DNA of 64,000 nucleotides. Origin: Methanobacteriota archaeon (lineage in GTDB: Archaea > Thermoplasmatota > Thermoplasmata > Thermoplasmatales > GCA-001856825). Of the stretch, positions 1 through 64,000 are shown piece by piece. Position 1 is the first letter of the stretch. Each line of letters starts with the position of its first letter. Both the position numbers and the translations under genes were made by a program. The stretch is taken from the NCBI GenBank assembly GCA_017857235.1, contig JAFMDN010000001.1, forward strand, positions 1 through 64,000, given 5' to 3'. Below the pieces are notes generated by a model. It was not told the DNA's origin, did no database searches, and saw only the letters and a program-made list of their open reading frames with translations.

Positions 1-135
1 AGGAGAAGCCTTTAACCTTATACACAAAATTTACGGTCTCTGTCGAATTATGAATTATGGAACAGAATATCAATGAGAGTTCAAACACATTAAAGTTCAA
101 AGAAAATTTATATAACACCATTAAATTCCGTACGA

Positions 136-220
136 GAGGAATGGCGTTTCCTCCATAACCACTGAGTAACAACTCAGTTGATAACGCCTACGAATGACAG
201 TTGATAACGCTTACGGATGA
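136..220 (+). repeat. Structured element upstream of the Ehr-like operon: hairpin GAGGAA/TTCCTC (136-153), hairpin ACTGAGT-AACA-ACTCAGT (161-178), long-range GGCGTT/AACGCC pairing (143-148 with 183-188), and a 23-nt tandem duplication (175-197 and 198-220, 2 mismatches)
   Basis: Read directly: cagttgataacgcctacgaatga / cagttgataacgcttacggatga; actgagt aaca actcagt; ggcgtt...aacgcc. Confidence 0.75.
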
Positions 221-230
221 GGTGGGATGA

Positions 231-1178
231 ATGGAGGAAACATTGTTATTAGAAACGATAAGTCAAGTGTTATTCACCCTATTAATGGCCCCATTATTCT
301 CAGGTATAATGGTAAAATTAAAGGCAAATGTTGAATCTAGAAAGGGGCCAAGTATATTTCAGCCATATTTCGATCTTATTAAGTTATTTAAAAAAGAAAT
401 TCTTATTCCATCCACCTCAGGAATTTTCTTTAAAATTGGCCCATATCTTTCATTTAGTATATATTTATTTATTTCATTCCTTATTCCGGTATTAATTCCT
501 ACTCCAGTTATATTCACAGCATCTGCAGATTTCCTTGGGGGTGCACTTCTTTTTTCCACGGCTTCCTTTATTAAGGTATTAGCAGCCTTTGACTCAGGAA
601 GCAACTACGCAAAATTAGGTGCATCTAGGATAATGTCCTTCAATTTCCTCGCTGAGGGAACTTTGATAACTGTTTTTTTCGCTGTGTCTATACTGACCGG
701 GACTAATAATCCATACACAACTATAGAATTATTAACTTCTAATCCACTTTCAGATCTTTCTCTTTTACACTTATTTTCTTTAATAGCGTTTTTCATGTTA
801 TTTTTATTTGAAACAGGTAAAATTCCTTTGGAAAGTAAGGGAGTCCAAGAATTGGGTATGATTGATTCCAGCTTGAATTTCGAATATAGTGGGAAACTGT
901 TGGCATTAAATGAGTGGGGGAGTTATATGAAACAGTATCTCCTGGGCTCTGTTCTTTTGAATGTATTTCTTTTTCCATGGGGCCTTTTCTCAGGCGTTCC
1001 ATTCTTCCTTATTGATATACCTATAATGTTTTTGAAGTGGATGATTTTAATAATCATCATAACTGTAATAGAGACAAGTTTGGCAAAATTAAGACTTTTT
1101 AGGATTATTGATTATTTGACTGTTGCTTTTACCTTCTCTGTTCTCTTCCTAATCCTAACTGAGGTGATATCTGTATGA
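231..1178 (+). CDS. HyfC/HycD/NuoH-like membrane subunit of a group 4 hydrogenase-related (Ehr-like) complex
   Basis: Multi-TM protein with NuoH-like motifs (ESRKGPSIFQPYFDLIKLFKKE; ETGKIPLESKGVQELGMIDSSLNFEYSGKLLAL); first gene of the cluster. Confidence 0.85.
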   Translation: MEETLLLETISQVLFTLLMAPLFSGIMVKLKANVESRKGPSIFQPYFDLIKLFKKEILIPSTSGIFFKIGPYLSFSIYLFISFLIPVLIPTPVIFTASADFLGGALLFSTASFIKVLAAFDSGSNYAKLGASRIMSFNFLAEGTLITVFFAVSILTGTNNPYTTIELLTSNPLSDLSLLHLFSLIAFFMLFLFETGKIPLESKGVQELGMIDSSLNFEYSGKLLALNEWGSYMKQYLLGSVLLNVFLFPWGLFSGVPFFLIDIPIMFLKWMILIIIITVIETSLAKLRLFRIIDYLTVAFTFSVLFLILTEVISV

Positions 1179-1819
1179 ATATGATTCAATCCATTATATT
1201 TTTAATTGCCAGCATGGTAGCAATTAGTGGTTTTTATATACAAGGGATAGAATTCATTATTGCAAATATTAGAGGTCAATCTATTCAATCAATACTAATT
1301 GCTGTTTTATCCTTCATAATGGGATTTTTGGAGAGATCTTTGGATCTTATAATCCTGGGAATAATGGTTGTTATACTGAGAGTTATCTTAATCAATTATT
1401 TTCTGGAAAGAACAATTCCAAAAAAGAGAAAATTCTCCGTTGAAAAATACTTGAGTGTACCTTACCTTCTTATTGTTGACCTTATTTTTATTGTTTTATC
1501 AGTTATTCTGATTTATAAATTTGTATTTTCTTCAATGATTTTACGTGAAAGTATAGCCCCTTCCAATATTCTCGTATTCCCATTGATAACATTTTTCCAA
1601 GGAATGTTCCTGATAGCCTCTAGGAAATCTACTCACACTCAAATAATTGGATACGTAGAAGAGGAAAATGCAATGATCCTTTTCGGTATATTTTTACTTC
1701 CAATTCCATTGATAATAGAAGCTAGTATTTTCCTTGATGTATTGGCATTAGTTGTGATATCATCAATAATTGTGCTTGAAAAAAGTGAGCATAATCCGGT
1801 GGAGGATTTGATAGGATGA
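1175..1819 (+). CDS. HyfE-like membrane subunit
   Basis: 214 aa multi-TM protein between HyfC- and HyfF-like genes; 4-nt ATGA overlaps at both ends. Confidence 0.7.
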   Translation: MNMIQSIIFLIASMVAISGFYIQGIEFIIANIRGQSIQSILIAVLSFIMGFLERSLDLIILGIMVVILRVILINYFLERTIPKKRKFSVEKYLSVPYLLIVDLIFIVLSVILIYKFVFSSMILRESIAPSNILVFPLITFFQGMFLIASRKSTHTQIIGYVEEENAMILFGIFLLPIPLIIEASIFLDVLALVVISSIIVLEKSEHNPVEDLIG

Positions 1820-3159
1820 TATTCAATAACACTGCCCTGCCTATATTAATTTTATTGGTACCGGCAGTTGCTTCAATTACATTCAAATGGGGAAATATAA
1901 AACTTGCCACTGCGATATCGGGCATTATAGAAATTTTCCTTTCGCTATTGCTTTATATTGACAAACCTGCTCAGGGAGTCTTTTTCATAGATAATATTTC
2001 AGTTTTATTTATTTTCATGGTTACATCTATATATTTCATCTCTTCGTTGTACTCGATAAAATATTTCAGTCAACATGATATATATATTTCTGATGATTTA
2101 TATTTTCTTTTGCTCAATTTATTTACAATTTCCATGCTATTTACCCTGGAGATTAATAACTTTGGATTGATGTGGGTCGGTATTGAATCCACTACCATTT
2201 CATCAGCATTATTAATAATCACTGAAAGGAATGAAACTTCCTTAGAGGCCGCTTGGAGGTATATAATAATAGTATCTGCCGGAGTAACATTTGCATTTAT
2301 ATCAATAATATTGATATATTATGTTACCGGAACATTGACAACATCAACGCTTATTAATTCTTCTTTTAAGTCTAAATTTTTAGTTCTTGCAGTGGCAATA
2401 TCATTAATGGGATTTGGCACAAAATCTGGAGTATTCCCTGTACATACTTGGCTACCTGATGCTCACTCCGAGGCACCTTCGCCTGTTAGTGCAATGTTTT
2501 CTGGAGTTCTTTTGCCCGTAGCATTATATGTTATCTACAGAATTTATGAGATATATCCTCTTAAGACAGTTTACGTGTGGATTGCGACGTTATCAATAGT
2601 TATGGCTGCTATATTTTTAATTTATCAGGATAAATACAAAAGGATGTTCGCCTATTCCACGATGGAAAACATGAATATAGCCCTAATTGGATTCGCTCTA
2701 GGAGGGCCTGGGATAGTAGGCGCTCTTATTCTTCTCTTATCCCATAGTTTCTCAAAGGCAGGAGCTTTCTATTCATCCGGAAACATATTAAGATTAACAA
2801 AATCAAAGAAAATAGATGATGTAAATGGATTGTATAAGAATTCCCCAATTACTGCTATAGCTCTTCTATTCTCCTCATTTGGTGCCTCCGGTACACCGCC
2901 ATTTGGTTCTTTCTTTGGTGAGATTATTATATTTTTCTCACTTTATCAACAACATTTCTTGGTTCCATTTATACTGGTTATCATATCCGTTATATCTGTT
3001 TTCATTTCAATTAATTTTAATGTTACTAAAATGACTTTTGAAAATGGAAAAAACAACTCCAAGATTGATAGAACAATGGAAATAATTGCACTAATATCGT
3101 CAATTGTCCCTCTGGCTATTGGAGGATATATTTTAATTTTGATGGGAGGGTTGGTATGA
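1816..3159 (+). CDS. HyfF/NuoN/MrpD-like antiporter-type subunit
   Basis: Motifs MWVGIESTTISSALLI, GVFPVHTWLPDAHSEAPSPVSAMFSGVLLPVALY, LLSHSFSKAGAFYSSGNI. Confidence 0.9.
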   Translation: MIFNNTALPILILLVPAVASITFKWGNIKLATAISGIIEIFLSLLLYIDKPAQGVFFIDNISVLFIFMVTSIYFISSLYSIKYFSQHDIYISDDLYFLLLNLFTISMLFTLEINNFGLMWVGIESTTISSALLIITERNETSLEAAWRYIIIVSAGVTFAFISIILIYYVTGTLTTSTLINSSFKSKFLVLAVAISLMGFGTKSGVFPVHTWLPDAHSEAPSPVSAMFSGVLLPVALYVIYRIYEIYPLKTVYVWIATLSIVMAAIFLIYQDKYKRMFAYSTMENMNIALIGFALGGPGIVGALILLLSHSFSKAGAFYSSGNILRLTKSKKIDDVNGLYKNSPITAIALLFSSFGASGTPPFGSFFGEIIIFFSLYQQHFLVPFILVIISVISVFISINFNVTKMTFENGKNNSKIDRTMEIIALISSIVPLAIGGYILILMGGLV

Positions 3160-4343
3160 GATATTACAAATTTAATGTTAGAGATGGTTATTACATAGGG
3201 GAAACCAGGCAGTTTTCAATATATGAAAAAGGGATGATAAGAAGAGATGAACCACTTGAAAGATTACAAATTATTCCAAAAATTAACGATAAAAATCATT
3301 TCAATTTTCAGTACGGACCTGCTACAGGGGGACTTATAGAATCATTGGATTTTAAAATAATTACAAATGGAGAGGCAATAAAGGGGATTGTTGTAAATCC
3401 ATATGTCAAAAGTAGAACCATGAGGTGTCTTAACAAAACAATAGATGAGTGCCTCCTTTTAGTTGAAAGAATAAATGGATATCATTCTGCAAGTCACTCA
3501 ATAGCATTTTTATCAGCGGTGGAAGATGCACTTAATATAGACATAGCAGAAGGAACATATTACGGCAGGATTGTTATTCTCGAACTTGAAAGGATTAGAA
3601 GTCATTTATTAGTTTTGAAACGCATGTGTGAGCCTGCTGGATTCGGAGTTCCCATGTATCAGCTTTCCTACATTAATGAAATAATCACCCGGATTATATC
3701 AGATATATCTGGGCACAGATACTTTTATTCAACAAATAAATTAAACAGAGTTGATGTTGATTTTGGACTCTTGTCATCATATATCCAAACATTAATTAAA
3801 ATTAAAAGGGAATTCGAAAATATATTTAACGGACTTCTAGAGTCTAAAATTTTCATTAATAGATTACAGGGAAATGGATTAATCAAAGATGATCCATTAA
3901 TTGGACCAGCAGCAAGAGCTGCAGGTTTTAAAAGAGATGCAAGGTCTAATATTTCTATATTGCCCTATAAGGAACTTAATTTTGAACCGATCATATTCAA
4001 TGAAGGAGATTCATTCGGCAGATTTTACATTAGGGGGCTGGAGATTTCTCAATCATTTGATCTTTGTATAAATGCCTTGGAAAGGGCAGAACAGAGTGAA
4101 TATAATTATAGCAATAATTTTTCAGGAGAAGGCGCGGCAAGGTTGGAGAGCCCGTCCGGGGATCTATTTTATTATGTAAATATAGATAACGGACTAATAA
4201 AGGATATTCAGATGTCCTCACCGAGCTATCTCAACTTGAAATCATTTATAAAGTCGGCTATAAATACTATTTTCACCGATTTCCATTTCAATTTTGAAAG
4301 TTTTGGTATATGGGTATCTGAAGTGGGGGTTGAGTTTATATGA
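3156..4343 (+). CDS. HyfG/HycE/NuoD-like large-subunit homolog lacking [NiFe] ligand cysteines
   Basis: FQYGPATGGLIES, ERINGYHSASHSIAFLSAVEDAL (in place of RxCGxC..H), RIVILELERIRSHLLVL; C-terminus ends ...SFGIWVSEVGVEFI with no DPCxxC. Confidence 0.88.
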   Translation: MRYYKFNVRDGYYIGETRQFSIYEKGMIRRDEPLERLQIIPKINDKNHFNFQYGPATGGLIESLDFKIITNGEAIKGIVVNPYVKSRTMRCLNKTIDECLLLVERINGYHSASHSIAFLSAVEDALNIDIAEGTYYGRIVILELERIRSHLLVLKRMCEPAGFGVPMYQLSYINEIITRIISDISGHRYFYSTNKLNRVDVDFGLLSSYIQTLIKIKREFENIFNGLLESKIFINRLQGNGLIKDDPLIGPAARAAGFKRDARSNISILPYKELNFEPIIFNEGDSFGRFYIRGLEISQSFDLCINALERAEQSEYNYSNNFSGEGAARLESPSGDLFYYVNIDNGLIKDIQMSSPSYLNLKSFIKSAINTIFTDFHFNFESFGIWVSEVGVEFI

Positions 4344-4966
4344 GTAATCAATGGTTCATTAAAGGAGTGAAAAAGGGGATTTTAACTGAGGGATTTCCAC
4401 AATTACCTCCTGAAAAACCGCCACTTAGACCATCATTATTAATCGGATCGTCCAATTTTAAATGCCCTGTAGGAGCCCTAGATGAAAACAAATGGAATCC
4501 AGAAAAATGCATATTCTGCGATAAGTGCAGTATGGAAATGCATTTTACAGGTGATCAAAAACTTTTCAAAATAAATAGAAAAATGAACGCCTTTAAGCGG
4601 TCTCTTTATATTTATATCATAGATAGTGGAACATGCGGTGCTTGCAACGCGGAACTTTTTAATATATTTTCTCCACAGTATGATGCGAATAGATATGGCA
4701 TATTTTTAACCAATACACCTAGGAATGCTGATGTTTTAGTATTAATGGGTGTAGAAACCGAAGGTATGAAATCTGTACTAGAAGAAACCTATGAGTCCAT
4801 GCCGGAACCCAAGTGTGTAGTTAAGATGGGAACATGTGCAATAGGTGGTGCAGGAATAGGTTCTAAAATTTCATCCTTAGAGCCAGATGCACTTATTTAT
4901 GGATGCCCCCCTTCCCCGTACACAATTCTGGAAGCACTCATTGAATTAAAAGGTGATAAGCCATGA
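4340..4966 (+). CDS. Fused ferredoxin-like (HyfH-type) plus HyfI/NuoB-like small subunit
   Basis: N-terminal KCPVGAL...KCIFCDKCSMEMHF; C-terminal GTCGACNAELF...MGTCAIGGAG...YGCPPSP typical of NuoB/HyfI. Confidence 0.85.
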   Translation: MSNQWFIKGVKKGILTEGFPQLPPEKPPLRPSLLIGSSNFKCPVGALDENKWNPEKCIFCDKCSMEMHFTGDQKLFKINRKMNAFKRSLYIYIIDSGTCGACNAELFNIFSPQYDANRYGIFLTNTPRNADVLVLMGVETEGMKSVLEETYESMPEPKCVVKMGTCAIGGAGIGSKISSLEPDALIYGCPPSPYTILEALIELKGDKP

Positions 4967-6726
4967 TGGATTTTATAATTCCGATCTTATATCTTTTAGC
5001 TTCTGTAATAGGGATTGTTAGTAGAAAATTTTCTTATATTATGATTATACTATCTTCAGTATATTTTATATTTGTCGGTTTTAATTTTACTGTCTTAACC
5101 TCATATTTTATTCTTATCTCTTCTTTAGTTTGGATAGTTGTTGGCCTATACTCATTAAGTTACGGTAACAGTTATGGTAAATGGCTTCATATTTTAATTT
5201 CGATAGATGTTTTTGGAATGTCTCTTATACTGCTATCAACAAATTATTTGTGGCTCATAACTGGATGGGAGATCATGTCAATATCTTCTTATCTGATCAT
5301 AGGCATAAATAAAATGATATATAGGCCTGCATTCGTTTTTATGGTATTCAGTGAATTTAGCACTGTTTCAATCATAATTTCGGCCATTTTAACTTTTTCA
5401 ATTTCTGGATCTTTTGCGATAGAAAGCCCGGTGTCTCCTTTAATATATTTATTGGTATCATTAGGAGCATTTCTTAAAATGGGAATGTTCCCATTCATGA
5501 TTGCAGAATGGCTTCCGATAGCTCATGGGAGTGCACCCGCTAATGCATCGGGGATTTTTAGTGCTACTATGACCTTAATGGGTGTATTTTTAATTTATAA
5601 AATGACTTTATTCTTGAGATATGATATTTATCTCCAATATATAGGATTATTTTTCCTAATAACAGGTGTGATCACACTTTTTTTCGGGTCCATTTATGCT
5701 TATATTTCAGAAAATACGAAAATGTTGGCCGGGTTCAGCACAATTGAAAATCAAGGTGCCATATTGATGGCTTTTGGATTGTACCTTATTTCTTCCAATT
5801 TGCTAATTAAAGATTTTATTTTAAATGTGATAATAATTTATTCCCTCGCCCACAGTTTAGGAAAAACTGGTCTTTTTCTGGCCATTGGAACTTCCGGCAC
5901 GGAAGAATTTGCAACCTTAAAATATAATAATGGTAAAACATATAATTTAGGTTTATTGCTAATTACTTTATCATTATCTGGGTTATTTCCAACTATCGGA
6001 GGACTAGCGACCTGGATGTTACTAGAATCATTCTTTATGCAGGCATATTTAGGTGGCTATATCGGTGCAGTAGCAATAATTGCAGGTTCAATTTTAGCAA
6101 TTTCAGAGGGTATGTCATCTGGTGCTATGTTCAAAATTATTTCATTTTTCTCTAGCAAAGATAAAGAGAATGCCCACCGTAAAAGATTGGAATCAGTGGT
6201 TATATTTTCCTTAGGTTTATCACTGACATTAATATTTATAATTTCAACCCTAATTGTGCATTCCCCCTTTGTAGGTGGAGCTCCCCCTCTATTCATACCA
6301 AATGGATTTTCAATTATTTCCAGATTGAATTCTAACATATTCGGGATTTTAACTCCATTTTACATTACAGGTCTAATTCTCATAATTACATTGGTTGTTT
6401 ATGTTTCGTTCGGCAATCCTTCTGGGAGAAATGTCAGAGTATGGAACTCTGGAATTCCAATTAATGAAAGATATACTTCCTTTGCTTATTCGAACAATAT
6501 AAGGCTAATGCTAAAGAGGGTCCTCCAGAAAGGTCTTAATGAATCTCAACAGGAGCAATATTTGGTCCCCGATATATTCTGGAATAAAATGAATGAATTT
6601 GCAATTTCCCTGAGAAAATATTCCAGATCATTTTCCAGACACTTCATGAATAGTTCAATTCTATGGTATATGATTTATATGATTATTTCTTTCTTGGCCA
6701 TAGTATTGCTTGCAGCTAATATTTGA
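4963..6726 (+). CDS. HyfB/NuoL-like antiporter-type subunit
   Basis: LITGWEIMSISSYLIIG, GMFPFMIAEWLPIAHGSAPANASGIFSATMTLMGVFLIY, YSLAHSLGKTGLFLA. Confidence 0.88.
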   Translation: MMDFIIPILYLLASVIGIVSRKFSYIMIILSSVYFIFVGFNFTVLTSYFILISSLVWIVVGLYSLSYGNSYGKWLHILISIDVFGMSLILLSTNYLWLITGWEIMSISSYLIIGINKMIYRPAFVFMVFSEFSTVSIIISAILTFSISGSFAIESPVSPLIYLLVSLGAFLKMGMFPFMIAEWLPIAHGSAPANASGIFSATMTLMGVFLIYKMTLFLRYDIYLQYIGLFFLITGVITLFFGSIYAYISENTKMLAGFSTIENQGAILMAFGLYLISSNLLIKDFILNVIIIYSLAHSLGKTGLFLAIGTSGTEEFATLKYNNGKTYNLGLLLITLSLSGLFPTIGGLATWMLLESFFMQAYLGGYIGAVAIIAGSILAISEGMSSGAMFKIISFFSSKDKENAHRKRLESVVIFSLGLSLTLIFIISTLIVHSPFVGGAPPLFIPNGFSIISRLNSNIFGILTPFYITGLILIITLVVYVSFGNPSGRNVRVWNSGIPINERYTSFAYSNNIRLMLKRVLQKGLNESQQEQYLVPDIFWNKMNEFAISLRKYSRSFSRHFMNSSILWYMIYMIISFLAIVLLAANI

Positions 6727-6789
6727 TATCTATATTTATTATTTAATAATTTATATTTGTTAATTAATTAATAATACTCATAGTGTCAT

Positions 6790-7177
6790 GGAAGTAATAA
6801 ATTTCGAATGTTACCGCATGGTTAAAAGCTTTCTCTTGAATTCCTGGAACTCTTCCCAGAGGATATGGGGAGTATAACCCTTAATTTTCTCAACAATGTG
6901 TTACACACCCTTCTTAATGTTTAAATCCACGATGATATTTAAATTGTCTGATATAACTTCCATCTCTAGTATATTATACCCATAATCGCTTCTTTTCAAG
7001 AATCAGTTCCTATAATCTCCCACCTAATGGAGAACAAGAATTTACTCTATAATTTGGGCAAAATATCACATGATACTGACAGCTGTATACAGAGTGGTCT
7101 TCATTATAGTATTTCATCTCTTTGTTAGCTATCTCTATCTTCCTAAAACATCGTACCATCATAGATAATATATCTTT
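6790..7177 (-). pseudogene. tnpA: Decayed IS200/IS605-family TnpA (Y1 transposase) remnant
   Basis: Minus-strand translation gives MKYYNEDHSVYSCQYHVIFCPNYR (from about 7117) and, after a gap, IIVDLNIKKGV*HIVEKIKGYTPHILWEEFQEFKRKLLTMR*; in-frame stops and missing centre including the catalytic region. Confidence 0.75.
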
Positions 7178-7280
7178 CCGCAACTCGTCTCTTCCATTAA
7201 GGACGGAGCTTTCTTCTTTATTTTTCTGTAAATCCTTAAATAATCATTTTTTATCTCTTATAGCTCTCAGGTGATTAAAT

Positions 7281-7568
7281 TTGAAAATGCCAAGAACTGT
7301 AAAAAGATATTGTCCCTATTGCAAAAGGCATACCGTTCAAGAAATTGAAAGAGTTAAGAAGAGGAAGGCAAGTGAACTTAGGAAGGGACAGAGGAGATTC
7401 AGAAGAGTAACTTCAGGTTATGGAGGTTTCCCGAGACCTGTTTATGAAGGTAGAGAGAAACCAACAAAGAGAATTAACATAAGGTACAGATGCACAGAAT
7501 GTAAAAAAGCTTATCACACTCCGACATTTAGGGCCAAAAGGTTTGAACTGGTGGAGGTTGAACAATAA
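7281..7568 (+). CDS. rpl44e: Ribosomal protein L44e
   Basis: [38 protein letters not shown]...[22 protein letters not shown]. Confidence 0.97.
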
Positions 7569-7762
7569 TGTCGGAATTTACAAAATTAAAGAATGCCAAT
7601 AAGAAATTTGTAAAGATCAAATGTCCAGAATGTGGTGGTGAAACCATTACATATTCTAGGGGATCTTCAGAGGTAAAGTGCATTATTTGTAATGCTGTCA
7701 TTGCTAAACCCACGGGCGGGTTAATTGAGTACAGAGGAGAAATAACAGGAGAATTTCAATGA
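7568..7762 (+). CDS. rps27e: Ribosomal protein S27e
   Basis: FVKIKCPECGGETITYSRGSSEVKCIICNAVIAKPTGG zinc ribbon; follows L44e. Confidence 0.96.
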   Translation: MSEFTKLKNANKKFVKIKCPECGGETITYSRGSSEVKCIICNAVIAKPTGGLIEYRGEITGEFQ

Positions 7763-8514
7763 AGAAGGATTACCCTGAAGTGGGTGACTTAGTAGTTTGT
7801 ACTGTAAAAAATATAAAAGATTTCGGGGTAATAGTAACCCTCGATGAATATGAAGGGAAAGAGGGTTTTATCCATATTTCAGAAATCTCATCGGGTTGGA
7901 TAAAATACATTAGAGATTATGTCAGGGAAGGTCAAAGGATTGTCTGTAAGGTTATTGATGCTAACCCATCTAGAAATAAATTTGATTTATCCATAAGAAG
8001 GGTGAATGAGCATCAAAAAAGGGAAAAACTAAAAGAATGGAAGGAAGAACAGAGAGCATTAAAAATAATAGAGAATTTTTTACAGCAAAAGGGGAACCTT
8101 AAAACTGATGATGTAGTCAATATTTTAACCGATAAATTTAATTCTTTAAATTATGCCGTGGAATTAGCCCTTCTCTATCCAGATCAGTTCTTAAAGGAGG
8201 CCAAGGGATGGACTTTGGCCAAGGAATTCGTTGAATATGTGAAAAGCACTTTGAAACCTCCTGAAGTAAAAGTGAGTGGTATTGTGACACTTCAGACAGA
8301 TGCTGAGAATGGAATTGAATTAATAAAAAAAGCTTTGCTTTCAGGAAAGGAAGAAGGAATTGAGATATCATATGTTGGAGCTCCAAAGTACAGAATTGTA
8401 AGTGTTTCTACAGATGTCAAGGAAGCTGAGGAAAGGATGAGAGAGGCCGCAGAAAAGATAATAAACATGATGAAAAAATTAGGCGGCATTGCAGATGGAC
8501 CAGTGAAAGAGTAA
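7759..8514 (+). CDS. Translation initiation factor aIF2 alpha
   Basis: S1 domain GDLVVCTVKNIKDFGVIVTLDEYEGKEGFIHISEISSGWIKYIRDYVREGQRIVCKVI; gene order. Confidence 0.96.
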   Translation: MKKDYPEVGDLVVCTVKNIKDFGVIVTLDEYEGKEGFIHISEISSGWIKYIRDYVREGQRIVCKVIDANPSRNKFDLSIRRVNEHQKREKLKEWKEEQRALKIIENFLQQKGNLKTDDVVNILTDKFNSLNYAVELALLYPDQFLKEAKGWTLAKEFVEYVKSTLKPPEVKVSGIVTLQTDAENGIELIKKALLSGKEEGIEISYVGAPKYRIVSVSTDVKEAEERMREAAEKIINMMKKLGGIADGPVKE

Positions 8515-8709
8515 ATGAAATCACTAATTAGAAAATGTCAGAAATGCGGAAATTATACCCTGGAGGAAATTTGTCCAAAGTGTGGTTCTAAAACTGTTCA
8601 GGCTTTGCCACCAAGATTTTCACCAGAAGATAAATATGGTAAATATAGATTATTAACGTATTACGGAGGTAATAAAGATGGAGACAGTAATAATAAAGGG
8701 TCAGAGTAA
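8515..8709 (+). CDS. H/ACA snoRNP protein Nop10
   Basis: IRKCQKCGNYTLEEICPKCGSKTVQALPPRFSPEDKYGKYR; follows aIF2 alpha. Confidence 0.95.
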   Translation: MKSLIRKCQKCGNYTLEEICPKCGSKTVQALPPRFSPEDKYGKYRLLTYYGGNKDGDSNNKGSE

Positions 8710-9430
8710 GTTAAAAATAAATTCACCTGTATTTATTGCAGGTCTTCCTGGTATTGGCAATGTCGGTAAGATTGCTGTAGATTATTTAATTGAAAAACTT
8801 GAGGCAAAGAAGATAGCCGACCTTTATTCCTCTCATCTGCCACCCCAGGTAATGATAACTGAAAGTTCCAGAGCTAGGTTAGTAAGGAATGAATTATATT
8901 TCAAGAGGTTAAGAAAGAAGGATTATCTATTCTTTACGGGGGATTTTCAAGGATTAACCTCCCAGGGACAATACGACATTTCGTTTTCAATTTTAGACTA
9001 TATATCTAAATTCAATCCTAATCTAATTATCACATTAGGTGGTTATCAAATAGGAAAGTTGGTAGAAGTACCAAGGGTATTAGGTGCATATACGAGCGAT
9101 GATGCAAGGAAAAAATTGGAAAGTTTAGGTGTAGTATTCTCAAAAAATGAACCAGGAGGCGGCATAATAGGAGGAGCTGGTTTGCTGTTAGGCCTGGGCT
9201 ATGAAATCTTTAATGTAGAAGGCGTATGCTTAATGGGAGAAACATCGGGATACTTTTCTGATCCTAAATCAGCGAAGCAAGTAGTTTCTGTTCTGGCCAA
9301 ATTCTTAAACCTTGACATTGACATAAAGGATCTTGAGGACAAAGCCAAAGAAATAGATGAATTAACAAACAAGATGATGGAACTACCTGCAAGTGAAGAG
9401 AAGAAAGAAGATCTGGGATATTTTGGATAG
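8678..9430 (+). CDS. PAC2-family protein (proteasome assembly chaperone-like ATP-grasp/PAC2)
   Basis: SPVFIAGLPGIGNVGKIAVDYLIEKL...; ITLGGYQIGK; GAGLLLGLGYEIFNVEGVCLMGETSGYF. Confidence 0.9.
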   Translation: METVIIKGQSKLKINSPVFIAGLPGIGNVGKIAVDYLIEKLEAKKIADLYSSHLPPQVMITESSRARLVRNELYFKRLRKKDYLFFTGDFQGLTSQGQYDISFSILDYISKFNPNLIITLGGYQIGKLVEVPRVLGAYTSDDARKKLESLGVVFSKNEPGGGIIGGAGLLLGLGYEIFNVEGVCLMGETSGYFSDPKSAKQVVSVLAKFLNLDIDIKDLEDKAKEIDELTNKMMELPASEEKKEDLGYFG

Positions 9431-9435
9431 AAAAA

Positions 9436-9861
9436 TTAATTTTTTATCTTATTAGTCACTTTAATGTCCTTGATTACTGTAGATGGGTATTGGCCATTCT
9501 CATCCTTTTCGAGATACTTTACCATGTCCCAAATTGTTAGCAAGGATCTGGATACACAGTTTAGTGCTTCCATTTCAACCCCTGTCTTATAATGTGCCTT
9601 AACCCGGCAATTAACCTCAACCTCTTCATCGAGCAAATGAACTTCAACATCTATAGATTCAATAGGAATCATATGGCAATGTGGCAAATCATGAAATGTT
9701 TCCTTTCCACCCATAATGCCTGCTAATTTGGCAGCTTCTATCACATTTCCTTTTTTTATCTGATTTTTTCTTATTAATTCTATTGTTTCCTTCTTCAATT
9801 TTATTTTTCCTGATGCAGAAGCTATTCTAAGTGATATTTCCTTGTGAGATATGTCAATCAT
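9436..9861 (-). CDS. moaC: Cyclic pyranopterin monophosphate synthase MoaC
   Basis: KGNVIEAAKLAGIMGGKETFHDLPHCHMIPIESIDVEV...KTGVEMEALNCVSRSLLTIWDMVKYLEKD. Confidence 0.95.
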   Translation of the reverse strand: MIDISHKEISLRIASASGKIKLKKETIELIRKNQIKKGNVIEAAKLAGIMGGKETFHDLPHCHMIPIESIDVEVHLLDEEVEVNCRVKAHYKTGVEMEALNCVSRSLLTIWDMVKYLEKDENGQYPSTVIKDIKVTNKIKN

Positions 9862-11390
9862 TTCAGATAATGATTCAGTCTCTCAATTATAAAGTTTCTG
9901 TCCAATGACGTAAATAGAAAACCCAGTCTTGGTCCCGAATCCTTACCAAGGAATATTTGATAAAGTAAGTTAAAACATGATTTCTGATCCCCAACGGTCT
10001 CTTTGCAAGATTCGTGAATTATTTTATTGACCTCATCGGGTGTAAGATCAGTGTTGAGCCTTTGCTTCAAATAGCTAAGGAAATTCTTTTGATTCTCATT
10101 TATATCCATGGACGGCGGAACTTCGAGTATTTTAATCTTAAATTCATCAGGGGCAAAATTTTCTAACCAAAATTTAGCCGCATTTATTCTCCTCATTAAG
10201 TGAGAAAGGTCTCCGGATAGATCATAACCCGACCTTTTTAGGGATGCCATTATTTCATTAATGTCCTTTTTTAATTGGACCAGGTTTATTATATGAGAGA
10301 ATGATACTTGAACTGGCATGCTTTCTGGTATTCCATTTACCTGCGAAAGTTCATAGATTCTTTTCAAATCTTCAAGCCTTTCAGTATCATTAGGTTGTTC
10401 TTTGCCGAAATAAATCCTCTCGTATATATCGTATTCATTAACCAGAGATATTAGGCCTCTTCCAGTGTCCATCTCAATATGTCTTTCAGGGTTGTTCCTT
10501 GCAATCAAAAATCTTAGTACCTCGGGAGGTACCATTCTTACCATATCTATTGCCCTTACCAATATACCCTTGGATGAGTGCATTGCACCCATTCCCCGCA
10601 AATGTATCCACTCATAAACAATTGGGAAGGGGGGGTCAATGCCAAATACCTCTTTAGCAATCCTTTTTCCTGTATCATAAGAACCGCCGGCTGAAGCATG
10701 GTCCTTACCGAAAGGCTCCACCGTTACTCCAAGTACCAACCATTTGGCTGGCCACTCAACCCTCCAAGGAAGTTTTCCATTTCCGTTTCTTATATCTCTT
10801 CTCCCTGTATTTCCACAGTTTTCGCATCTATACTTGGCAACGGGCCATTCATAACTTTCTATAACGGTCTTATCTATCCTCCCACAGGATTCACATTCAA
10901 CGTTGAATGGATAGTATTCGCCTTCTATTTGTTTTCCAGATACTTCAGAAAGAATGCTTGCAATTAATTCTCTTTTTTCCATAGCTACTTTTATGCTTTC
11001 ATTAAATAATCCTTGCTCGTAAAGCTCGTGTGTTCTTAGAAAAACTGGATTGGCTCCCACCAGTTTCATTGTTTCAATAAATGGTTCTATGAATTGATCA
11101 CTCCAGGATTTGTGCTTTCCATCCGGTGCCGGCGTTTTAAAGAGTGGAGTCCCGATGTACTTTGAAAAAGATTGATCTATGCCTGCAGGTACCTTTCTCA
11201 ATGGATCCATATCATCAGCTTCATAATAGAATTTAGCGGACTTGCCTGCAGACTTAAGAGCTCTATACACTAATTCTCCAGTAAGAACCTCTCTCATGTT
11301 ACCTACATGGATCTCACCGGATGGACTTATGGCTGTAGATATGACTGCGTTATCTTTAATTTTAGAAGCTGCAACATCTGCCCAATGCAT
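9858..11390 (-). CDS. lysS: Class I lysyl-tRNA synthetase
   Basis: SPSGEIHVGNMREV HIGH-like; FGKDHASAGGSYDTGKRIAKEVFG; MHSSKG KMSKS-like. Confidence 0.93.
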   Translation of the reverse strand: MHWADVAASKIKDNAVISTAISPSGEIHVGNMREVLTGELVYRALKSAGKSAKFYYEADDMDPLRKVPAGIDQSFSKYIGTPLFKTPAPDGKHKSWSDQFIEPFIETMKLVGANPVFLRTHELYEQGLFNESIKVAMEKRELIASILSEVSGKQIEGEYYPFNVECESCGRIDKTVIESYEWPVAKYRCENCGNTGRRDIRNGNGKLPWRVEWPAKWLVLGVTVEPFGKDHASAGGSYDTGKRIAKEVFGIDPPFPIVYEWIHLRGMGAMHSSKGILVRAIDMVRMVPPEVLRFLIARNNPERHIEMDTGRGLISLVNEYDIYERIYFGKEQPNDTERLEDLKRIYELSQVNGIPESMPVQVSFSHIINLVQLKKDINEIMASLKRSGYDLSGDLSHLMRRINAAKFWLENFAPDEFKIKILEVPPSMDINENQKNFLSYLKQRLNTDLTPDEVNKIIHESCKETVGDQKSCFNLLYQIFLGKDSGPRLGFLFTSLDRNFIIERLNHYLK

Positions 11391-11989
11391 TATCCAATCA
11401 TCCTTGCCCTTATTAGACCTCTTATCGGTACACCTAAAATTTCATCTTTTTCGGTTTTATTTACAATTACCACTATTAAAACTGGTTCTCCACCTTCCGA
11501 TTTAACTGCTTCAATAGCTTTTGAAACAGTTTCCCCGGTGCTCACCACGTCATCCACTATGACTACTTTCTTTCCAGTTACCTTTGCATAATTGCTAGAA
11601 AATGAGCCTTCCCCTTTATGTGGAGACGGCCTAAATATGGCGATTTCTTTCCCAAGTATATCTGATATGAATGTGGCAAATGGAATTCCATTTATGGTAA
11701 TACCTAATATTGTGTCGGGCTCAATCCCTCTGCTGTAAAGTTCTTCGTTAATAATGTCTGCCATGATTTCTGAAAGATAATAGATTCTAGAACTGTATAC
11801 ACCTATGCTCCTCCAGCCTATTTTAACATCCCTGGGTGCCTCTTTGCCTTTATATTCACCACTCAGGAGCCATAGGATAGTGTTCAATGATAAATGCATT
11901 TCCGTTGAAATTTCCTTGTCACTCAACCCTTTTTCCTTTAATTCTTTGGCCTTTTTAGCTAATTCTTCAATGCTTTTCATATTAATCAC
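11390..11989 (-). CDS. gfcR: HTH plus PRTase regulator (PyrE-like / GfcR family); translation may start at 11980
   Basis: N-terminal HTH LAKKAKELKEKGLSDKEISTEMHLSLNTILWLLSG; PRPP motif VVIVDDVVSTGETVSKAIEAVKSEGG. Confidence 0.85.
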   Translation of the reverse strand: MINMKSIEELAKKAKELKEKGLSDKEISTEMHLSLNTILWLLSGEYKGKEAPRDVKIGWRSIGVYSSRIYYLSEIMADIINEELYSRGIEPDTILGITINGIPFATFISDILGKEIAIFRPSPHKGEGSFSSNYAKVTGKKVVIVDDVVSTGETVSKAIEAVKSEGGEPVLIVVIVNKTEKDEILGVPIRGLIRARMIG

Positions 11990-11991
11990 CC

Positions 11992-12046
11992 TCAGTACTC
12001 ATAGGGGTCATCACAGCACTAGCTCAGCTGACCCTCTTTTCATCAT
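11992..12046 (-). ncRNA. Box C/D guide sRNA (core C to D; ends not defined)
   Basis: Minus strand 5'-ATGATGA(C)-aaagagggtcag-CTGA(D')-gctagtgct-GTGATGA(C')-cccctatgagta-CTGA(D)-3'; both guide spacers exactly 12 nt. Confidence 0.85.
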
Positions 12047-12126
12047 TCTATTTGTAATATATGTTATCTATTTAATTTTATAGGATTTCCCAAATTCAAG
12101 CAATTGTGAATAATAGAAATATGTAA

Positions 12127-13533
12127 ATGGTATTTCTAACTATGTACGATTTTCTGGATGCAAGAATTCTTGACAGAAATGCGATTTATTACAATGTTGA
12201 CATGGAGAAGCTCATGGAAAACGCAGGTGCCGCAGTAGCCAATTTCGCATCAAAATTGGGAAATAAATTTCTTGTAATTGTTGGACCGGGAAATAACGGG
12301 GGAGATGGTTACGTAGCTGCTAAAAACCTGAAAATGATGAAAAAGGATGTACAGATTAAAATATTGTTGGAACCTGAGTCACCCCTTGCTATAAAAAAGA
12401 AACATGAGTGTGAGAAAATTGGAATCCCATTTTACAACAGTGAAAATTATAATGAATTTGATGTTATTATCGATGCCTTATTGGGAATAGGCATAAAGGG
12501 CATTCCAAGAGAGCCTTATTTTTCGGAAATCAATAGAATTAATCAATCCAGAGCCTTAAAAGTATCTGTGGACGTCCCATCTGGATTCCCTTCAGATCAT
12601 TCAGTGAAGGCAGACTTCACTGTTACCATGCAATTTATTAAAAAAGGAATGAATGAATCCAGATGCGGTAAAATAATAGTCGTTGATGTTGGTTTTCCTC
12701 CCGAAACAATATATAACATTGGCCCGGGGGAAATGCTAGCATTCCCTAAAAATTCCCCAGACTCCCATAAGGGGGATAATGGAATTTTGATTGCCGTAGC
12801 GGGATCCACTGAATATTATGGATCTGCTGTCTATACTGTAAAATCAGCATTAAGAATGGGGGTTGATCTTGTTTATTTGTTTACTCCTGTAATGGCTGCC
12901 AATAGGATTTCACCTCATGTTTACGATGTGATAATTAGAGATTCTGGAAGAGAATATTTTGAAATTAGAGCCGATCTCTTAAATATGATCGAGAAAAAAA
13001 ATGTGGGGGTAGCTATAGGTCCTGGATTATCTAAAAATAAAGTAGCATTGGAAAACGCCAAAAATGTAATTCACTTTTCATTGGCTAACAAAAGGCCAAT
13101 AGTAATAGATGCAGATCCCCTCATAATTTCAAAGGATTTCAATTATGAAGGGTTAGGTGTCCTTACTCCCCATCATGGAGAGTTTAGAAATTCATTTGAT
13201 CTAGATCCAACTGAAGAGAATGCTAAGAAAATAGCCAAAGATATTAATGCAGTAATTTTTTTAAAAGGTAAGGTTGACATAATCACCGATGGATATCGTG
13301 CCAAATATAACAAAGAATTCCACCATGAATCTATGACACGTGGAGGGACAGGTGATTTGTTAACTGGAAGTATTGGTGGACTACTATCAAAGGGTGTCGA
13401 TCCATATCATGCTGCGTGCCTTGCCTCATATATAGTAGGAAAATCAGGATTGTTGGCTTTCAAGAAACTTGGGTATTCATACTATACTTCAGAAATACTG
13501 GATAATTATTCAATAGTAATGAATGAGAAATAA
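12127..13533 (+). CDS. nnrDE: Bifunctional NAD(P)H-hydrate epimerase / ADP-dependent NAD(P)H-hydrate dehydratase (start may be 12142)
   Basis: VIVGPGNNGGDGYVAAKNL (epimerase) and VAIGPGLS...VIDADPLI...VLTPHHGEF...TRGGTGDLLTGSIGGLLS (YjeF C-terminal kinase-fold). Confidence 0.93.
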   Translation: MVFLTMYDFLDARILDRNAIYYNVDMEKLMENAGAAVANFASKLGNKFLVIVGPGNNGGDGYVAAKNLKMMKKDVQIKILLEPESPLAIKKKHECEKIGIPFYNSENYNEFDVIIDALLGIGIKGIPREPYFSEINRINQSRALKVSVDVPSGFPSDHSVKADFTVTMQFIKKGMNESRCGKIIVVDVGFPPETIYNIGPGEMLAFPKNSPDSHKGDNGILIAVAGSTEYYGSAVYTVKSALRMGVDLVYLFTPVMAANRISPHVYDVIIRDSGREYFEIRADLLNMIEKKNVGVAIGPGLSKNKVALENAKNVIHFSLANKRPIVIDADPLIISKDFNYEGLGVLTPHHGEFRNSFDLDPTEENAKKIAKDINAVIFLKGKVDIITDGYRAKYNKEFHHESMTRGGTGDLLTGSIGGLLSKGVDPYHAACLASYIVGKSGLLAFKKLGYSYYTSEILDNYSIVMNEK

Positions 13534-13563
13534 ATTTAATAGGATGAAATAATCAGAAATCAT

Positions 13564-14673
13564 ATGTTAATGGCAAGCGAAATAATGAGAAGGAAAGTTA
13601 TAACAATAGAGCCTGATGAAACCATTGCAACTGCAATATCAAGAATGATTGAGAACAACATACATCATTTGCCTGTTACTTCATCAAAGAAGTTTTTGGG
13701 CATGATAGGTTTTGATTCATTGTTGAGGAGGTCCGTTATTCCTGTCTCCACAAAAGTTTCAACATTAATGGAATACGGACCTAGGGGAAAGGAAGACTCA
13801 AGTGCAATAGATATTGCAAAATTGATGGTGGATGCCGGGAGAAAAGCAGTTGCCATAGTAGACGGTGATGAAAAATTAATTGGGATAATTACCACCACTG
13901 ATATTATTAAAAATATTTCAAAGATAATTAATCCTTCAGAATACAAAGTAGGGGATATAATGTCAAAAGAACCCATAACGGTAAATGAAGATGATAATGT
14001 TGATCTTGCCATAAAAACCATGAGAGAGATCGATGAATTTTCATTGCCAGTTGTAAATGAGTATGGCAAGCTGACTGGAATAATAAATATTGAAGATTTC
14101 AGCAGAGCTTATTGGCGAGATAAGGAGAAAATGTCTCAGGGCGAGTACTATAGAAACATGGGAAAAATAAAGGTAAAAGATGTTATGGTTCCACCAGTAT
14201 TTTCCAAGGAGGAAGATTCCTTAACTAAATGTTTAAAGCAGATGGATGAAATGAATTCAAAAATATGCGTAGTTGTCGACAATGAATTCAAACCAATAGG
14301 AATATTGACACATTCAGATCTGTTGGATGAGATTGTGAAATTGCAACCACAAGAAGGTGTACTTGTAAACATTTCTGGAATCAATTTCCCAGATTTGGAA
14401 ACTTATGATAGGATATATGAAATCATACAGAGAAGAATTAAGGGATTTGGAAAAATAAATAGATTAACCCCGAAAATACTTAATTTACATTTTGAAGAGC
14501 ATAAGCAGCAGTCTGGTGAGATAAAGTACTCTGTCAGAGGCAGGTTAACCACAGAGTCAAGAACATTTTATGCACGTGCATGGGACTGGGATTTATTTAA
14601 GGCAGTGAGAGAGTTGATGGACGAATTTAAAAGAATGATTGAAAAGGAAAAAGAAAAAAGGTTGGGGGAGTAA
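13564..14673 (+). CDS. Multi-CBS-domain protein with C-terminal HPF/RaiA-like domain
   Basis: CBS repeats (ASEIMRRKVITIEPDETIATAISRMIENNIHHLPV; VGDIMSKEPITVNEDDNVDLAIKTM; VKDVMVPPVFSKEEDSLTKCLKQM); C-terminal VNISGINFPDLETYDRIYEIIQRRIKGFGKINRLTPKILNLHFEEHKQQSGEIKYSVRGRLTTESRTFYARAWDWDLFKAVRELMDEFKRMIEKEKEK. Confidence 0.85.
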   Translation: MLMASEIMRRKVITIEPDETIATAISRMIENNIHHLPVTSSKKFLGMIGFDSLLRRSVIPVSTKVSTLMEYGPRGKEDSSAIDIAKLMVDAGRKAVAIVDGDEKLIGIITTTDIIKNISKIINPSEYKVGDIMSKEPITVNEDDNVDLAIKTMREIDEFSLPVVNEYGKLTGIINIEDFSRAYWRDKEKMSQGEYYRNMGKIKVKDVMVPPVFSKEEDSLTKCLKQMDEMNSKICVVVDNEFKPIGILTHSDLLDEIVKLQPQEGVLVNISGINFPDLETYDRIYEIIQRRIKGFGKINRLTPKILNLHFEEHKQQSGEIKYSVRGRLTTESRTFYARAWDWDLFKAVRELMDEFKRMIEKEKEKRLGE

Positions 14674-16053
14674 GTGCATAATCTTGATAATTATCTAAAC
14701 TATTTGAACAGGTACTCAAATTTTTCAGAAGTTTATTTTTCAGGAACATTGGCAAATGGTATAAGCTTTAAAAATGGAAGTTTAAGCCAGGTATCCAGCA
14801 GTAACAGTTCTGGATATGCATTTCGCGCTTTAGACAGATCGATCTCTTTTGGAGCCACCAATGAAGAAGAATGGTCAATCGTTAAAGAACATCTGGATAG
14901 GGTAATAGAAAATTCAAGGGTTCCTGGAAGGAATAAATTGTCAAATGAGGGAGTATTCAAAGATAAATGGGAGGTTGCTGTAAAAAGAAAGATAGAAGAT
15001 ATGGCTTTAGAAGATAAGATTTCCATTTTAAAGGATATTGATCAAATTCTGATTGAAAAGAAAATACCCATGAGGATTCTTTCTATAGCAGATATAAGGC
15101 AAAAAGAGATATTGGTGAATTCAGAAGGGACAGAGATAGAAGGAGACATTTCTAAAGTTGCGTTTTTTGGAGTCATAGGTTATTACGAGAACGGAAACTT
15201 TGAACAGAGGTTCATACAGCTAGGATTTTCGGGAGGATATGAGGCCCTTGAATATTGGGACCTCTTCAATACTATCAGCAATGAAGCTGAAGCTTTAAAA
15301 AGGTCAGTAATTGCTAAATCAATAAATCCTGGTTATTACGATCTGGTGGTTGGGCCTGAAATTTCAGGAATAGTAGCACATGAAAGCGCCGGGCATCCCA
15401 TGGAATTAGATAGAATACTCGGGAGGGAAATGTCCCAAGCCGGTGAATCGTTCATTAAGTTTCAAGATATGGGGAAACAGGTAGGAAGCCAACATGTTAA
15501 TGTTGTTGATGATCCTACTATTGAGCACAGTTATGGATACTATAAATATGACAGGGACGGCGTCAAGGCGAAGAAGAGATACTTGTATAAAAATGGACTA
15601 ATAAATGAATTTTTGAGCAACAGGGAAAGTGCTGGTAGAGTCAATCTTAAAAGCACGGCTGCCTCTAGAATATCGGAGTGGGATAAAGATCCAATTCCTA
15701 GGATGAGTACTACCTTCATAGAACCAGGAGAATACAGTTTAGAAGAGTTGATAGAGGATGTCAAACTTGGTATTTATATGAAAAGCTACAATGAATGGAA
15801 CATAGATGACATAAGATTTAACGAGAAATACGTCGGGCTTGAAGCTTATATATTAGAGAATGGGAGAATAGGAGAACAAATTAGAAGACCTACACTGGAA
15901 ACAACCACAATTAAATTCTACAGTTCTATTGATGCTGTTGGAAAGGATCTTAAATTTTTTGCCGGAACTTGCGGAAAGGGGGATCCCATGCAGGGTGTAG
16001 ATGTTTGGATGGGTGGCCCGCATGCAAGACTCAGGAATATTTATATGCGGTGA
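14674..16053 (+). CDS. tldD: TldD-like metalloprotease (GTG start)
   Basis: GPEISGIVAHESAGHPMELDRILGREMSQAGESF (HExxxH), paired with TldE/PmbA homolog. Confidence 0.93.
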   Translation: MHNLDNYLNYLNRYSNFSEVYFSGTLANGISFKNGSLSQVSSSNSSGYAFRALDRSISFGATNEEEWSIVKEHLDRVIENSRVPGRNKLSNEGVFKDKWEVAVKRKIEDMALEDKISILKDIDQILIEKKIPMRILSIADIRQKEILVNSEGTEIEGDISKVAFFGVIGYYENGNFEQRFIQLGFSGGYEALEYWDLFNTISNEAEALKRSVIAKSINPGYYDLVVGPEISGIVAHESAGHPMELDRILGREMSQAGESFIKFQDMGKQVGSQHVNVVDDPTIEHSYGYYKYDRDGVKAKKRYLYKNGLINEFLSNRESAGRVNLKSTAASRISEWDKDPIPRMSTTFIEPGEYSLEELIEDVKLGIYMKSYNEWNIDDIRFNEKYVGLEAYILENGRIGEQIRRPTLETTTIKFYSSIDAVGKDLKFFAGTCGKGDPMQGVDVWMGGPHARLRNIYMR

Positions 16054-16058
16054 TATTT

Positions 16059-17360
16059 ATGGATGCAGTAGAAGCACATGAATTTATAAAAAAATATGAT
16101 TTCGAAGAGGTAATTGTTAGAAAATTATCAACAAAAACACAGCAAGTTAAATTTTCAAACAATGAAATAGATATAACCAACAATTGGGATGAAACCGGCT
16201 TTGATATATATGTGACCAAAGGTAGAAAAATCTATAATTTCGATGTAAAGAATGAAAAAGATTTGGAAAAAAGTGTGATTAATGCGGAAAAGGCTTTAAG
16301 GCTTTTAGAAGACAATCCTGATTATTTTAAAATAAATTCTGAAAAATATCAATATAGAAGTAGGTCTAACCGAATTATTAAAATTTCAAATTTCGACATA
16401 TCTCAATTTACCAAAGATTTCCTAGAGGACAATATAAAATTCGCAAAAAGAATAGGGGGTACGATTTATAAAAAAAGTATGGAGCTTGAAGTCGTGACAA
16501 ATTACAATAATTTTAAGGATTTAAATAAATCAATAGAATTTAATGTGAGAGCATTCAATGAAAACGATATTCCTACACAGCAATCTTTTGCAACATCCCA
16601 TGATGATGATCTGGAAAATATTTACAAAGTTGGTGAAGAATTGAGGGATCACCTCAGGATGCTTGGTAAAACTGTACAGGGAAGCGAAGGAACCTATCAT
16701 GCAGTACTTCATCCATTGTTTTTTGCCTCAATAGTTTCTTATACATTGCCCATGGCTTCTGCTTATCAGGTAGATTCTGGAATATCGTTTTTTGCAGGAA
16801 GATTGAATCAGAAGATAGGTTCATCGTTGTTTACCTTGTATGATGATGCAACCGATGATAGCATGTTTGGTTCAAGGATAGCTGATGATGAAGGCGTACC
16901 TACTAAAAAGACTCCAGTAATAGAGAAAGGATTTGTGAAGAATTATCTCCATAATACAAGTACCGCTATAAAATTTAATTCTGAAAGTACAGGAAATGCT
17001 GGAATAATATCACCAACCCCCTGGCAGGTCTCGGTAGAACCAGGTACCGAAGATCCTAAGGAAATGATAGAATCCATAAGGGATGGACTTTATATTGTTA
17101 ACACATGGTACACAAGATTCCAGGACTACAGAGAAGGAATATTCTCCACTATTCCCAGAGACGGAATTTACAGGATAAAAAATGGGGAAGTAATTGAAAG
17201 TTGGACAGGAATGAGAGTTTCTGATTCTCTTATTAATATTTTCAAAGGCATAGAGGGAGTTTCTAGGGAAACCAAGAAGGTTAAATGGTGGGATGAAACA
17301 ATGTATTCAAAAGTTCCCTATGTGTACGTTAGCAAATTGAATATAACGAAAAGCAAATAA
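16059..17360 (+). CDS. pmbA: TldE/PmbA-like protein (ORF opens upstream at 15969; likely start 16059)
   Basis: PmbA-type sequence; MDAVEAHEFIKKYDFEEVIVRKLSTKTQQVKFSNNEIDITNN; ATG 5 nt after tldD stop. Confidence 0.9.
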   Translation: MDAVEAHEFIKKYDFEEVIVRKLSTKTQQVKFSNNEIDITNNWDETGFDIYVTKGRKIYNFDVKNEKDLEKSVINAEKALRLLEDNPDYFKINSEKYQYRSRSNRIIKISNFDISQFTKDFLEDNIKFAKRIGGTIYKKSMELEVVTNYNNFKDLNKSIEFNVRAFNENDIPTQQSFATSHDDDLENIYKVGEELRDHLRMLGKTVQGSEGTYHAVLHPLFFASIVSYTLPMASAYQVDSGISFFAGRLNQKIGSSLFTLYDDATDDSMFGSRIADDEGVPTKKTPVIEKGFVKNYLHNTSTAIKFNSESTGNAGIISPTPWQVSVEPGTEDPKEMIESIRDGLYIVNTWYTRFQDYREGIFSTIPRDGIYRIKNGEVIESWTGMRVSDSLINIFKGIEGVSRETKKVKWWDETMYSKVPYVYVSKLNITKSK

Positions 17361-17388
17361 ATAAATAAATTTAATATTTTTATTTATT
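17360..17388. terminator. AT-rich inverted repeat between convergent tldE and sod; candidate bidirectional terminator
   Basis: AATAAATAAA (17360-17369) / TTTATTTATT (17379-17388) with flanking T runs. Confidence 0.4.
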
Positions 17389-17389
17389 C

Positions 17390-18013
17390 TTACTCTGTCC
17401 AAACTTTGTGCATCTTCTTTGCTTTCTCCAATCTCTTGGCTACTACCTTCCAGTCAATGAGATTCAAATACGCATTTATGTAATCCTTTCTATTGGTCCC
17501 GTAGTCTATGAAATATGCGTGCTCAAAAACATCTAGAACCAGCAGTGGAACTAGAGTTACGAGGCCTCCAATATTGTGGGCATCATAAAGGAGATTATAC
17601 AATTTTCCATCTTCAAGGTTCAAGCCTAGAACTGCCCATCCTCTTCCGGCCATACCTGTGGCAACGAACTCATCTTTCCACTTTTCAAAAGTTCCGAAGC
17701 TCTTTTCGATCTCTTCCTTTACTTCCTTTGGAACTTCCGGCTGCGAATCTGTTAAATTTTCGAAATAATATTGATGCAGATACATTCCATTTCCGTTAAA
17801 GGTTTGTTCTAATTTCAGTGCCCTGAATTCGCTGTATGTTGCGGCACTTTTGGAGAGGTCAACGGTTCCAGATGCCAATTTATCAGCTATTTCATTGCTT
17901 TTATTTACATATCCATTATACAATTTCAGATGCTCTGCGAGCATTCTCTCGCTAATTCCTTTCAAACTCTTATAAGAAGGTAATTTTGCTGTGAATCCAG
18001 CCATAATTTTCAC
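17390..18013 (-). CDS. sod: Fe/Mn superoxide dismutase
   Basis: MYLHQYYFENL..., GRGWAVLGLNLEDGKLYNLLYDAHNIGGLVTLVPLLVLDVFEHAYFIDYGTNRKDYINAYLNLIDW. Confidence 0.95.
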   Translation of the reverse strand: MKIMAGFTAKLPSYKSLKGISERMLAEHLKLYNGYVNKSNEIADKLASGTVDLSKSAATYSEFRALKLEQTFNGNGMYLHQYYFENLTDSQPEVPKEVKEEIEKSFGTFEKWKDEFVATGMAGRGWAVLGLNLEDGKLYNLLYDAHNIGGLVTLVPLLVLDVFEHAYFIDYGTNRKDYINAYLNLIDWKVVAKRLEKAKKMHKVWTE

Positions 18014-18043
18014 CTATTCCATTATTAATTAATCATACTTAAA

Positions 18044-19192
18044 TTATTTGAACCTTTTTTTCTGAATATTGTGCCCAATTATTATTTTCCTAATTTCATT
18101 AGTACCCGCACCTATTTCATATAAAAGTGCGTCCCTGTGATATCGTTCCAATGGGTATTCGCTCATATATCCATATCCGCCAAATATCATAATAGCATGT
18201 TTGGTTATCTCGGTTGCAGTTTCTGATGCAAAAAGTATGGATGAAGCAGCATATGAGGGATCGAGCAACTCCTCTTTAGTCATTAATGCAGCTTTGTAAG
18301 CTAATAGCCTCGCAGCCTCCAGCTTAGTAAACATATAGGCAAGCCTCTCTTGAATAAGTTCAAAATCCCCTATTTTTTGGCCAAACTGTTCCCTGGACGT
18401 GGAATAATTAATAGAATCTTCAAGTGCCCTTCTGGCTATACCTAAAGGCCCAAAAGCAAGAACCGCCCTTTCACTGTTTAAGCCTGACATTATAATTCTC
18501 CTTCCATCACCCTCGTTTCCCATTAATCTATCCTTCCCCACAACAATATCATTAAAAACTACTTCTCCGGTAGGCGAGCCTCTCATCCCCATTTTCTTTA
18601 ATTTCTTAGGAGTTTCCACACCATCGGCTCTTTCCAGTAAAAAGGCAGAGTAAATTGATCCATTTCGAGCATAGGTTAAAAATAAATCTGCAATAGGTGC
18701 ATTGGTAATGAATATCTTTGAACCATTTATCTTGTATTTTTCATCTTCCATTTTATTGTAAGTGGTTTTCATTGAGCCTATAGCATCTGATCCTGCTCCT
18801 GGTTCTGTCAAACACAGAGATCCTATTAATTCGCCTTTGGACATCTTATCTAAATATCTTTCCTTCTGATGCTTAGAGCCGTTTCTGTTTAGATTATCCA
18901 TGACCAGATTTGAGTGGGCTCCATAAGATAATCCTATGGATGCTGAATAATAACTTAGTTCTTCGAGTATCAAGCCTTGGGTTAAATAATCCAAATTGGC
19001 ACCCCCATATTCTTCTGGTACTGTAATACCGAGAATCCCAAGGCTACCCATTTCTCTGAATAATCCCTTAGGATCAAATTCATCACTATCGATTTTGTTT
19101 GCTATCGGTTCAATTTTTTTCCTGGAGAATTCTGAAACCATATTCAAAATGGATTCTGTTTCAGGAGAGAGCTTAAAATCCATAACAATCAT
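18044..19192 (-). CDS. Acyl-CoA dehydrogenase
   Basis: LTEPGAGSDAIGSMKTTY...; SREQFGQKIGDFELIQERLAYM; MIFGGYGYMSEYPLERYHRDALLYEIGAGTNEIRKIIIG. Confidence 0.93.
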   Translation of the reverse strand: MIVMDFKLSPETESILNMVSEFSRKKIEPIANKIDSDEFDPKGLFREMGSLGILGITVPEEYGGANLDYLTQGLILEELSYYSASIGLSYGAHSNLVMDNLNRNGSKHQKERYLDKMSKGELIGSLCLTEPGAGSDAIGSMKTTYNKMEDEKYKINGSKIFITNAPIADLFLTYARNGSIYSAFLLERADGVETPKKLKKMGMRGSPTGEVVFNDIVVGKDRLMGNEGDGRRIIMSGLNSERAVLAFGPLGIARRALEDSINYSTSREQFGQKIGDFELIQERLAYMFTKLEAARLLAYKAALMTKEELLDPSYAASSILFASETATEITKHAIMIFGGYGYMSEYPLERYHRDALLYEIGAGTNEIRKIIIGHNIQKKRFK

Positions 19193-19289
19193 CCAACTAA
19201 GTTAATTAAAAATTTAAAATTTTCTAGTAATTCATCTAATACGGTGAAATTTTCATGAAATTTAAATAATAATTATAAATTGTTCAATC

Positions 19290-19973
19290 ATGGATCTCCA
19301 TTTCTACCCGTCAATTGAATTGGAGGCTATGCTGTATGGCATATGCAGGGGATCCTTAACAAAAGATATACAATGCGTACCAGATTACGAATGCAAGGGA
19401 GATATTTATCTGGGGCCAGTAGGGGTCGTGAAACTTGCTGATAGGGAGATTATTGATTCGGGAAATATTTTTTCGAACTTTATGGGACCTAATTACTATT
19501 ATGAAAAAGAGGAAGATTATGTCAATATCAAAAAGGGGGATATGGTTTCCAAATTTTATGCAAAATTGTTGCTAAATAGGGAAACAAGGGAAGGATTAAA
19601 TTTGCCTTTAGTGCTATCCCCGTATGATGAATTTATTAATCGCTCTACGGGGGAGGTATTTGCTACTTTTAAGATAGACCTGTTTTCAAAATGGGCTGAT
19701 AGATTTGGTGAAATTCCGATGCCTCTGTATCTGGCAACTTTAAAAAATAATATGTTTATTAACAGTGACTTAGTTGAGGAATATATAAGGAAGTCTATCA
19801 AATTTCTCCACTACAATTTAGATTCAATTTTAAGGGATATCATAGACAACAGTAAAGTGATAGAGGAGCTTAACCTCCATAAATTGTCCATATTTAATTT
19901 TATAAACCGTTCTTCATTTTCCTTAAAATTAGAGGATAAGATTTCGATAGAGACTATAGCTGAATATCTATAA
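19290..19973 (+). CDS. Hypothetical protein (227 aa)
   Basis: Long ORF with coding-like composition; no recognised family. Confidence 0.7.
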   Translation: MDLHFYPSIELEAMLYGICRGSLTKDIQCVPDYECKGDIYLGPVGVVKLADREIIDSGNIFSNFMGPNYYYEKEEDYVNIKKGDMVSKFYAKLLLNRETREGLNLPLVLSPYDEFINRSTGEVFATFKIDLFSKWADRFGEIPMPLYLATLKNNMFINSDLVEEYIRKSIKFLHYNLDSILRDIIDNSKVIEELNLHKLSIFNFINRSSFSLKLEDKISIETIAEYL

Positions 19974-20000
19974 ACATTTAGAAAGTAATTTATCAAATAC

Positions 20001-20942
20001 TTGCATGATGATCATATGGGGGACTATTTAGAAGAAATAATTGATAAGGTTAAGCAAATGGATTTTAAGGATTCCATAGATTTTTCTTTGAAATTCAAAA
20101 ATATCGTAATTTTTGGGATGGGTGGATCCGGTATAGCCGGAAAGATTTTTCAGGATCTATTTACAAAATTTCCTGTTATTTCAATAGATTCATATGAATT
20201 TCCCCAATATATTGATGAAAATACACTCTTCATTTCCATCAGCTACTCTGGTAATACAGAGGAAACTATAAGAGCTACAGATATGGCAATAAAAAAGGGG
20301 GCCAAGGTATGGGCGATCACCTCTGGTGGAGAACTATCGAAAATGGTAAAAAATGTAATCCTAATTCCTAAAGGACTTCAACCTAGATCATCAATTGGCT
20401 ATCTTTTAAATCCTCTGCTTCTAGGATCTGGGTTGGCGGATGATGACTCCCTCAAAGAAGCAAAGGAAAATATTGAAAAATTAAATAGGGAACATGAAGA
20501 AATGAAAATAATCGCTGATGAGATATATTATGGGAATAAAATTCCTGCCATATTTGGATTCCCTCCATACAAATATGTAGCTTACAGACTTAAAACTCAG
20601 TTCAATGAAAATTCAAAGATTTTAGCCTATTGGAGCTACTTCCCGGAATTAAATCACAATGATACAATGCCTTTGAAAAGCACTTACAGGAAAGAGCTAT
20701 TCTATTTTATCGCTTTAACTTACCCTAATATTAATGAGATTTATCTTAAAAGGCTTAAAATAACATCAGAAATCTGCGATTTCAATTATAAGGAAGTAAG
20801 AGCCATGGGCGAGTCTCTAGCATCACAAATATACACATCAATACATCAAGGCGATCTAATATCTTATTATCTTGCGAAAAGAAGGGGTGTAGATCCCAGA
20901 GATGTAAATATAATTGAGGAACTTAAGAGGCGTTTATCTTAG
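20001..20942 (+). CDS. Bifunctional phosphoglucose/phosphomannose isomerase (start possibly 20016 or 20034)
   Basis: IVIFGMGGSGIAGKIFQDLF, ISISYSGNTEETIRATDMAIKKGAKVWAITSGGEL, FPELNHND. Confidence 0.92.
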   Translation: MHDDHMGDYLEEIIDKVKQMDFKDSIDFSLKFKNIVIFGMGGSGIAGKIFQDLFTKFPVISIDSYEFPQYIDENTLFISISYSGNTEETIRATDMAIKKGAKVWAITSGGELSKMVKNVILIPKGLQPRSSIGYLLNPLLLGSGLADDDSLKEAKENIEKLNREHEEMKIIADEIYYGNKIPAIFGFPPYKYVAYRLKTQFNENSKILAYWSYFPELNHNDTMPLKSTYRKELFYFIALTYPNINEIYLKRLKITSEICDFNYKEVRAMGESLASQIYTSIHQGDLISYYLAKRRGVDPRDVNIIEELKRRLS

Positions 20943-21250
20943 AGCTTGGCGATGTGATATTCCAATAATTTTTAATGATATTTTAACGACTTCATAACTA
21001 TTTATCCGCAGAACAAATCTTTAGTGGATTTATAGAATGAAATCTATGTCCATTGATACTAAATAATTACCAGTCCTAAGGTTATAATATTAGTTCTTAA
21101 ATTAAACGTGATCGCATTTCGAATTGATCAGTCTTCCCTTGTTTAACTGTTTTATTATAAATTGCTCAGTTTATGGGATAAACATTAAAAATTATTTGAA
21201 ATAAGGATATGCATCATTTATTTATAATAGTAAATTCTTGCTGACTTGAA

Positions 21251-21607
21251 ATGCCTATAATAAAAAGGGAGGAATTGATTGAGGCATTGAAAATTGTTTT
21301 CGAACCATCAGGTATGACAAAAAAAGAAATTGAAGAGCTGGCTGATTATGTGCTTAGTTTCTTTGGTTATGAAAAGACCTTGATAGATAATATTTTAAGC
21401 CAACAGGATAGAGATATATTTTATACCCTCCAAGACACCGGAATATTAACAACTAGCAGCGAGAATATAACCTTGCAGAAAGGCAAGCCGTGGAGGATTC
21501 ATTATTGGCACATTAATCTTGATAAGATACATTCAATCATTAACGAACACAAAGCCAAAGAACAGGATGTTTATGAAAAGATTTTCAGAGATCTCGAGGA
21601 GCAATAA
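21251..21607 (+). CDS. Small conserved-looking protein, possible winged-helix (Thermoplasmata DUF-type)
   Basis: 118 aa MPIIKREELIEALKIVFEPSGMTKKEIEELADYVLSFFGYEKTLIDNIL...GKPWRIHYWHINLDKI; family from memory only. Confidence 0.65.
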   Translation: MPIIKREELIEALKIVFEPSGMTKKEIEELADYVLSFFGYEKTLIDNILSQQDRDIFYTLQDTGILTTSSENITLQKGKPWRIHYWHINLDKIHSIINEHKAKEQDVYEKIFRDLEEQ

Positions 21608-22021
21608 TATAATTAATTTCTATTTTTTGAATTATCGAAATTTATTCCCCATTTAATTTTTCAAAGGTATGAGTTTTCTAAATCCCTAATCCATTTATAG
21701 ATTACAAAAATAAATTCATTAGGGTCATTCTTCATATGCCACACGATAATTTCAAACAAAATTAAGGAGAAAACAAAAAATCACTACAATCATTCAATGA
21801 AATTGAAAACCTTATACCCTATTGATAAAATAACAATTTCAGATATTCAGATCTTAATACAATTTGTTTCAAGTGAGGAAAAGCTTCAAAAATTTACCGC
21901 AGATAAGTATGAGAGTATCTCATAATTTAGATAAAGGTTTGAATCTTTCAATGAAATTTATTATAAAGCCATTGATATGGAAAAATAAGAAAAAAGGCAT
22001 ATAATCAATAGTTACCGCTAT

Positions 22022-22264
22022 ATATACTCGGACAACTTGCAATATTTCTAAAACTTAGATGTTGTTGATCCATCATTTGCTCAGGGAACTACTTTACCTG
22101 AACCTGGCGGATTAAGCCCATGGGAGATTCTTGAAATTTTAATAAGTATAAATATAGACAAATTTGGAGTAGATATTACCGAAGTTATCCCTGGTTAGGA
22201 TTATAACGGGATCACCCAGATACTTGCGATGAATATCATTTTGATTTGTTTATATAAATTTTAA
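22022..22264 (+). pseudogene. speB: Decayed agmatinase/arginase-family (ureohydrolase) C-terminal remnant
   Basis: Reading-frame translation YSDNLQYF*NLDVVDPSFAQGTTLPEPGGLSPWEILEILISINIDKFGVDITEVIPG*DYNGITQILAMNIIL; matches the DxDxxDPxxAPGxxxPEPGGL region; in-frame TAA (22049) and TAG (22196). Confidence 0.85.
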
Positions 22265-22270
22265 AAATGA

Positions 22271-22345
22271 TGCTCCGGACGGGATTTGGACCCGTGTCGT
22301 CGGCTCGAAAGGCCGATATGCTTGACCGGACTACACCACCGGAGC
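22271..22345 (-). tRNA. tRNA-Glu (anticodon TTC)
   Basis: GCTCCGGTGGTGTAGTCCGGTCAAGCATATCGGCCTTTCGAGCCGACGACACGGGTCCAAATCCCGTCCGGAGCA; 7-bp acceptor, TCGGC/GCCGA anticodon stem, ACGGG/CCCGT T-stem. Confidence 0.95.
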
Positions 22346-22451
22346 TTGACGGTAATTTTTTACTTGTATAAAATCTTGGTGAATGTGTCTTAGAGATAAG
22401 GGAAAATTAAAATATTGTTTATATCTACCTTATCAACTCAAGTGAAGTCCC

Positions 22452-23294
22452 ATGACTGATACAGTTGAACAGTTTATGACCAAAAAGCCCTTTGTTTTGA
22501 AGCTTCCATCCAACGTCTCAGAAGCTATGAAAATAATGGCCAAAAGAGATGTGGCTGCAGTGCCGGTAACAAATTCTAAGGGGGAATACGTGGGAATAGT
22601 TACCAGGAGGGATATTCTTGAGAATCCAAAAGAAGATGAAATATCCCTCTTGATGAGAAAGGATCTTCCTACATTATCACCAAATGACCCCATAGGAAAG
22701 GCTGCAGAATATTTTGTAAAATTAAGAAGAAGACACCTGCCAGTTATAGAGAATAATAAAATTGTTGGTATATTAACTCCATATGATCTGCTTGATGCCG
22801 TAATAATCAAGAATCCTCAAAAGACTATAAGGCAAGTTATGAATTCCATAGCTATTCCAGTTTATTACAAATCAACTGCTAGAATGGTTGAGAAAATAAT
22901 TAGATTGACAAAAATTACAGCCTTTCCAGTCCTAGACGATGATGGGAAGTTAGTAGGAATTATTACAGAGAGAGATCTCCTGAATGGAGCGAATCTTGAT
23001 GTTAAAACTGTGTCATCACAATTGGGCATAGGAGAGGATGATGATTCTTGGAGCTGGGAATCATTGAGGGATATTTTTACATTCTATTATACGGTTAGGG
23101 ATCTAAAATTACCTGACATAACCATAGATAAAATTATGTCAAAAGAACCAAAAACAATTTTCGAAGGATCTCCAGTAGCTGAAGCAGCCAAAATTATGAA
23201 AAAGAACAAATTCACCCAACTCCCAGTCAATGATCTGGAAAATGATATAAGCGGAATGGTTTATGATTTTGATATAATATCCTCTTTGTTATGA
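22452..23294 (+). CDS. Four-CBS-domain protein
   Basis: VEQFMTKKPFVLKLPSNVSEAMKIMAKRDVAAVPVTNSKGEYVGIVTRRDIL and three further CBS repeats. Confidence 0.9.
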   Translation: MTDTVEQFMTKKPFVLKLPSNVSEAMKIMAKRDVAAVPVTNSKGEYVGIVTRRDILENPKEDEISLLMRKDLPTLSPNDPIGKAAEYFVKLRRRHLPVIENNKIVGILTPYDLLDAVIIKNPQKTIRQVMNSIAIPVYYKSTARMVEKIIRLTKITAFPVLDDDGKLVGIITERDLLNGANLDVKTVSSQLGIGEDDDSWSWESLRDIFTFYYTVRDLKLPDITIDKIMSKEPKTIFEGSPVAEAAKIMKKNKFTQLPVNDLENDISGMVYDFDIISSLL

Positions 23295-24937
23295 AGGACG
23301 AGATTGATCAAGAGGAAGTTGCGAAGAGAAGGGGAATTTACTTTCCTGCTTTTTCAATATACGGTGGATCATCTGGATTATTTGATTATGGTCCATACGG
23401 GTCATTAATAAAGGACAATATACAAAACATTTGGAAAGAAATGATATTTTCTGAAGGGCCCGTAGCTATGCTAGATTCACCTGCCCTTACCCTTCAAAAT
23501 GTTTTAAAGGCTTCGGGGCATTACGATCGTTTCTTCGATTATTCTGTCCAATGCAAATCTTGTAATACTAAATTTAGAGCGGATGATATAGTAGAATCCT
23601 TGGGATTGAAAGTGATTCTAGATAGAGATTATCTTAACAATATTATTAGAGAGAAAGGTATTAAATGCCCAAAATGTGGTGGAGAATTTGATGACGTCAG
23701 GATACATAAGTTAATGTTTCAAGTAGACCAAGGGGAAAATATGGATCCCCTATTCCTTAGACCAGAGACAGCGCAGGGCATATTTGTTAATTTCAAGGAA
23801 TTTTATAGATTCTTTAGAGAAAAGCTTCCGTTTGCGGTAATCCAGATTGGCAGAGGATACAGGAATGAAATTTCACCAAGGAGGGGCCTTTACAGATTAC
23901 GGGAGTTTAATATGATGGAATGTGAAGTATTTCTTGACCCAAAAGATGAGAAGTGGGTCAAGGAGCCTTACGATGATATTAAAATTCATTACCTTACAAA
24001 CAAAGATGAGGACTTGTTCATGACCCCCAAGGAGGCATATGAAAAGGGGATAATTAAATCTCAACCACTGGCCTATTTTACAGGTTTTGCTTTTAAGTTC
24101 TATAGTAGAATAGGTCTTGACGTAAATAAAATAAGGTTTAGGCAGCACAAGAAAGAAGACCTATCTCACTATTCTTCGGATACCTGGGATGCTGAAGCAC
24201 TCACAGATATAGGTTGGATAGAAATTACAGGTATAGCCCATAGGGGAACATACGATGTAGGTCGCCATATTGAGTATAGCGCCAGAGATCTTTATGCACA
24301 GCGGCTTGTAGAACCGCACAAGGAGAAGAAGATAGAATTAGAACCAAACTTTAAGGAAATAAAAAGGGACTTTGGAGATAAAGCTGGTGAAATAATAAAG
24401 GCCATAAATAATGGTAACTCAACCGTTTTCCTAAACAACAAGCAAATTTCTTTAGAAAAATACATCATCAGAAAGGAAGTTGAAGTTACAGTTGACAGGG
24501 AGTCTTTTGTCCCGATTGTTGTGGAACCCTCATTTGGTTTGGATAGGATTATTTATGCACTTCTAGATCATAATTTTGATAAGAGAGAGGAAAACGGGTA
24601 TGTTTATCTTAAAATACCTCCACAGGTTGCACCTTTTATTGCAGGCGTTTACCCACTTTTCCCCAAAGAAGATTTAGAAAAGGTTGCAAAAGATATTTAC
24701 CAAAAATTATTGAATGACGGATTCAAGGTAATTTATGATGATTCTGGGTCTATCGGTAAAAGATATGCCAGATATGATGAGGTTGGAGTGCCATTTGGAA
24801 TCACCGTTGATTATGATACTTTGAAAGATTCTACTGTAACCATAAGGTTTAGAGATACAACAGAACAGATAAGGGTTTCAATAAATGATCTAACATCAAA
24901 ATTAAGGGAACTTCTATGGACTGGAAAGAAAAATTGA
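23291..24937 (+). CDS. glyS: Glycyl-tRNA synthetase (class II)
   Basis: KRRGIYFPAFSIYGGSSGLFDYGPYGSLIKDNI; LRPETAQGIFVNFKEFYRF; AVIQIGRGYRNEISPRRGLYRLREFNMMECEVF; VEPSFGLDRIIYALL. Confidence 0.97.
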   Translation: MKDEIDQEEVAKRRGIYFPAFSIYGGSSGLFDYGPYGSLIKDNIQNIWKEMIFSEGPVAMLDSPALTLQNVLKASGHYDRFFDYSVQCKSCNTKFRADDIVESLGLKVILDRDYLNNIIREKGIKCPKCGGEFDDVRIHKLMFQVDQGENMDPLFLRPETAQGIFVNFKEFYRFFREKLPFAVIQIGRGYRNEISPRRGLYRLREFNMMECEVFLDPKDEKWVKEPYDDIKIHYLTNKDEDLFMTPKEAYEKGIIKSQPLAYFTGFAFKFYSRIGLDVNKIRFRQHKKEDLSHYSSDTWDAEALTDIGWIEITGIAHRGTYDVGRHIEYSARDLYAQRLVEPHKEKKIELEPNFKEIKRDFGDKAGEIIKAINNGNSTVFLNNKQISLEKYIIRKEVEVTVDRESFVPIVVEPSFGLDRIIYALLDHNFDKREENGYVYLKIPPQVAPFIAGVYPLFPKEDLEKVAKDIYQKLLNDGFKVIYDDSGSIGKRYARYDEVGVPFGITVDYDTLKDSTVTIRFRDTTEQIRVSINDLTSKLRELLWTGKKN

Positions 24938-25662
24938 AAGCTGCAGTTGAAGAACTTAGATGGGTAATACCGGATAAAGTTGGAGTAGTATTTTCAGGGG
25001 GTCTAGATTCCTCCTTTTTAGCCTATATTTCAAACATGTGGGATAAGGATGTACATCTTTATTCTGCAGGAACCATAGACTCGGCTGACTTCAATTGGGT
25101 ATTCAAAGCTGCCGATTACCTAGGTTTGCCTTTGAAGTTCATAACCATAGATGAAAACAACATTCTGGATTCAATCAAAATGATTAAAAGGATAGACCCT
25201 AATTCTGATGCACTTCAGGTACTTTTTGACATCCCGTTGTATTTCGTCAGCTCAGTGGCTTATGAAAGTAACTTAGTAAGTGGTCAAGGCTCTGATGAAC
25301 TTTTTTTAGGCTATAGAAAATATGAAAAGAATGATACGAGCTCCAAAGATTTGGAAAAACTATTGAATAGGGATTTACCCAGGGAAATTAAAATTGCCAA
25401 GAATTTTGGGAAGACCTTGATTGCCCCATATCTTAATGATTCATTCATGGATGTTGCAAAAAATATACCTTTTGAATTCAAAATTGCAGATGGCATTCAT
25501 AAAAAAATACTCCGGGAGGTGGCCATAGAATATGGATTAAATCCTGAGATAGCAATGCGACCTAAGAAAAGCGCCCAATATTCGAGCGGTGTAAAATATT
25601 TAATAGAAAAGATTGCAAAAAACAATGGAAAAAAGGTCTATGAATTTATTAGGGACTTGTAG
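24916..25662 (+). CDS. Stand-alone asparagine-synthase-like PP-loop ATPase (no glutaminase domain)
   Basis: VGVVFSGGLDSSFLAYISN...; LVSGQGSDELFLGYRKYE; APYLNDSFM. Confidence 0.85.
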   Translation: MDWKEKLKAAVEELRWVIPDKVGVVFSGGLDSSFLAYISNMWDKDVHLYSAGTIDSADFNWVFKAADYLGLPLKFITIDENNILDSIKMIKRIDPNSDALQVLFDIPLYFVSSVAYESNLVSGQGSDELFLGYRKYEKNDTSSKDLEKLLNRDLPREIKIAKNFGKTLIAPYLNDSFMDVAKNIPFEFKIADGIHKKILREVAIEYGLNPEIAMRPKKSAQYSSGVKYLIEKIAKNNGKKVYEFIRDL

Positions 25663-26918
25663 TTATTATAGATTTTGACATTCTTTTTTATAATCTCTTC
25701 TACATCTATTCCCTTAAATTTTCCTTCCTCATACAGTATCTTGCCATTTACTATGGTATATTGCACATTCCTTCCGCTTCCTGAATAAATTAGGGATTCT
25801 ATTTCATGACCTTCTGATGGTTCCATGTTCAATCCCTTATTTAAGATAGCTAAGTCAGCCAGATAACCCTCCTTGATTAGACCTACCTTCTTCTTTAACA
25901 CTTTATATGGATTTATGGTCATAAACTTAAAAATTTCTACTGCTGGAACTGCGGTTGGCTCCTCCCTGTAATTTTTTTGAAGGTAGGACGCTACCCTTCC
26001 GGTTTCAATCAGATCAAGATGATTTGAAGATGTAGCAGAGTCAGTACCCAGAGTTACATTAACACCGTATTGAAGCATTTCTAATATGGGTGAAAAATTT
26101 CCATTTCCTAGCTTCATGTTACTTACAGGATTGTTCACGATTGTGGCACCATATTTTCCAAGAGTTTTTATTTCAGATAGAGTTAAATAAACACCGTGTG
26201 CTCCAATGAATTTATCTGAAATTACTCCAATACCCTCCAGGTATTCAACCGGTCTTTTCTTCTCTTTTTTTACAAGATCATAAACTTCTTTTTTATTTTC
26301 GCTTAGATGCATAGTCATGGGCAGATCAAACCGATCTGATAACTCCTTAGCTGCTAATAAATCATCTCTGGTTGTAGAGTAAACACCATGAGGCGCAGGC
26401 AATGGTGTTACCAGTTCATGATTCCTAAAGTTTCTAATGAAATTTTCTGCATTTTTTATAGGATCTCCTTTTTGTGTAGTAATTTCCTTGTTTACTATTG
26501 CCCACCCCAGAAAACCTCTAATCCCTATTTCGTTTACTGCCCTTGCTATTATATCTTCAGAATAATAAAGATCCATGAATGCAGTTATTCCATTTGAGAG
26601 CATCTCGAGAATTCCCAGTTTGGCACCCCAATAAATTTCTTCATCCGTCCTATTTGAATCCAACATGAAACCCCTGTTCAGAAAAGCATCAAACTTCAGA
26701 TCGTCAAAAAGGCCCCTCATGTTGGTCATAGCAATATGTGTATGCATATTTACAATCCCGGGGATAACTAACTTATTAGAGGCATCTATTACATATTCTG
26801 CCTCCTGTGATATTTTCTGTTTTATCTCTGATATGATATTTCCATCGATGTATATGTCTCCTTTAAAATTATTACCATCTGGGTTTAAGATAGTTGCATC
26901 CCTTATCTTAATTTGCAT
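25638..26918 (-). CDS. Amidohydrolase of the SAH/MTA/5'-deoxyadenosine deaminase family
   Basis: GIVNMHTHIAMTNMRGL; PAPHGVYSTTRDDL; TMHLSENKKEV; FIGAHGVYLT; VTLGTDSATSSNHLDL. Confidence 0.88.
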   Translation of the reverse strand: MQIKIRDATILNPDGNNFKGDIYIDGNIISEIKQKISQEAEYVIDASNKLVIPGIVNMHTHIAMTNMRGLFDDLKFDAFLNRGFMLDSNRTDEEIYWGAKLGILEMLSNGITAFMDLYYSEDIIARAVNEIGIRGFLGWAIVNKEITTQKGDPIKNAENFIRNFRNHELVTPLPAPHGVYSTTRDDLLAAKELSDRFDLPMTMHLSENKKEVYDLVKKEKKRPVEYLEGIGVISDKFIGAHGVYLTLSEIKTLGKYGATIVNNPVSNMKLGNGNFSPILEMLQYGVNVTLGTDSATSSNHLDLIETGRVASYLQKNYREEPTAVPAVEIFKFMTINPYKVLKKKVGLIKEGYLADLAILNKGLNMEPSEGHEIESLIYSGSGRNVQYTIVNGKILYEEGKFKGIDVEEIIKKNVKIYNNYKSLINS

Positions 26919-26979
26919 GAACGAACATTGTTTGATTTTATAATAATTTATAGCTTTATGGAAAACTATTCCGCAACTG

Positions 26980-28050
26980 CTAGAGAATCATTAAAAGGAG
27001 TGCCCCTATTATGGAAGTTATAAAGAGGAAAAGGAATGAAAACTTTGTGAACCTTAAAATATCCTTAACCCTCATGTTTCTGAATGCTATAAGGTTGGCT
27101 AAGGAAGCAACCAGAGTACCATTACCACCAATATCTACACCATAGGCAAGCGCAGGCCAGTTAGCCACTTTTCCGAATAAAACGGTTGTTGGTACGTTGC
27201 TTATAAATTGGCTTAAAATCAATGAATAAACATAGATGTCAATAGCATTACGGGGTATTGTGATTCTTAGGATTTCCCTTGCTAAATTTACATCGTAGAA
27301 AATCAAAATGAATGTTAATATAAGTCCTACATCCACCTTAGAAAGATTTGATGGTTCATTTAAAAGCATGGAAATAATAGATATTGAAATGGATAAAGTG
27401 AAAATATAGTAAGGCCATCCCAGCAAAAATGCCAATATTATTATTAAAAGCAATACAAAATTTGGAATAAATAAATACATATTTACATAAGGAGCTTCGT
27501 CTAATTTATTCTTAAAATCTCCCGTTTTTAAAAGCATTATTATTATTAAAAGCAAGAACGAAGAAATCAAGAATGGAGGAAACATAACCTTAAGGAAAAG
27601 AACGAAATTTCTTACGCTTTCGCGATAAATTATAATATTTTGTGGATTGCCGAATGGCATCAACATAGATCCTACATTTGCGGCAATTGCCTGAAATATT
27701 ATTACATCATCCACATCTTCCCTTGAGAATTTTCCTATGGATACTGTTATGGGTACTAAAACCAATAAGGCAACGTCATTAGTTAAGAACATTGAAAGTA
27801 AGAGAGTAAGTACTACTGAAAAAAGGAAAAAGGTTCTCTTGTTATTGAAATTCTGGAGTATTGTAAATGATATCCTATCAATTCCTCCTGAAGATAAAAG
27901 GGCGGCATTGACAACTATTAAAGATGCAAGTATCCAGATTGTATACCAATCTATGAGTCCCGATACAAATATTCTTTTAACAGCAATAGATAATATGATA
28001 TAAGCTGCTATCAGTATAATTAGCAAAAGCCTGTTTATGGTTAGCTTCAT
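26980..28050 (-). CDS. ArsB/NhaD-superfamily permease (ion transporter-like)
   Basis: TNDVALLVLVPITVSIG, ANVGSMLMPFGNPQNIIIY, SQFISNVPTTVLF, GVDIGGNGTLVASLANLIA. Confidence 0.82.
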   Translation of the reverse strand: MKLTINRLLLIILIAAYIILSIAVKRIFVSGLIDWYTIWILASLIVVNAALLSSGGIDRISFTILQNFNNKRTFFLFSVVLTLLLSMFLTNDVALLVLVPITVSIGKFSREDVDDVIIFQAIAANVGSMLMPFGNPQNIIIYRESVRNFVLFLKVMFPPFLISSFLLLIIIMLLKTGDFKNKLDEAPYVNMYLFIPNFVLLLIIILAFLLGWPYYIFTLSISISIISMLLNEPSNLSKVDVGLILTFILIFYDVNLAREILRITIPRNAIDIYVYSLILSQFISNVPTTVLFGKVANWPALAYGVDIGGNGTLVASLANLIAFRNMRVKDILRFTKFSFLFLFITSIIGALLLMIL

Positions 28051-28060
28051 TTACGCTTTC

Positions 28061-28402
28061 TTAAAGTGTTTTTTTCAATAGTTCATCAATTTCTGGCCCT
28101 ACCGCTTTAATAATTGAATTAACAAGTTCTTCCTTCATTTCCTGGGGGAGTGATACTACTGCAACTTCGACCAGTATCTTTGTCATCTTGGCTATTGCTG
28201 TTCCCTCCATAAGTTTTGCCCTTACAAATTCCTCCAGAGATTCCCGAAATTCCTTTTTCATTCTTGGATCCTTGTTTACCTTTTCCATTATGATGGATTT
28301 TATTTCCTCCTTGTAAATGTCCCTTATGGCGTCATAAATAAGATCTTCAGAAATTGTAACCTTCTTTATATCATCGATTATGTTTCTTTTATCTCCTTCC
28401 AT
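28061..28402 (-). CDS. Hypothetical protein (113 aa, helical)
   Basis: ORF between permease and archease genes on the same strand. Confidence 0.65.
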   Translation of the reverse strand: MEGDKRNIIDDIKKVTISEDLIYDAIRDIYKEEIKSIIMEKVNKDPRMKKEFRESLEEFVRAKLMEGTAIAKMTKILVEVAVVSLPQEMKEELVNSIIKAVGPEIDELLKKTL

Positions 28403-28431
28403 AATTCACTATTAGATCTTCCGATAAAAAA

Positions 28432-28818
28432 TTATATGTCAAAAGTTACCTCAGCCAAATTTTCTGTTTCTACAAAATTATGGTAAGTTACTGCTTTGAT
28501 CAGATAATGATAGCTATGCTTGCCATATTGAAATTCCTCACCACAAAACCCAACCAATACCTTGCTTCCGCAGAATCTTAGATATTTGATTTTTAGTACT
28601 TTGTTTTCCGTATCAACAACATAAAGAACATCATTTAAAAAACTCACAGCATTTTTAACTTCGAATTCCCTTTGGAAGAAATACTCGCATTTATTATGAT
28701 TCCCATGGAATATTAGACTTAGCATTGCATTGCCTAGTTTAAGATATAGTAGTTTCTTATCTCTTTCCGTTACCCTTATTCGAATGTCTGCAGTATGGTT
28801 CAATATCTCAACTGGCAT
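28432..28818 (-). CDS. Archease-like protein (divergent)
   Basis: VEILNHTADIRIRV... and C-terminal LIKAVTYHNFVETENLAEVTFDI. Confidence 0.85.
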   Translation of the reverse strand: MPVEILNHTADIRIRVTERDKKLLYLKLGNAMLSLIFHGNHNKCEYFFQREFEVKNAVSFLNDVLYVVDTENKVLKIKYLRFCGSKVLVGFCGEEFQYGKHSYHYLIKAVTYHNFVETENLAEVTFDI

Positions 28819-28826
28819 ATTATATC

Positions 28827-30356
28827 CTATTGGGATGGCCTCCTTAGTTCATCCGCTATATAGCTAAATAGCTTTTTTGGGTTTATAATGTTAATTATAT
28901 CATTTAATTCATCCCTATTTATTACTTTAAATGCTCTCAGGAGGATTAAATAAATAAACATATAGCCCACAAAAATTGCAGCTAAATATAATGCTGACAT
29001 CCTTGTGGAGTAGTAGAAGAAAATTATTAGAGGCAGTGCAGGTAAAATTGAAACCGCTATTGGAAGAACTGCATTTTTATCTATGAATTTACCAATTTCA
29101 TTGTGGATGAGGAAGAGCGAATACAAAAACGTAATAATTGATGAAATTAACATGGCTAAAGCAGCACCCAATACTCCGAGATTCATAAGTTTTATACCAA
29201 AAAATTGCGATGGTATTAGTATTATATCCAAGACTATGATAAGTACTGAGTTCAAAATGTTAATGAACGATGATACTTTTGTATTGGAGGTTGCATTAAA
29301 ATGGTTTATGAAAGTAGTAGATACCACTGAGAAGAATATAGATAGAAGCATAACCTTTAGTGGCAACTGGAATGATATCAGTTGAGAGGTCCATAGATTT
29401 AGTATTGGAGCTGCAAATATTATGGTAAATACTATTAAAGGAGAGAGTAACATAATAAGGTATTTGGTTATGTAATTTACCCTCCCTTTGTATTCATTCA
29501 TATCCTTAGAATCTTTTGCCAGCATTGGAAGAATCATAATTGTTATGGAACCAGCAAAAGTACTAATTATCTGAACTATTTTAAGATCTCCTGAATATCC
29601 GCCAAGCTCATATGCATGGAAGAATGTTTGAATCAATATCTGTGAAATATTTGATGAAATGGTAGCTACGACGGTAGCAATCAACAATGGAAACGAGAAC
29701 TTCATATATTCCATTATTATGGAAAAATCTGGCCATTTGAACTTCCATGGCCTTCCGAAGTATAAATTCATGGCTAAATAAACCATGTACGAGACGCTAT
29801 AAGCTATAGAAATGTATATGGAATACTCCAATGAATTTCTTACGTGGAATATATTTACAAAGAAAAAAATAAAAATTAATAGAAACCTAACCAAAGATTC
29901 CACTATACTTGGGATTGATAATTTAGCAGCCTCCATTGTACCCGTCAAGAAGCTCCTTATCCCCTGTATTAATGGAAGTGAAAAGAAATAGGGTATTAGA
30001 AGGAGTATGCTTATTAGTTCGAATCTTGTTTCAAATCCCCTATGCAGTACTATTTTCCATATATACAGGGAAAGAAGCATAACTCCAATATAGATCAAAG
30101 TCATGGAAATTTTTAGTAAGAAAAATGCCGAATTGTACTCTGCCCTGTTCTTGCCAGATGATATCATTTTTATGTGGGCAGTATTCAAACCCAAATCCCC
30201 TATAAAACTGAAGAGAAGACCGAAAGATAGTGCGAAAGAGAAAATTCCGTAGGCTTCAACCCCCGCGTATCTGAAAATTATAAGGAAAGTTAAGTATCCG
30301 AGTATCAGCCCTATTGCGCTCTGTAACATGATAATTGAGGGTTTGGAAGATTCCAT
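28827..30356 (-). CDS. Polysaccharide/lipid flippase-like multi-TM protein (Wzx/MOP superfamily)
   Basis: AGVEAYGIFSFALSFGLLFSFIGDLGLNTAHIKMISSGKN; about 12-14 hydrophobic segments. Confidence 0.85.
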   Translation of the reverse strand: MESSKPSIIMLQSAIGLILGYLTFLIIFRYAGVEAYGIFSFALSFGLLFSFIGDLGLNTAHIKMISSGKNRAEYNSAFFLLKISMTLIYIGVMLLSLYIWKIVLHRGFETRFELISILLLIPYFFSLPLIQGIRSFLTGTMEAAKLSIPSIVESLVRFLLIFIFFFVNIFHVRNSLEYSIYISIAYSVSYMVYLAMNLYFGRPWKFKWPDFSIIMEYMKFSFPLLIATVVATISSNISQILIQTFFHAYELGGYSGDLKIVQIISTFAGSITIMILPMLAKDSKDMNEYKGRVNYITKYLIMLLSPLIVFTIIFAAPILNLWTSQLISFQLPLKVMLLSIFFSVVSTTFINHFNATSNTKVSSFINILNSVLIIVLDIILIPSQFFGIKLMNLGVLGAALAMLISSIITFLYSLFLIHNEIGKFIDKNAVLPIAVSILPALPLIIFFYYSTRMSALYLAAIFVGYMFIYLILLRAFKVINRDELNDIINIINPKKLFSYIADELRRPSQ

Positions 30357-30428
30357 TTTAACGTTAATGTTAAGGTATTTAAATAGATTTATGGGTAAAA
30401 ATTAACAATAGGAAAATGTTAAAGTTCT

Positions 30429-30974
30429 GTGAATTGGCTTGCATCCATAATAATACCAATCATACTTTTCATGCCTTCTTACATCGCAAATCCCAGTGCG
30501 GTAATTTTTGGCGGAAAAATAATCATTGACGGAGGAAGAAAATTTAGAGGCAGAAGAATTTTTGGGGACCATAAAACGCTATCTGGATTCTTAGGTGGAG
30601 GATTTGCTGGATTTCTTATCGGGATAGTAATAATTGTGATTGGTGCTTACTGGAAGCCATTGTCCTATTCAAGCAGTATTTACGTTTCAATAGTAATTAT
30701 ACTCCTCTTATCTTTTGGTTCCATGCTAGGTGATCTGATTGGTTCATTTATAAAAAGGCAATTGAATTTTGAGCCTGGAAAAGAAGCACTTTTTCTTGAC
30801 CAGTATCCCTTTGCATTGGTTTCGCTTTTTTTAGTTTATCTTTACTTGAGATGGGATTTCTTCAAGGTATTCCCATGGCCTGGAATAATAGCAATACTTA
30901 TCATAACGCCATTACTACACAGAGCAGTTAATATAATTGGTTTTAAAATAAAGTTGAAGGACGTTCCTTATTGA
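30429..30974 (+). CDS. carS: CDP-archaeol synthase (CarS; GTG start)
   Basis: MPSYIANPSAVIFGGKIIIDGGRKFRGRRIFGDHKTLSGFLGGGFAGFLIG; GSMLGDLIGSFIKRQLNFEPGKEALFLDQYPFALVSL. Confidence 0.92.
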   Translation: MNWLASIIIPIILFMPSYIANPSAVIFGGKIIIDGGRKFRGRRIFGDHKTLSGFLGGGFAGFLIGIVIIVIGAYWKPLSYSSSIYVSIVIILLLSFGSMLGDLIGSFIKRQLNFEPGKEALFLDQYPFALVSLFLVYLYLRWDFFKVFPWPGIIAILIITPLLHRAVNIIGFKIKLKDVPY

Positions 30975-32797
30975 TTAAGAAAATTAACGGTATCCTCAAC
31001 AAGGTTTTCCGACCTATATAAATTTGGCAGTGCCTTTTTAAACCTTTTTGCCCTTGAATCTAATATTATTGCAACCCCCCGATCCTTAGGAGACCTAATC
31101 AATCTACCCAAGGCCTGTTTTAATTTCATTATAGCCACGGCCTCATAGGCATAGTACCAGCCTTTTTTGAATTTCATATCATAGTATGTCTCCATGGCAT
31201 TTGTTTCGGGAGATGGCTTTGGATATGGTATGCCAGCTATAATTGCAACTTCCAGGAATTTTCCTGGCAGATCTAATCCTTCCGAAAGTCTACCATTGAT
31301 TACGCCCATGAGTACCCCTCCATTTTGCTTGAAAGATTCTATCATATCTGCTAATTCTAGGTTAGTGATGTTTTTTCTTTCAAAGAAGATTTTTCTTTTA
31401 AAATTAAGATCTCTTATTTTTGACAATTGCTCGTAGGATGTTGCTAATACCATGGTATTATACGAAGTCCTGTTAATGAAATCTTCTAAAATTTCAAGAA
31501 GCTTCTCTTCGCTCTCCAATCTTTTGTAATAGCTCAAGTTAACTTCGTCCGTATAGAGAACTCTTAAATTGCTTTCAAGGTAAGGTACGCTTATTGCTCT
31601 TTCATTAGCTTCCTCAATTCCTAACTCATCTTTAAACTTCTCAAATGGAGTTAATGTTCCTGATATAAAAAGAACACTCTTAAACTGCTTCAAGAAATTT
31701 AGTTGATTCGATACATCTAAGAATCTCAAGTTTATTCTTTGTTCCGAGTCATCAACTATTCTTACAAACTCTGCTCCGGAATCCTCCATTAGTAATTGAG
31801 ACAACACGGCTGTTCTATAAATGTAGCTCCTAGGTAATTTTCCCTCATTCAACTTCATCTCCTTTATGCCTTCACCCACGTAAACCATCTGTTCCAGTAA
31901 CCTTGAAATTTCAATGGTTCCTGATGAAAAGGACTTCATGAATGCTTCCTTGGCATCGTCCGGAGTAAGAATCCTTGGCCCATCTGAAAAGATGTATTCT
32001 AAAGCCTCTTCTATGTAATTCAAGCTTAAACTAAGGCTTAAATTATTGAAAGTTTTATCACCATATTTTTCTACTTCATCCCTAGCCTTATTTATGTCCG
32101 CAACACTAAAAGATGCTGAATTAATCATGCGTAAGAATTCAGGTACGTTATGCGCTTCATCGAATATGACAATTATTTTTTCCATAGGAGTTTCAATCCA
32201 ATCCATAAACCTTTCCCTAATGTAAGGGCTTAATAGATATGAATAAGTTGATACAACCACCTTGGCATCTTTCAATAATTCCCTCTGTGCAAAATAAGGA
32301 CAAAAACCGAATTGATCTCCTAAGTTCACGAGATCCTGTGGCCGCATGATATCGGCTACCCAACCCATGTCATAATCGGTTTCATAAAAACATCCTTCCT
32401 TTCCTTCCATTCTGTCTTTTACTAACCTTTGGCAAAGACGGGATTGTTCTTCTGGGTCTCCTTCCCTCATCTCTGGATTTACTTTTTTGAAAAGGCAAGT
32501 TTCGCCTCTTCCCATAAATGATATTACCTTTTTTAAACCCAATAATCTTGATTCTCTAAATACATTTTCAACTTGGGAGTTTGTTCTGGTTAGAAAAACT
32601 ATTTTGCAATTATCACAATCTTCTAATGCATATATCAGTGAAACTAGTGTCTTGCCAGATCCTGTTGGGCTTTCCAGTATCTTTATCTTGCTCTTTGAAT
32701 TTTTCAAAAAATCGAGTGCCTCTACCTGCCACCTGTAGAGTTCATATGGACTCTTTATGCCCGTTCCCAAGAAAATCACCAAGATTCTTTGCCACAC
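30968..32797 (-). CDS. XPD/Rad3-like superfamily 2 DNA helicase (start codon uncertain)
   Basis: SPTGSGKTLVSLIYAL; C...C FeS region (GRGETCLFKK...SRLCQRLV...GCFYETD...FCPYFAQRE); IIVIFDEAHNVPEFL; GRLSEGLDLPG; QALGRLIRSPKDRGVAIILDSR. Confidence 0.93.
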   Translation of the reverse strand: MWQRILVIFLGTGIKSPYELYRWQVEALDFLKNSKSKIKILESPTGSGKTLVSLIYALEDCDNCKIVFLTRTNSQVENVFRESRLLGLKKVISFMGRGETCLFKKVNPEMREGDPEEQSRLCQRLVKDRMEGKEGCFYETDYDMGWVADIMRPQDLVNLGDQFGFCPYFAQRELLKDAKVVVSTYSYLLSPYIRERFMDWIETPMEKIIVIFDEAHNVPEFLRMINSASFSVADINKARDEVEKYGDKTFNNLSLSLSLNYIEEALEYIFSDGPRILTPDDAKEAFMKSFSSGTIEISRLLEQMVYVGEGIKEMKLNEGKLPRSYIYRTAVLSQLLMEDSGAEFVRIVDDSEQRINLRFLDVSNQLNFLKQFKSVLFISGTLTPFEKFKDELGIEEANERAISVPYLESNLRVLYTDEVNLSYYKRLESEEKLLEILEDFINRTSYNTMVLATSYEQLSKIRDLNFKRKIFFERKNITNLELADMIESFKQNGGVLMGVINGRLSEGLDLPGKFLEVAIIAGIPYPKPSPETNAMETYYDMKFKKGWYYAYEAVAIMKLKQALGRLIRSPKDRGVAIILDSRAKRFKKALPNLYRSENLVEDTVNFLNQ

Positions 32798-33671
32798 CTA
32801 TTCCTAGAGCTCTAAGCTGCTTTTCCAGATCATCTTTCGAAATGGAATGATCGAATTCATATGATTTTAATGATTTTTCAATAATTTTAGGTTCGAAACC
32901 CAATTTTTCTGAAATCACTTTAATACCCCTCTCAGGTTTTGAATTACTCTCGGTTAATTCAACATACTTAATGATTAATTTTTCTTTCAAATCGTTCAAA
33001 ACATTGCCAAAAAGCGCACAGCACGTCTCATGGTTATTTTCAGGTTTACCGCCATAAAGTGTTAGGTATGGTTCCCATATGCTAATGGCGTCAACTTTCC
33101 CCTTTCCATAAGCTTCTAATAGTTCTTCTATTCCTTTATAGTATACAATCTGGAATCCTTTCTTTTGCCTGGATAATCTGTCCATTTTTGAAAATGGTGT
33201 GGTTCCCAAGATTCCTCTGTCGGATTTTTTGATTATGCCCCCTCCCCCTCTTGCAATACCCATTATTGGTTTGATCCTTTCATCCAGAAGGAAAAAAATA
33301 TAACCCGACACTAGGGGACTTGCAAGGATGTCTATTTGCCCAAGTATTAGTTCCTTAAAACCTTCAAGGCTGTTATTGAAAATTTTCAATATATAATTTA
33401 ATCCCAGATCTTCAATTGCTTCAATCAGATAAACATATTCAGAACTTGGCAGAATCCCAACAATTAAATTTGAATCCCTGTTTATTTTAACCTCTATGGT
33501 TCTCTCGCTGATTTTTCTTCTAATTATCTTACCCTGTATTTCAAGCTCAGAAAGTATTTCAGATGTTCTTGATCTAGATAAACCTAGAGCCCGACTTATC
33601 TCTACTTGTGTTTTTTCTCCTGTTGATAAAAATTCTAAGATTTTATCTGCTAATTTACCCCTTGGTCTCAT
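32742..33671 (-). CDS. HTH domain fused to type 2 periplasmic-binding-like (NMT1/THI5/SsuA-type) domain
   Basis: LADKILEFLSTGEKTQVEISRALGLSRSRTSEILSELEIQGKIIRR then VGILPSSEYVYL...ILGQIDILASPLVSGYIF...GKVDAISIWEPYLTLYG; no signal peptide. Confidence 0.8.
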   Translation of the reverse strand: MRPRGKLADKILEFLSTGEKTQVEISRALGLSRSRTSEILSELEIQGKIIRRKISERTIEVKINRDSNLIVGILPSSEYVYLIEAIEDLGLNYILKIFNNSLEGFKELILGQIDILASPLVSGYIFFLLDERIKPIMGIARGGGGIIKKSDRGILGTTPFSKMDRLSRQKKGFQIVYYKGIEELLEAYGKGKVDAISIWEPYLTLYGGKPENNHETCCALFGNVLNDLKEKLIIKYVELTESNSKPERGIKVISEKLGFEPKIIEKSLKSYEFDHSISKDDLEKQLRALGIGVAKNLGDFLGNGHKESI

Positions 33672-33673
33672 GT

Positions 33674-34894
33674 TCAGAATTCAAAAATTTCTCCGTTCTT
33701 CGGAAGGAGAACTTTTGCTCCTGTAATTTCCTTAGCAAGTTCTTCCCTCTTCTCTCCATGCATAAGGATTACTGTAGATGGCCGGCAACCCTCAATGAAA
33801 TTTAATAGCTCTCTGTGCCCTGAATGGGCTGAAAAATCGAAGAACCTAACATCCATTTTAACTTTTGTAATCACTCCCGCCAGATCTATATTTCCAGTTT
33901 CCAATAACATCCTTCCGTTAGTATCCTCCACTTGATAACCTGTGAGGAACAGACCATGCTTTGGATCATTAAGCTGAGATATGTAGTTTAAAACCGGGCC
34001 ACCATCAAGCATCCCACTTGTTGTGATTATTACGTTACCCTCCATGGCCTTTTCCCTATCATAGTTATTTCGAATTTGCCTTATTCTTTTAAGCATTTTC
34101 TTGTATCTTGGGAAATTCTTAATATATTTTGGGTGGTTCAGAAGGACATTACTTACGCTTCTCGACATTCCATCCATCCAAATTTCGAAATCTGTATTTT
34201 CTAAGACCATTAAAAGTTCTTGAGCCCTTCCTGTTGCAAAAGCCGGAACGACAGCCACCCCTCCCCTTTCATTTACCTCCTTTATGGAATTAATGAAATT
34301 TTCTTCTACATCCTTTCTAGGGGGATGCTCTTTTCCAGCATAGGTACTTTCAACTATTAGAACATCTGTATCTATAGATTTGATCCCGGTTAAAAGATGT
34401 GTATCTATGCTTTGAATATCTCCAGTAAACAGTACTTTTTTATCGTTCTGTATCAAATACATTCCACTACCTGGTAGATGGCCAGTATTGTGAACTGAAA
34501 TTGTTACATCCTTGAACTCTACAACATCCCCATACTCTATTGGTGTGAAGGCTTCTATTATATTATCCACATCTATCCTCTCATAAGGCAAAGATGTACT
34601 CTCTATTGTAGATATTTTTACCGTATCGTATAGTAAAATTGGTGTTACTGCTAAAGTTGGAGGTGTTCCATAAACATTAGTAGGAGATGATTTAGCTAAC
34701 CATGGCACCATTCCGACGTGATCAAGATGACTGTGAGTAAGAAATACTGCATCTACCTTCGGTGCAAATGCGGGAAACTGTGGTGGCTTCGTAGGATTAA
34801 TACCATAATCAAACAAAAATTTGTGAATTGAGGCGTCCAGAACGAAACCTAACCTCCCTACCTCGTTCCCTCCACCCAAAAATTGACCTTTCAT
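33674..34894 (-). CDS. Metallo-beta-lactamase / beta-CASP family ribonuclease
   Basis: FLTHSHLDHVGMVPWL, FTGDIQSIDTHLL, VVPAFATGRAQELLMVLE, IITTSGMLDGGPVLNYI, FSAHSGHRELLNFI. Confidence 0.93.
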   Translation of the reverse strand: MKGQFLGGGNEVGRLGFVLDASIHKFLFDYGINPTKPPQFPAFAPKVDAVFLTHSHLDHVGMVPWLAKSSPTNVYGTPPTLAVTPILLYDTVKISTIESTSLPYERIDVDNIIEAFTPIEYGDVVEFKDVTISVHNTGHLPGSGMYLIQNDKKVLFTGDIQSIDTHLLTGIKSIDTDVLIVESTYAGKEHPPRKDVEENFINSIKEVNERGGVAVVPAFATGRAQELLMVLENTDFEIWMDGMSRSVSNVLLNHPKYIKNFPRYKKMLKRIRQIRNNYDREKAMEGNVIITTSGMLDGGPVLNYISQLNDPKHGLFLTGYQVEDTNGRMLLETGNIDLAGVITKVKMDVRFFDFSAHSGHRELLNFIEGCRPSTVILMHGEKREELAKEITGAKVLLPKNGEIFEF

Positions 34895-35664
34895 AACGAC
34901 GCCTCCTCCAAACTCCTTTTACAGCTACAGCCTCTATTTTCAGGTATTTTGGGGAGTAGATTCTCTAACAACCTCATTACCTTCTCCTCGTTCTCTTTCA
35001 TTACTTTAGTTACTTCTGATGCTGATACTGGTTTATCAGCCCAGACGTCAAAATCTGTAACTGTAGCCAATGTCATATAGCACATGCCCATTTCCCTTGC
35101 TAGATTTATTTCTGGCACCAGAGTCATCCCAATTATATTCCCGATCTGCCTGAAAAATCTCGATTCAGCCCTTGTACTGAACCTCGGACCTTCTATGCAA
35201 ACATATGTTGAGCCCTTTTTTATATTTATACCCATTTTTTTCCCCTCAGTATAAGCTATTTCTGATAATTCTGGACAAAATGGATCAGCCATGGAAATGT
35301 GAACTACCTTTGGGCCATCATAGAAAGTGTAAATTCTCCCCTTTGTAAAATCAAAAAATTGATCAGGTATTACTACTGTCCCAGGTGGCAATTCTGGATC
35401 CAACGAACCTACTGCGGAAATGCTTATAACCCTTTCAATTCCCAGTTGATTAAGAGCAAATATGTTTGCCCTGTTGTTTATTTTGTGGGGTGGAATTTTG
35501 TGTGGTTTTCCATGCCTGTACAAAACAGCAACTTCCACACCGCCAATTTCTCCCACTTCAATGGGGGATGATGTTTCACCATAGGGGGTATGAATTAAAA
35601 TGGACTTATATTTAGTCAGCAAGTTTCCTACTGCTGATCCACCGATTATTGCAATCTTACTCAT
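34891..35664 (-). CDS. mtnP: S-methyl-5'-thioadenosine phosphorylase (MTAP family)
   Basis: YGETSSPIEVGEIGGVEVAVLYRHGKPHKIPPHKINNRANIFALNQLGIERVISISAVGSL; YVCIEGPRFSTRAESRFFR; VTDFDVW. Confidence 0.92.
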   Translation of the reverse strand: MSKIAIIGGSAVGNLLTKYKSILIHTPYGETSSPIEVGEIGGVEVAVLYRHGKPHKIPPHKINNRANIFALNQLGIERVISISAVGSLDPELPPGTVVIPDQFFDFTKGRIYTFYDGPKVVHISMADPFCPELSEIAYTEGKKMGINIKKGSTYVCIEGPRFSTRAESRFFRQIGNIIGMTLVPEINLAREMGMCYMTLATVTDFDVWADKPVSASEVTKVMKENEEKVMRLLENLLPKIPENRGCSCKRSLEEASL

Positions 35665-35844
35665 TGAGTAGTGATATAATGATACCTAAAATATATTTTC
35701 ACGGTCATTAATCAATTAATCTAATTAATAATGAAAATTCAAAATTTATTATCGCATCAGAAATTTAATGATAGCATCTGGACCTAACTGATGATATATA
35801 AAACATAACGCAAGATTAAATATCCATAATGAATAAGGGGAAAT

Positions 35845-36078
35845 ATGGAAGGCAAATCACGTCCCCTAGGATTACTGGGTAGCAGCTTGAACAAGTACGT
35901 TTTAGTTAAAGTTAAGTGGAATCGAGAGTACAGGGGAAAACTGGATGGATACGACCAACATATGAATTTAGTGATAAAAGAGGCAGAGGAAATAATAGAC
36001 AGTAAATCCAATGGAGTTTTGCCCATAGCTGTTATCAGAGGGGATGTGGTTGTATATATTTCGCCTTCGGAGGTGTAA
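35845..36078 (+). CDS. Sm-like (LSm) protein
   Basis: LGLLGSSLNKYVLVKVKWNREYRGKLDGYDQHMNLVIKEAEEI...LPIAVIRGDVVVYISP; followed by rpl37e. Confidence 0.93.
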   Translation: MEGKSRPLGLLGSSLNKYVLVKVKWNREYRGKLDGYDQHMNLVIKEAEEIIDSKSNGVLPIAVIRGDVVVYISPSEV

Positions 36079-36082
36079 ATAA

Positions 36083-36244
36083 ATGAGAGGAACTCCATCC
36101 ATGGGCAAGAGGAGCAGGATAAAAGTTCATATAAAATGCAGGAGGTGCGGACATCACGCATACAATGTTCAGAAAAAGAGGTGTGCACACTGTGGATATC
36201 CTGCCCCTAGAATTAGAGAATATAGCTGGGCAAAAAGTAAGTGA
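36083..36244 (+). CDS. rpl37e: Ribosomal protein L37e (53 aa; absent from supplied ORF track)
   Basis: Translated directly: [53 protein letters not shown]. Confidence 0.95.
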
Positions 36245-37613
36245 TAAATGTGGAGTAGTTGCGCTATTAGAAGACAGTGGGGTAGAATATAGATTAATCC
36301 AGTCCCTGAGGATCCTGCAGCATAGGGGTCAGGAATCTGCTGGTATTTGTATTTACAATGGTAAGAATTTAAAGGTCTATAAAGGGATGGGTCTTGTCAG
36401 GGAAGTATTTTCTCAGATAAAGATAGATCAAACAGGGGATAGGGGAATTGGACACATCAGGTACAGCACTGCTGGTTCTTCCGTAATAGATAATGCACAA
36501 CCTATATTTTCTAGGGTTGGAAAATATGAGATAGCAATGGGCCACAATGGAGAAATAGTAAATGCAGAAGAGATCAGGAATGAACTTGAATCTAAAGGTT
36601 ATTCATTCAATACTACATCAGATACTGAAGTAATCTTGAGGCTACTTGCTATAAATCTCGCAAGGGGGGAGGATATAATAGATGCAATGAAACTAACATT
36701 CAGTAAAATTAGAGGTGCATATTCCCTAGTTATAATGATAAATGAAAGGGTTTTTGGTGTTAGGGATCCCAATGCTATTAGGCCCCTGGCAATTGGAAAA
36801 ACTAAAAAAGGTTTTGGAATTGCATCTGAAAACGTTGTATTTGAACAACTTGGAGGTAAAATTATTAGAGATTTCTATCCTGGTGAAATTATTGAGTTGA
36901 CGGAGAATGGTTATAAAAGTTATAGGTTTGGTAATGAATCCCCAGCACATTGCATGTTTGAATATGTTTATTTTGCAAGGCCTGATTCCACAATAGATGG
37001 TAGAAACGTATTTGAAGTAAGGAAAAAAATTGGAGAAATACTTGCTAGAGAATGTCCTGCTGATGCAGATATTGTAATCCCGGTACCTGATTCTGGGAGA
37101 TCCCATGCCTTAGGGTATTCCATTGGTTCGGGAATACCTTTTGTGGAGGGTTTAATAAAAAATAGGTATGTTGATCGCACTTTTATTATGCCAACACAAA
37201 ATAAGAGGGAAGATGAACTTGATATAAAGCTCAACCCTATAAAGGAAGTTGTACAGGATAAAAGAGTTGTCCTTGTGGATGATTCAATTGTACGCGGGAA
37301 TACAATGAGGAAGATTGTTAAACTTTTAAGGGATGCCGGAGCTAAAGAAGTTCATGTAAGGGTTGGGTCCCCACCAATAAAATATCCTTGTTATCTCGGG
37401 ATAGATATGAAAACCAAGGAGCAATTCGTGGCCAAGGAAGGTAAAAGCCTTGACGAACTGGCAAAGGAATTTGGTGCTAATAGCGTTGCTTATGTTTCAA
37501 TAGACGGATTGGTGGAAGCAATAGGATTTGAAAAAAATAATCTTTGCCTTGGCTGCCTCATTGGGAAATATCCAATACCAATTACTAATTTGAATGCAAA
37601 CAATTTTACCTAA
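36165..37613 (+). CDS. purF: Amidophosphoribosyltransferase PurF; true start uncertain, mature Cys at 36249-36251
   Basis: [16 protein letters not shown]...[56 protein letters not shown]. Confidence 0.93.
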
Positions 37614-38400
37614 ATTCCCGTTTTATTTTCTCTATTTTTTCTTTAGTCCTCTTGGGTATATCTGATTTAATTCCTGCCAAATCGGCTCTTGCGGCTTTCA
37701 CAATGCCGTTGGCATAAACTCTGGCAATTTTTCCTGCTAGTTTCCTAGGCGCTTTATATATGTCTGGTATTTCATATATGACCCCGTGCTTTGGAGGGGT
37801 GCCCTTTCCTTTTTTAAATCTAAAAAAGGCTTTTTCTGCACCCAATATCTGTATTGCACTTGATGAACTCATAGCAATTTCTTTTATTCCACCTGATAAA
37901 CTTATGAGCCTTGCAGTAACTTTATGTCCAATGAGGGAAGACGTATTGGGAGCATTCCTTTCCACATATGCCTTAAGCATAGAATCCAATTTGTCCCTGT
38001 AATTCAGCAAATTTTCTTCTAACTCTTGAAAGAGCTTTGTTGCTCCTGGATCTATCTTATCGGAATATTTTATCAGAGTTTCTGATTCCACTTTTTTCAA
38101 TGTCACAAAATTTATGAACTTGTCAATTTCATCAATCATTTTAACAAGCTTATCTATAATTTGGTCTTCCGTTATCTTTTCTCTCATTATACTTTTGTTA
38201 ATGGCGCTTGTAAGTTCCTTTATATTTTCCAAGTCTAAATTTTTATTGACCAGTGAATCTGTGAACACTATAGTTTCTCCATTATATTCAGATCTGCCTT
38301 CTCTTAATAATTCCAAATATATTTTCATAAATTCATCTTTCGATATTTTTATTTTCCTGACGCCATCACTCAATTCGTCGTAGCTAACTAGATAAAGCAT
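37606..38400 (-). CDS. C/D box sRNP core protein Nop5 (Nop56/58 family)
   Basis: ERNAPNTSSLIGHKVTARLISLSGGIKEIAMSSSSAIQILGAEKAFFRFKKGKGTPPKHGVIYEIPDIYKAPRKLAGKIARVYANGIVKAARADL. Confidence 0.93.
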   Translation of the reverse strand: MLYLVSYDELSDGVRKIKISKDEFMKIYLELLREGRSEYNGETIVFTDSLVNKNLDLENIKELTSAINKSIMREKITEDQIIDKLVKMIDEIDKFINFVTLKKVESETLIKYSDKIDPGATKLFQELEENLLNYRDKLDSMLKAYVERNAPNTSSLIGHKVTARLISLSGGIKEIAMSSSSAIQILGAEKAFFRFKKGKGTPPKHGVIYEIPDIYKAPRKLAGKIARVYANGIVKAARADLAGIKSDIPKRTKEKIEKIKREFR

Positions 38401-38571
38401 TCATAATCCTATTATGAATATGTTAATTAAATTTTATATCCCCATTTTTTAAACAAACTATCATTTGTTAATTTTTAATCTGTTAAATGCTTAATTTTCG
38501 CATTCAATGAAGAAATTGCACATCCATTATGATTCCAATTAAAATTTTATACTTATAAAGAATTTACCCTA

Positions 38572-39024
38572 ATGCAACTAAAAAAATATGATTATGATAG
38601 ACTCCTGTATGAATATAGGGAGAAGTTTGACAATAAAAACCCCCTTCAATATACTGTTAATTTTTTAAGGAATAAGGTGGATAAATATAACTGGGTTGGA
38701 ATTTACATGGTAGAAGACGATGATTTGGTATTAAGAGCCTGGGATGGACCGGAAGCTACTGAGCACGTCAGGATAAAGATAGGTGAAGGAATATGTGGGC
38801 TAGCAGCTAAAGAACAATTTACAGTTGTAGTACCTGATGTATCAAAGGACAGCAGATATATTGCCTGTTTTCCCAATACAAAATCTGAGATAGTTGTACC
38901 AATTTTCAATAATGGTAAAGTAATTGGAGAAATTGATATAGACAGCGATTTAATCGATCCTTTTGACAAGAAAGACGAGCATTTCCTCGAAAGCATAGCA
39001 AACTTTTTAGGCAGTTTGTTATAA
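38572..39024 (+). CDS. GAF-domain protein, free methionine-(R)-sulfoxide reductase-like
   Basis: NWVGIYMVEDDDLVLRAW...GEGICGLAAKEQFTVVVPDVSKDSRYIACFPNTKSEIVVPIFNNGKVIGEIDIDS. Confidence 0.82.
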   Translation: MQLKKYDYDRLLYEYREKFDNKNPLQYTVNFLRNKVDKYNWVGIYMVEDDDLVLRAWDGPEATEHVRIKIGEGICGLAAKEQFTVVVPDVSKDSRYIACFPNTKSEIVVPIFNNGKVIGEIDIDSDLIDPFDKKDEHFLESIANFLGSLL

Positions 39025-39279
39025 GTGTCAATGTTGACTGCAGATTCGATTGACCTAATGAATAATTTTGGAGGTAATGCTCATATGATTGTTAAAAAAT
39101 ATACTAAATATGAGAAAGCTAGAATTATAGGTGCAAGGGCTCTCCAGATATCAATGGGGGCCCCAATTCTGGTTGACATTCCAAAGGATATAATTGACCC
39201 TGTAAAAATTGCCTTAATAGAACTTGAGAATGATGCAATTCCCATGACTGTTAAGCGCAAGAAGAGGTCAACAGTATGA
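39025..39279 (+). CDS. rpoK: RNA polymerase subunit K (Rpb6 homolog)
   Basis: [54 protein letters not shown]. Confidence 0.96.
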
Positions 39280-39659
39280 AAAATTGGAGTGGTCATATTA
39301 TTTTTCCCGATGACTTTCAGTGGAAATATCTGGAAAAGAGCTATAAAGGATTAATGGAACTATTCTTTGAAGAAACAGGAGAACTCGAGGAAGAACCAGA
39401 CCATCGGGACGTTATAATATATATAAACATGGTAGATATAAAAAATAATAGAAAACCTGAAGGATATAATAGAGAGGGAAAGCTCAGGATGGTCTTTCCT
39501 TTGCATAGGAAAGAAATTACAATTTTATCGCCCTTACCTGAATCCTACGTAAGGGATGTTTCCGAATCTCTCAGCAGGTATCTTACCAGTAAGAAAATAA
39601 AGCACAATTTGGAATTTGATTTAATGAAATACACTGAATACAGGAAAAAGAGAAAATAA
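39276..39659 (+). CDS. Hypothetical protein (127 aa) coupled to rpoK
   Basis: ORF with ATGA overlap with rpoK; no recognised family. Confidence 0.65.
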
Positions 39660-39661
39660 GT

Positions 39662-40801
39662 TTATCCCAGATATTCAAGAATTCTATTTCCACCTTCAAT
39701 TAGTTCTTCCATAGACAAAGCATATGAGATTCTAAAATTGAACTTGGAAGATGGTCCGAATGGTTCACCGGGTGTCACCAGAACTCCCTTCTTTTCTAGA
39801 AGATCGTTGCTGAATTTGTTCCCATCCATACCATTCAATAGTTTTGGAAATATATAAAAAGTTCCGCGTGGTATATTTAATTTCAACTTTTCGCTCTTTG
39901 ATAGTATCTGATAAATTTTGTTTCTCTTTTCTTGGAAGGATTCTTTCAATTTTTGAGGAAAAACCCTGTCATCCATGGCTTTCAATGCGGCATACTGAGA
40001 AATTGATGGTGCACATGTAATTGTATGCTGCTGATAAGCATCTAAATATGGACTAAATGATTTTGGGGAGATAATATAACCTATTCTCCAGCCAGTCATT
40101 GCGTGGCTCTTTGAGAAACCATTTACGACGAATGTTAAATCTTCCATGCCTGGAAACTGCAGAATTGATTCGTGTTTCCCCTCATACACTATATCTTCAT
40201 AAATTTCATCTGACATCACATAAATCTTCTTATCCAAGGAAATATCTGCCAATGCTTTTAACTCTTCATGGGTTGCAACCCAACCTTGTGGGTTGGCAGG
40301 GCTATTTAGGAGTAACATTTTTGTTTTGGGTGAAATCTTTTCCTTCAGATCCTCAATATCCAAGGATCCATCATCGTTTGAGTTAACGTATACTGGCTTC
40401 CCTCCAAAAAGCTTCACAATTTCTGGATAAGATAAAAATGATGGGTCTTGGAGCAAAACCTCATCACCTGGCTCAATCACTGATCCCACTGCTATGTTAA
40501 TTGCAAATTTTGCAATCGATACTATAACCTGGGATGGCAGTATTTCCTTTGAGGTCATATCTGAATATTTCTTTGCTATTTTGCTTCTCAATTCAGGAAT
40601 CCCGGAAGATGGAGTATAATGAGTTTTTCCGGCCTGGGCCATTTTGAATGCATATTCTATCACTTCAATTGGTGTGGTTGGCTCAGGTTCCCCGGCTGCA
40701 AATGATATTACGCTTTTCCCTTGAGACTTTAGCTGGGAAAATTTGTTATTCAGAGAAATTGTTGCAGAGGGTGTTATGTTTTTATATAAGGTAGATACCA
40801 T
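39662..40801 (-). CDS. PLP-dependent aminotransferase, class I/II (aspartate aminotransferase-like)
   Basis: SFAAGEPEPTTP, TPSSGIPELRSKIAKKY, LLNSPANPQGWV, YVMSDEIYEDIVYEG, NGFSKSHAMTGWRIGY. Confidence 0.93.
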   Translation of the reverse strand: MVSTLYKNITPSATISLNNKFSQLKSQGKSVISFAAGEPEPTTPIEVIEYAFKMAQAGKTHYTPSSGIPELRSKIAKKYSDMTSKEILPSQVIVSIAKFAINIAVGSVIEPGDEVLLQDPSFLSYPEIVKLFGGKPVYVNSNDDGSLDIEDLKEKISPKTKMLLLNSPANPQGWVATHEELKALADISLDKKIYVMSDEIYEDIVYEGKHESILQFPGMEDLTFVVNGFSKSHAMTGWRIGYIISPKSFSPYLDAYQQHTITCAPSISQYAALKAMDDRVFPQKLKESFQEKRNKIYQILSKSEKLKLNIPRGTFYIFPKLLNGMDGNKFSNDLLEKKGVLVTPGEPFGPSSKFNFRISYALSMEELIEGGNRILEYLG

Positions 40802-40829
40802 GGCGAATTATGTCTTCTTGATATATTTA

Positions 40830-40862
40830 AATTTACATTTTCCTTACTTCGAAATGTAAATT
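40830..40862. promoter_or_regulatory. Perfect 11-bp inverted repeat AATTTACATTT-N11-AAATGTAAATT in a divergent intergenic region; candidate operator
   Basis: Read directly between genes starting at 40801 (-) and 40871 (+). Confidence 0.6.
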
Positions 40863-40870
40863 AATCAGGT

Positions 40871-41653
40871 ATGGTTATTGAATTAGTGGCTGTAATTGCA
40901 AAAAATCTATATAAAAAGTACGGAAACAAATTGATTCTCAATGACATAAATTTAGAGATAGTAGATGGTGACATCTTTGGCCTACTTGGACCTAATGGTT
41001 CCGGTAAATCAACACTAATGAAAATTTTTGCAGGGACACTGAAATATGATTATGGTCAGGTGACAGTAGAATCATACGATCCAAATAGAAATCCAATTGA
41101 AATAAGAAAAATTGTTGGTTATGTTCCTGAGACTCCAGTTTTGTATGAATCATTGACTCCGAGAGAATATTTTGAATTCATAGGTAGCATGAGGGGTCTC
41201 GACATTTCTCCAAATTTATTGGAAAAGAGGATTGACGAATTGGCATATGCCCTTGGAATTTCTGAATATATGGATAATTTTATTGGTTCCCTTTCCTTTG
41301 GTACTAAGCAGAAGGTATCTATAATTTCATCCCTACTTCACAATCCTAAAATTCTAATACTTGATGAGAGCATTAACGGCCTTGACCCAAAATCAGCAAA
41401 GATTTTTAAGAGCCTTCTAATGGATCTTTCTAAGGAAGGAAAAATAATTATTTTCTCCACACACATATTAGAAATAGCACAGAACATATGCAAGAAAGTT
41501 GCAATAATGGATAAAGGCTCAGTAAAGTATACTGGGAAAATAGATGAAATTTCTTCCCAGGATAAAAACCTAGAAGAAGTTTTTCTTAAATTAACATCTT
41601 CAGAGGACATAGATCAGATAGTTAAAGCACTGAAGGAGTCTATAACTTCGTAA
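40871..41653 (+). CDS. ABC transporter ATP-binding protein (no permease gene adjacent)
   Basis: Walker A GLLGPNGSGKSTLMKIFAG; Q-loop; LSFGTKQKVSIISSLLHNPKILILDESINGLDP. Confidence 0.93.
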   Translation: MVIELVAVIAKNLYKKYGNKLILNDINLEIVDGDIFGLLGPNGSGKSTLMKIFAGTLKYDYGQVTVESYDPNRNPIEIRKIVGYVPETPVLYESLTPREYFEFIGSMRGLDISPNLLEKRIDELAYALGISEYMDNFIGSLSFGTKQKVSIISSLLHNPKILILDESINGLDPKSAKIFKSLLMDLSKEGKIIIFSTHILEIAQNICKKVAIMDKGSVKYTGKIDEISSQDKNLEEVFLKLTSSEDIDQIVKALKESITS

Positions 41654-41699
41654 ATTAAGGTATATGGAACATTAATAAATATGTGTTTCATGTCTAAAT

Positions 41700-42785
41700 A
41701 TGCTTCATTATTTTAAGGTATCAATCCCGCTCATCCAGGAATTTAAAACAAGTTTTGGTGTGCAATACCAAAGGGAGGCAGTAATACTTCGATACTATGA
41801 TGGGGAGATTGAAGCTTTCGGAGAGATGGTTTCGGATGAATATCCTGGATATTCTTATGAGTTCAATGACGCTGAAATTATTGTCATAAAAAAATATTTA
41901 GCCCCTATTTTGAAAAAAACCCAAGACCCTGAAGAATTTTCTAAATTAACTGAACATATAAAAGGGCATAATATGGCCAAGGCTGCCTTGGAAATGATGC
42001 TTTATGATTATATTTCAAAGAAAGAGGAAAAACCGCTCTATAAATTTATAGGTAGAACTAAGGGTTATGCTGATGTTGGAATATCTATTGGCATATCAAG
42101 TATTGATGCCACCATTAGTACAGTAGAGAAGGCAGTTAATAGGGGATATAAGAGAATCAAAGTTAAAATACAGAAAGGGCATGATATTGAGCTTTTGAAA
42201 TCCTTAAGGGGGAAGTTTCCTAATATTCCCTTGAGTGTGGATGCTAATCAGGATTACACCTTAAAAGATTTGGAAACTTTGAAGAAATTGGACGATTTCA
42301 ATCTAGAATATATAGAACAGCCTCTTGGTAAAGATGATTTCATAGGATATACAAAGCTAAAAAAAGAGATTCAAACAAAAATATGCCTAGATGAGTCCAT
42401 TGAGTCCCCAGAATCGGCCATAATGTATATTGAAGCAGGTATTGCAGACATTATTAATTTGAAACCTGGAAGAATGGGTGGCATTGGAAATACTTTGAAG
42501 GTAATTGATATTGCAAAGAAAAATTCAGTGGGTTTATGGGTTGGTGGCATGCTAGAAACAGGTATTGGAAGATCCTTCAATATTTCCATAGCATCCCTAG
42601 AAGATGTAAAATTACCTGGAGATACAAGCCCCAATGACAAATACTTTTGGAAGGATATAACAATGGAGGTTTTTACCATGGAAAACGGGAGAATTTATCC
42701 ATTCAACAATCCTGGGATAGGTGTAACCATTGACTACCCCAATTTCATTCAGGTGATGAAGGATGGAGAAAAAATTATTGATTGA
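41700..42785 (+). CDS. Enolase-superfamily enzyme (dipeptide epimerase / N-acylamino acid racemase type)
   Basis: YKRIKVKIQKGHDIELLKSLRGKFPNIPLSVDANQDYTLKDLE; EYIEQPLGKDDFIGYTKL; ICLDESIESPESA; INLKPGRMGGI. Confidence 0.9.
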   Translation: MLHYFKVSIPLIQEFKTSFGVQYQREAVILRYYDGEIEAFGEMVSDEYPGYSYEFNDAEIIVIKKYLAPILKKTQDPEEFSKLTEHIKGHNMAKAALEMMLYDYISKKEEKPLYKFIGRTKGYADVGISIGISSIDATISTVEKAVNRGYKRIKVKIQKGHDIELLKSLRGKFPNIPLSVDANQDYTLKDLETLKKLDDFNLEYIEQPLGKDDFIGYTKLKKEIQTKICLDESIESPESAIMYIEAGIADIINLKPGRMGGIGNTLKVIDIAKKNSVGLWVGGMLETGIGRSFNISIASLEDVKLPGDTSPNDKYFWKDITMEVFTMENGRIYPFNNPGIGVTIDYPNFIQVMKDGEKIID

Positions 42786-43887
42786 AAATGTAAAAAAACA
42801 ATTCCAGAGGATGGTCGAACTTAGAAGAGATATCCATAAGCACCCTGAGATTGGAATGGAAACTGTTAGGACCTCTGAAATAGTCATTTCCGAAGCTAGT
42901 AAATTCGGCTTGAAATATAAAAAGATAGGAAATGGAGTAGTTTTAGACTTTGTAGATGAGCCTCATATAGCTCTGAGGGCTGATATGGATGCACTTCCAA
43001 TCAATGAAGAAACAAATCTCCTTTTTTCTTCGGAGATACCAAATAGGATGCATGCTTGCGGGCATGACATGCACACCGCAATTTTGCTTGGCTTAATTCC
43101 CATTGTCAAAAATATGAATCTTCCTGTTAGAATGATATTCCAACCAGGGGAGGAGATAGGCAAAGGAGCTATCTCAATGATAGATGGAGGTGCACTTGAT
43201 GGTATAAAATTCATTTTTGGTCTCCATGCATGGACCTCCATGGATGTCGGCGAGTATCATATTGTAAAAGGCGGAGCCATGGCAGCTGTTGACAACTTCA
43301 TTATCAAAATAAGAGGGAAAGGTGGACATGCTGCCTATCCTCATCTAGCTTATGATACTATTGCGGAAGCTGCTCGCGTAATTAATTACCTATTAGAAAT
43401 ACCAAGCAGAAAGGTTAATCCTCTTGATCCTGCGGTTGTTTCTATAGGATACATTAAAGGTGGATATACCAATAATGTTATTCCTCAAATTGTGGAAATG
43501 GGTGGCACAGCTAGATCACTTAACCAAAATGTCGCTTCAATCATTGAGAGAGAAATCAAGTCCATTTCTAATGAGCACGTGGAGGTAACATATGAAAAAG
43601 AGCTACCTGTCCTTGAGAACGATGTTGAATATTCTTATTCGATAGATAGAATCGCAAAGGAATTTGTCAAAGACAGGATGGTTCCACCTACCATGGGTGG
43701 GGAGGATTTCGCCTTTTACTGTAAAAAAACACGTTGTGCCTTTGCATTTCTTGGAACTGGTAAAATCAATGGCATCGAAGTTTCAAAACACAGCAGTAAC
43801 TTCAATATAAATGAAGAATCTATGATATATGGGGCCCTTCTCCATATTTCAGCCATTCTGGCCGCGGAAGAATTGATCAAAGTGTAG
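42763..43887 (+). CDS. M20-family amidohydrolase (N-acyl-amino acid hydrolase type)
   Basis: ELRRDIHKHPEIGMET, HIALRADMDALPINEET, RMHACGHDMHTAILLGL, MIFQPGEEIGKGA, TMGGEDFAFY. Confidence 0.93.
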   Translation: MEKKLLIENVKKQFQRMVELRRDIHKHPEIGMETVRTSEIVISEASKFGLKYKKIGNGVVLDFVDEPHIALRADMDALPINEETNLLFSSEIPNRMHACGHDMHTAILLGLIPIVKNMNLPVRMIFQPGEEIGKGAISMIDGGALDGIKFIFGLHAWTSMDVGEYHIVKGGAMAAVDNFIIKIRGKGGHAAYPHLAYDTIAEAARVINYLLEIPSRKVNPLDPAVVSIGYIKGGYTNNVIPQIVEMGGTARSLNQNVASIIEREIKSISNEHVEVTYEKELPVLENDVEYSYSIDRIAKEFVKDRMVPPTMGGEDFAFYCKKTRCAFAFLGTGKINGIEVSKHSSNFNINEESMIYGALLHISAILAAEELIKV

Positions 43888-44026
43888 TTAATTTATTTTT
43901 CTTAATCCCTTTTTTAAGCAATGATTGCTCTTGATATGTAAAATATCTCATTTTTCAACTTACTGTTGGAAATATTCCATAGGTTATCTATGTGGTAAAA
44001 TAATTTATAATATTATGTAATAATGG

Positions 44027-44407
44027 TTGATGCCCGATCCAGCTTCTAAATTTTTCAGTTGCAGCAATGTTGAAAGAGCAATATTTGAAGCAGGTATAAA
44101 GCTTGGTGCCATTTATCATCAATACACTGGCATTCCCGTGAACCAATATAACGTTGAATACCTTGAAAAGGCAATAGAAATGGCAACAGAGGCTCAGCCA
44201 TTTGTAGAGGAAGTGAAGGTAAATATAGATAGGAATAAAATTGGCAAGGAGCTGTCTGTATACAAATATAAAACCCTAACCGGTGATATGATAAATGTAA
44301 CCATCAAAATTAATTATGAGGGTGCAAGGGTCATTGGAGAAATGAAGTTCATCGATGAGATGAATTATCCACTCATGTTTTTCAGGGTAGATAAAAATGA
44401 TCAGTAA
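44027..44407 (+). CDS. mptD: MptD-like archaeal dihydroneopterin aldolase family protein
   Basis: ERAIFEAGIKLGAIYHQYTGIPVNQYNVEYLEKAIEMATEAQPFVEEVKV. Confidence 0.8.
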   Translation: MMPDPASKFFSCSNVERAIFEAGIKLGAIYHQYTGIPVNQYNVEYLEKAIEMATEAQPFVEEVKVNIDRNKIGKELSVYKYKTLTGDMINVTIKINYEGARVIGEMKFIDEMNYPLMFFRVDKNDQ

Positions 44408-44942
44408 AGTGGCCTTAAGTGGTTCCGAAGGGGTAGGAAAAACTGAAGTCTTAAAGAAAGTTATAGAAATATTGGAGAAAGAAGGGCATGTTGTTGGAGG
44501 GATAATTACAGAAAAGGAATATGAAGGAAAAGAACCAGTAGGATTAAGGGTAATAGACTGGCATTCTAAAAATTCCATCATATTTGCCCATAAAAGTATT
44601 AATTCAAGAATAAGGGTAGGGAAATTCGGTGTTGATATTAAAGCGTTTGATCAGATAGCAATACCTGCACTCCAATGGGCTAAAGATAATGCAGAGATCA
44701 TAGTCATAGACGAAATCGGAAAGGTTGAACAGGAGAGTAAGCAGTATACAGAGCTTGTAAAGGAGATTCTTGATATGGATAAAATGCTGATTGTGACAAT
44801 ACACAAGAAAGGTAGAAATCCCTTATTGCAAGAAGTGAAGAAACGTGATGATATGAGGAACTTGGAAATAAATCCAATTAATAGAAATGTATTGGTCTTT
44901 AAAATTGTCAACATTATAAAAGGTGAAGAATCCACCATATGA
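44397..44942 (+). CDS. THEP1-type nucleoside-triphosphatase
   Basis: KVALSGSEGVGKTEVLKKVIEILEKEGHVVGGIITEKEYEGKEPVGLRVID; IIVIDEIGKVEQESKQYTELVKEIL. Confidence 0.9.
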   Translation: MISKVALSGSEGVGKTEVLKKVIEILEKEGHVVGGIITEKEYEGKEPVGLRVIDWHSKNSIIFAHKSINSRIRVGKFGVDIKAFDQIAIPALQWAKDNAEIIVIDEIGKVEQESKQYTELVKEILDMDKMLIVTIHKKGRNPLLQEVKKRDDMRNLEINPINRNVLVFKIVNIIKGEESTI

Positions 44943-45952
44943 TATTTGAGGGTAATGCAAAGTTTCAGGCAATAGGTGCATTTACTCAGGGACCTGGAAA
45001 AGCTGGAAATGGATTTTACAATAGGGAAATGGTTACTTCTAGGGATTTCACAGTTTCAATATTAAAAATTTTTAGGCCAGGGTTGGCCCTGGATGGAATG
45101 GCAGGAACTGGCATAAGGGGTATCAGGATAGCTTTAGAATCCGGGTGGGAAGTTGTATTGAATGATAATAACCCTGTAAACTTTAATTTAATTAAGGATA
45201 ACGTGAAATTGAATGGCCTAAATTCTCTTGTATGGAATTTAGACTTCAATGCAGCGGTTGCAGAAAAATTTTGGGATTACATAGACATTGATCCGTACGG
45301 TACCCCCGTAGGGTTTGTGGAAAATTCCCTAGCTCACCTAAAAAATCATGGAATTTTGGGTGTTACCATGACAGATACTTCTGTTCTGGAAGGAAAATTT
45401 CTCCAAAAAGGATATTTAAGGTATGGAGGATTTGGCTTAAGAGGGATCTATTCTAAAGAAGTATCAACCAGGATATTCGCAGCATATCTTATTAAAATTG
45501 CAGCATCTCTGGAGTTAGGGAGTAGAGTACTTCTCACAATAAGGGATAAACATTATATCAGGGTTTTTCTCCAGGTCCAACGAGGGGTAAATAGGGCTTT
45601 GAAATCCTTAGAAAATGTCAAAAATTTCACCTTAGAGGGAAAAACTATCGGTCCACTTTATTTGGGACCTCTGTACGATAACGAAGTTTTAGATAGAATA
45701 AATATCGAAAATCTATCAAGTAGATCCAAAAAGCTATTTGAAAATATGAAAAATGAAGACCTTATGCTTTTTTTCTATACGAATTCCATAAATAACCATG
45801 AAGTGAGTATAAATGAAATTATTGAAAGGATAAAAGAACGAGGATACAGGGCAGGCAGAACAAACTTCTATGAGAAAGGAATAAAGACTGATGCTCCTAA
45901 TGATCTCTATTATTCCATATTACAAGAAGCAGATTCAAATAAATTTATCTAA
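44939..45952 (+). CDS. trm1: tRNA (guanine26-N2) dimethyltransferase Trm1
   Basis: FEGNAKFQ...GPGKAGNGFYNREMVTSRDFTV; ALDGMAGTGIRGIRIALES; DIDPYGTPVGFVENSL; GVTMTDTSVLEG. Confidence 0.93.
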   Translation: MIFEGNAKFQAIGAFTQGPGKAGNGFYNREMVTSRDFTVSILKIFRPGLALDGMAGTGIRGIRIALESGWEVVLNDNNPVNFNLIKDNVKLNGLNSLVWNLDFNAAVAEKFWDYIDIDPYGTPVGFVENSLAHLKNHGILGVTMTDTSVLEGKFLQKGYLRYGGFGLRGIYSKEVSTRIFAAYLIKIAASLELGSRVLLTIRDKHYIRVFLQVQRGVNRALKSLENVKNFTLEGKTIGPLYLGPLYDNEVLDRINIENLSSRSKKLFENMKNEDLMLFFYTNSINNHEVSINEIIERIKERGYRAGRTNFYEKGIKTDAPNDLYYSILQEADSNKFI

Positions 45953-46795
45953 TTGCATGAATTGAACCTGACACAAATGAATGGCTTCCTTAAACTCATG
46001 AGACCCGTAAATGCAGTCATGGCATCCGTGGGAACAATAATTGGGGGTATAATCTCATTTGGCAGTTTTCGTGCTCTTTATGATGTCAATATTTATTTTG
46101 CAATGCTGACAGTTTTTCTTGTACTTATGGCAGGAAACATAATGAATGACTATTTCGATATTGAAGTTGATAAAATTAATCATCCTGATAGACCTCTGGC
46201 CTCAGGGAAAATAAAAAAGGACGATGCATTAGTATTTGCAATAGTATTTTTTATAATGGGATACCTTATTTCACTTTTCACCTTTAAGATAGTATTATCG
46301 CTAATAGTACTGTTCGCTATTGCATTGCTTGTTAGCTATGAGTGGAAGGCAAAAAAAGCAGGTTTAATTGGAAACATCATTATATCGTTCCTGGTAGCTT
46401 TAATATTTATATATGGATCCCTCAGTGTTAAGTTTTCATTTTTGGTATTAATATTTGCATTTATGGCATTTTTAGCTAATCTGTCAAGAGAAATAATAAA
46501 AGATGTTGAAGATGTGGAAGGGGATATTGATAGAAGAACACTGCCAATGAAAATAGGAAAAAAGTTGAGTACAGTATTTGCATCGGTATTCCTTTTGATA
46601 GCTATAACTATATCCCCAATACCATACTTATATTTCCATTGGAATATTTACTATTTAATTGCCGTTCTTTTGGCAGACATCCTCTTTTTAGTTTCCATAA
46701 TATTTTCATTTAATAACCCCAAGAGGGGGCAGGAATTTATTAAATTTGGAATGCTAGTTGGCCTAGTGGCATTTTTAATTGGTGGTGCGGTATGA
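45953..46795 (+). CDS. UbiA-family digeranylgeranylglyceryl phosphate synthase
   Basis: LMRPVNAVMASVGTIIGG; GNIMNDYFDIEVDKINHPDRPLASGKI; LSREIIKDVEDVEGDIDRRTLPMKIG. Confidence 0.92.
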   Translation: MHELNLTQMNGFLKLMRPVNAVMASVGTIIGGIISFGSFRALYDVNIYFAMLTVFLVLMAGNIMNDYFDIEVDKINHPDRPLASGKIKKDDALVFAIVFFIMGYLISLFTFKIVLSLIVLFAIALLVSYEWKAKKAGLIGNIIISFLVALIFIYGSLSVKFSFLVLIFAFMAFLANLSREIIKDVEDVEGDIDRRTLPMKIGKKLSTVFASVFLLIAITISPIPYLYFHWNIYYLIAVLLADILFLVSIIFSFNNPKRGQEFIKFGMLVGLVAFLIGGAV

Positions 46796-47511
46796 TATTG
46801 AACAATATGAAATATGGGCGTATATCCCATTTGACCCTTTTGGATCCTGATAAGGTTAATGAAGAAAATATAGGTAGAATAATGGAAATTATCAACAATT
46901 CGGGATCTGATGGCATCATGGTCGGAGGATCCACTGCTACAGATACGGCAGTTGTTGATAAGACTGTAACCATGATAAAAAAGTACACTAAACTACCCGT
47001 GATATTGTTCCCTTCAGCCTCTACAGCCATATCTCCGAAGGCAGATGCCATTTTCTTTATGAGTCTTCTCAACTCCAGAGATAGGGAATATATTATAGGG
47101 CATCAGGTTAAAGCCGCCAGGGCCATTAGAGAAATGAAAATGGAGGTTATCTCTTTAGCTTATTTAATATTCGAACCTGGCATGACTGTAGGTAGGGTTG
47201 GAAACGCCATTCTTATCGGGAGGGATGATGTAGAAACAGCATTATCATATTCCCTGGCTGCGGAGATGCTCGGTTTTTCAGCATTGTATTTGGAGGCAGG
47301 TTCAGGGGCTGACAGACCCATTGACAAAAAAGTGGTTGAAAGTGTTACTCATGAGGTAACCATACCGGTAATTGTAGGAGGAGGAATAAGAGATCCACAG
47401 ACGGCAAAAGAATTTATAGATGCTGGTGCAACTACTATCGTCACTGGAACCATAGCAGAAAAAGATCCAAATATGCTCGCAAAAATAATAAAATCAATTA
47501 AGGCTCGTTAA
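46792..47511 (+). CDS. Geranylgeranylglyceryl phosphate synthase
   Basis: HLTLLDPDKV; GSDGIMVGGSTA; LPVILFPSASTAISPKADAIFFMSLLNSRDREYIIGHQ; YLEAGSGADRPI; VIVGGGIRDPQTAKEFIDAGATTIVTGTIAEKDP. Confidence 0.95.
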   Translation: MILNNMKYGRISHLTLLDPDKVNEENIGRIMEIINNSGSDGIMVGGSTATDTAVVDKTVTMIKKYTKLPVILFPSASTAISPKADAIFFMSLLNSRDREYIIGHQVKAARAIREMKMEVISLAYLIFEPGMTVGRVGNAILIGRDDVETALSYSLAAEMLGFSALYLEAGSGADRPIDKKVVESVTHEVTIPVIVGGGIRDPQTAKEFIDAGATTIVTGTIAEKDPNMLAKIIKSIKAR

Positions 47512-48112
47512 ACTCGCTTTCAATTTTATCTATCCAGATCTTTGCCTTTTTGTTCGTGGGATCTAGAGATATTGCTTTCTCAAGATCGGCAAGTGCTGTA
47601 GCCTTATCCTTTAGATAGTAATATGCCATAGCTCTATTTATGTAATTGTCAGGATTGGCCGGGTCTAAATCAATTGCTTTTGTGTAATTTTCAATTGCAC
47701 CTTTGTATTCCTTCAAATAAAAAAGTGCGTTTCCAAGGTTAACAAATGCATCGAGATACAAGTTATCCTTATCGATTGTCTTTTCAAAAAATTCTACTGC
47801 ATCCTTGAACTTATTTGTTTCCAGATAGATACTACCTATATTGAAGTATAGGTCCGGATCTTCAGGGTTCTCTTCCAATAGTTTCTTTAATATCTCGAGA
47901 CTTTCGTTGTATTTACCAGTATGAAAATACGCAACGGCGAGATTGAATCTGGTTTCATAGTCATTTGGAACATATTCCAATGCCTTAAGATAGTTTTCTA
48001 TTGCATCCTTATATTTCTTTAATGATAAATACCTGGAACCCCTTTCAAAATATATTTCTGCTTTCTGATATGCATCCCCTTCTTCTTTCGGCAGTTTTGG
48101 ATTGAAGCTCAT
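47498..48112 (-). CDS. TPR-repeat protein
   Basis: Repeated units such as YKDAIENYLKALEYVPNDYETRFNLAVAYFHTGKYNESLEILKK. Confidence 0.92.
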   Translation of the reverse strand: MSFNPKLPKEEGDAYQKAEIYFERGSRYLSLKKYKDAIENYLKALEYVPNDYETRFNLAVAYFHTGKYNESLEILKKLLEENPEDPDLYFNIGSIYLETNKFKDAVEFFEKTIDKDNLYLDAFVNLGNALFYLKEYKGAIENYTKAIDLDPANPDNYINRAMAYYYLKDKATALADLEKAISLDPTNKKAKIWIDKIESEFNEP

Positions 48113-48193
48113 TAAAGTGTTATATACGCAAGGTTATAAATAATTTGTAAAAGACCAATTGAAAATGGGATATAAAAAAACATAAGGATAAAT

Positions 48194-49528
48194 TTACTTC
48201 ATCTCGCCAAGTGTTTCCTTCACCTTACTGGAGAACAGTTTTACATCCTCGTCTGAAACTATTAATGGAGGCCTGAGCCTTATGGTTTTCTCTCCAGCTT
48301 TAAGCACTAAGATGCCCTTTGAATAAATGCGGTTAAAGAACTCATCCCTTAGCTTCTCATTCTTCAGATCAAATGCGTCCATCACGCCTCTCCCCCTTGG
48401 ATTTTCAACTAGGTTTGTATATTTATTATATATGTCAGTTAATTCCTCCAATATGTGCTTCCCCTGAACTTCAACATTTTTCAATAGATTGTATTTTTCC
48501 ACTATTTCAATGTACTTTTTGGATCTTACCATATCTACCAGATTTCCTCCCCATGTCGAATTGATTCTGCTCGGAACTTTGAAAACGTTATCTTCTACTT
48601 CATCAACCTTAGGTCCGACCATTATTCCACAGACCTGTGACTTTTTGCCGAATGCAATAATATCAGGTTTAATTCCAAAGTGCTCGTGTGCCCACCATTT
48701 CCCTGTTATTCCCATTCCTGATTGTACCTCATCTACAATGTACATTGCATCATTTTCATGGACAATTTTTAATGATTCTTCAAAGAACTCCTTCCTAAAG
48801 TGGTTATCTCCGCCTTCGCCCTGAATTGGTTCTATAATAAATGCTGCAATGTCGTTTCCATGCTTCTTGAAAGCTTCCTGCAATTCTTCAAGGCTTTTCC
48901 TTTCTTTCTCTTCAACTTCCTTTAAATTTCTATCATCTAACGGGAACCTTATCTTTGGATTGGATATCCTAGGCCAATCAAATTTTGGGAAATATTGAGT
49001 TTTCCTTGGGTCATATGTATTAGTTAGGGATAGGGTATATCCACTGCGACCGTGGAATGCCTCCTTCAGATGTACTATTTTCGTTCCTTTTTCTGTCTTT
49101 TCCCCATTTTTGAAATTCTTCCTGATCTTCCAGTCAAAGGCTGTCTTAAGTGCATTTTCGACGGCCAATGCTCCCCCATCAATGAAGAAGAAATACCTCA
49201 TGTATTCAGGTGTAACTGAATCAGAGAATTTCTTAACAAATTCCGCCATCTCAACGGTGTATATGTCTGAATTTGTAACCTTATTCTTAGCAGCTCTAAT
49301 TAATTCCTTCATAAATTCAGGTTCATTTAGGTCGGGATGATTAACCCCTACAGGATTTGATGCAAAGAAACCAAAGAAATCCAAAAATTTCCTGTCATAT
49401 CTCGAATCGTACAATAGCATACCATGACTCTTTTCTAGATCTAATACTAAGTCGAATCCATCAGCCAGCATCCTGGACGCAATAACTGAGTGAACTTCTT
49501 TTGGATCCATATTATAGTATTTGCTCAT
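48194..49528 (-). CDS. lat: L-lysine 6-transaminase-like class III aminotransferase
   Basis: PKEVHSVIASRMLADGFDLVLDLEKSHGMLLYDSRYDRKFLDFFGFFASNPVGVNHP; YIVDEVQSGMGITGKWWAHEHFGIKPDIIAFGKKSQVCGI. Confidence 0.88.
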   Translation of the reverse strand: MSKYYNMDPKEVHSVIASRMLADGFDLVLDLEKSHGMLLYDSRYDRKFLDFFGFFASNPVGVNHPDLNEPEFMKELIRAAKNKVTNSDIYTVEMAEFVKKFSDSVTPEYMRYFFFIDGGALAVENALKTAFDWKIRKNFKNGEKTEKGTKIVHLKEAFHGRSGYTLSLTNTYDPRKTQYFPKFDWPRISNPKIRFPLDDRNLKEVEEKERKSLEELQEAFKKHGNDIAAFIIEPIQGEGGDNHFRKEFFEESLKIVHENDAMYIVDEVQSGMGITGKWWAHEHFGIKPDIIAFGKKSQVCGIMVGPKVDEVEDNVFKVPSRINSTWGGNLVDMVRSKKYIEIVEKYNLLKNVEVQGKHILEELTDIYNKYTNLVENPRGRGVMDAFDLKNEKLRDEFFNRIYSKGILVLKAGEKTIRLRPPLIVSDEDVKLFSSKVKETLGEMK

Positions 49529-49628
49529 ACAACTCTATTGCTTCAAGAAATAAATAAATTTTCAACTTTTAAGAATATTGCTTATAATATATAACAACTG
49601 ATATTTATGTCTGATATTAACTGAATTT

Positions 49629-50231
49629 TTATAACATTTTTAAAATCTTTTCTTTGAAAATAGGTAGGAATTCATTTACACTAATCATTTTACCTGTTAT
49701 TTCGGAAATACTTGTCATTACACTAGGTTCAAAATCGCAGGGTTTTATCTTTTCAAATTTTCTCAGATCCGTACTCACATTTATAGCAATCCCATGAAGT
49801 GTGCAGTCCCCTTTTATTGCTAAGCCAATGGATGCAATTTTTTTGCTTCCGACCCAAACACCTGTCTCTTTATGTAACCTCCCTTCCGCATTTATATTAT
49901 AATGAGAAAGTGATTCAACAGTTGCTCTTTGGATCTTAATTATGAGATCTAAAATATTTATACCCCTTTTTTTCAAATTAACTATGAAGTATACTACTAA
50001 TTGACCTGGACCATGGTAAGTAATTGCACCACCCCTTTCCACCTTTATGACATTTATATCTTTTGAAATTATGCTATCTTGATTTAAGTGTATTCCAGCG
50101 GTATATACGTCCGGATGTTCAGTAAATATTACATATTCTTGGCATTTTGAGGAGCAATGCATATTGAGTTCCCTTTGCTTCATTAAACATTCCATATAAT
50201 CCCAGGGTATTTTCTCTATGACATCCATCAA
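49629..50231 (-). CDS. lipB: Lipoyl(octanoyl) transferase LipB
   Basis: VERGGAITYHGPGQLVVYFIVNLKKR; KETGVWVGSKKIASIGLAIKGDCTLHGIAINVSTDLRKFEKIKPCDF. Confidence 0.93.
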   Translation of the reverse strand: MMDVIEKIPWDYMECLMKQRELNMHCSSKCQEYVIFTEHPDVYTAGIHLNQDSIISKDINVIKVERGGAITYHGPGQLVVYFIVNLKKRGINILDLIIKIQRATVESLSHYNINAEGRLHKETGVWVGSKKIASIGLAIKGDCTLHGIAINVSTDLRKFEKIKPCDFEPSVMTSISEITGKMISVNEFLPIFKEKILKML

Positions 50232-50398
50232 ACAACAATAACCTGAAAACGAATAAAATCATTTTTAAAGTATATTGAAAACCGAATATCCAAAGCATGA
50301 ATCAAAATTAATTTTAAAACGAATTTTAATATAATATCGACTCTCATAAAGAATATATATGTAGAATTATTTATTGCTCTGCGCTTCCGAGGGATAAA

Positions 50399-50899
50399 AT
50401 GGCTGAACAAAATGAAAATTTGAGATATATAGTAAGATTGGCTAGCACCAACCTAGACGGTACTAAGCCAGCTGTCTATGCACTTTCAAATATAAAAGGG
50501 ATGGGGTATAGGGCTTCAGAGATTCTCTTAAAAAAGATTGGGATTCCATTGAATGCTAAATTGGGAGAAATACCTGAAGATAAAATGAATGAAATTAAAG
50601 AGTATATGGAAAAGAAATATGGTGAAATATTCCCAGAATGGGCATTAAATCATAGATTAGATATACAAACAGGGGAGAATTTATTAAAAGTTGGGCCAGA
50701 ATGGGACGTTGCAGTTCAAGATGACATTAACAGGATGAAAAGAATCAGATCCTATAAGGGAATCAGGCATGAAAAGGGTAAGAAAGTTAGGGGCCAGAGA
50801 ACCAGATCAAATGGTAGAAAAGGTTTGGCTGTTGGAGTCATAAAGAAGAAAGAACAGCCGGCTAAGCAAGAAGATAATAAGAAAGAGGCCAAAAAATAA
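50399..50899 (+). CDS. rps13: Ribosomal protein S13
   Basis: YIVRLASTNLDGTKPAVYALSNIKGMGYRASEILLKKIGI; RMKRIRSYKGIRHEKGKKVRGQRTRSNGRKG. Confidence 0.97.
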   Translation: MAEQNENLRYIVRLASTNLDGTKPAVYALSNIKGMGYRASEILLKKIGIPLNAKLGEIPEDKMNEIKEYMEKKYGEIFPEWALNHRLDIQTGENLLKVGPEWDVAVQDDINRMKRIRSYKGIRHEKGKKVRGQRTRSNGRKGLAVGVIKKKEQPAKQEDNKKEAKK

Positions 50900-50911
50900 T
50901 GAGGTGATCTA

Positions 50912-51460
50912 ATGGGAGACCCCAGAAAAATTAGGAAAAAGTATGAAACTCCAAGACATCCTTATGAGGGACAGAGAATAAAAGAAGAAAATAAATTAGT
51001 TCGAAAGTATGGATTGAAAAATAAAAGGGAATTGTGGAAAGCCCAGTCAGAATTGAGGAAGTTCAGAGCTAATGCTAGGGATCTCCAGGGATCATTGAGG
51101 TCCGGGGATCCAGAAGCTCAGAGGCTTATGAGACAGATAGCAGGAAAATTGGCTAGATATGGTATTCTGAGTGAAAATGCTACAGCAGATGATATTCTTG
51201 CATTAAATGTGGAATCATTACTGGACAGAAGATTACAGACAATTGTATTTCTTAAGGGTTTGGCAAAGACCCCAAGGATGGCAAGGCAATTGATTGTTCA
51301 CGGTCACATCGTTGTTAATGGAAGAAAAGTAACCATACCAAGCTACAGAGTTATGAAATCGGAAGAGGATACCATAGGCTATGCGCCAGATTCACCATTC
51401 GCTAATGAACTCCACCCCATGAGGGTACAACAGCCACAAGAAAATCAGGAGGCGAGCTAA
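50912..51460 (+). CDS. rps4: Ribosomal protein S4
   Basis: [90 protein letters not shown]. Confidence 0.97.
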
Positions 51461-51844
51461 ATGGGAAAAATGGGCGTTGTTCATATTTTTGCATCTCAAA
51501 ATAATACCATAATAACTGTTACAGATATTACAGGCGCAGAGACCCTCGCAAAAGCGTCTGGAGGAATGGTAGTAAAAGCTGACAGGGATGAAAGCTCACC
51601 ATATGCTGCAATGAAAGCTGTTGATATCATTGTAGAAAAATTGAAAGAGAAAGATGTTACTGATGTTGTTATAAAAGTAAGGGCCCCAGGAGGATCAAAA
51701 TCTCATAATCCTGGACCTGGTGCGCAGGCAGCGATAAGAGCCATTGCAAGGGCAGGATTAAAGATACTTCAAATTGAGGATGTTACCCCCATCCCCCACG
51801 ATGGAACAAAGAAGAAAGGTGGGAAAAGGGGAAGAAGGGTATGA
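51461..51844 (+). CDS. rps11: Ribosomal protein S11
   Basis: [81 protein letters not shown]. Confidence 0.97.
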
Positions 51845-52659
51845 GTTCAATTAAGATATTGGAAGAAGGGGATAATTGGATCAGATTCTTGGTGGAAGGT
51901 ATCTCCCCTGCCTATGCCAATATGCTCAGGAGAACTTTAATAAATGACATTCCTAAGCTAGCTATTTCCAAAGTAAACTTTCACCACGGGGAAATAAGGC
52001 AGGGTGATGACAAAGTTTATTCATCTTCCACATCACTCTTCGATGAGATGATTGCAAGTAGGCTAGGATTGATTCCATTACCAACTGATTTAAATATGAA
52101 CTTTAGAGATACATGCAGTTGTGGAGGGAAAGGCTGTTCTTTATGCACCGTAACATATTCATTATTTGCTATAGGACCCAAGGTTGTAAAATCTCAGGAT
52201 TTAATCCCTGTTGGAGATGAAAAATTTTCGCCCGTAGATAAAGAAATTCCAATTGTAGAATTAAATGAGAGACAGGCCATAATGCTAGAAGCAGAAGCCT
52301 GGCTTGGTACAGCGAAGGAACATGCTAGATACCAAGTAACGAGTGGTACTTCATACAAATATCATAGGGAACTGACAGTTAATAAAAGGGAGCCTAACAT
52401 TCAGAGAATAATTGAAAATGCCAAAAAAAATATTGTTAAAGAGACAGAAAATGAAGTAACATTTACAACTGATTATCCAAATAAATACTTGGCACAACTT
52501 TACAGGATGGATAGCCTTAAGGTAACTGAGGATGACTCAAAATTTGTGTTTTACTTTGAAACGGATGGTAGCCTTACGCCCAGGCAAGTTTTAAGCTATG
52601 CATTAAACAGATTAAAAACCAGGCTTGAAAAATTAAGGGATTCTGTACCTGGCGAGTAG
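51841..52659 (+). CDS. rpoD: RNA polymerase subunit D (Rpb3 homolog)
   Basis: [47 protein letters not shown]; order after S11. Confidence 0.95.
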
Positions 52660-52667
52660 AGGTAAAA

Positions 52668-54017
52668 ATGGTTTTAGATTCTCTCTCTAAGTCTCTGAGG
52701 GAGACCCTTAGAAAAATTTCAAGGAGCACTTCCATAGATGATAATTTAATAAATGAAGTTGTAAGAGAAATACAGAGAGCATTAATTTTAGCAGATGTTG
52801 ATATAAACCTTACAATAGAGCTTACTAGAAAAGTAGAGCAAAGGGCAAAAAATGAACCTGTACCTAAGAATTCAAACCCTAGAAATCATCTTATTCTTAT
52901 AGTCTATGAAGAGCTTCTAAACATACTTGGCAAACCAAGGGAATTTAAAGCGAAACCCGCCACTATAATGCTAGTAGGACTTTACGGACAGGGAAAAACT
53001 ACAAGCGCTGGGAAACTTGCTCGGTTTTATATAAAACATGGATTTAAAGTAGTTCTTATTGCGGCAGATACACAAAGGGTAGGGGCTTACGAACAACTGG
53101 AGCAAATTTCTAAACAAGTGGGTGCGGATTTCTTCGGAATTTATGGAGAAAAGGATAGCAGAAAGATTGTGAGTGGGGCCCTTTCGAAATATTCTAATTG
53201 GGATGTTAAGATAATAGATACCAGCGGTAGAAATGCACTAAATGAAGATTTGCTTGAAGAGATTAGAGGGATAGCTGAAATTGCAAAGCCCGATGAGGTC
53301 ATGTTGATACTAGATGCAAGCATAGGCCAGCAGGCTGGAAAACAAGCAGAAGCTTTCAATAAAGCTGCAAAAATTACAGGGGTTATAATAACAAAACTCG
53401 ATGGAACTGCCAAGGGAGGCGGAGCCATAAGTGCAGTAGCCAAAACTGGAGCACCAATTCTTTTTATAGGGACTGGAGAGCATCTTGATGACCTAGAATA
53501 TTTCAATCCTGCAAGATTCCTGTCAAGACTTCTTGGAATGGGTGATTTGGAAACCCTTATGGCTACTGCCAAAGAGCTACATGAAGAGATAGATGAAGAA
53601 TCAGTAGAAAGAATGGCCAGCGGTAAATTCACGCTTAAGGACATGTATGAAATATGGGATAAGATGTCTAAACCAGGCCTATTTAAAAAATTATTTGATT
53701 CCCTTCCAATGTTTAAATTACAACAGAAGGAAATTGATGAAAGCTTAATCGATCAATCTGAGGCCAAAATAAGGAAGTATAAGGTAATAATGGATTCAAT
53801 GACTTATCAAGAGCTTGATGAACCGGATATTATAAAGGGCGAAAGGATAGATAGAATTGCAAGGGGTTCAGGTACACAGCCATCCGATGTTAAGGAGCTT
53901 TTAAGGGATTACAAGAGAATGAGGGATGCCATGAAAAATCTTAGAGGGAACAGAAAGATAATTTCCATGCTTAAAAAACAGCTAAAAGAGGGAAATATAG
54001 AAGATTTCAATCAATAA
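52668..54017 (+). CDS. srp54: Signal recognition particle protein SRP54
   Basis: LVGLYGQGKTTSAGKLARFYIKHGFKVVLIAADTQRVGAYEQL; KIIDTSGRNALNEDLLEEI; ITKLDGTAKGGGAISA; C-terminal M domain. Confidence 0.95.
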   Translation: MVLDSLSKSLRETLRKISRSTSIDDNLINEVVREIQRALILADVDINLTIELTRKVEQRAKNEPVPKNSNPRNHLILIVYEELLNILGKPREFKAKPATIMLVGLYGQGKTTSAGKLARFYIKHGFKVVLIAADTQRVGAYEQLEQISKQVGADFFGIYGEKDSRKIVSGALSKYSNWDVKIIDTSGRNALNEDLLEEIRGIAEIAKPDEVMLILDASIGQQAGKQAEAFNKAAKITGVIITKLDGTAKGGGAISAVAKTGAPILFIGTGEHLDDLEYFNPARFLSRLLGMGDLETLMATAKELHEEIDEESVERMASGKFTLKDMYEIWDKMSKPGLFKKLFDSLPMFKLQQKEIDESLIDQSEAKIRKYKVIMDSMTYQELDEPDIIKGERIDRIARGSGTQPSDVKELLRDYKRMRDAMKNLRGNRKIISMLKKQLKEGNIEDFNQ

Positions 54018-54516
54018 TATATCTTTCGAATTCTCCACTCGCATGCAAATATTTTAATCTTTGATAAATTATTGCATTCCTAATTGCATATTCCTCCACA
54101 TCATCACCGCACCTTATCACCTTTGCAGGGACCCCAACAGCTATGCATTTTTTGGGTATCTTCATTTTTTCTGTTACAACTGCTCCGCCTCCAATAACAG
54201 ATCCAGCTTCTACCTCTGCTCCAGACATTACGATGGATCCCATTCCGATTATGACATTATCTCCTATTTTGGCTCCGTGAACTATGGCAAGATGTCCCAC
54301 TGATACATTCTTTCCAATTTCAGTTGGATTTTCTCCATCACAATGTATTACTGCATTGTCTTGTATATTTGATCCATCGCCCACCTTTATGTAATTTTGA
54401 TCGCCTCTGAGAACCGCTCCATACATGATAGCCACATTATCGCCGATTGTTATATCTCCAATCAACGTAGCATTATGCGCGATAAATACGTTTTTACCAA
54501 TTTTCAATTTTACCAC
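54007..54516 (-). CDS. Gamma-carbonic anhydrase-like left-handed beta-helix protein
   Basis: FIAHNATLIGDITIGDNVAIMYGAVLRGDQNYIKVGDGSNIQDNAVIHCDGE...IVHGAKIGDNVIIGMGSIVMSGAEV. Confidence 0.9.
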   Translation of the reverse strand: MVKLKIGKNVFIAHNATLIGDITIGDNVAIMYGAVLRGDQNYIKVGDGSNIQDNAVIHCDGENPTEIGKNVSVGHLAIVHGAKIGDNVIIGMGSIVMSGAEVEAGSVIGGGAVVTEKMKIPKKCIAVGVPAKVIRCGDDVEEYAIRNAIIYQRLKYLHASGEFERYIID

Positions 54517-55399
54517 CGTAGGATAAATAAATCTGGCTTATTGAATGTATCATGACCTTACCATTAACCTCATATTGCTTTCCCTTTTTCATTGGTTTCC
54601 CATTGATTTCTGCGTTTCCCTGTATCAGATTCAATATGAAATTCCCAGATAATTCTGCATCTTTTCCTGAATACAACATTATGTTTTTATCTGTTATATA
54701 TCCAAAATCGTAATCCCTCCTTTTCTCGAACATCTTTACAGCCTCCTCATAGTCCTTAATTGAATCTACCGATTTCCATATCCCTTTGTGCTTGTAGGCA
54801 TATATTTTACCTTCTCTTGCCAATTTTGGAAATACAGTTTTCTCTATTTCCTTCTCCTGAAAATCTTCACCGAGTACCTCGCTTATTTCCTTTCTAAAAT
54901 AATAAATGCCACCGTTAATATAATAATCAAGAATAGGTTTTTCTTTGAATTCTACTATGGTGCTTCCCTTAATACCCAAGATACCATATGGTGATACCAT
55001 TTTTGTGGCTAAGATGCCTATAACCTTCCCACTTTTAGTAGTATTTTCGCTAAGTTTCCTTAGATCTGCATCACAAATAGTATCTCCATTCCTAATAATG
55101 AAATCTGATTTATCGTGCTCATAAAGATTTTTTATAGCCCATAGAGTTCCCATGGGCTTTTCCTCCTCTAGATATTTGATTTTAATATCTTTCCATGAAT
55201 TGCCGAATCTTTTCTCAATTTCTTCTTTCTTATACCCCACTAACATATAAACTTCATTTATTCCGTTCCTTTTGAAATCCAGCAATTGTAAATCTAAAAT
55301 TGTGAACCCCTGCTTTAATTCTAGCATTGTTTTGGGAATATCTTTTGTATATGGATAAAGCCTCTTACCATATCCTCCTGAAAGTATGGCTCCCTTCAC
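54494..55399 (-). CDS. Nucleotidyltransferase (sugar-1-phosphate NTase-like)
   Basis: KGAILSGGYGKRLYPYTKDIPKTMLEL; RNGDTICDADLRKL; GGIYYFRKEI. Confidence 0.9.
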   Translation of the reverse strand: MKGAILSGGYGKRLYPYTKDIPKTMLELKQGFTILDLQLLDFKRNGINEVYMLVGYKKEEIEKRFGNSWKDIKIKYLEEEKPMGTLWAIKNLYEHDKSDFIIRNGDTICDADLRKLSENTTKSGKVIGILATKMVSPYGILGIKGSTIVEFKEKPILDYYINGGIYYFRKEISEVLGEDFQEKEIEKTVFPKLAREGKIYAYKHKGIWKSVDSIKDYEEAVKMFEKRRDYDFGYITDKNIMLYSGKDAELSGNFILNLIQGNAEINGKPMKKGKQYEVNGKVMIHSISQIYLSYGGKIENW

Positions 55400-55433
55400 A
55401 TTCTTGAAAATATTCCTTAATATAATATAATTT

Positions 55434-56522
55434 TCATACCCATTCCCAATACTTATTTTTACTTAGCTTGGCCTTGCCAACTATGGCTATCTTTTCTCCA
55501 CATCTAGGGCACATATTTTCATCAGTGAGCCTTATATCAGAAACATAGAATCCCCTTCTCTCAATAACTTTAAATCCACATCTTGGGCAATATGTATTTT
55601 CCAATGGATGACCTGGCACGTTCCCAGTATAAACGTATTTCAAACCTTCATCTTTTGCAATTTTATGGAATCTTTCAAGCATTTCCACCGGAGTTGGATC
55701 TACATCCATCATCAAGTAATCTGGGTGGAATCTTGTAAAATGCAAAGGCACTTCATCTCCCAAATTTTTGTATATCCACTGGGAAAGAAACCTTACATCC
55801 TCTTCCTTGTCTCCCAAGTCCTTTACTGGAACAACAAGGTCAGTTATTTCCACGTGCGTTCCTAATTCTTTCAACAATTTTAAATTTTCAAAAACTGGTT
55901 TGTAAGTTTCAATTCCAATATATTTTCTGGCAAACATGTCATTACCATTTCCTTTAAAATCAACTGTAATGGCATCCAAAAATTCCCTAATATATGGTAT
56001 GGACTCTTTGCTCATGTATCCGTTTGAAACAAATAAGTTAAATTTACCCGATTCCTTGGCTTTTACCCCGATATCGTGAGCATATTCCGCAAAAATAGTT
56101 GGTTCATTGTAAGTGTATGAAACCCCGTCAATGTATTTATTTCTAAGAATTCTCTGGGCTGCTTCTGGTAATAAAGTCATACCATCAACCTTTCTTCTTT
56201 GCGAAATATCATAATTCTGACAATACTTGCACATCCAGTTACATCCGGTGGTGGATATTGAAAGAACGTAAGAACCAGGAAAATAATGGTACAGTGGTTT
56301 CTTCTCAATTGGATCAACATTATCGGACATTGTTAAACCGTATGAAAGAAGATAAAGCTTACCACCAACATTCTTCCTTATTCCGCAAAAGCCAGTCTGT
56401 CCATCCTTTAGCAGGCAGTACCTGTTGCATGCTGTACATCTTATTCTTCCACCCTGAATTTCCTCGTATAAGACTGCTTCCTTACCCATCAATTGGAAAT
56501 TGGAATTCATTTGAATATACAT
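55434..56522 (-). CDS. Radical SAM enzyme of AmmeMemoRadiSam (AmrS / PFL-activating-like) family
   Basis: RIRCTACNRYCLLKDGQTGFCGIRKNVGGKLYLLSYG; TTGCNWMCKYCQNYDISQRR; SYTYNEPTIFAEYA; YCPRCGFKVIERRGF. Confidence 0.92.
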   Translation of the reverse strand: MYIQMNSNFQLMGKEAVLYEEIQGGRIRCTACNRYCLLKDGQTGFCGIRKNVGGKLYLLSYGLTMSDNVDPIEKKPLYHYFPGSYVLSISTTGCNWMCKYCQNYDISQRRKVDGMTLLPEAAQRILRNKYIDGVSYTYNEPTIFAEYAHDIGVKAKESGKFNLFVSNGYMSKESIPYIREFLDAITVDFKGNGNDMFARKYIGIETYKPVFENLKLLKELGTHVEITDLVVPVKDLGDKEEDVRFLSQWIYKNLGDEVPLHFTRFHPDYLMMDVDPTPVEMLERFHKIAKDEGLKYVYTGNVPGHPLENTYCPRCGFKVIERRGFYVSDIRLTDENMCPRCGEKIAIVGKAKLSKNKYWEWV

Positions 56523-56539
56523 AATAAAAAAAATAAATA

Positions 56540-58204
56540 TTAAGCTAATGCTGAATCTCTAAAATTTATGTTCCTCTTGCTGTAAAGGAATAGCATAATT
56601 GGAATATTGATTATTATTATGATGAAGGCAAGTGCTGCTCCTTGTGAAAGTTCCCCCGTTGTAAGGAAGGCAAAAGAAGCAAGTGTTAATGTGGTCCATT
56701 GAATTGGTGCTAGCATAATGGTTGTTCCATAATCTATGGTAGACCTTACAAACACCAAAACAAAACCTTCAACAATTCCTGGAATTAAAAGGGGGATTGT
56801 TATCTTTCCAAACCCTTTGAATTTCGAACGAACCATTAGTCTCTCTGCCTCGAATAGAGTTTTAGAAATGGATGAAAGAGTAACGTCTAATGCTCGAGTA
56901 GAGTATCCCATTCTTCCAACAACGTAACCAAATATGACTCCTATAGGAACTGAATTTATTATCCATCCGGTTATGCTATTGTTATACATGGTAAGTAAGA
57001 GAATCCCAATTATAACTGGAGACATTGAAAATATTAACAGTATAACAACATTAGCCATCTTTTTCCACTTCATACCATATATCCAAGAAAAGTAAGTGGG
57101 TATCATTGAAAGGGTAACTCCAATGAAAGCCGCTAGTCCTGAAAGTATTAATGTCGACCAAATGGCATTTGGGTACAAACCTAATGATTCATAGAAATTA
57201 TTTAAAGTGAAATGTGTGGGAAAGATTGTGCCTACCCACTTGTATGAAAATGATGTGAGTCCAATTATAAATATTTCCACTAAAGGAAACAATGAAAATA
57301 GAATTGAATAAACTGTGATAATAACCTTCAGGATTTTATTATCGTTTCTAAATGGTCTAAAAGCCTTGCCAGTAACTGTTGCGTATCTCTTTGATTTTAT
57401 ATAAAACATATAAGTCAAGATTACTGATAGATTTATTAATAGCAATATTAACAATAGAGCTGACGCAATGCCCCAATTATAAAAAGAGAATAACTGTACA
57501 AATGCCAATTCCGAAATGACTTGAAAATTTGATGGGGCGAGAAGAAGTGGGACTGATAATGTCCCTGTATTTAGGAGAAAAACTATGAGAATGGATGTAG
57601 CAAACCCTGGCATCAAAAGAGGCAAAACAATCTTTCTGAAAGTTCTCAATTTTGACAAGCCATGAACAGTTGCAGCCTCTAGTAACCTTGTATCAATGCT
57701 ATCAAATGCAATCGTTTGATATATTACCATAAAAGGGAGTGATGAGATAGTCATTACGGCCATTAGGCCATAAAATGAATATAATTGGTACCTAAATAGG
57801 CCGAAATTAGTTGCTATTATTATCAGGGCATATGTTGTTATTAGGCCTGGAATTGATATCCCTGAAATTATCAAGGATTTTATAGTCTTTTTAAAAGGAA
57901 TATTCATAAAACTCATTCCATATGATATTGGTAATGCCAATAGAAAAGATGCAATTGTAACTGCTAAAGATAACTCCAATGTGTGGTAAATTGAATCATA
58001 ATAATATGGATCATTCAGGATATATAAAAAATACTTTAAAGTAAGGTTATGAATTAGATTAAGCCTAAACTCCAAAATAGATAATGGTTGACCATAAAGT
58101 GAAGTTAAAAGAAATGATATTAATGGAAAAATCATGAATAGAATTATGAAAAAAATAAAAAAAGATTCAAGTAATAAATTAAATCTTTGGCGCAAGCTTA
58201 TCAT
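56540..58204 (-). CDS. ABC transporter permease, FbpB-like (two fused permease modules)
   Basis: Two binding-protein-dependent permease modules, each with EAA-like loop (LLEAATVHGLSKLRTFRKIVLPLLMPG; FEAERLMVRSKFKGFGKITIPLLIPG). Confidence 0.92.
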   Translation of the reverse strand: MISLRQRFNLLLESFFIFFIILFMIFPLISFLLTSLYGQPLSILEFRLNLIHNLTLKYFLYILNDPYYYDSIYHTLELSLAVTIASFLLALPISYGMSFMNIPFKKTIKSLIISGISIPGLITTYALIIIATNFGLFRYQLYSFYGLMAVMTISSLPFMVIYQTIAFDSIDTRLLEAATVHGLSKLRTFRKIVLPLLMPGFATSILIVFLLNTGTLSVPLLLAPSNFQVISELAFVQLFSFYNWGIASALLLILLLINLSVILTYMFYIKSKRYATVTGKAFRPFRNDNKILKVIITVYSILFSLFPLVEIFIIGLTSFSYKWVGTIFPTHFTLNNFYESLGLYPNAIWSTLILSGLAAFIGVTLSMIPTYFSWIYGMKWKKMANVVILLIFSMSPVIIGILLLTMYNNSITGWIINSVPIGVIFGYVVGRMGYSTRALDVTLSSISKTLFEAERLMVRSKFKGFGKITIPLLIPGIVEGFVLVFVRSTIDYGTTIMLAPIQWTTLTLASFAFLTTGELSQGAALAFIIIIINIPIMLFLYSKRNINFRDSALA

Positions 58205-59328
58205 CCTACTGTGCTTGCATACTGATTGAATATATTTGTTATGTTTTGCTGTTCTTCAACTGTGAATGTCTGGCTGTAGGGGAAAGCGTACTGTTCTTCT
58301 TGTGCTAGAGACGGGAAGTAAGGCGGAGGTGTTATGTTTTGATAGTTCATTATAGGTGGCTTCAGGAATATTTTTGGAAGCAGGGATTGACCTTCATATG
58401 ATAGTACCCAATTTATGAATTTTTCAGCTGCACTTAGATGAGGAGCACCATTAACTATTCCCATTGCTGTTGGACCTAATATATTCTGTTGTACCATTAT
58501 GGGAATAAGTGGGTAACCATTAATTTCGTGATAAAGTACCGGTCCATTAATCCAGTCAATTGTGATGCCACCAGTACCTTCACCCACAACTGTTTCAGCG
58601 TGTTCATCGTCAGGGGTAATGGGGGGTATAGTGTTGTTCAATAGTGCTCTTACATATTGCTTGAACATGATTGTTCCATTCGTAAAACCATATTGTTTAA
58701 TGTAAATTTGCCATATTAGTGAGAAAAATCCAAGACCTGTAGTTGTAGAAGTTGATGGGTTTTCTATTATTATTTTTCCCTTATACTGTGGTTGGGTTAA
58801 ATTCCACCATGATACTGGATATTGGGTTTTATTAATCAGATTTGTATTGACTACAATTCCCAATATGTTGTATGTAAATGAATACCAAGTCCAGTTGGGA
58901 GCATAGAGCGATGGATTGTTAATATAAGCACTGTAATTTTGTAACACGGGAACTTTATAGGGCATTAAAACTCCTTGCTCTGCTGCTCCTATATATGCAG
59001 AAGGAGCTCCACCAAACAGAACATCTGCCTGCGGATTTGATTTTGATGCAACTAACTTTCCTACTAATGTTCCCATGGCACCATAAACTGGGATTACTTT
59101 TATTCCAGTATCCTTTGTGAAATTATCAAAAAAAGGTTGGGCAACGCTTGCACTGTAATCTGCATAAATAACAACTTCCTGTTGAGGCGTCTGTGTAGAT
59201 TGGCCATTGTGTCCATAAAGTATCATTGCAGCTGCTAGGGCCGCCACTCCTATTATTATTACGGCCACTAATGCTAGGATCCTTGAGGATACCTTGGCTT
59301 CGTTCTCTAATATTATTATTTGCCGCAT
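58201..59328 (-). CDS. ABC transporter substrate-binding protein, FbpA-like, N-terminally membrane-anchored
   Basis: EVVIYADYSASVAQPFFDNFTKDTGIKVIPVYGAMGTLVGKLVASKSNPQADVLFGGAPSAY; hydrophobic N-terminus; adjacent permease. Confidence 0.9.
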   Translation of the reverse strand: MRQIIILENEAKVSSRILALVAVIIIGVAALAAAMILYGHNGQSTQTPQQEVVIYADYSASVAQPFFDNFTKDTGIKVIPVYGAMGTLVGKLVASKSNPQADVLFGGAPSAYIGAAEQGVLMPYKVPVLQNYSAYINNPSLYAPNWTWYSFTYNILGIVVNTNLINKTQYPVSWWNLTQPQYKGKIIIENPSTSTTTGLGFFSLIWQIYIKQYGFTNGTIMFKQYVRALLNNTIPPITPDDEHAETVVGEGTGGITIDWINGPVLYHEINGYPLIPIMVQQNILGPTAMGIVNGAPHLSAAEKFINWVLSYEGQSLLPKIFLKPPIMNYQNITPPPYFPSLAQEEQYAFPYSQTFTVEEQQNITNIFNQYASTVG

Positions 59329-59512
59329 GTTTTGAGATTTTAAACCATTTACTATTTTTTGACAAAATAGAAAAATTTCATAAAGTAATTGAAATTTTCC
59401 ATATATAAACTACATTGGAAAAGGTTAATAATATGTAATAAGAACCTTTTGAGAAATTATTAATACGATTTCCTTTAAATTTTCGAAAGAAATTTAAAAA
59501 ATAGAAGAAATA

Positions 59513-60595
59513 TCAGTTTTCTTTGAAGATAAAGGATTTTTCCGTGTCAAAATTTATAAAGCATCTAGATATATTAGTATCTTCAGGTATTTCACTGGCT
59601 GTGAATTTTATGATTCTTTTATCATTTAGCTCCACAAATATTCTGTAATTGTCCTTAAACCGCTTAATATCAACAACCCTACCTTCAACACCATTATCCC
59701 CAACGCCACTGCTAAGTTTTAAATCAGACGTCCTTACTATAATAGATACTTTTTCTCCGTTCTTGAATCCTTGTAATTTTTTATATTTAATATTCCCTAA
59801 TGGCCCAAGGTTTATTTTAATGGATTCGGGTAAAATTTCTTGTATGGTACCCTCTAATTGAAGATTTTCCCCTATGAATTGTGCCACAAATTTGCTAGAT
59901 GGCCTAAAGAATATCTCTTCCGGTTTTCCTACTTGTTCTATTCTTCCTGAATTAATTATGGCAATTCTATCTGCTATTTCAAACGCTTCATCCTGCGAGT
60001 GTGTCACCATTATGGCAGTTAATTTTCTATCCTTCACGATTTCTAAAATTTTGATTAAAAGTTCTTTTCTTATTCTTTCATCTAAATTACTCAATGGCTC
60101 ATCTAGAAGCAGAAGTTTAGGTTTTGAAGCCAGAGCCCTAGCAATGCCCACCCTCTGGAGTTCTCCTCCGGATAGCTCATGGGGCATGCGCTTTAATTTA
60201 TCTCCCAGACCAACTGAATAAGTTAGTTCAGCTATTTCCTTTTCGATTTCATCCCTGCTATTTTTTCCAAATTTTTTATCTTCCATTACAATCATTAAAT
60301 TCTCTTCTACCGAAAGATGTGGCCAAATTGCATAATCTTGAAAGACCATCCCTATTCCCCTTTTTGAAGGGGGGAAACTTGTTACATCTTCCCCGTCAAA
60401 GTAAATTTTTCCTGAATCTGGATTTTCAAGACCTGAGATAACCCTTAAAAGTGTAGATTTACCAGATCCACTTGGACCTAAGATTACTAACAGTTCGCCT
60501 TGCTCAATATCCAAGTTTATATCTTTCAATACCTGATTTTTTCCAAATTTTTTGGAAACACCCTTAATACTTATAGCTGTCACACCCCAGAACAA
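59513..60595 (-). CDS. ABC transporter ATP-binding protein, FbpC/PotA-like (start uncertain)
   Basis: GPSGSGKSTLLRVISGLENPDSGKIYFDGEDVTSFPPSKRGIGMVFQDYAIWPHLSVEENL; LSGGELQRVGIARALASKPKLLLLDEPLSNLD; TOBE-like C-terminus. Confidence 0.95.
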   Translation of the reverse strand: MFWGVTAISIKGVSKKFGKNQVLKDINLDIEQGELLVILGPSGSGKSTLLRVISGLENPDSGKIYFDGEDVTSFPPSKRGIGMVFQDYAIWPHLSVEENLMIVMEDKKFGKNSRDEIEKEIAELTYSVGLGDKLKRMPHELSGGELQRVGIARALASKPKLLLLDEPLSNLDERIRKELLIKILEIVKDRKLTAIMVTHSQDEAFEIADRIAIINSGRIEQVGKPEEIFFRPSSKFVAQFIGENLQLEGTIQEILPESIKINLGPLGNIKYKKLQGFKNGEKVSIIVRTSDLKLSSGVGDNGVEGRVVDIKRFKDNYRIFVELNDKRIIKFTASEIPEDTNISRCFINFDTEKSFIFKEN

Positions 60596-60714
60596 TTAGA
60601 AAAGATAATTGTCTCTTCCATAATTAAAAAACTTACCTCTATTTTTTCTACATGCAAAAAATTCTTATGTAAACAGACAGGATTAAAATATCTTGTAATT
60701 TTATTGCTGGGTAT

Positions 60715-60885
60715 TCATATGGATAAAGGCCAAAACACTTTGAGCAATTCAATCGTGACACCAAAAATTATTGCAATATATAGAACCAGTTTGGGATCAA
60801 GAATGGGACCTAAGTCTTCCTCTTCCTCAAAATATCTGATTAAGCCAGCTGCTGATTGGAAACCTGATCCCCTTTTCTCGGCCAT
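60715..60885 (-). CDS. Sec61 beta (archaeal preprotein translocase subunit; 56 aa; absent from supplied ORF track)
   Basis: Translated directly: MAEKRGSGFQSAAGLIRYFEEEEDLGPILDPKLVLYIAIIFGVTIELLKVFWPLSI*. Confidence 0.95.
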   Translation of the reverse strand: MAEKRGSGFQSAAGLIRYFEEEEDLGPILDPKLVLYIAIIFGVTIELLKVFWPLSI

Positions 60886-61028
60886 TTGATAAGCAATAAA
60901 TGATTTGATTTAAATTTTTTCTATCCCTTAATTTCATAATAGGTTATGATTCGAGAATTTTAACGGAATAAAATTTACAGATACAAATTACTTAAAAAAA
61001 TTGCAATATTTATTTAAGATAAGATTTA

Positions 61029-62777
61029 ATGCAGATGAGAAAGGGATTTACCATGAAAGACCTAAACCTAATGGTAGCCGGGCCGCAAGGAAGTGGAATA
61101 AACTTCACTTCAGATACTTTCTCTAAGGTTATGGCTCGGCTGGGATATTATGTATTCAGCAATGCAGAGCTTTTCTCTACCATAAAAGGCGAACATTCTT
61201 ACTTTAGGGTCAGAGTTAGTGATGAGCTAATAAGGAGTTATTCCAAGAGGGTCGACATACTGATTGCATTAGATTCTAAAAGCATAATATTGCATAAAGA
61301 CGAAGTTGATAACAACGGTTTTATAATAACAGAGGAAAAGCCACTTGATTCAAGATTTATACAGGTTGAGTACAACAAGATTCTCCAAAATGTAGCTAAT
61401 AAATACAACAAGAATCTATCTGAACTAAGCGTTATGAAAAATACCATTGCCCTTGCAGTTGTTGGAAAAATTGCTTCCATACCAAAGGATGCCATACAAA
61501 AGGTGATTAGTGAAAATTTCGCAAAGAGACCAAATATTGCAGAATTGAACAATGCAGTAGTGGATGAAACATACTCCATAACAAAAATTGAAAGAAGCAT
61601 AACTTTGCCCAAGGGGAAGTCATTTGGAAAAATGTTAATAAATACAGCTGAGGCAGTAGCTATTGGTAAAATTGCCGCCGGATTGAGGTTTCAATCTTAT
61701 TACCCAATAACACCTGCGAGCGATGAATCTCAGTATCTGGAAGGGGTTATGTCCAAATACAATGTAATTGTAGAGCAAACGGAGGACGAAATAGCCGCAA
61801 TTAATATGGCTATTGCGGCTGCAAATACAGGATTAAGGGCAGCCACTAGCACATCTGGGCCTGGATTTTCATTAATGGTTGAAGCGCTTTCATATGCAGG
61901 AATGACAGAAACGCCCGTTGTAATATTCTACTACCAAAGAGCTGGCCCATCAACTGGTATGCCAACTAGACACGAACAGGGTGATTTGAAATTCGCGATA
62001 AGTGCAGGCCATGGAGAGTTTCCAAGGATAGTAATAGCACCTGGTGACCATGAAGAGGCCTTTTACGATGCATTTGAATCTTTTAACCTTGCTGAGAAAT
62101 ATCAATTGCCTGTAATAGTGATGCTTGATAAATCCATGGCAATGAGCAATTATACAATTCCAAAATTTGATACATCAAAGCTCAAAATAGATAGAGGTAA
62201 GTTAATTCTTGAGGGAGAGGTAAGCAACTATAAGAGGTATGCGTTTACAGAAGATGGCATTTCACCAAGAACAGTCCCTGGAGTTAAAAACGGAATGTTC
62301 ACCATTGCCGGAGACGAACATGAGGAAGATGGACACATCTTCAGCGAAGACCCAGATAATAGGATCAGAATGATGGATAAAAGGATGGGTAAGCTAAAGA
62401 AGGTTCTAAGTGAAATACCCACAGATATGAAATACAAGTTTTATGGAAATGGAGAGAACCTCATAATTTCATGGGGATCACCCAAAGGAGCTATACTTGA
62501 TGCAATAAGAGAGAGACCGGAATATTCATACTTACAGATCAGATTATTACATCCATTCCCGGTGGATGAAGTAAAACCCTTTGCCAAATACAAAAGGATC
62601 GTAACAGTGGAACAAAATTATTCTGGTCAGCTTGCAGACATTCTAAAAGAAGATGCTGGAATTGATGTTAATTCCAGAATAGTGAAGTTTAATGGTAGAC
62701 CCATAGCTTTTGAGGAGTTGATTGAAGGGTTAGATAGATCTAAAACTGAAAGGAGGGTGGTGTTAACTTATGCCTAA
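61029..62777 (+). CDS. korA: 2-oxoacid:ferredoxin oxidoreductase, fused gamma-alpha subunit (start possibly 61053)
   Basis: LMVAGPQGSGINFTSDTFSKVMARLGYYVF; YPITPASDESQYLEGVMSKYNVIVEQTEDEIAAINMAIAAANTGLRAATSTSGPGFSLM. Confidence 0.95.
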   Translation: MQMRKGFTMKDLNLMVAGPQGSGINFTSDTFSKVMARLGYYVFSNAELFSTIKGEHSYFRVRVSDELIRSYSKRVDILIALDSKSIILHKDEVDNNGFIITEEKPLDSRFIQVEYNKILQNVANKYNKNLSELSVMKNTIALAVVGKIASIPKDAIQKVISENFAKRPNIAELNNAVVDETYSITKIERSITLPKGKSFGKMLINTAEAVAIGKIAAGLRFQSYYPITPASDESQYLEGVMSKYNVIVEQTEDEIAAINMAIAAANTGLRAATSTSGPGFSLMVEALSYAGMTETPVVIFYYQRAGPSTGMPTRHEQGDLKFAISAGHGEFPRIVIAPGDHEEAFYDAFESFNLAEKYQLPVIVMLDKSMAMSNYTIPKFDTSKLKIDRGKLILEGEVSNYKRYAFTEDGISPRTVPGVKNGMFTIAGDEHEEDGHIFSEDPDNRIRMMDKRMGKLKKVLSEIPTDMKYKFYGNGENLIISWGSPKGAILDAIRERPEYSYLQIRLLHPFPVDEVKPFAKYKRIVTVEQNYSGQLADILKEDAGIDVNSRIVKFNGRPIAFEELIEGLDRSKTERRVVLTYA

Positions 62778-63675
62778 TACTTACAGAACAAATGTTGAAA
62801 TAGATTGGTGTCCAGGATGTGGAGATTTCGGTATACTCAACGCTCTGACACTGGCACTACAGGAATTGAAAATACCTAATGAGAAAGTAGCATTAACCGG
62901 TGGTATCGGTTGCAGTTCAAAAATTCCTCATTATGTAAATGTATATGCATACCACACATTACATGGTAGGTCTTTGGCCCAGGCACAAGCAATAAAAATT
63001 GCTAATCCTGAATTGGAAGTTATCGCAGCGGCAGGTGATGGAGATGCATTGGGTATTGGTACTCAACATTTTGTAGCTGCTGGAAGGAGAAATGTTGACC
63101 TCACCTATCTCATATTTGACAATGGAGTCTATGGTCTTACAAAAGGGCAAGCATCCCCGACACTTCCATATGGTGAAAGCCCTAAATCGTTACAGGTAGA
63201 AAATATCAAGGATCCAGTCAATCCAATTTTCCTTGCACTTGCTTCAGGGTATACATTTGTTGCAAGATCTTATTCTTACAATATAAAACATCTTAAGGAC
63301 ACCATAATTAGGGCCATTAAACACAAAGGGCTTGCCTTAGTAGATATAATGCAACCGTGCGTTACTTACAATAACATCAATACAAAGGAATATTACGATG
63401 CTAGGTTGTATGACCTGCAGAAGGAAGGGTGGGATCCTGTTGCTAAGAATGAAGATGAATATAAACAGAAATTAGGACAGGCTACTATAAAATCCCTGGA
63501 ATGGGGAGATAAAATTCCTATGGGGGTATTCATTGAATATCAGAAGGAAACCTATGATGAACGTTTATCCAGGCTTCTAATGAACTATAAATCCAAAAAT
63601 TTCGTAACATTGCCCATACACGAAAATGGAAAGCCAGTGAATGATATAACTCCTCTTATAGAGGAATTAATTTGA
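62770..63675 (+). CDS. korB: 2-oxoacid:ferredoxin oxidoreductase, beta subunit
   Basis: WCPGCGDFGILNAL; GIGCSSKIPHY; AAAGDGDALGIGTQHFVAAGRRNVDLTYLIFDNGVYGLTKGQASPT. Confidence 0.96.
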   Translation: MPNTYRTNVEIDWCPGCGDFGILNALTLALQELKIPNEKVALTGGIGCSSKIPHYVNVYAYHTLHGRSLAQAQAIKIANPELEVIAAAGDGDALGIGTQHFVAAGRRNVDLTYLIFDNGVYGLTKGQASPTLPYGESPKSLQVENIKDPVNPIFLALASGYTFVARSYSYNIKHLKDTIIRAIKHKGLALVDIMQPCVTYNNINTKEYYDARLYDLQKEGWDPVAKNEDEYKQKLGQATIKSLEWGDKIPMGVFIEYQKETYDERLSRLLMNYKSKNFVTLPIHENGKPVNDITPLIEELI

Positions 63676-63809
63676 TCATAGATTCAAATCAATTTTATTT
63701 TGTTTTTCTATTAGTTTGTGATGATTGATTTCCTTTTATCATCATATTTATCGGAACGCATCAAAAAATCAGTTTAAGAAGAAATAGTAAATTAAGAATT
63801 TTTCAAAAA

Positions 63810-63884
63810 TAGCGGGGGGTGGATTTGAACCACCGATCTACGGGTTATGAGCCCGTCGGGATTTCCTGGCTACCCCACCCCGCT
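63810..63884 (-). tRNA. Initiator tRNA-Met (anticodon CAT)
   Basis: AGCGGGGTGGGGTAGCCAGGAAATCCCGACGGGCTCATAACCCGTAGATCGGTGGTTCAAATCCACCCCCCGCTA; GGG/CCC anticodon stem, A1 start typical of archaeal initiator. Confidence 0.94.
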
Positions 63885-64000
63885 GATACCAGTATGAGCG
63901 CTCTGGATTTATATTTTCCCATTTTTGATGGTGTTAATGGGATTTCTGACGAAAAATACCTTTAAAGATAAACCGTACAGAATTAAATTTAATATCTTTT

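Follow-up and report, generated by a model that had tools for sequence, protein, structure and literature searches.

Group 4 hydrogenase relatives without both Ni-binding motifs have been described in the acid-mine plasmas (Thermoplasmatales) by Yelton 2013 (PMC3750248), and a six-gene set related to antiporters and hydrogenases is annotated in Ferroplasma acidiphilum (FAD_0579-0584; PMC5473848). Motif-less group 4 genes of Sulfobacillus were termed Ehr-like ("energy-converting hydrogenase-related"), with the function given as unknown (PMC4378227), and Ehr has also been placed in Nitrospira, Geobacter and ammonia-oxidising archaea (Coppi 2005 and Marreiros 2013 via PMC4378227; PMC10284858; PMC10432482). 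The paper on MBS (PMC7684303) reports that i) Glu21 of MbhL is key for proton reduction by MBH and is absent in MBS; ii) the hallmark of MBS is a shortened proximal-cluster loop, which has three residues fewer than in MBH and leaves three Cys ligands; and iii) the tandem CC ligands of cluster N2 are a criterion of complex I. Ehr complexes are widespread and stand between hydrogenases and complex I, with no known substrate. Here we describe an archaeal locus of this kind.

Operon organization and loss of the NiFe site

Positions 231-6726 of the window (the whole 64,000-nucleotide stretch of DNA analysed) carry six open reading frames, all on the (+) strand and in the order HyfC-E-F-G-[H+I fused]-B, at the place and in the direction given by a first-pass annotation of six hydrogenase-4-like genes. 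Pfam and NCBIfam profile searches assigned them to a HyfC/NuoH-like membrane anchor (315 aa, 231-1178; PF00146, 1.1e-33), a HyfE-like membrane subunit (214 aa, 1175-1819), a HyfF-like antiporter-type subunit (447 aa, 1816-3159), a HyfG/NuoD-like large subunit (395 aa, 3156-4343; PF00346, 4e-21), a fused HyfH(NuoI)-HyfI(NuoB)-like subunit (208 aa, 4340-4966; PF01058, 1.1e-17) and a HyfB/NuoL-like antiporter-type subunit (587 aa, 4963-6726). The HyfF- and HyfB-like proteins both exceeded the curated cut-offs of "hydrogenase 4 subunit F" (NF005042; 583 bits, cut-off 437) and "B" (NF005046; 592 bits, cut-off 460); the HyfE-like match was weak (NF008556, 8.9e-6), and relatives hold this gene at the equivalent operon position. 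Each gene junction is a four-base ATGA overlap (at 1175, 1816, 3156, 4340 and 4963), as in a translationally coupled operon. With membrane and peripheral subunits of the hydrogenase/complex I type sharing one operon, which is one criterion for Ehr, the locus is predicted to encode a compact, self-contained Ehr complex in an acid-loving archaeon.

Among solved structures the large subunit was closest to MbhL (6cfw_L, 3e-22), followed by HycE (7z0s_E, 2e-16) and Nqo4 (2fug_4, 1e-15). An AlphaFold model of this subunit, built from a two-row alignment, had a mean pLDDT of 43.5 and was discarded.

The first-pass annotation had proposed that the first NiFe motif reads Asn and His for its two cysteines and that the C-terminal DPCxxC is missing. 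Alignment of 36 sequences, including the window protein, its 15 close orthologues (group E1), a further 12 that are more distant (E2 and E3), the intact-motif Thermoplasmatota hydrogenases L077-L079 and this genome's own NuoD, bore this out: all four ligand positions are substituted (Asn107, His110, Trp386 and Glu389), and both CxxC motifs are missing from each of the 16 aligned E1 members. The former L1 motif, ERINGYHSASH (residues 104-114; 3465-3497, + strand), pairs with ERMCGICSFSH of MbhL and PRMDYLHSFAH of Nqo4, its two cysteines being replaced by N107 and H110. The former L2 region (residues 374-395; 4275-4340, + strand; W386 and E389 for Cys) reads TDFHFNFESFGIWVSE..., and the C-terminus is FTDFHFNFESFGIWVSE in place of SxDPCxxC. 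The segment around ESFGIWxSE is common to E1; a frameshift or assembly error hiding the L2 motif was ruled out because 15 orthologues have the same C-terminus. No NiFe cysteines occur elsewhere in the protein: C91, C99, C158 and C304 all lie off the ligand positions, only C158 recurs (in 12 of the 15 close orthologues), and the large subunit of orthologue L075 (genome G300) has no cysteine at all.

The GPATGGLIE loop (residues 54-62; 3315-3341, + strand), placed by the alignment and the PDB matches, replaces GPxHPxxHG of complex I and so has no His equivalent to Nqo4 H38, while the position of Nqo4 Y87 is Gly. Both residues are retained in the NuoD of the same genome, so that only the Ehr protein has lost them. 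E62, by contrast, aligns gap-free with E21 of MbhL and is invariant in E1-E3.

In a tree whose references came only from Thermoplasmatota and E. coli, E1 was recovered as a single clade (100/100), and all Cys-less sequences together were split from hydrogenases plus NuoD (100/99). Assembly of the NiFe site needs HypD. At E<=1e-30 the large subunit was found in 55 genomes of families f1 and f3, among 101 genomes of the order searched; HypD was above cut-off in none of these 55, and its only occurrences in the order were in families f2, f4 and f47. A true or degenerate hydrogenase, with which the overall similarity to MbhL and HycE and the kept E62 would agree, is hardly credible against the loss of all four ligands, a Cys-free orthologue and the absence of HypD from Ehr-bearing f1 and f3 genomes. 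Because the four ligands are lost, the orthologues are alike and HypD is absent, the sequence evidence, together with the phylogeny, indicates an Ehr complex that is almost certainly not a hydrogenase, as the first-pass annotation had held in preferring Ehr over an H2-evolving enzyme.

Electron-transfer subunit and membrane arm

The fused HI subunit matched 7z0s_G (1e-20) and 6cfw_J (2e-20). Relative to HycF, motif I has lost its first three Cys and motif II its last one, whereas motif I keeps its CP and motif II its CxxCxxC. In two-cluster ferredoxins the standard ligation pattern assigns the cysteines of motifs I and II between the clusters; by this pattern the N6b-type (inner) cluster would remain and the N6a (outer) cluster would have been removed. 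In the HycF/HycG alignment the single predicted N6b-type [4Fe-4S] motif comprises C42, C57, C60 and C63 (4463-4528, + strand), with N6a-type ligands absent, and this N6b-only Cys pattern holds across E1, E2 and E3. The NuoI-like half holds only one of the two usual clusters, which corrects the earlier description. In the NuoB-like half, all four proximal-cluster cysteines are in place, as had been claimed: the N2-type ligands C99, C102, C166 and C189 (4634-4906, + strand; PDB match and alignment) have the CxxC spacing of MBH rather than the CC of complex I, and the proximal-cluster loop aligns gap-free to MbhJ.

These features bear on whether the complex might be an MBS-like sulfur or polysulfide reductase, in which S-S bonds would be reduced at the proximal cluster and the reaction coupled to ion pumping. 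Thermoplasma-type organisms respire sulfur, which would suit such a role. Moreover, like MBS (PMC7684303), the complex has neither the H38 nor the Y87 quinone ligand. However, the proximal loop shows no gap against MbhJ and has four Cys rather than three, the E21 equivalent that MBS lacks (PMC7684303) is invariant here, and the operon has no Mrp-type Na+ module. Because the four-Cys loop is intact and E62 is kept, MBS-type chemistry is disfavoured, and we consider it improbable.

Conservation in the membrane subunits was assessed over 23-24 relatives. Conserved residues are E142, E194, E207 and E218 in the HyfC-like subunit; E90, E164, E182 and D188 in the HyfE-like subunit, acids shared with E. 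coli HyfE; E124, K203, K275, H310, K314 and E369 in the HyfF-like subunit; and E103, K172, H297, K301 and K391 in the HyfB-like subunit. Many of the ion-path residues are common to E. coli HyfB, HyfF, HyfC and HyfE. With its Glu, Lys and His residues and acids conserved, the ion path therefore looks intact, and the membrane arm may well pump ions. The antiporter-like residues would also suit a redox-independent cation/proton antiporter whose peripheral arm serves as a scaffold, but the motifs of both clusters are kept throughout E1-E3; therefore electron transfer appears to be still under selection, and such an antiporter is very unlikely.

Gene neighbourhood, distribution and origin

The order CEFG(HI)B was kept in all compared neighbourhoods except the two most distant (L071 and L072). 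No widely recurring flanking gene was found in these neighbourhoods, none occurring in more than three loci, so this survey of relatives linked no partner gene to the operon. Genes c12-c14, downstream in three Ferroplasma-like loci, were rejected as redox partners, as they belong to riboflavin biosynthesis. A scan of the contig collection for relatives found one.

The first-pass annotation had argued for a missing electron partner from the lack of NuoEFG, FpoF and formate dehydrogenase (FDH) genes in the window. Taken by itself this argument is weak: the contig begins at base 1 and the region upstream of base 231 is therefore uninformative in this genome, and an FDH gene lies elsewhere in the genome. 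The relatives agree with it nonetheless, as they have no linked partner and FDH is dispensable among them, and neither the NuoF-like nor the FrhB/FpoF family had a match in this genome. The genome is 89.5% complete and its content was probed family by family; single gene absences are therefore weak, and it is the pattern over many genomes that counts.

An FDH-Ehr supercomplex acting as a formate-driven pump deserves consideration, as this genome has Fdh-alpha in a cluster with AsrA-like and AsrB-like subunits (contig C49) and a link of this kind between FDH and Ehr has been suggested in Riflemargulisbacteria and Saganbacteria (PMC6349859). In the loci read, however, no FDH gene lies within about 10 kb of the Ehr operon. 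FDH gave no match in at least 13 of the Ehr-bearing genomes (G095, G210 and G242 among them, each at least 96% complete), and the majority of Ehr-less f1 genomes carry FDH. FDH was rejected as an obligatory partner on these grounds, being unlinked and dispensable, and the supercomplex is highly unlikely. By coordinate comparison NuoF-like genes adjoin FDH genes and not Ehr, which further disfavours the supercomplex, and none were found in family f1; NuoF-like proteins were rejected as the partner, since they are encoded beside FDH and missing from many Ehr-bearing genomes.

The operon may have reached this genome from outside its family. The window protein clusters with f3 sequences (100/95) and not with G300, the only other f1 carrier; 13 of the 14 other f1 genomes have no Ehr match; in G310, of the same genus (proteins about 91% identical), a class I tRNA synthetase gene lies beside the L44e gene at the place of the operon; and a degenerate IS200-type transposase (Y1_Tnp) remnant (approximately 6808-7195, - strand; PF01797, 5e-7, other fragment 0.01) separates the operon from the L44e gene. 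Together these observations suggest horizontal gain, although loss in sister genomes or misassembly near the contig end might also account for them.

Proposed function

The genome offers a redox setting for such a complex. Its own complex I (NuoA-N operon, contig C50) is without NuoEFG and adjoins succinate dehydrogenase-like genes; COX1 is present, which implies a respiratory chain; and four POR-family loci provide a ferredoxin supply. The subunits, cluster ligands, NiFe-site loss and conserved ion-path residues described above are read from the sequence, whereas donor, acceptor, direction and pumping are inferred. The earlier proposal of an ion-pumping redox complex agrees with the conservation of the clusters and of the ion path, and a redox-driven ion pump is probable.

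Ferredoxin is preferred as the electron donor because the genome encodes POR enzymes and no dedicated input subunit accompanies the operon, and we hold it to be somewhat likelier than other donors together. A quinone is preferred as the acceptor because the organism appears to respire; it is the weakest step because the canonical ligands are missing, and its chance falls a little short of even. In the resulting scheme, 2-oxoacid:ferredoxin oxidoreductases would reduce ferredoxin, as the most likely electron source; electrons would enter at the single N6b-type [4Fe-4S] cluster and pass to the MBH-type proximal (N2-type) cluster; the acceptor, for which a membrane quinone bound through non-canonical residues is the likeliest candidate, would be reduced in the old NiFe/quinone chamber; the charge change would be relayed via the conserved acids of HyfC and HyfE to HyfF and HyfB; and these two subunits would translocate protons across the membrane. 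As a whole, a ferredoxin-fed proton pump with a membrane quinone as the most likely acceptor stands at about an even chance. Several points count against it: i) the quinone-headgroup residues H38 and Y87 of Nqo4 are not conserved, although the genome's own NuoD keeps both; ii) the predicted loss of the outer N6a-type cluster would change possible donor docking; iii) the genome already has a NuoEFG-less complex I, with which another ferredoxin:quinone pump would partly overlap in function.

Acidophiles keep a large transmembrane pH gradient. Such a gradient, directed inward, might instead drive electrons uphill to ferredoxin, with quinol or some other donor of intermediate potential as their source. 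The anatomy required for this reverse running is identical to that of the ferredoxin-fed pump and the sequence does not reveal direction, but no gene context supports it, and we regard it as unlikely. About equally doubtful is a chamber reaction that is neither proton, polysulfide nor canonical quinone reduction and would proceed via the conserved Asn107/His110/Glu62/Trp386/Glu389 set; if true, this would set Ehr apart within the complex I superfamily as an enzyme class in its own right, acting on a substrate of its own.

Comparison with known systems

The Ehr kind is already known, since the motif-less sets of Yelton 2013, F. acidiphilum and Sulfobacillus are published, and this operon is a further example. 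The Thermoplasmatales "putative hydrogenase 4" and Ferroplasma set comes from the same order and has a motif-less group 4 large subunit as here; genome G051 holds the same six-gene operon. The Ferroplasma-like genomes belong to a different family and species, and their large subunits are 45-50% identical to the window protein. The Ehr of Sulfobacillus, Nitrospira, Geobacter and ammonia oxidisers is likewise described as of group 4 architecture without NiFe motifs; the portions of these accounts consulted describe neither a fusion of the HI subunit nor a lone N6b-type cluster. Nor did the available portions of the published accounts mention retention of the E21 equivalent or HypD/FDH co-occurrence. 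The details added here are a self-contained module with no widely recurring flank, for which FDH is dispensable; a fused HI subunit predicted to carry only the N6b-type cluster together with an MBH-type N2 cluster; an invariant E21-equivalent Glu with both complex I quinone ligands missing; and conservation of the Glu and Lys residues of the ion path.

Compared with P. furiosus Mbh (6cfw), the complex shares the CxxC proximal cluster and the E21 equivalent, but has no NiFe ligands, no Mrp-type module and fewer FeS clusters. P. furiosus MBS (6u8y) similarly has no NiFe site and no quinone ligands, yet it keeps two of the four Cys and has a three-Cys proximal cluster and no E21 (PMC7684303). From a group 4 [NiFe] hydrogenase the complex differs in missing both the RxCGxC/DPCxxC ligands and HypD. 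With complex I, including the genome's own NuoA-N, it shares homologous NuoB/D/H/I/L-type cores, and Nqo4 too has a His in place of the second L1 Cys, with Asp where Ehr has Asn; unlike complex I, it has no H38/Y87, has CxxC and not CC at N2, carries a fused and reduced NuoI-like domain and occupies a separate tree branch. This compact complex, which has six subunits with two predicted clusters and is conserved through a large part of an archaeal order, keeps the proton-relay Glu of hydrogenases while the metal site and the quinone ligands are gone. As such it is a useful intermediate in asking how the coupling machinery came to change its substrate.

Ehr copies in the Thermoplasmatales

The order contains two Ehr subfamilies, one with ~42-54% and the other with ~31-39% identity to the window sequence, and some genomes hold two Ehr copies, which in G339 and G351 come one from each subfamily (the observation of two subfamilies and two copies covers loci L069/L084 and L082/L083 and genomes G338, G339, G341, G343, G346 and G351). 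Another large subunit devoid of NiFe motifs was found at loci L073 and L074 of genomes G034 and G230, which we took as Aciduliprofundum-like; degradation of the accompanying NuoI-like half was more advanced there. A more distant Ehr relative, locus L072, carries an 898-aa ORF (7850-10546) in which HyfF-like and HyfG-like parts appear to be fused.

Genomic setting and other redox genes

Contig C42 begins at window base 1, and the stretch preceding the operon (1-230) holds two copies of a short repeat, CAGTTGATAACGC, immediately before the first Ehr gene. A degenerate IS200/IS605-type TnpA remnant (6808-7195, minus strand), with stops and a frame change, separates the operon from the gene for ribosomal protein L44e and may be a trace of the operon's route of arrival. 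Elsewhere in the window, adjoining genes (14674-17360) encode a TldD/PmbA-type metallopeptidase pair, and such pairs are ordinary among archaea.

A 2-oxoacid:ferredoxin oxidoreductase alpha-type ORF (61029-62777; POR_N and POR domains) is overlapped and followed by a 301-aa ORF (62770-63675); this locus probably supplies reduced ferredoxin. On another contig of the same genome (C49), Fdh-alpha, which scored 821 bits against a cut-off of 666, is followed by AsrA/ShyB-like and AsrB/ShyC-like subunits (locus L101, 6778-10473), an arrangement suggestive of a soluble formate dehydrogenase linked to NAD(P).

Follow-up and report, generated by a model that had tools for sequence, protein, structure and literature searches.

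A box C/D guide sRNA of the sR-tMet/sR49 type in the gfcR leader of two Thermoplasmata families, with elongator tRNA-Met and 23S rRNA as likely targets

The minus strand of the 64-kb stretch of DNA analysed here (the window) carries an element strongly supported as a genuine archaeal box C/D sRNA with two guides, of the sR-tMet/sR49 type, located in the 5' leader of a gfcR-like gene for a putative regulator of gene expression. Its D guide most likely directs 2'-O-methylation of C34, the wobble base of elongator pre-tRNA-Met, and its D' guide most likely directs methylation of C1920 in 23S rRNA. The features concerned are as follows.

11992..12046, minus strand: box C/D guide sRNA, from the C box through the D box (pattern scan, Rfam, alignment, class-wide model search)
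12046-12040, minus strand: C box ATGATGA (TGATGA core invariant in the alignment)
12039-12028, minus strand: D' guide, 10 nt of which pair with 23S rRNA TGACCCTCTT, with C1920 at the predicted methylated position
12027-12024, minus strand: D' box CTGA (sequence and alignment)
12023-12015, minus strand: spacer, 9 nt
12014-12008, minus strand: C' box GTGATGA (sequence and alignment)
12007-11996, minus strand: D guide, 10 nt of which pair with ACTCATA/GGG of elongator pre-tRNA-Met, with C34 at the predicted methylated position
11995-11992, minus strand: D box CTGA (sequence and alignment)
11990-11985, minus strand: plausible Shine-Dalgarno-like (SD) GGTGAT, between the D box and the start codon
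11390..11980, minus strand: gfcR-like HTH-phosphoribosyltransferase gene (PRK02277, E 1.7e-62), start ATG at 11980
12069..12075, minus strand: TATA-like TTAAATA, lying 29-30 nt before the C box
37606..38400, minus strand: homologue of Nop5/Nop56, a core box C/D RNP protein (Pfam Nop, E 1.2e-30)

Boxes and guides lie at every position given in a preliminary description of the element, which had also judged both guides ideal in length; each does span 12 nt between boxes, but only 10 nt of each pair effectively, the nucleotide beside each D box being unpaired. As in archaeal box C/D sRNAs generally, the C, D', C' and D boxes follow in order with guides of ~10-12 nt, and the guides are complementary to stable RNAs with the target nucleotide at box+5. 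The canonical double-guide pattern occurs once in the 64-kb window and in 0 of 200 simulated windows (first-order Markov; strict and medium patterns). Folding of window stretches was uninformative (z of -1 to -1.9), as expected for a C/D RNA.

The exact D-guide 10-mer ACTCATAGGG has four genomic occurrences, including the sRNA itself and a 101-nt intron-containing tRNA that reads TCGGA-CT-CAT-A/GGGATATATT.../A-TCCGA, identified here as elongator tRNA-Met with a 37/38 intron, the junction (slash) being placed by reading of the stem. The guide pairs with A31 to A37 and three bases into the intron, which puts C34 fifth from the D box; like those of sR-tMet and sR49, it spans exon 1 and intron and lies outside the tRNA gene. 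Since splicing would take away three of the ten pairs, methylation should come first, an order already argued for this type of tRNA-Met guide: Cm34 of intron-containing tRNA-Met is guided by exonic sRNAs that require pairing with the intron (PMC2584109). Pairing with pre-tRNA-Met amounts to 10 bp in 28 of the 28 sRNAs that are linked to gfcR.

Introns of tRNA-Met start with GGG in all loci listed except two, from one Thermoplasma and one Acidiplasma genome, where the elongator tRNA-Met intron starts with AGTT or AGCA (loci L226, L221). In the model search, the reference family to which Thermoplasma and Acidiplasma genomes are assigned gave weak sRNA matches or none. A compensating guide (CTTATGAG plus D box) was sought in 41 Thermoplasmataceae genomes, and a C' box stood immediately upstream in 0 of the 30 matches listed, in a search that covered one register and an intact D box, such that a guide in another register or with a degenerate D box would escape it. 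The pattern suggests that guide and GGG intron motif were lost together in the Thermoplasma/Acidiplasma family.

The D' guide matches its exact 10-mer in helix 69 of 23S rRNA, a sequence invariant in the rRNA loci read, forming 10 bp with C1920 at the fifth position. C1920 is the E. coli number, which we take from established numbering, and the same base is methylated in bacteria by the protein enzyme TlyA. In one relative (L278, L279; G085:C8:58583-58928) the 23S gene is split a few bases past the C1920 target by ~300 nt, which suggests an rRNA intron. Guiding of C1920 is not constant, since D' pairing falls to 6-7 bp in 5 of 16 members of the I-plasma family and DHVE2 group B lacks it. In Aciduliprofundum and DHVE2 group A, 10 bp form between the leader RNA and the C1920 site of 23S; the intron guide of tRNA-Trp there is AAGCGGGTCAG, a better fit to tRNA-Trp. 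Group B leaders have a decayed D' guide (at most 2 bp with 23S), and the tRNA-Trp intron carries AAGAGGGTCAG, a perfect 10-bp C1920 match in the four genomes where it is readable; a single-base change from AAGCGGGTCAG to AAGAGGGTCAG yields that perfect rRNA match. Pairing of the D guide holds at 10 bp in DHVE2 and Aciduliprofundum alike. In DHVE2 group B, the C1920 guide has apparently moved from the gfcR-leader sRNA into the tRNA-Trp intron RNA (leader sRNAs L118, L121, L124, L175; tRNA-Trp introns L186, L188, L190, L191, L196). C/D RNAs are also present in tRNA-Trp introns of the I-plasma family (L237 and relatives), with a degenerate C box (GTTTGATTA) and intact D-guide pairing.

Across the class Thermoplasmata, BLAST recovered the sRNA in 58 of 200 genomes, and a covariance model without base pairs, built from 22 diverse copies, in 230 of 400, some of the weaker matches spanning the C'/D half only. 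In the alignment of these 22 sequences the box cores and CCCTATGAGT of the D guide do not vary, and the D' guide varies little. Outside two families most copies do not adjoin gfcR. In family f3 (L128:3737-3796, minus strand; also L019, L026, L027, L031) the sRNA is convergent with PAN, the proteasome-activating ATPase gene, and lies a few nt past its 3' end.

The gfcR survey covered the window and 80 loci of named genomes. In 28 of these loci (16/16 in the I-plasma family, 12/12 in Aciduliprofundum/DHVE2) the sRNA immediately precedes gfcR; in the remaining 53 it does not, its absence being confirmed by the model in those of the 53 that were searched; viral contigs held only distant gfcR fragments. 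Linked loci share the order TATA-like element, 28-30 nt in most of them, C box to D box, GGTGA-type SD, ATG, and this conserved order in 28 loci of two families bears out the proposal that the sRNA is embedded in the gfcR 5' leader. The first possible ATG had been set at 11989, 3 nt from the D box, and must be corrected: the codon there is GTG, and the MKS... start read from ATG 11980, 11 nt from the D box (9-18 nt in linked relatives), is invariant in 12 relatives. Order and spacing of the TATA-like element were recovered by automatic scoring at 21 of 27 loci and by eye at others; taken singly, most loci, the window included, have a TATA score short of significance, and the constant spacing alone is informative. 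The element predicts a transcription start at or beside the C box, and shared transcription of sRNA and gfcR appears likely; a TATA-like motif of their own is found in only ~20% of archaeal C/D genes (PMC7994747).

Neighbours change on both sides of the pair, indicating that the sRNA-gfcR unit has not simply been carried in a frozen gene block. The upstream gene, usually divergent, varies within and between the two families (yjeF, a gene for an HD-type protein, others), and downstream stands either of two unrelated lysS types, lysS being the neighbour in the window, or a convergent mbf1-like gene. On the GfcR tree the linked state requires two changes, which may be a pair of gains or a single gain plus a loss on the Thermoplasma branch. 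Linkage is absent in most Thermoplasmata having both sRNA and gfcR, and is hence unneeded for the function of either.

It is highly probable that the element is a double guide of the sR-tMet/sR49 type for methylation of C34 and C1920, whose transcript starts at the gfcR promoter and which is freed by trimming around the protected RNP. In complex with L7Ae, Nop5 and fibrillarin, the sRNA would pair through its D guide with the exon 1-intron junction, with 2'-O-methylation of C34 before splicing, and through its D' guide with 23S helix 69, with methylation of C1920. The gfcR promoter would make one RNA, the first ~55 nt of which would form the C/D RNP; box-bound proteins would protect this part while nucleases trimmed the rest, and other RNA molecules from the same promoter would be translated. 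The analysis shows the boxes, the complementarity, the conservation and the order of promoter-like element, sRNA, SD and ATG; methylation itself, the shared transcript and the trimming are inferred. Of the three proteins, Nop5 is the one seen to be encoded within the window, as first described; the ORF is short (264 aa), and the Nop domain is recognised in residues 121-258 only. Elsewhere in the window, a fluoride riboswitch (RF01734) scores above gathering at 128-197, plus strand, upstream of an ORF at 231-1178.

The probability that the boxes arose by chance in an AT-rich leader, or that the leader is conserved for mRNA reasons only, is close to nil. The boxes are short and the guide 10-mers also match unrelated genomic sites; however, none of the 200 simulated windows held the pattern, both guides match stable RNAs at known or plausible methylation positions, and the same RNA stands free, far from gfcR, in many families, homologues that in practice refute such a reading. 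As for the linkage, passive promoter sharing is a reasonably probable account, in which the sRNA and promoter landed before gfcR and have been held there since separation would cost one of them its promoter. A usually divergent upstream gene leaves a single promoter region, box motifs alone suffice for C/D maturation (PMC7994747), and the f3 sRNA, ~1.9 kb from gfcR and just beyond PAN in the same gfcR-mbf1-PAN neighbourhood, is consistent with short-range relocation, although sharing alone leaves unexplained the persistence of a costly 5' overlap in two families with different neighbours.

Linkage that exists for regulation seems doubtful by comparison: L7Ae or the sRNP beside the SD would repress translation, or 3' trimming would destroy the leader, with the level of the gfcR product falling when sRNP proteins are plentiful. 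Such a switch would suit the short distance from D box to ATG in all linked loci and a linkage that survives both neighbour changes and D' guide decay, and it has precedents: L7Ae has been proposed, with reporter support, to repress translation by binding a k-turn beside the SD in the leader of its own mRNA (PMC5539422), and a 5' overlap reduced reporter-gene output (Tripp 2017, as cited in PMC7994747). Yet the D guide alone accounts for conservation of the D half, promoter sharing accounts for the linkage, and gfcR without the sRNA is common. With the predicted C/D k-turn ending a few nt from the SD, one mRNA molecule probably cannot both assemble the RNP and load a ribosome; that this exclusion controls the gfcR product is speculative, and passive promoter sharing fits the data as well as regulation does. 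The earlier suggestion that leader processing links sRNP maturation to expression of the regulator is compatible with the anatomy, given the D box 9-18 nt from the ATG and the 5'-overlap and L7Ae/k-turn precedents, and regulatory coupling of sRNA and gfcR is plausible. The boldest form, in which the complete guide RNA doubles as a cis-regulatory leader and sRNP assembly on the nascent 5' end decides between guide and translated gfcR mRNA, is a little less likely again; if true, maturation of the translation apparatus would be coupled to a metabolic regulator.

On the preferred reading of a double guide released from the gfcR transcript, likely targets can be named for a guide RNA that occurs across the class Thermoplasmata, and a single molecule would serve both the wobble position of a tRNA and an intersubunit-bridge site of the ribosome. 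A C/D RNA in a 5' leader, an arrangement reportedly rare and costly to the downstream gene, has been retained through repeated rearrangement, and DHVE2 offers an apparent natural example of the transfer of an rRNA guide from a leader sRNA to a tRNA intron. Were the regulatory coupling true, the guide RNA would be an mRNA switch too.

Among known systems, the closest are sR-tMet of Haloferax volcanii and Pyrococcus sR49, both guides of Cm34 in elongator tRNA-Met (PMC2584109; Joardar 2011, as cited in PMC4033218). Like the window sRNA, they are free-standing, non-intronic C/D RNAs with a guide that reaches from exon into intron of tRNA-Met and sets C34 at box+5, which requires methylation ahead of splicing. 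Unlike either, the window sRNA has a second guide for 23S C1920 and makes up the start of the gfcR leader. Degenerate boxes and a spacer of 19-21 nt have been reported for the haloarchaeal RNAs, against canonical boxes and a 9-nt spacer here. Rfam sR41 (RF01126) has a D-guide core, CCCUAUGAG, identical to that of the window sRNA, but its D' half is unrelated and the permissive scan gave 29 bits against a gathering score of 54. For sR3 (RF01133) the window scored 41.2 bits, marginally over the gathering score of 41, and the genome search 31.9 bits, below cut-off; the D' half is similar, with a GGGUC core, but the consensus D guide CCGUUGGAGC differs, so the two do not share the same guides. Both sR3 consensus guides look like tRNA-Trp guides, making the name misleading for the window sRNA. 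The pre-tRNA-Trp intron C/D RNA resembles it in architecture, intron pairing, the C34 target and, in DHVE2, a near-identical D' guide (AAGCGGGTCAG or AAGAGGGTCAG), but is encoded inside the tRNA-Trp intron with its D guide directed to tRNA-Trp. The L7Ae autoregulatory leader (PMC5539422) likewise sets a k-turn RNA beside the SD of an mRNA leader, as here, where a k-turn is predicted from the boxes, the D box stands 11 nt before the ATG and the SD lies between; the l7ae leader is a single k-turn in the gene's own leader, not a complete guide RNA. On this comparison by sequence, the window sRNA belongs to the known family of tRNA-Met Cm34 guides, has a second guide for rRNA, and is unusual in its conserved location at an mRNA 5' end.
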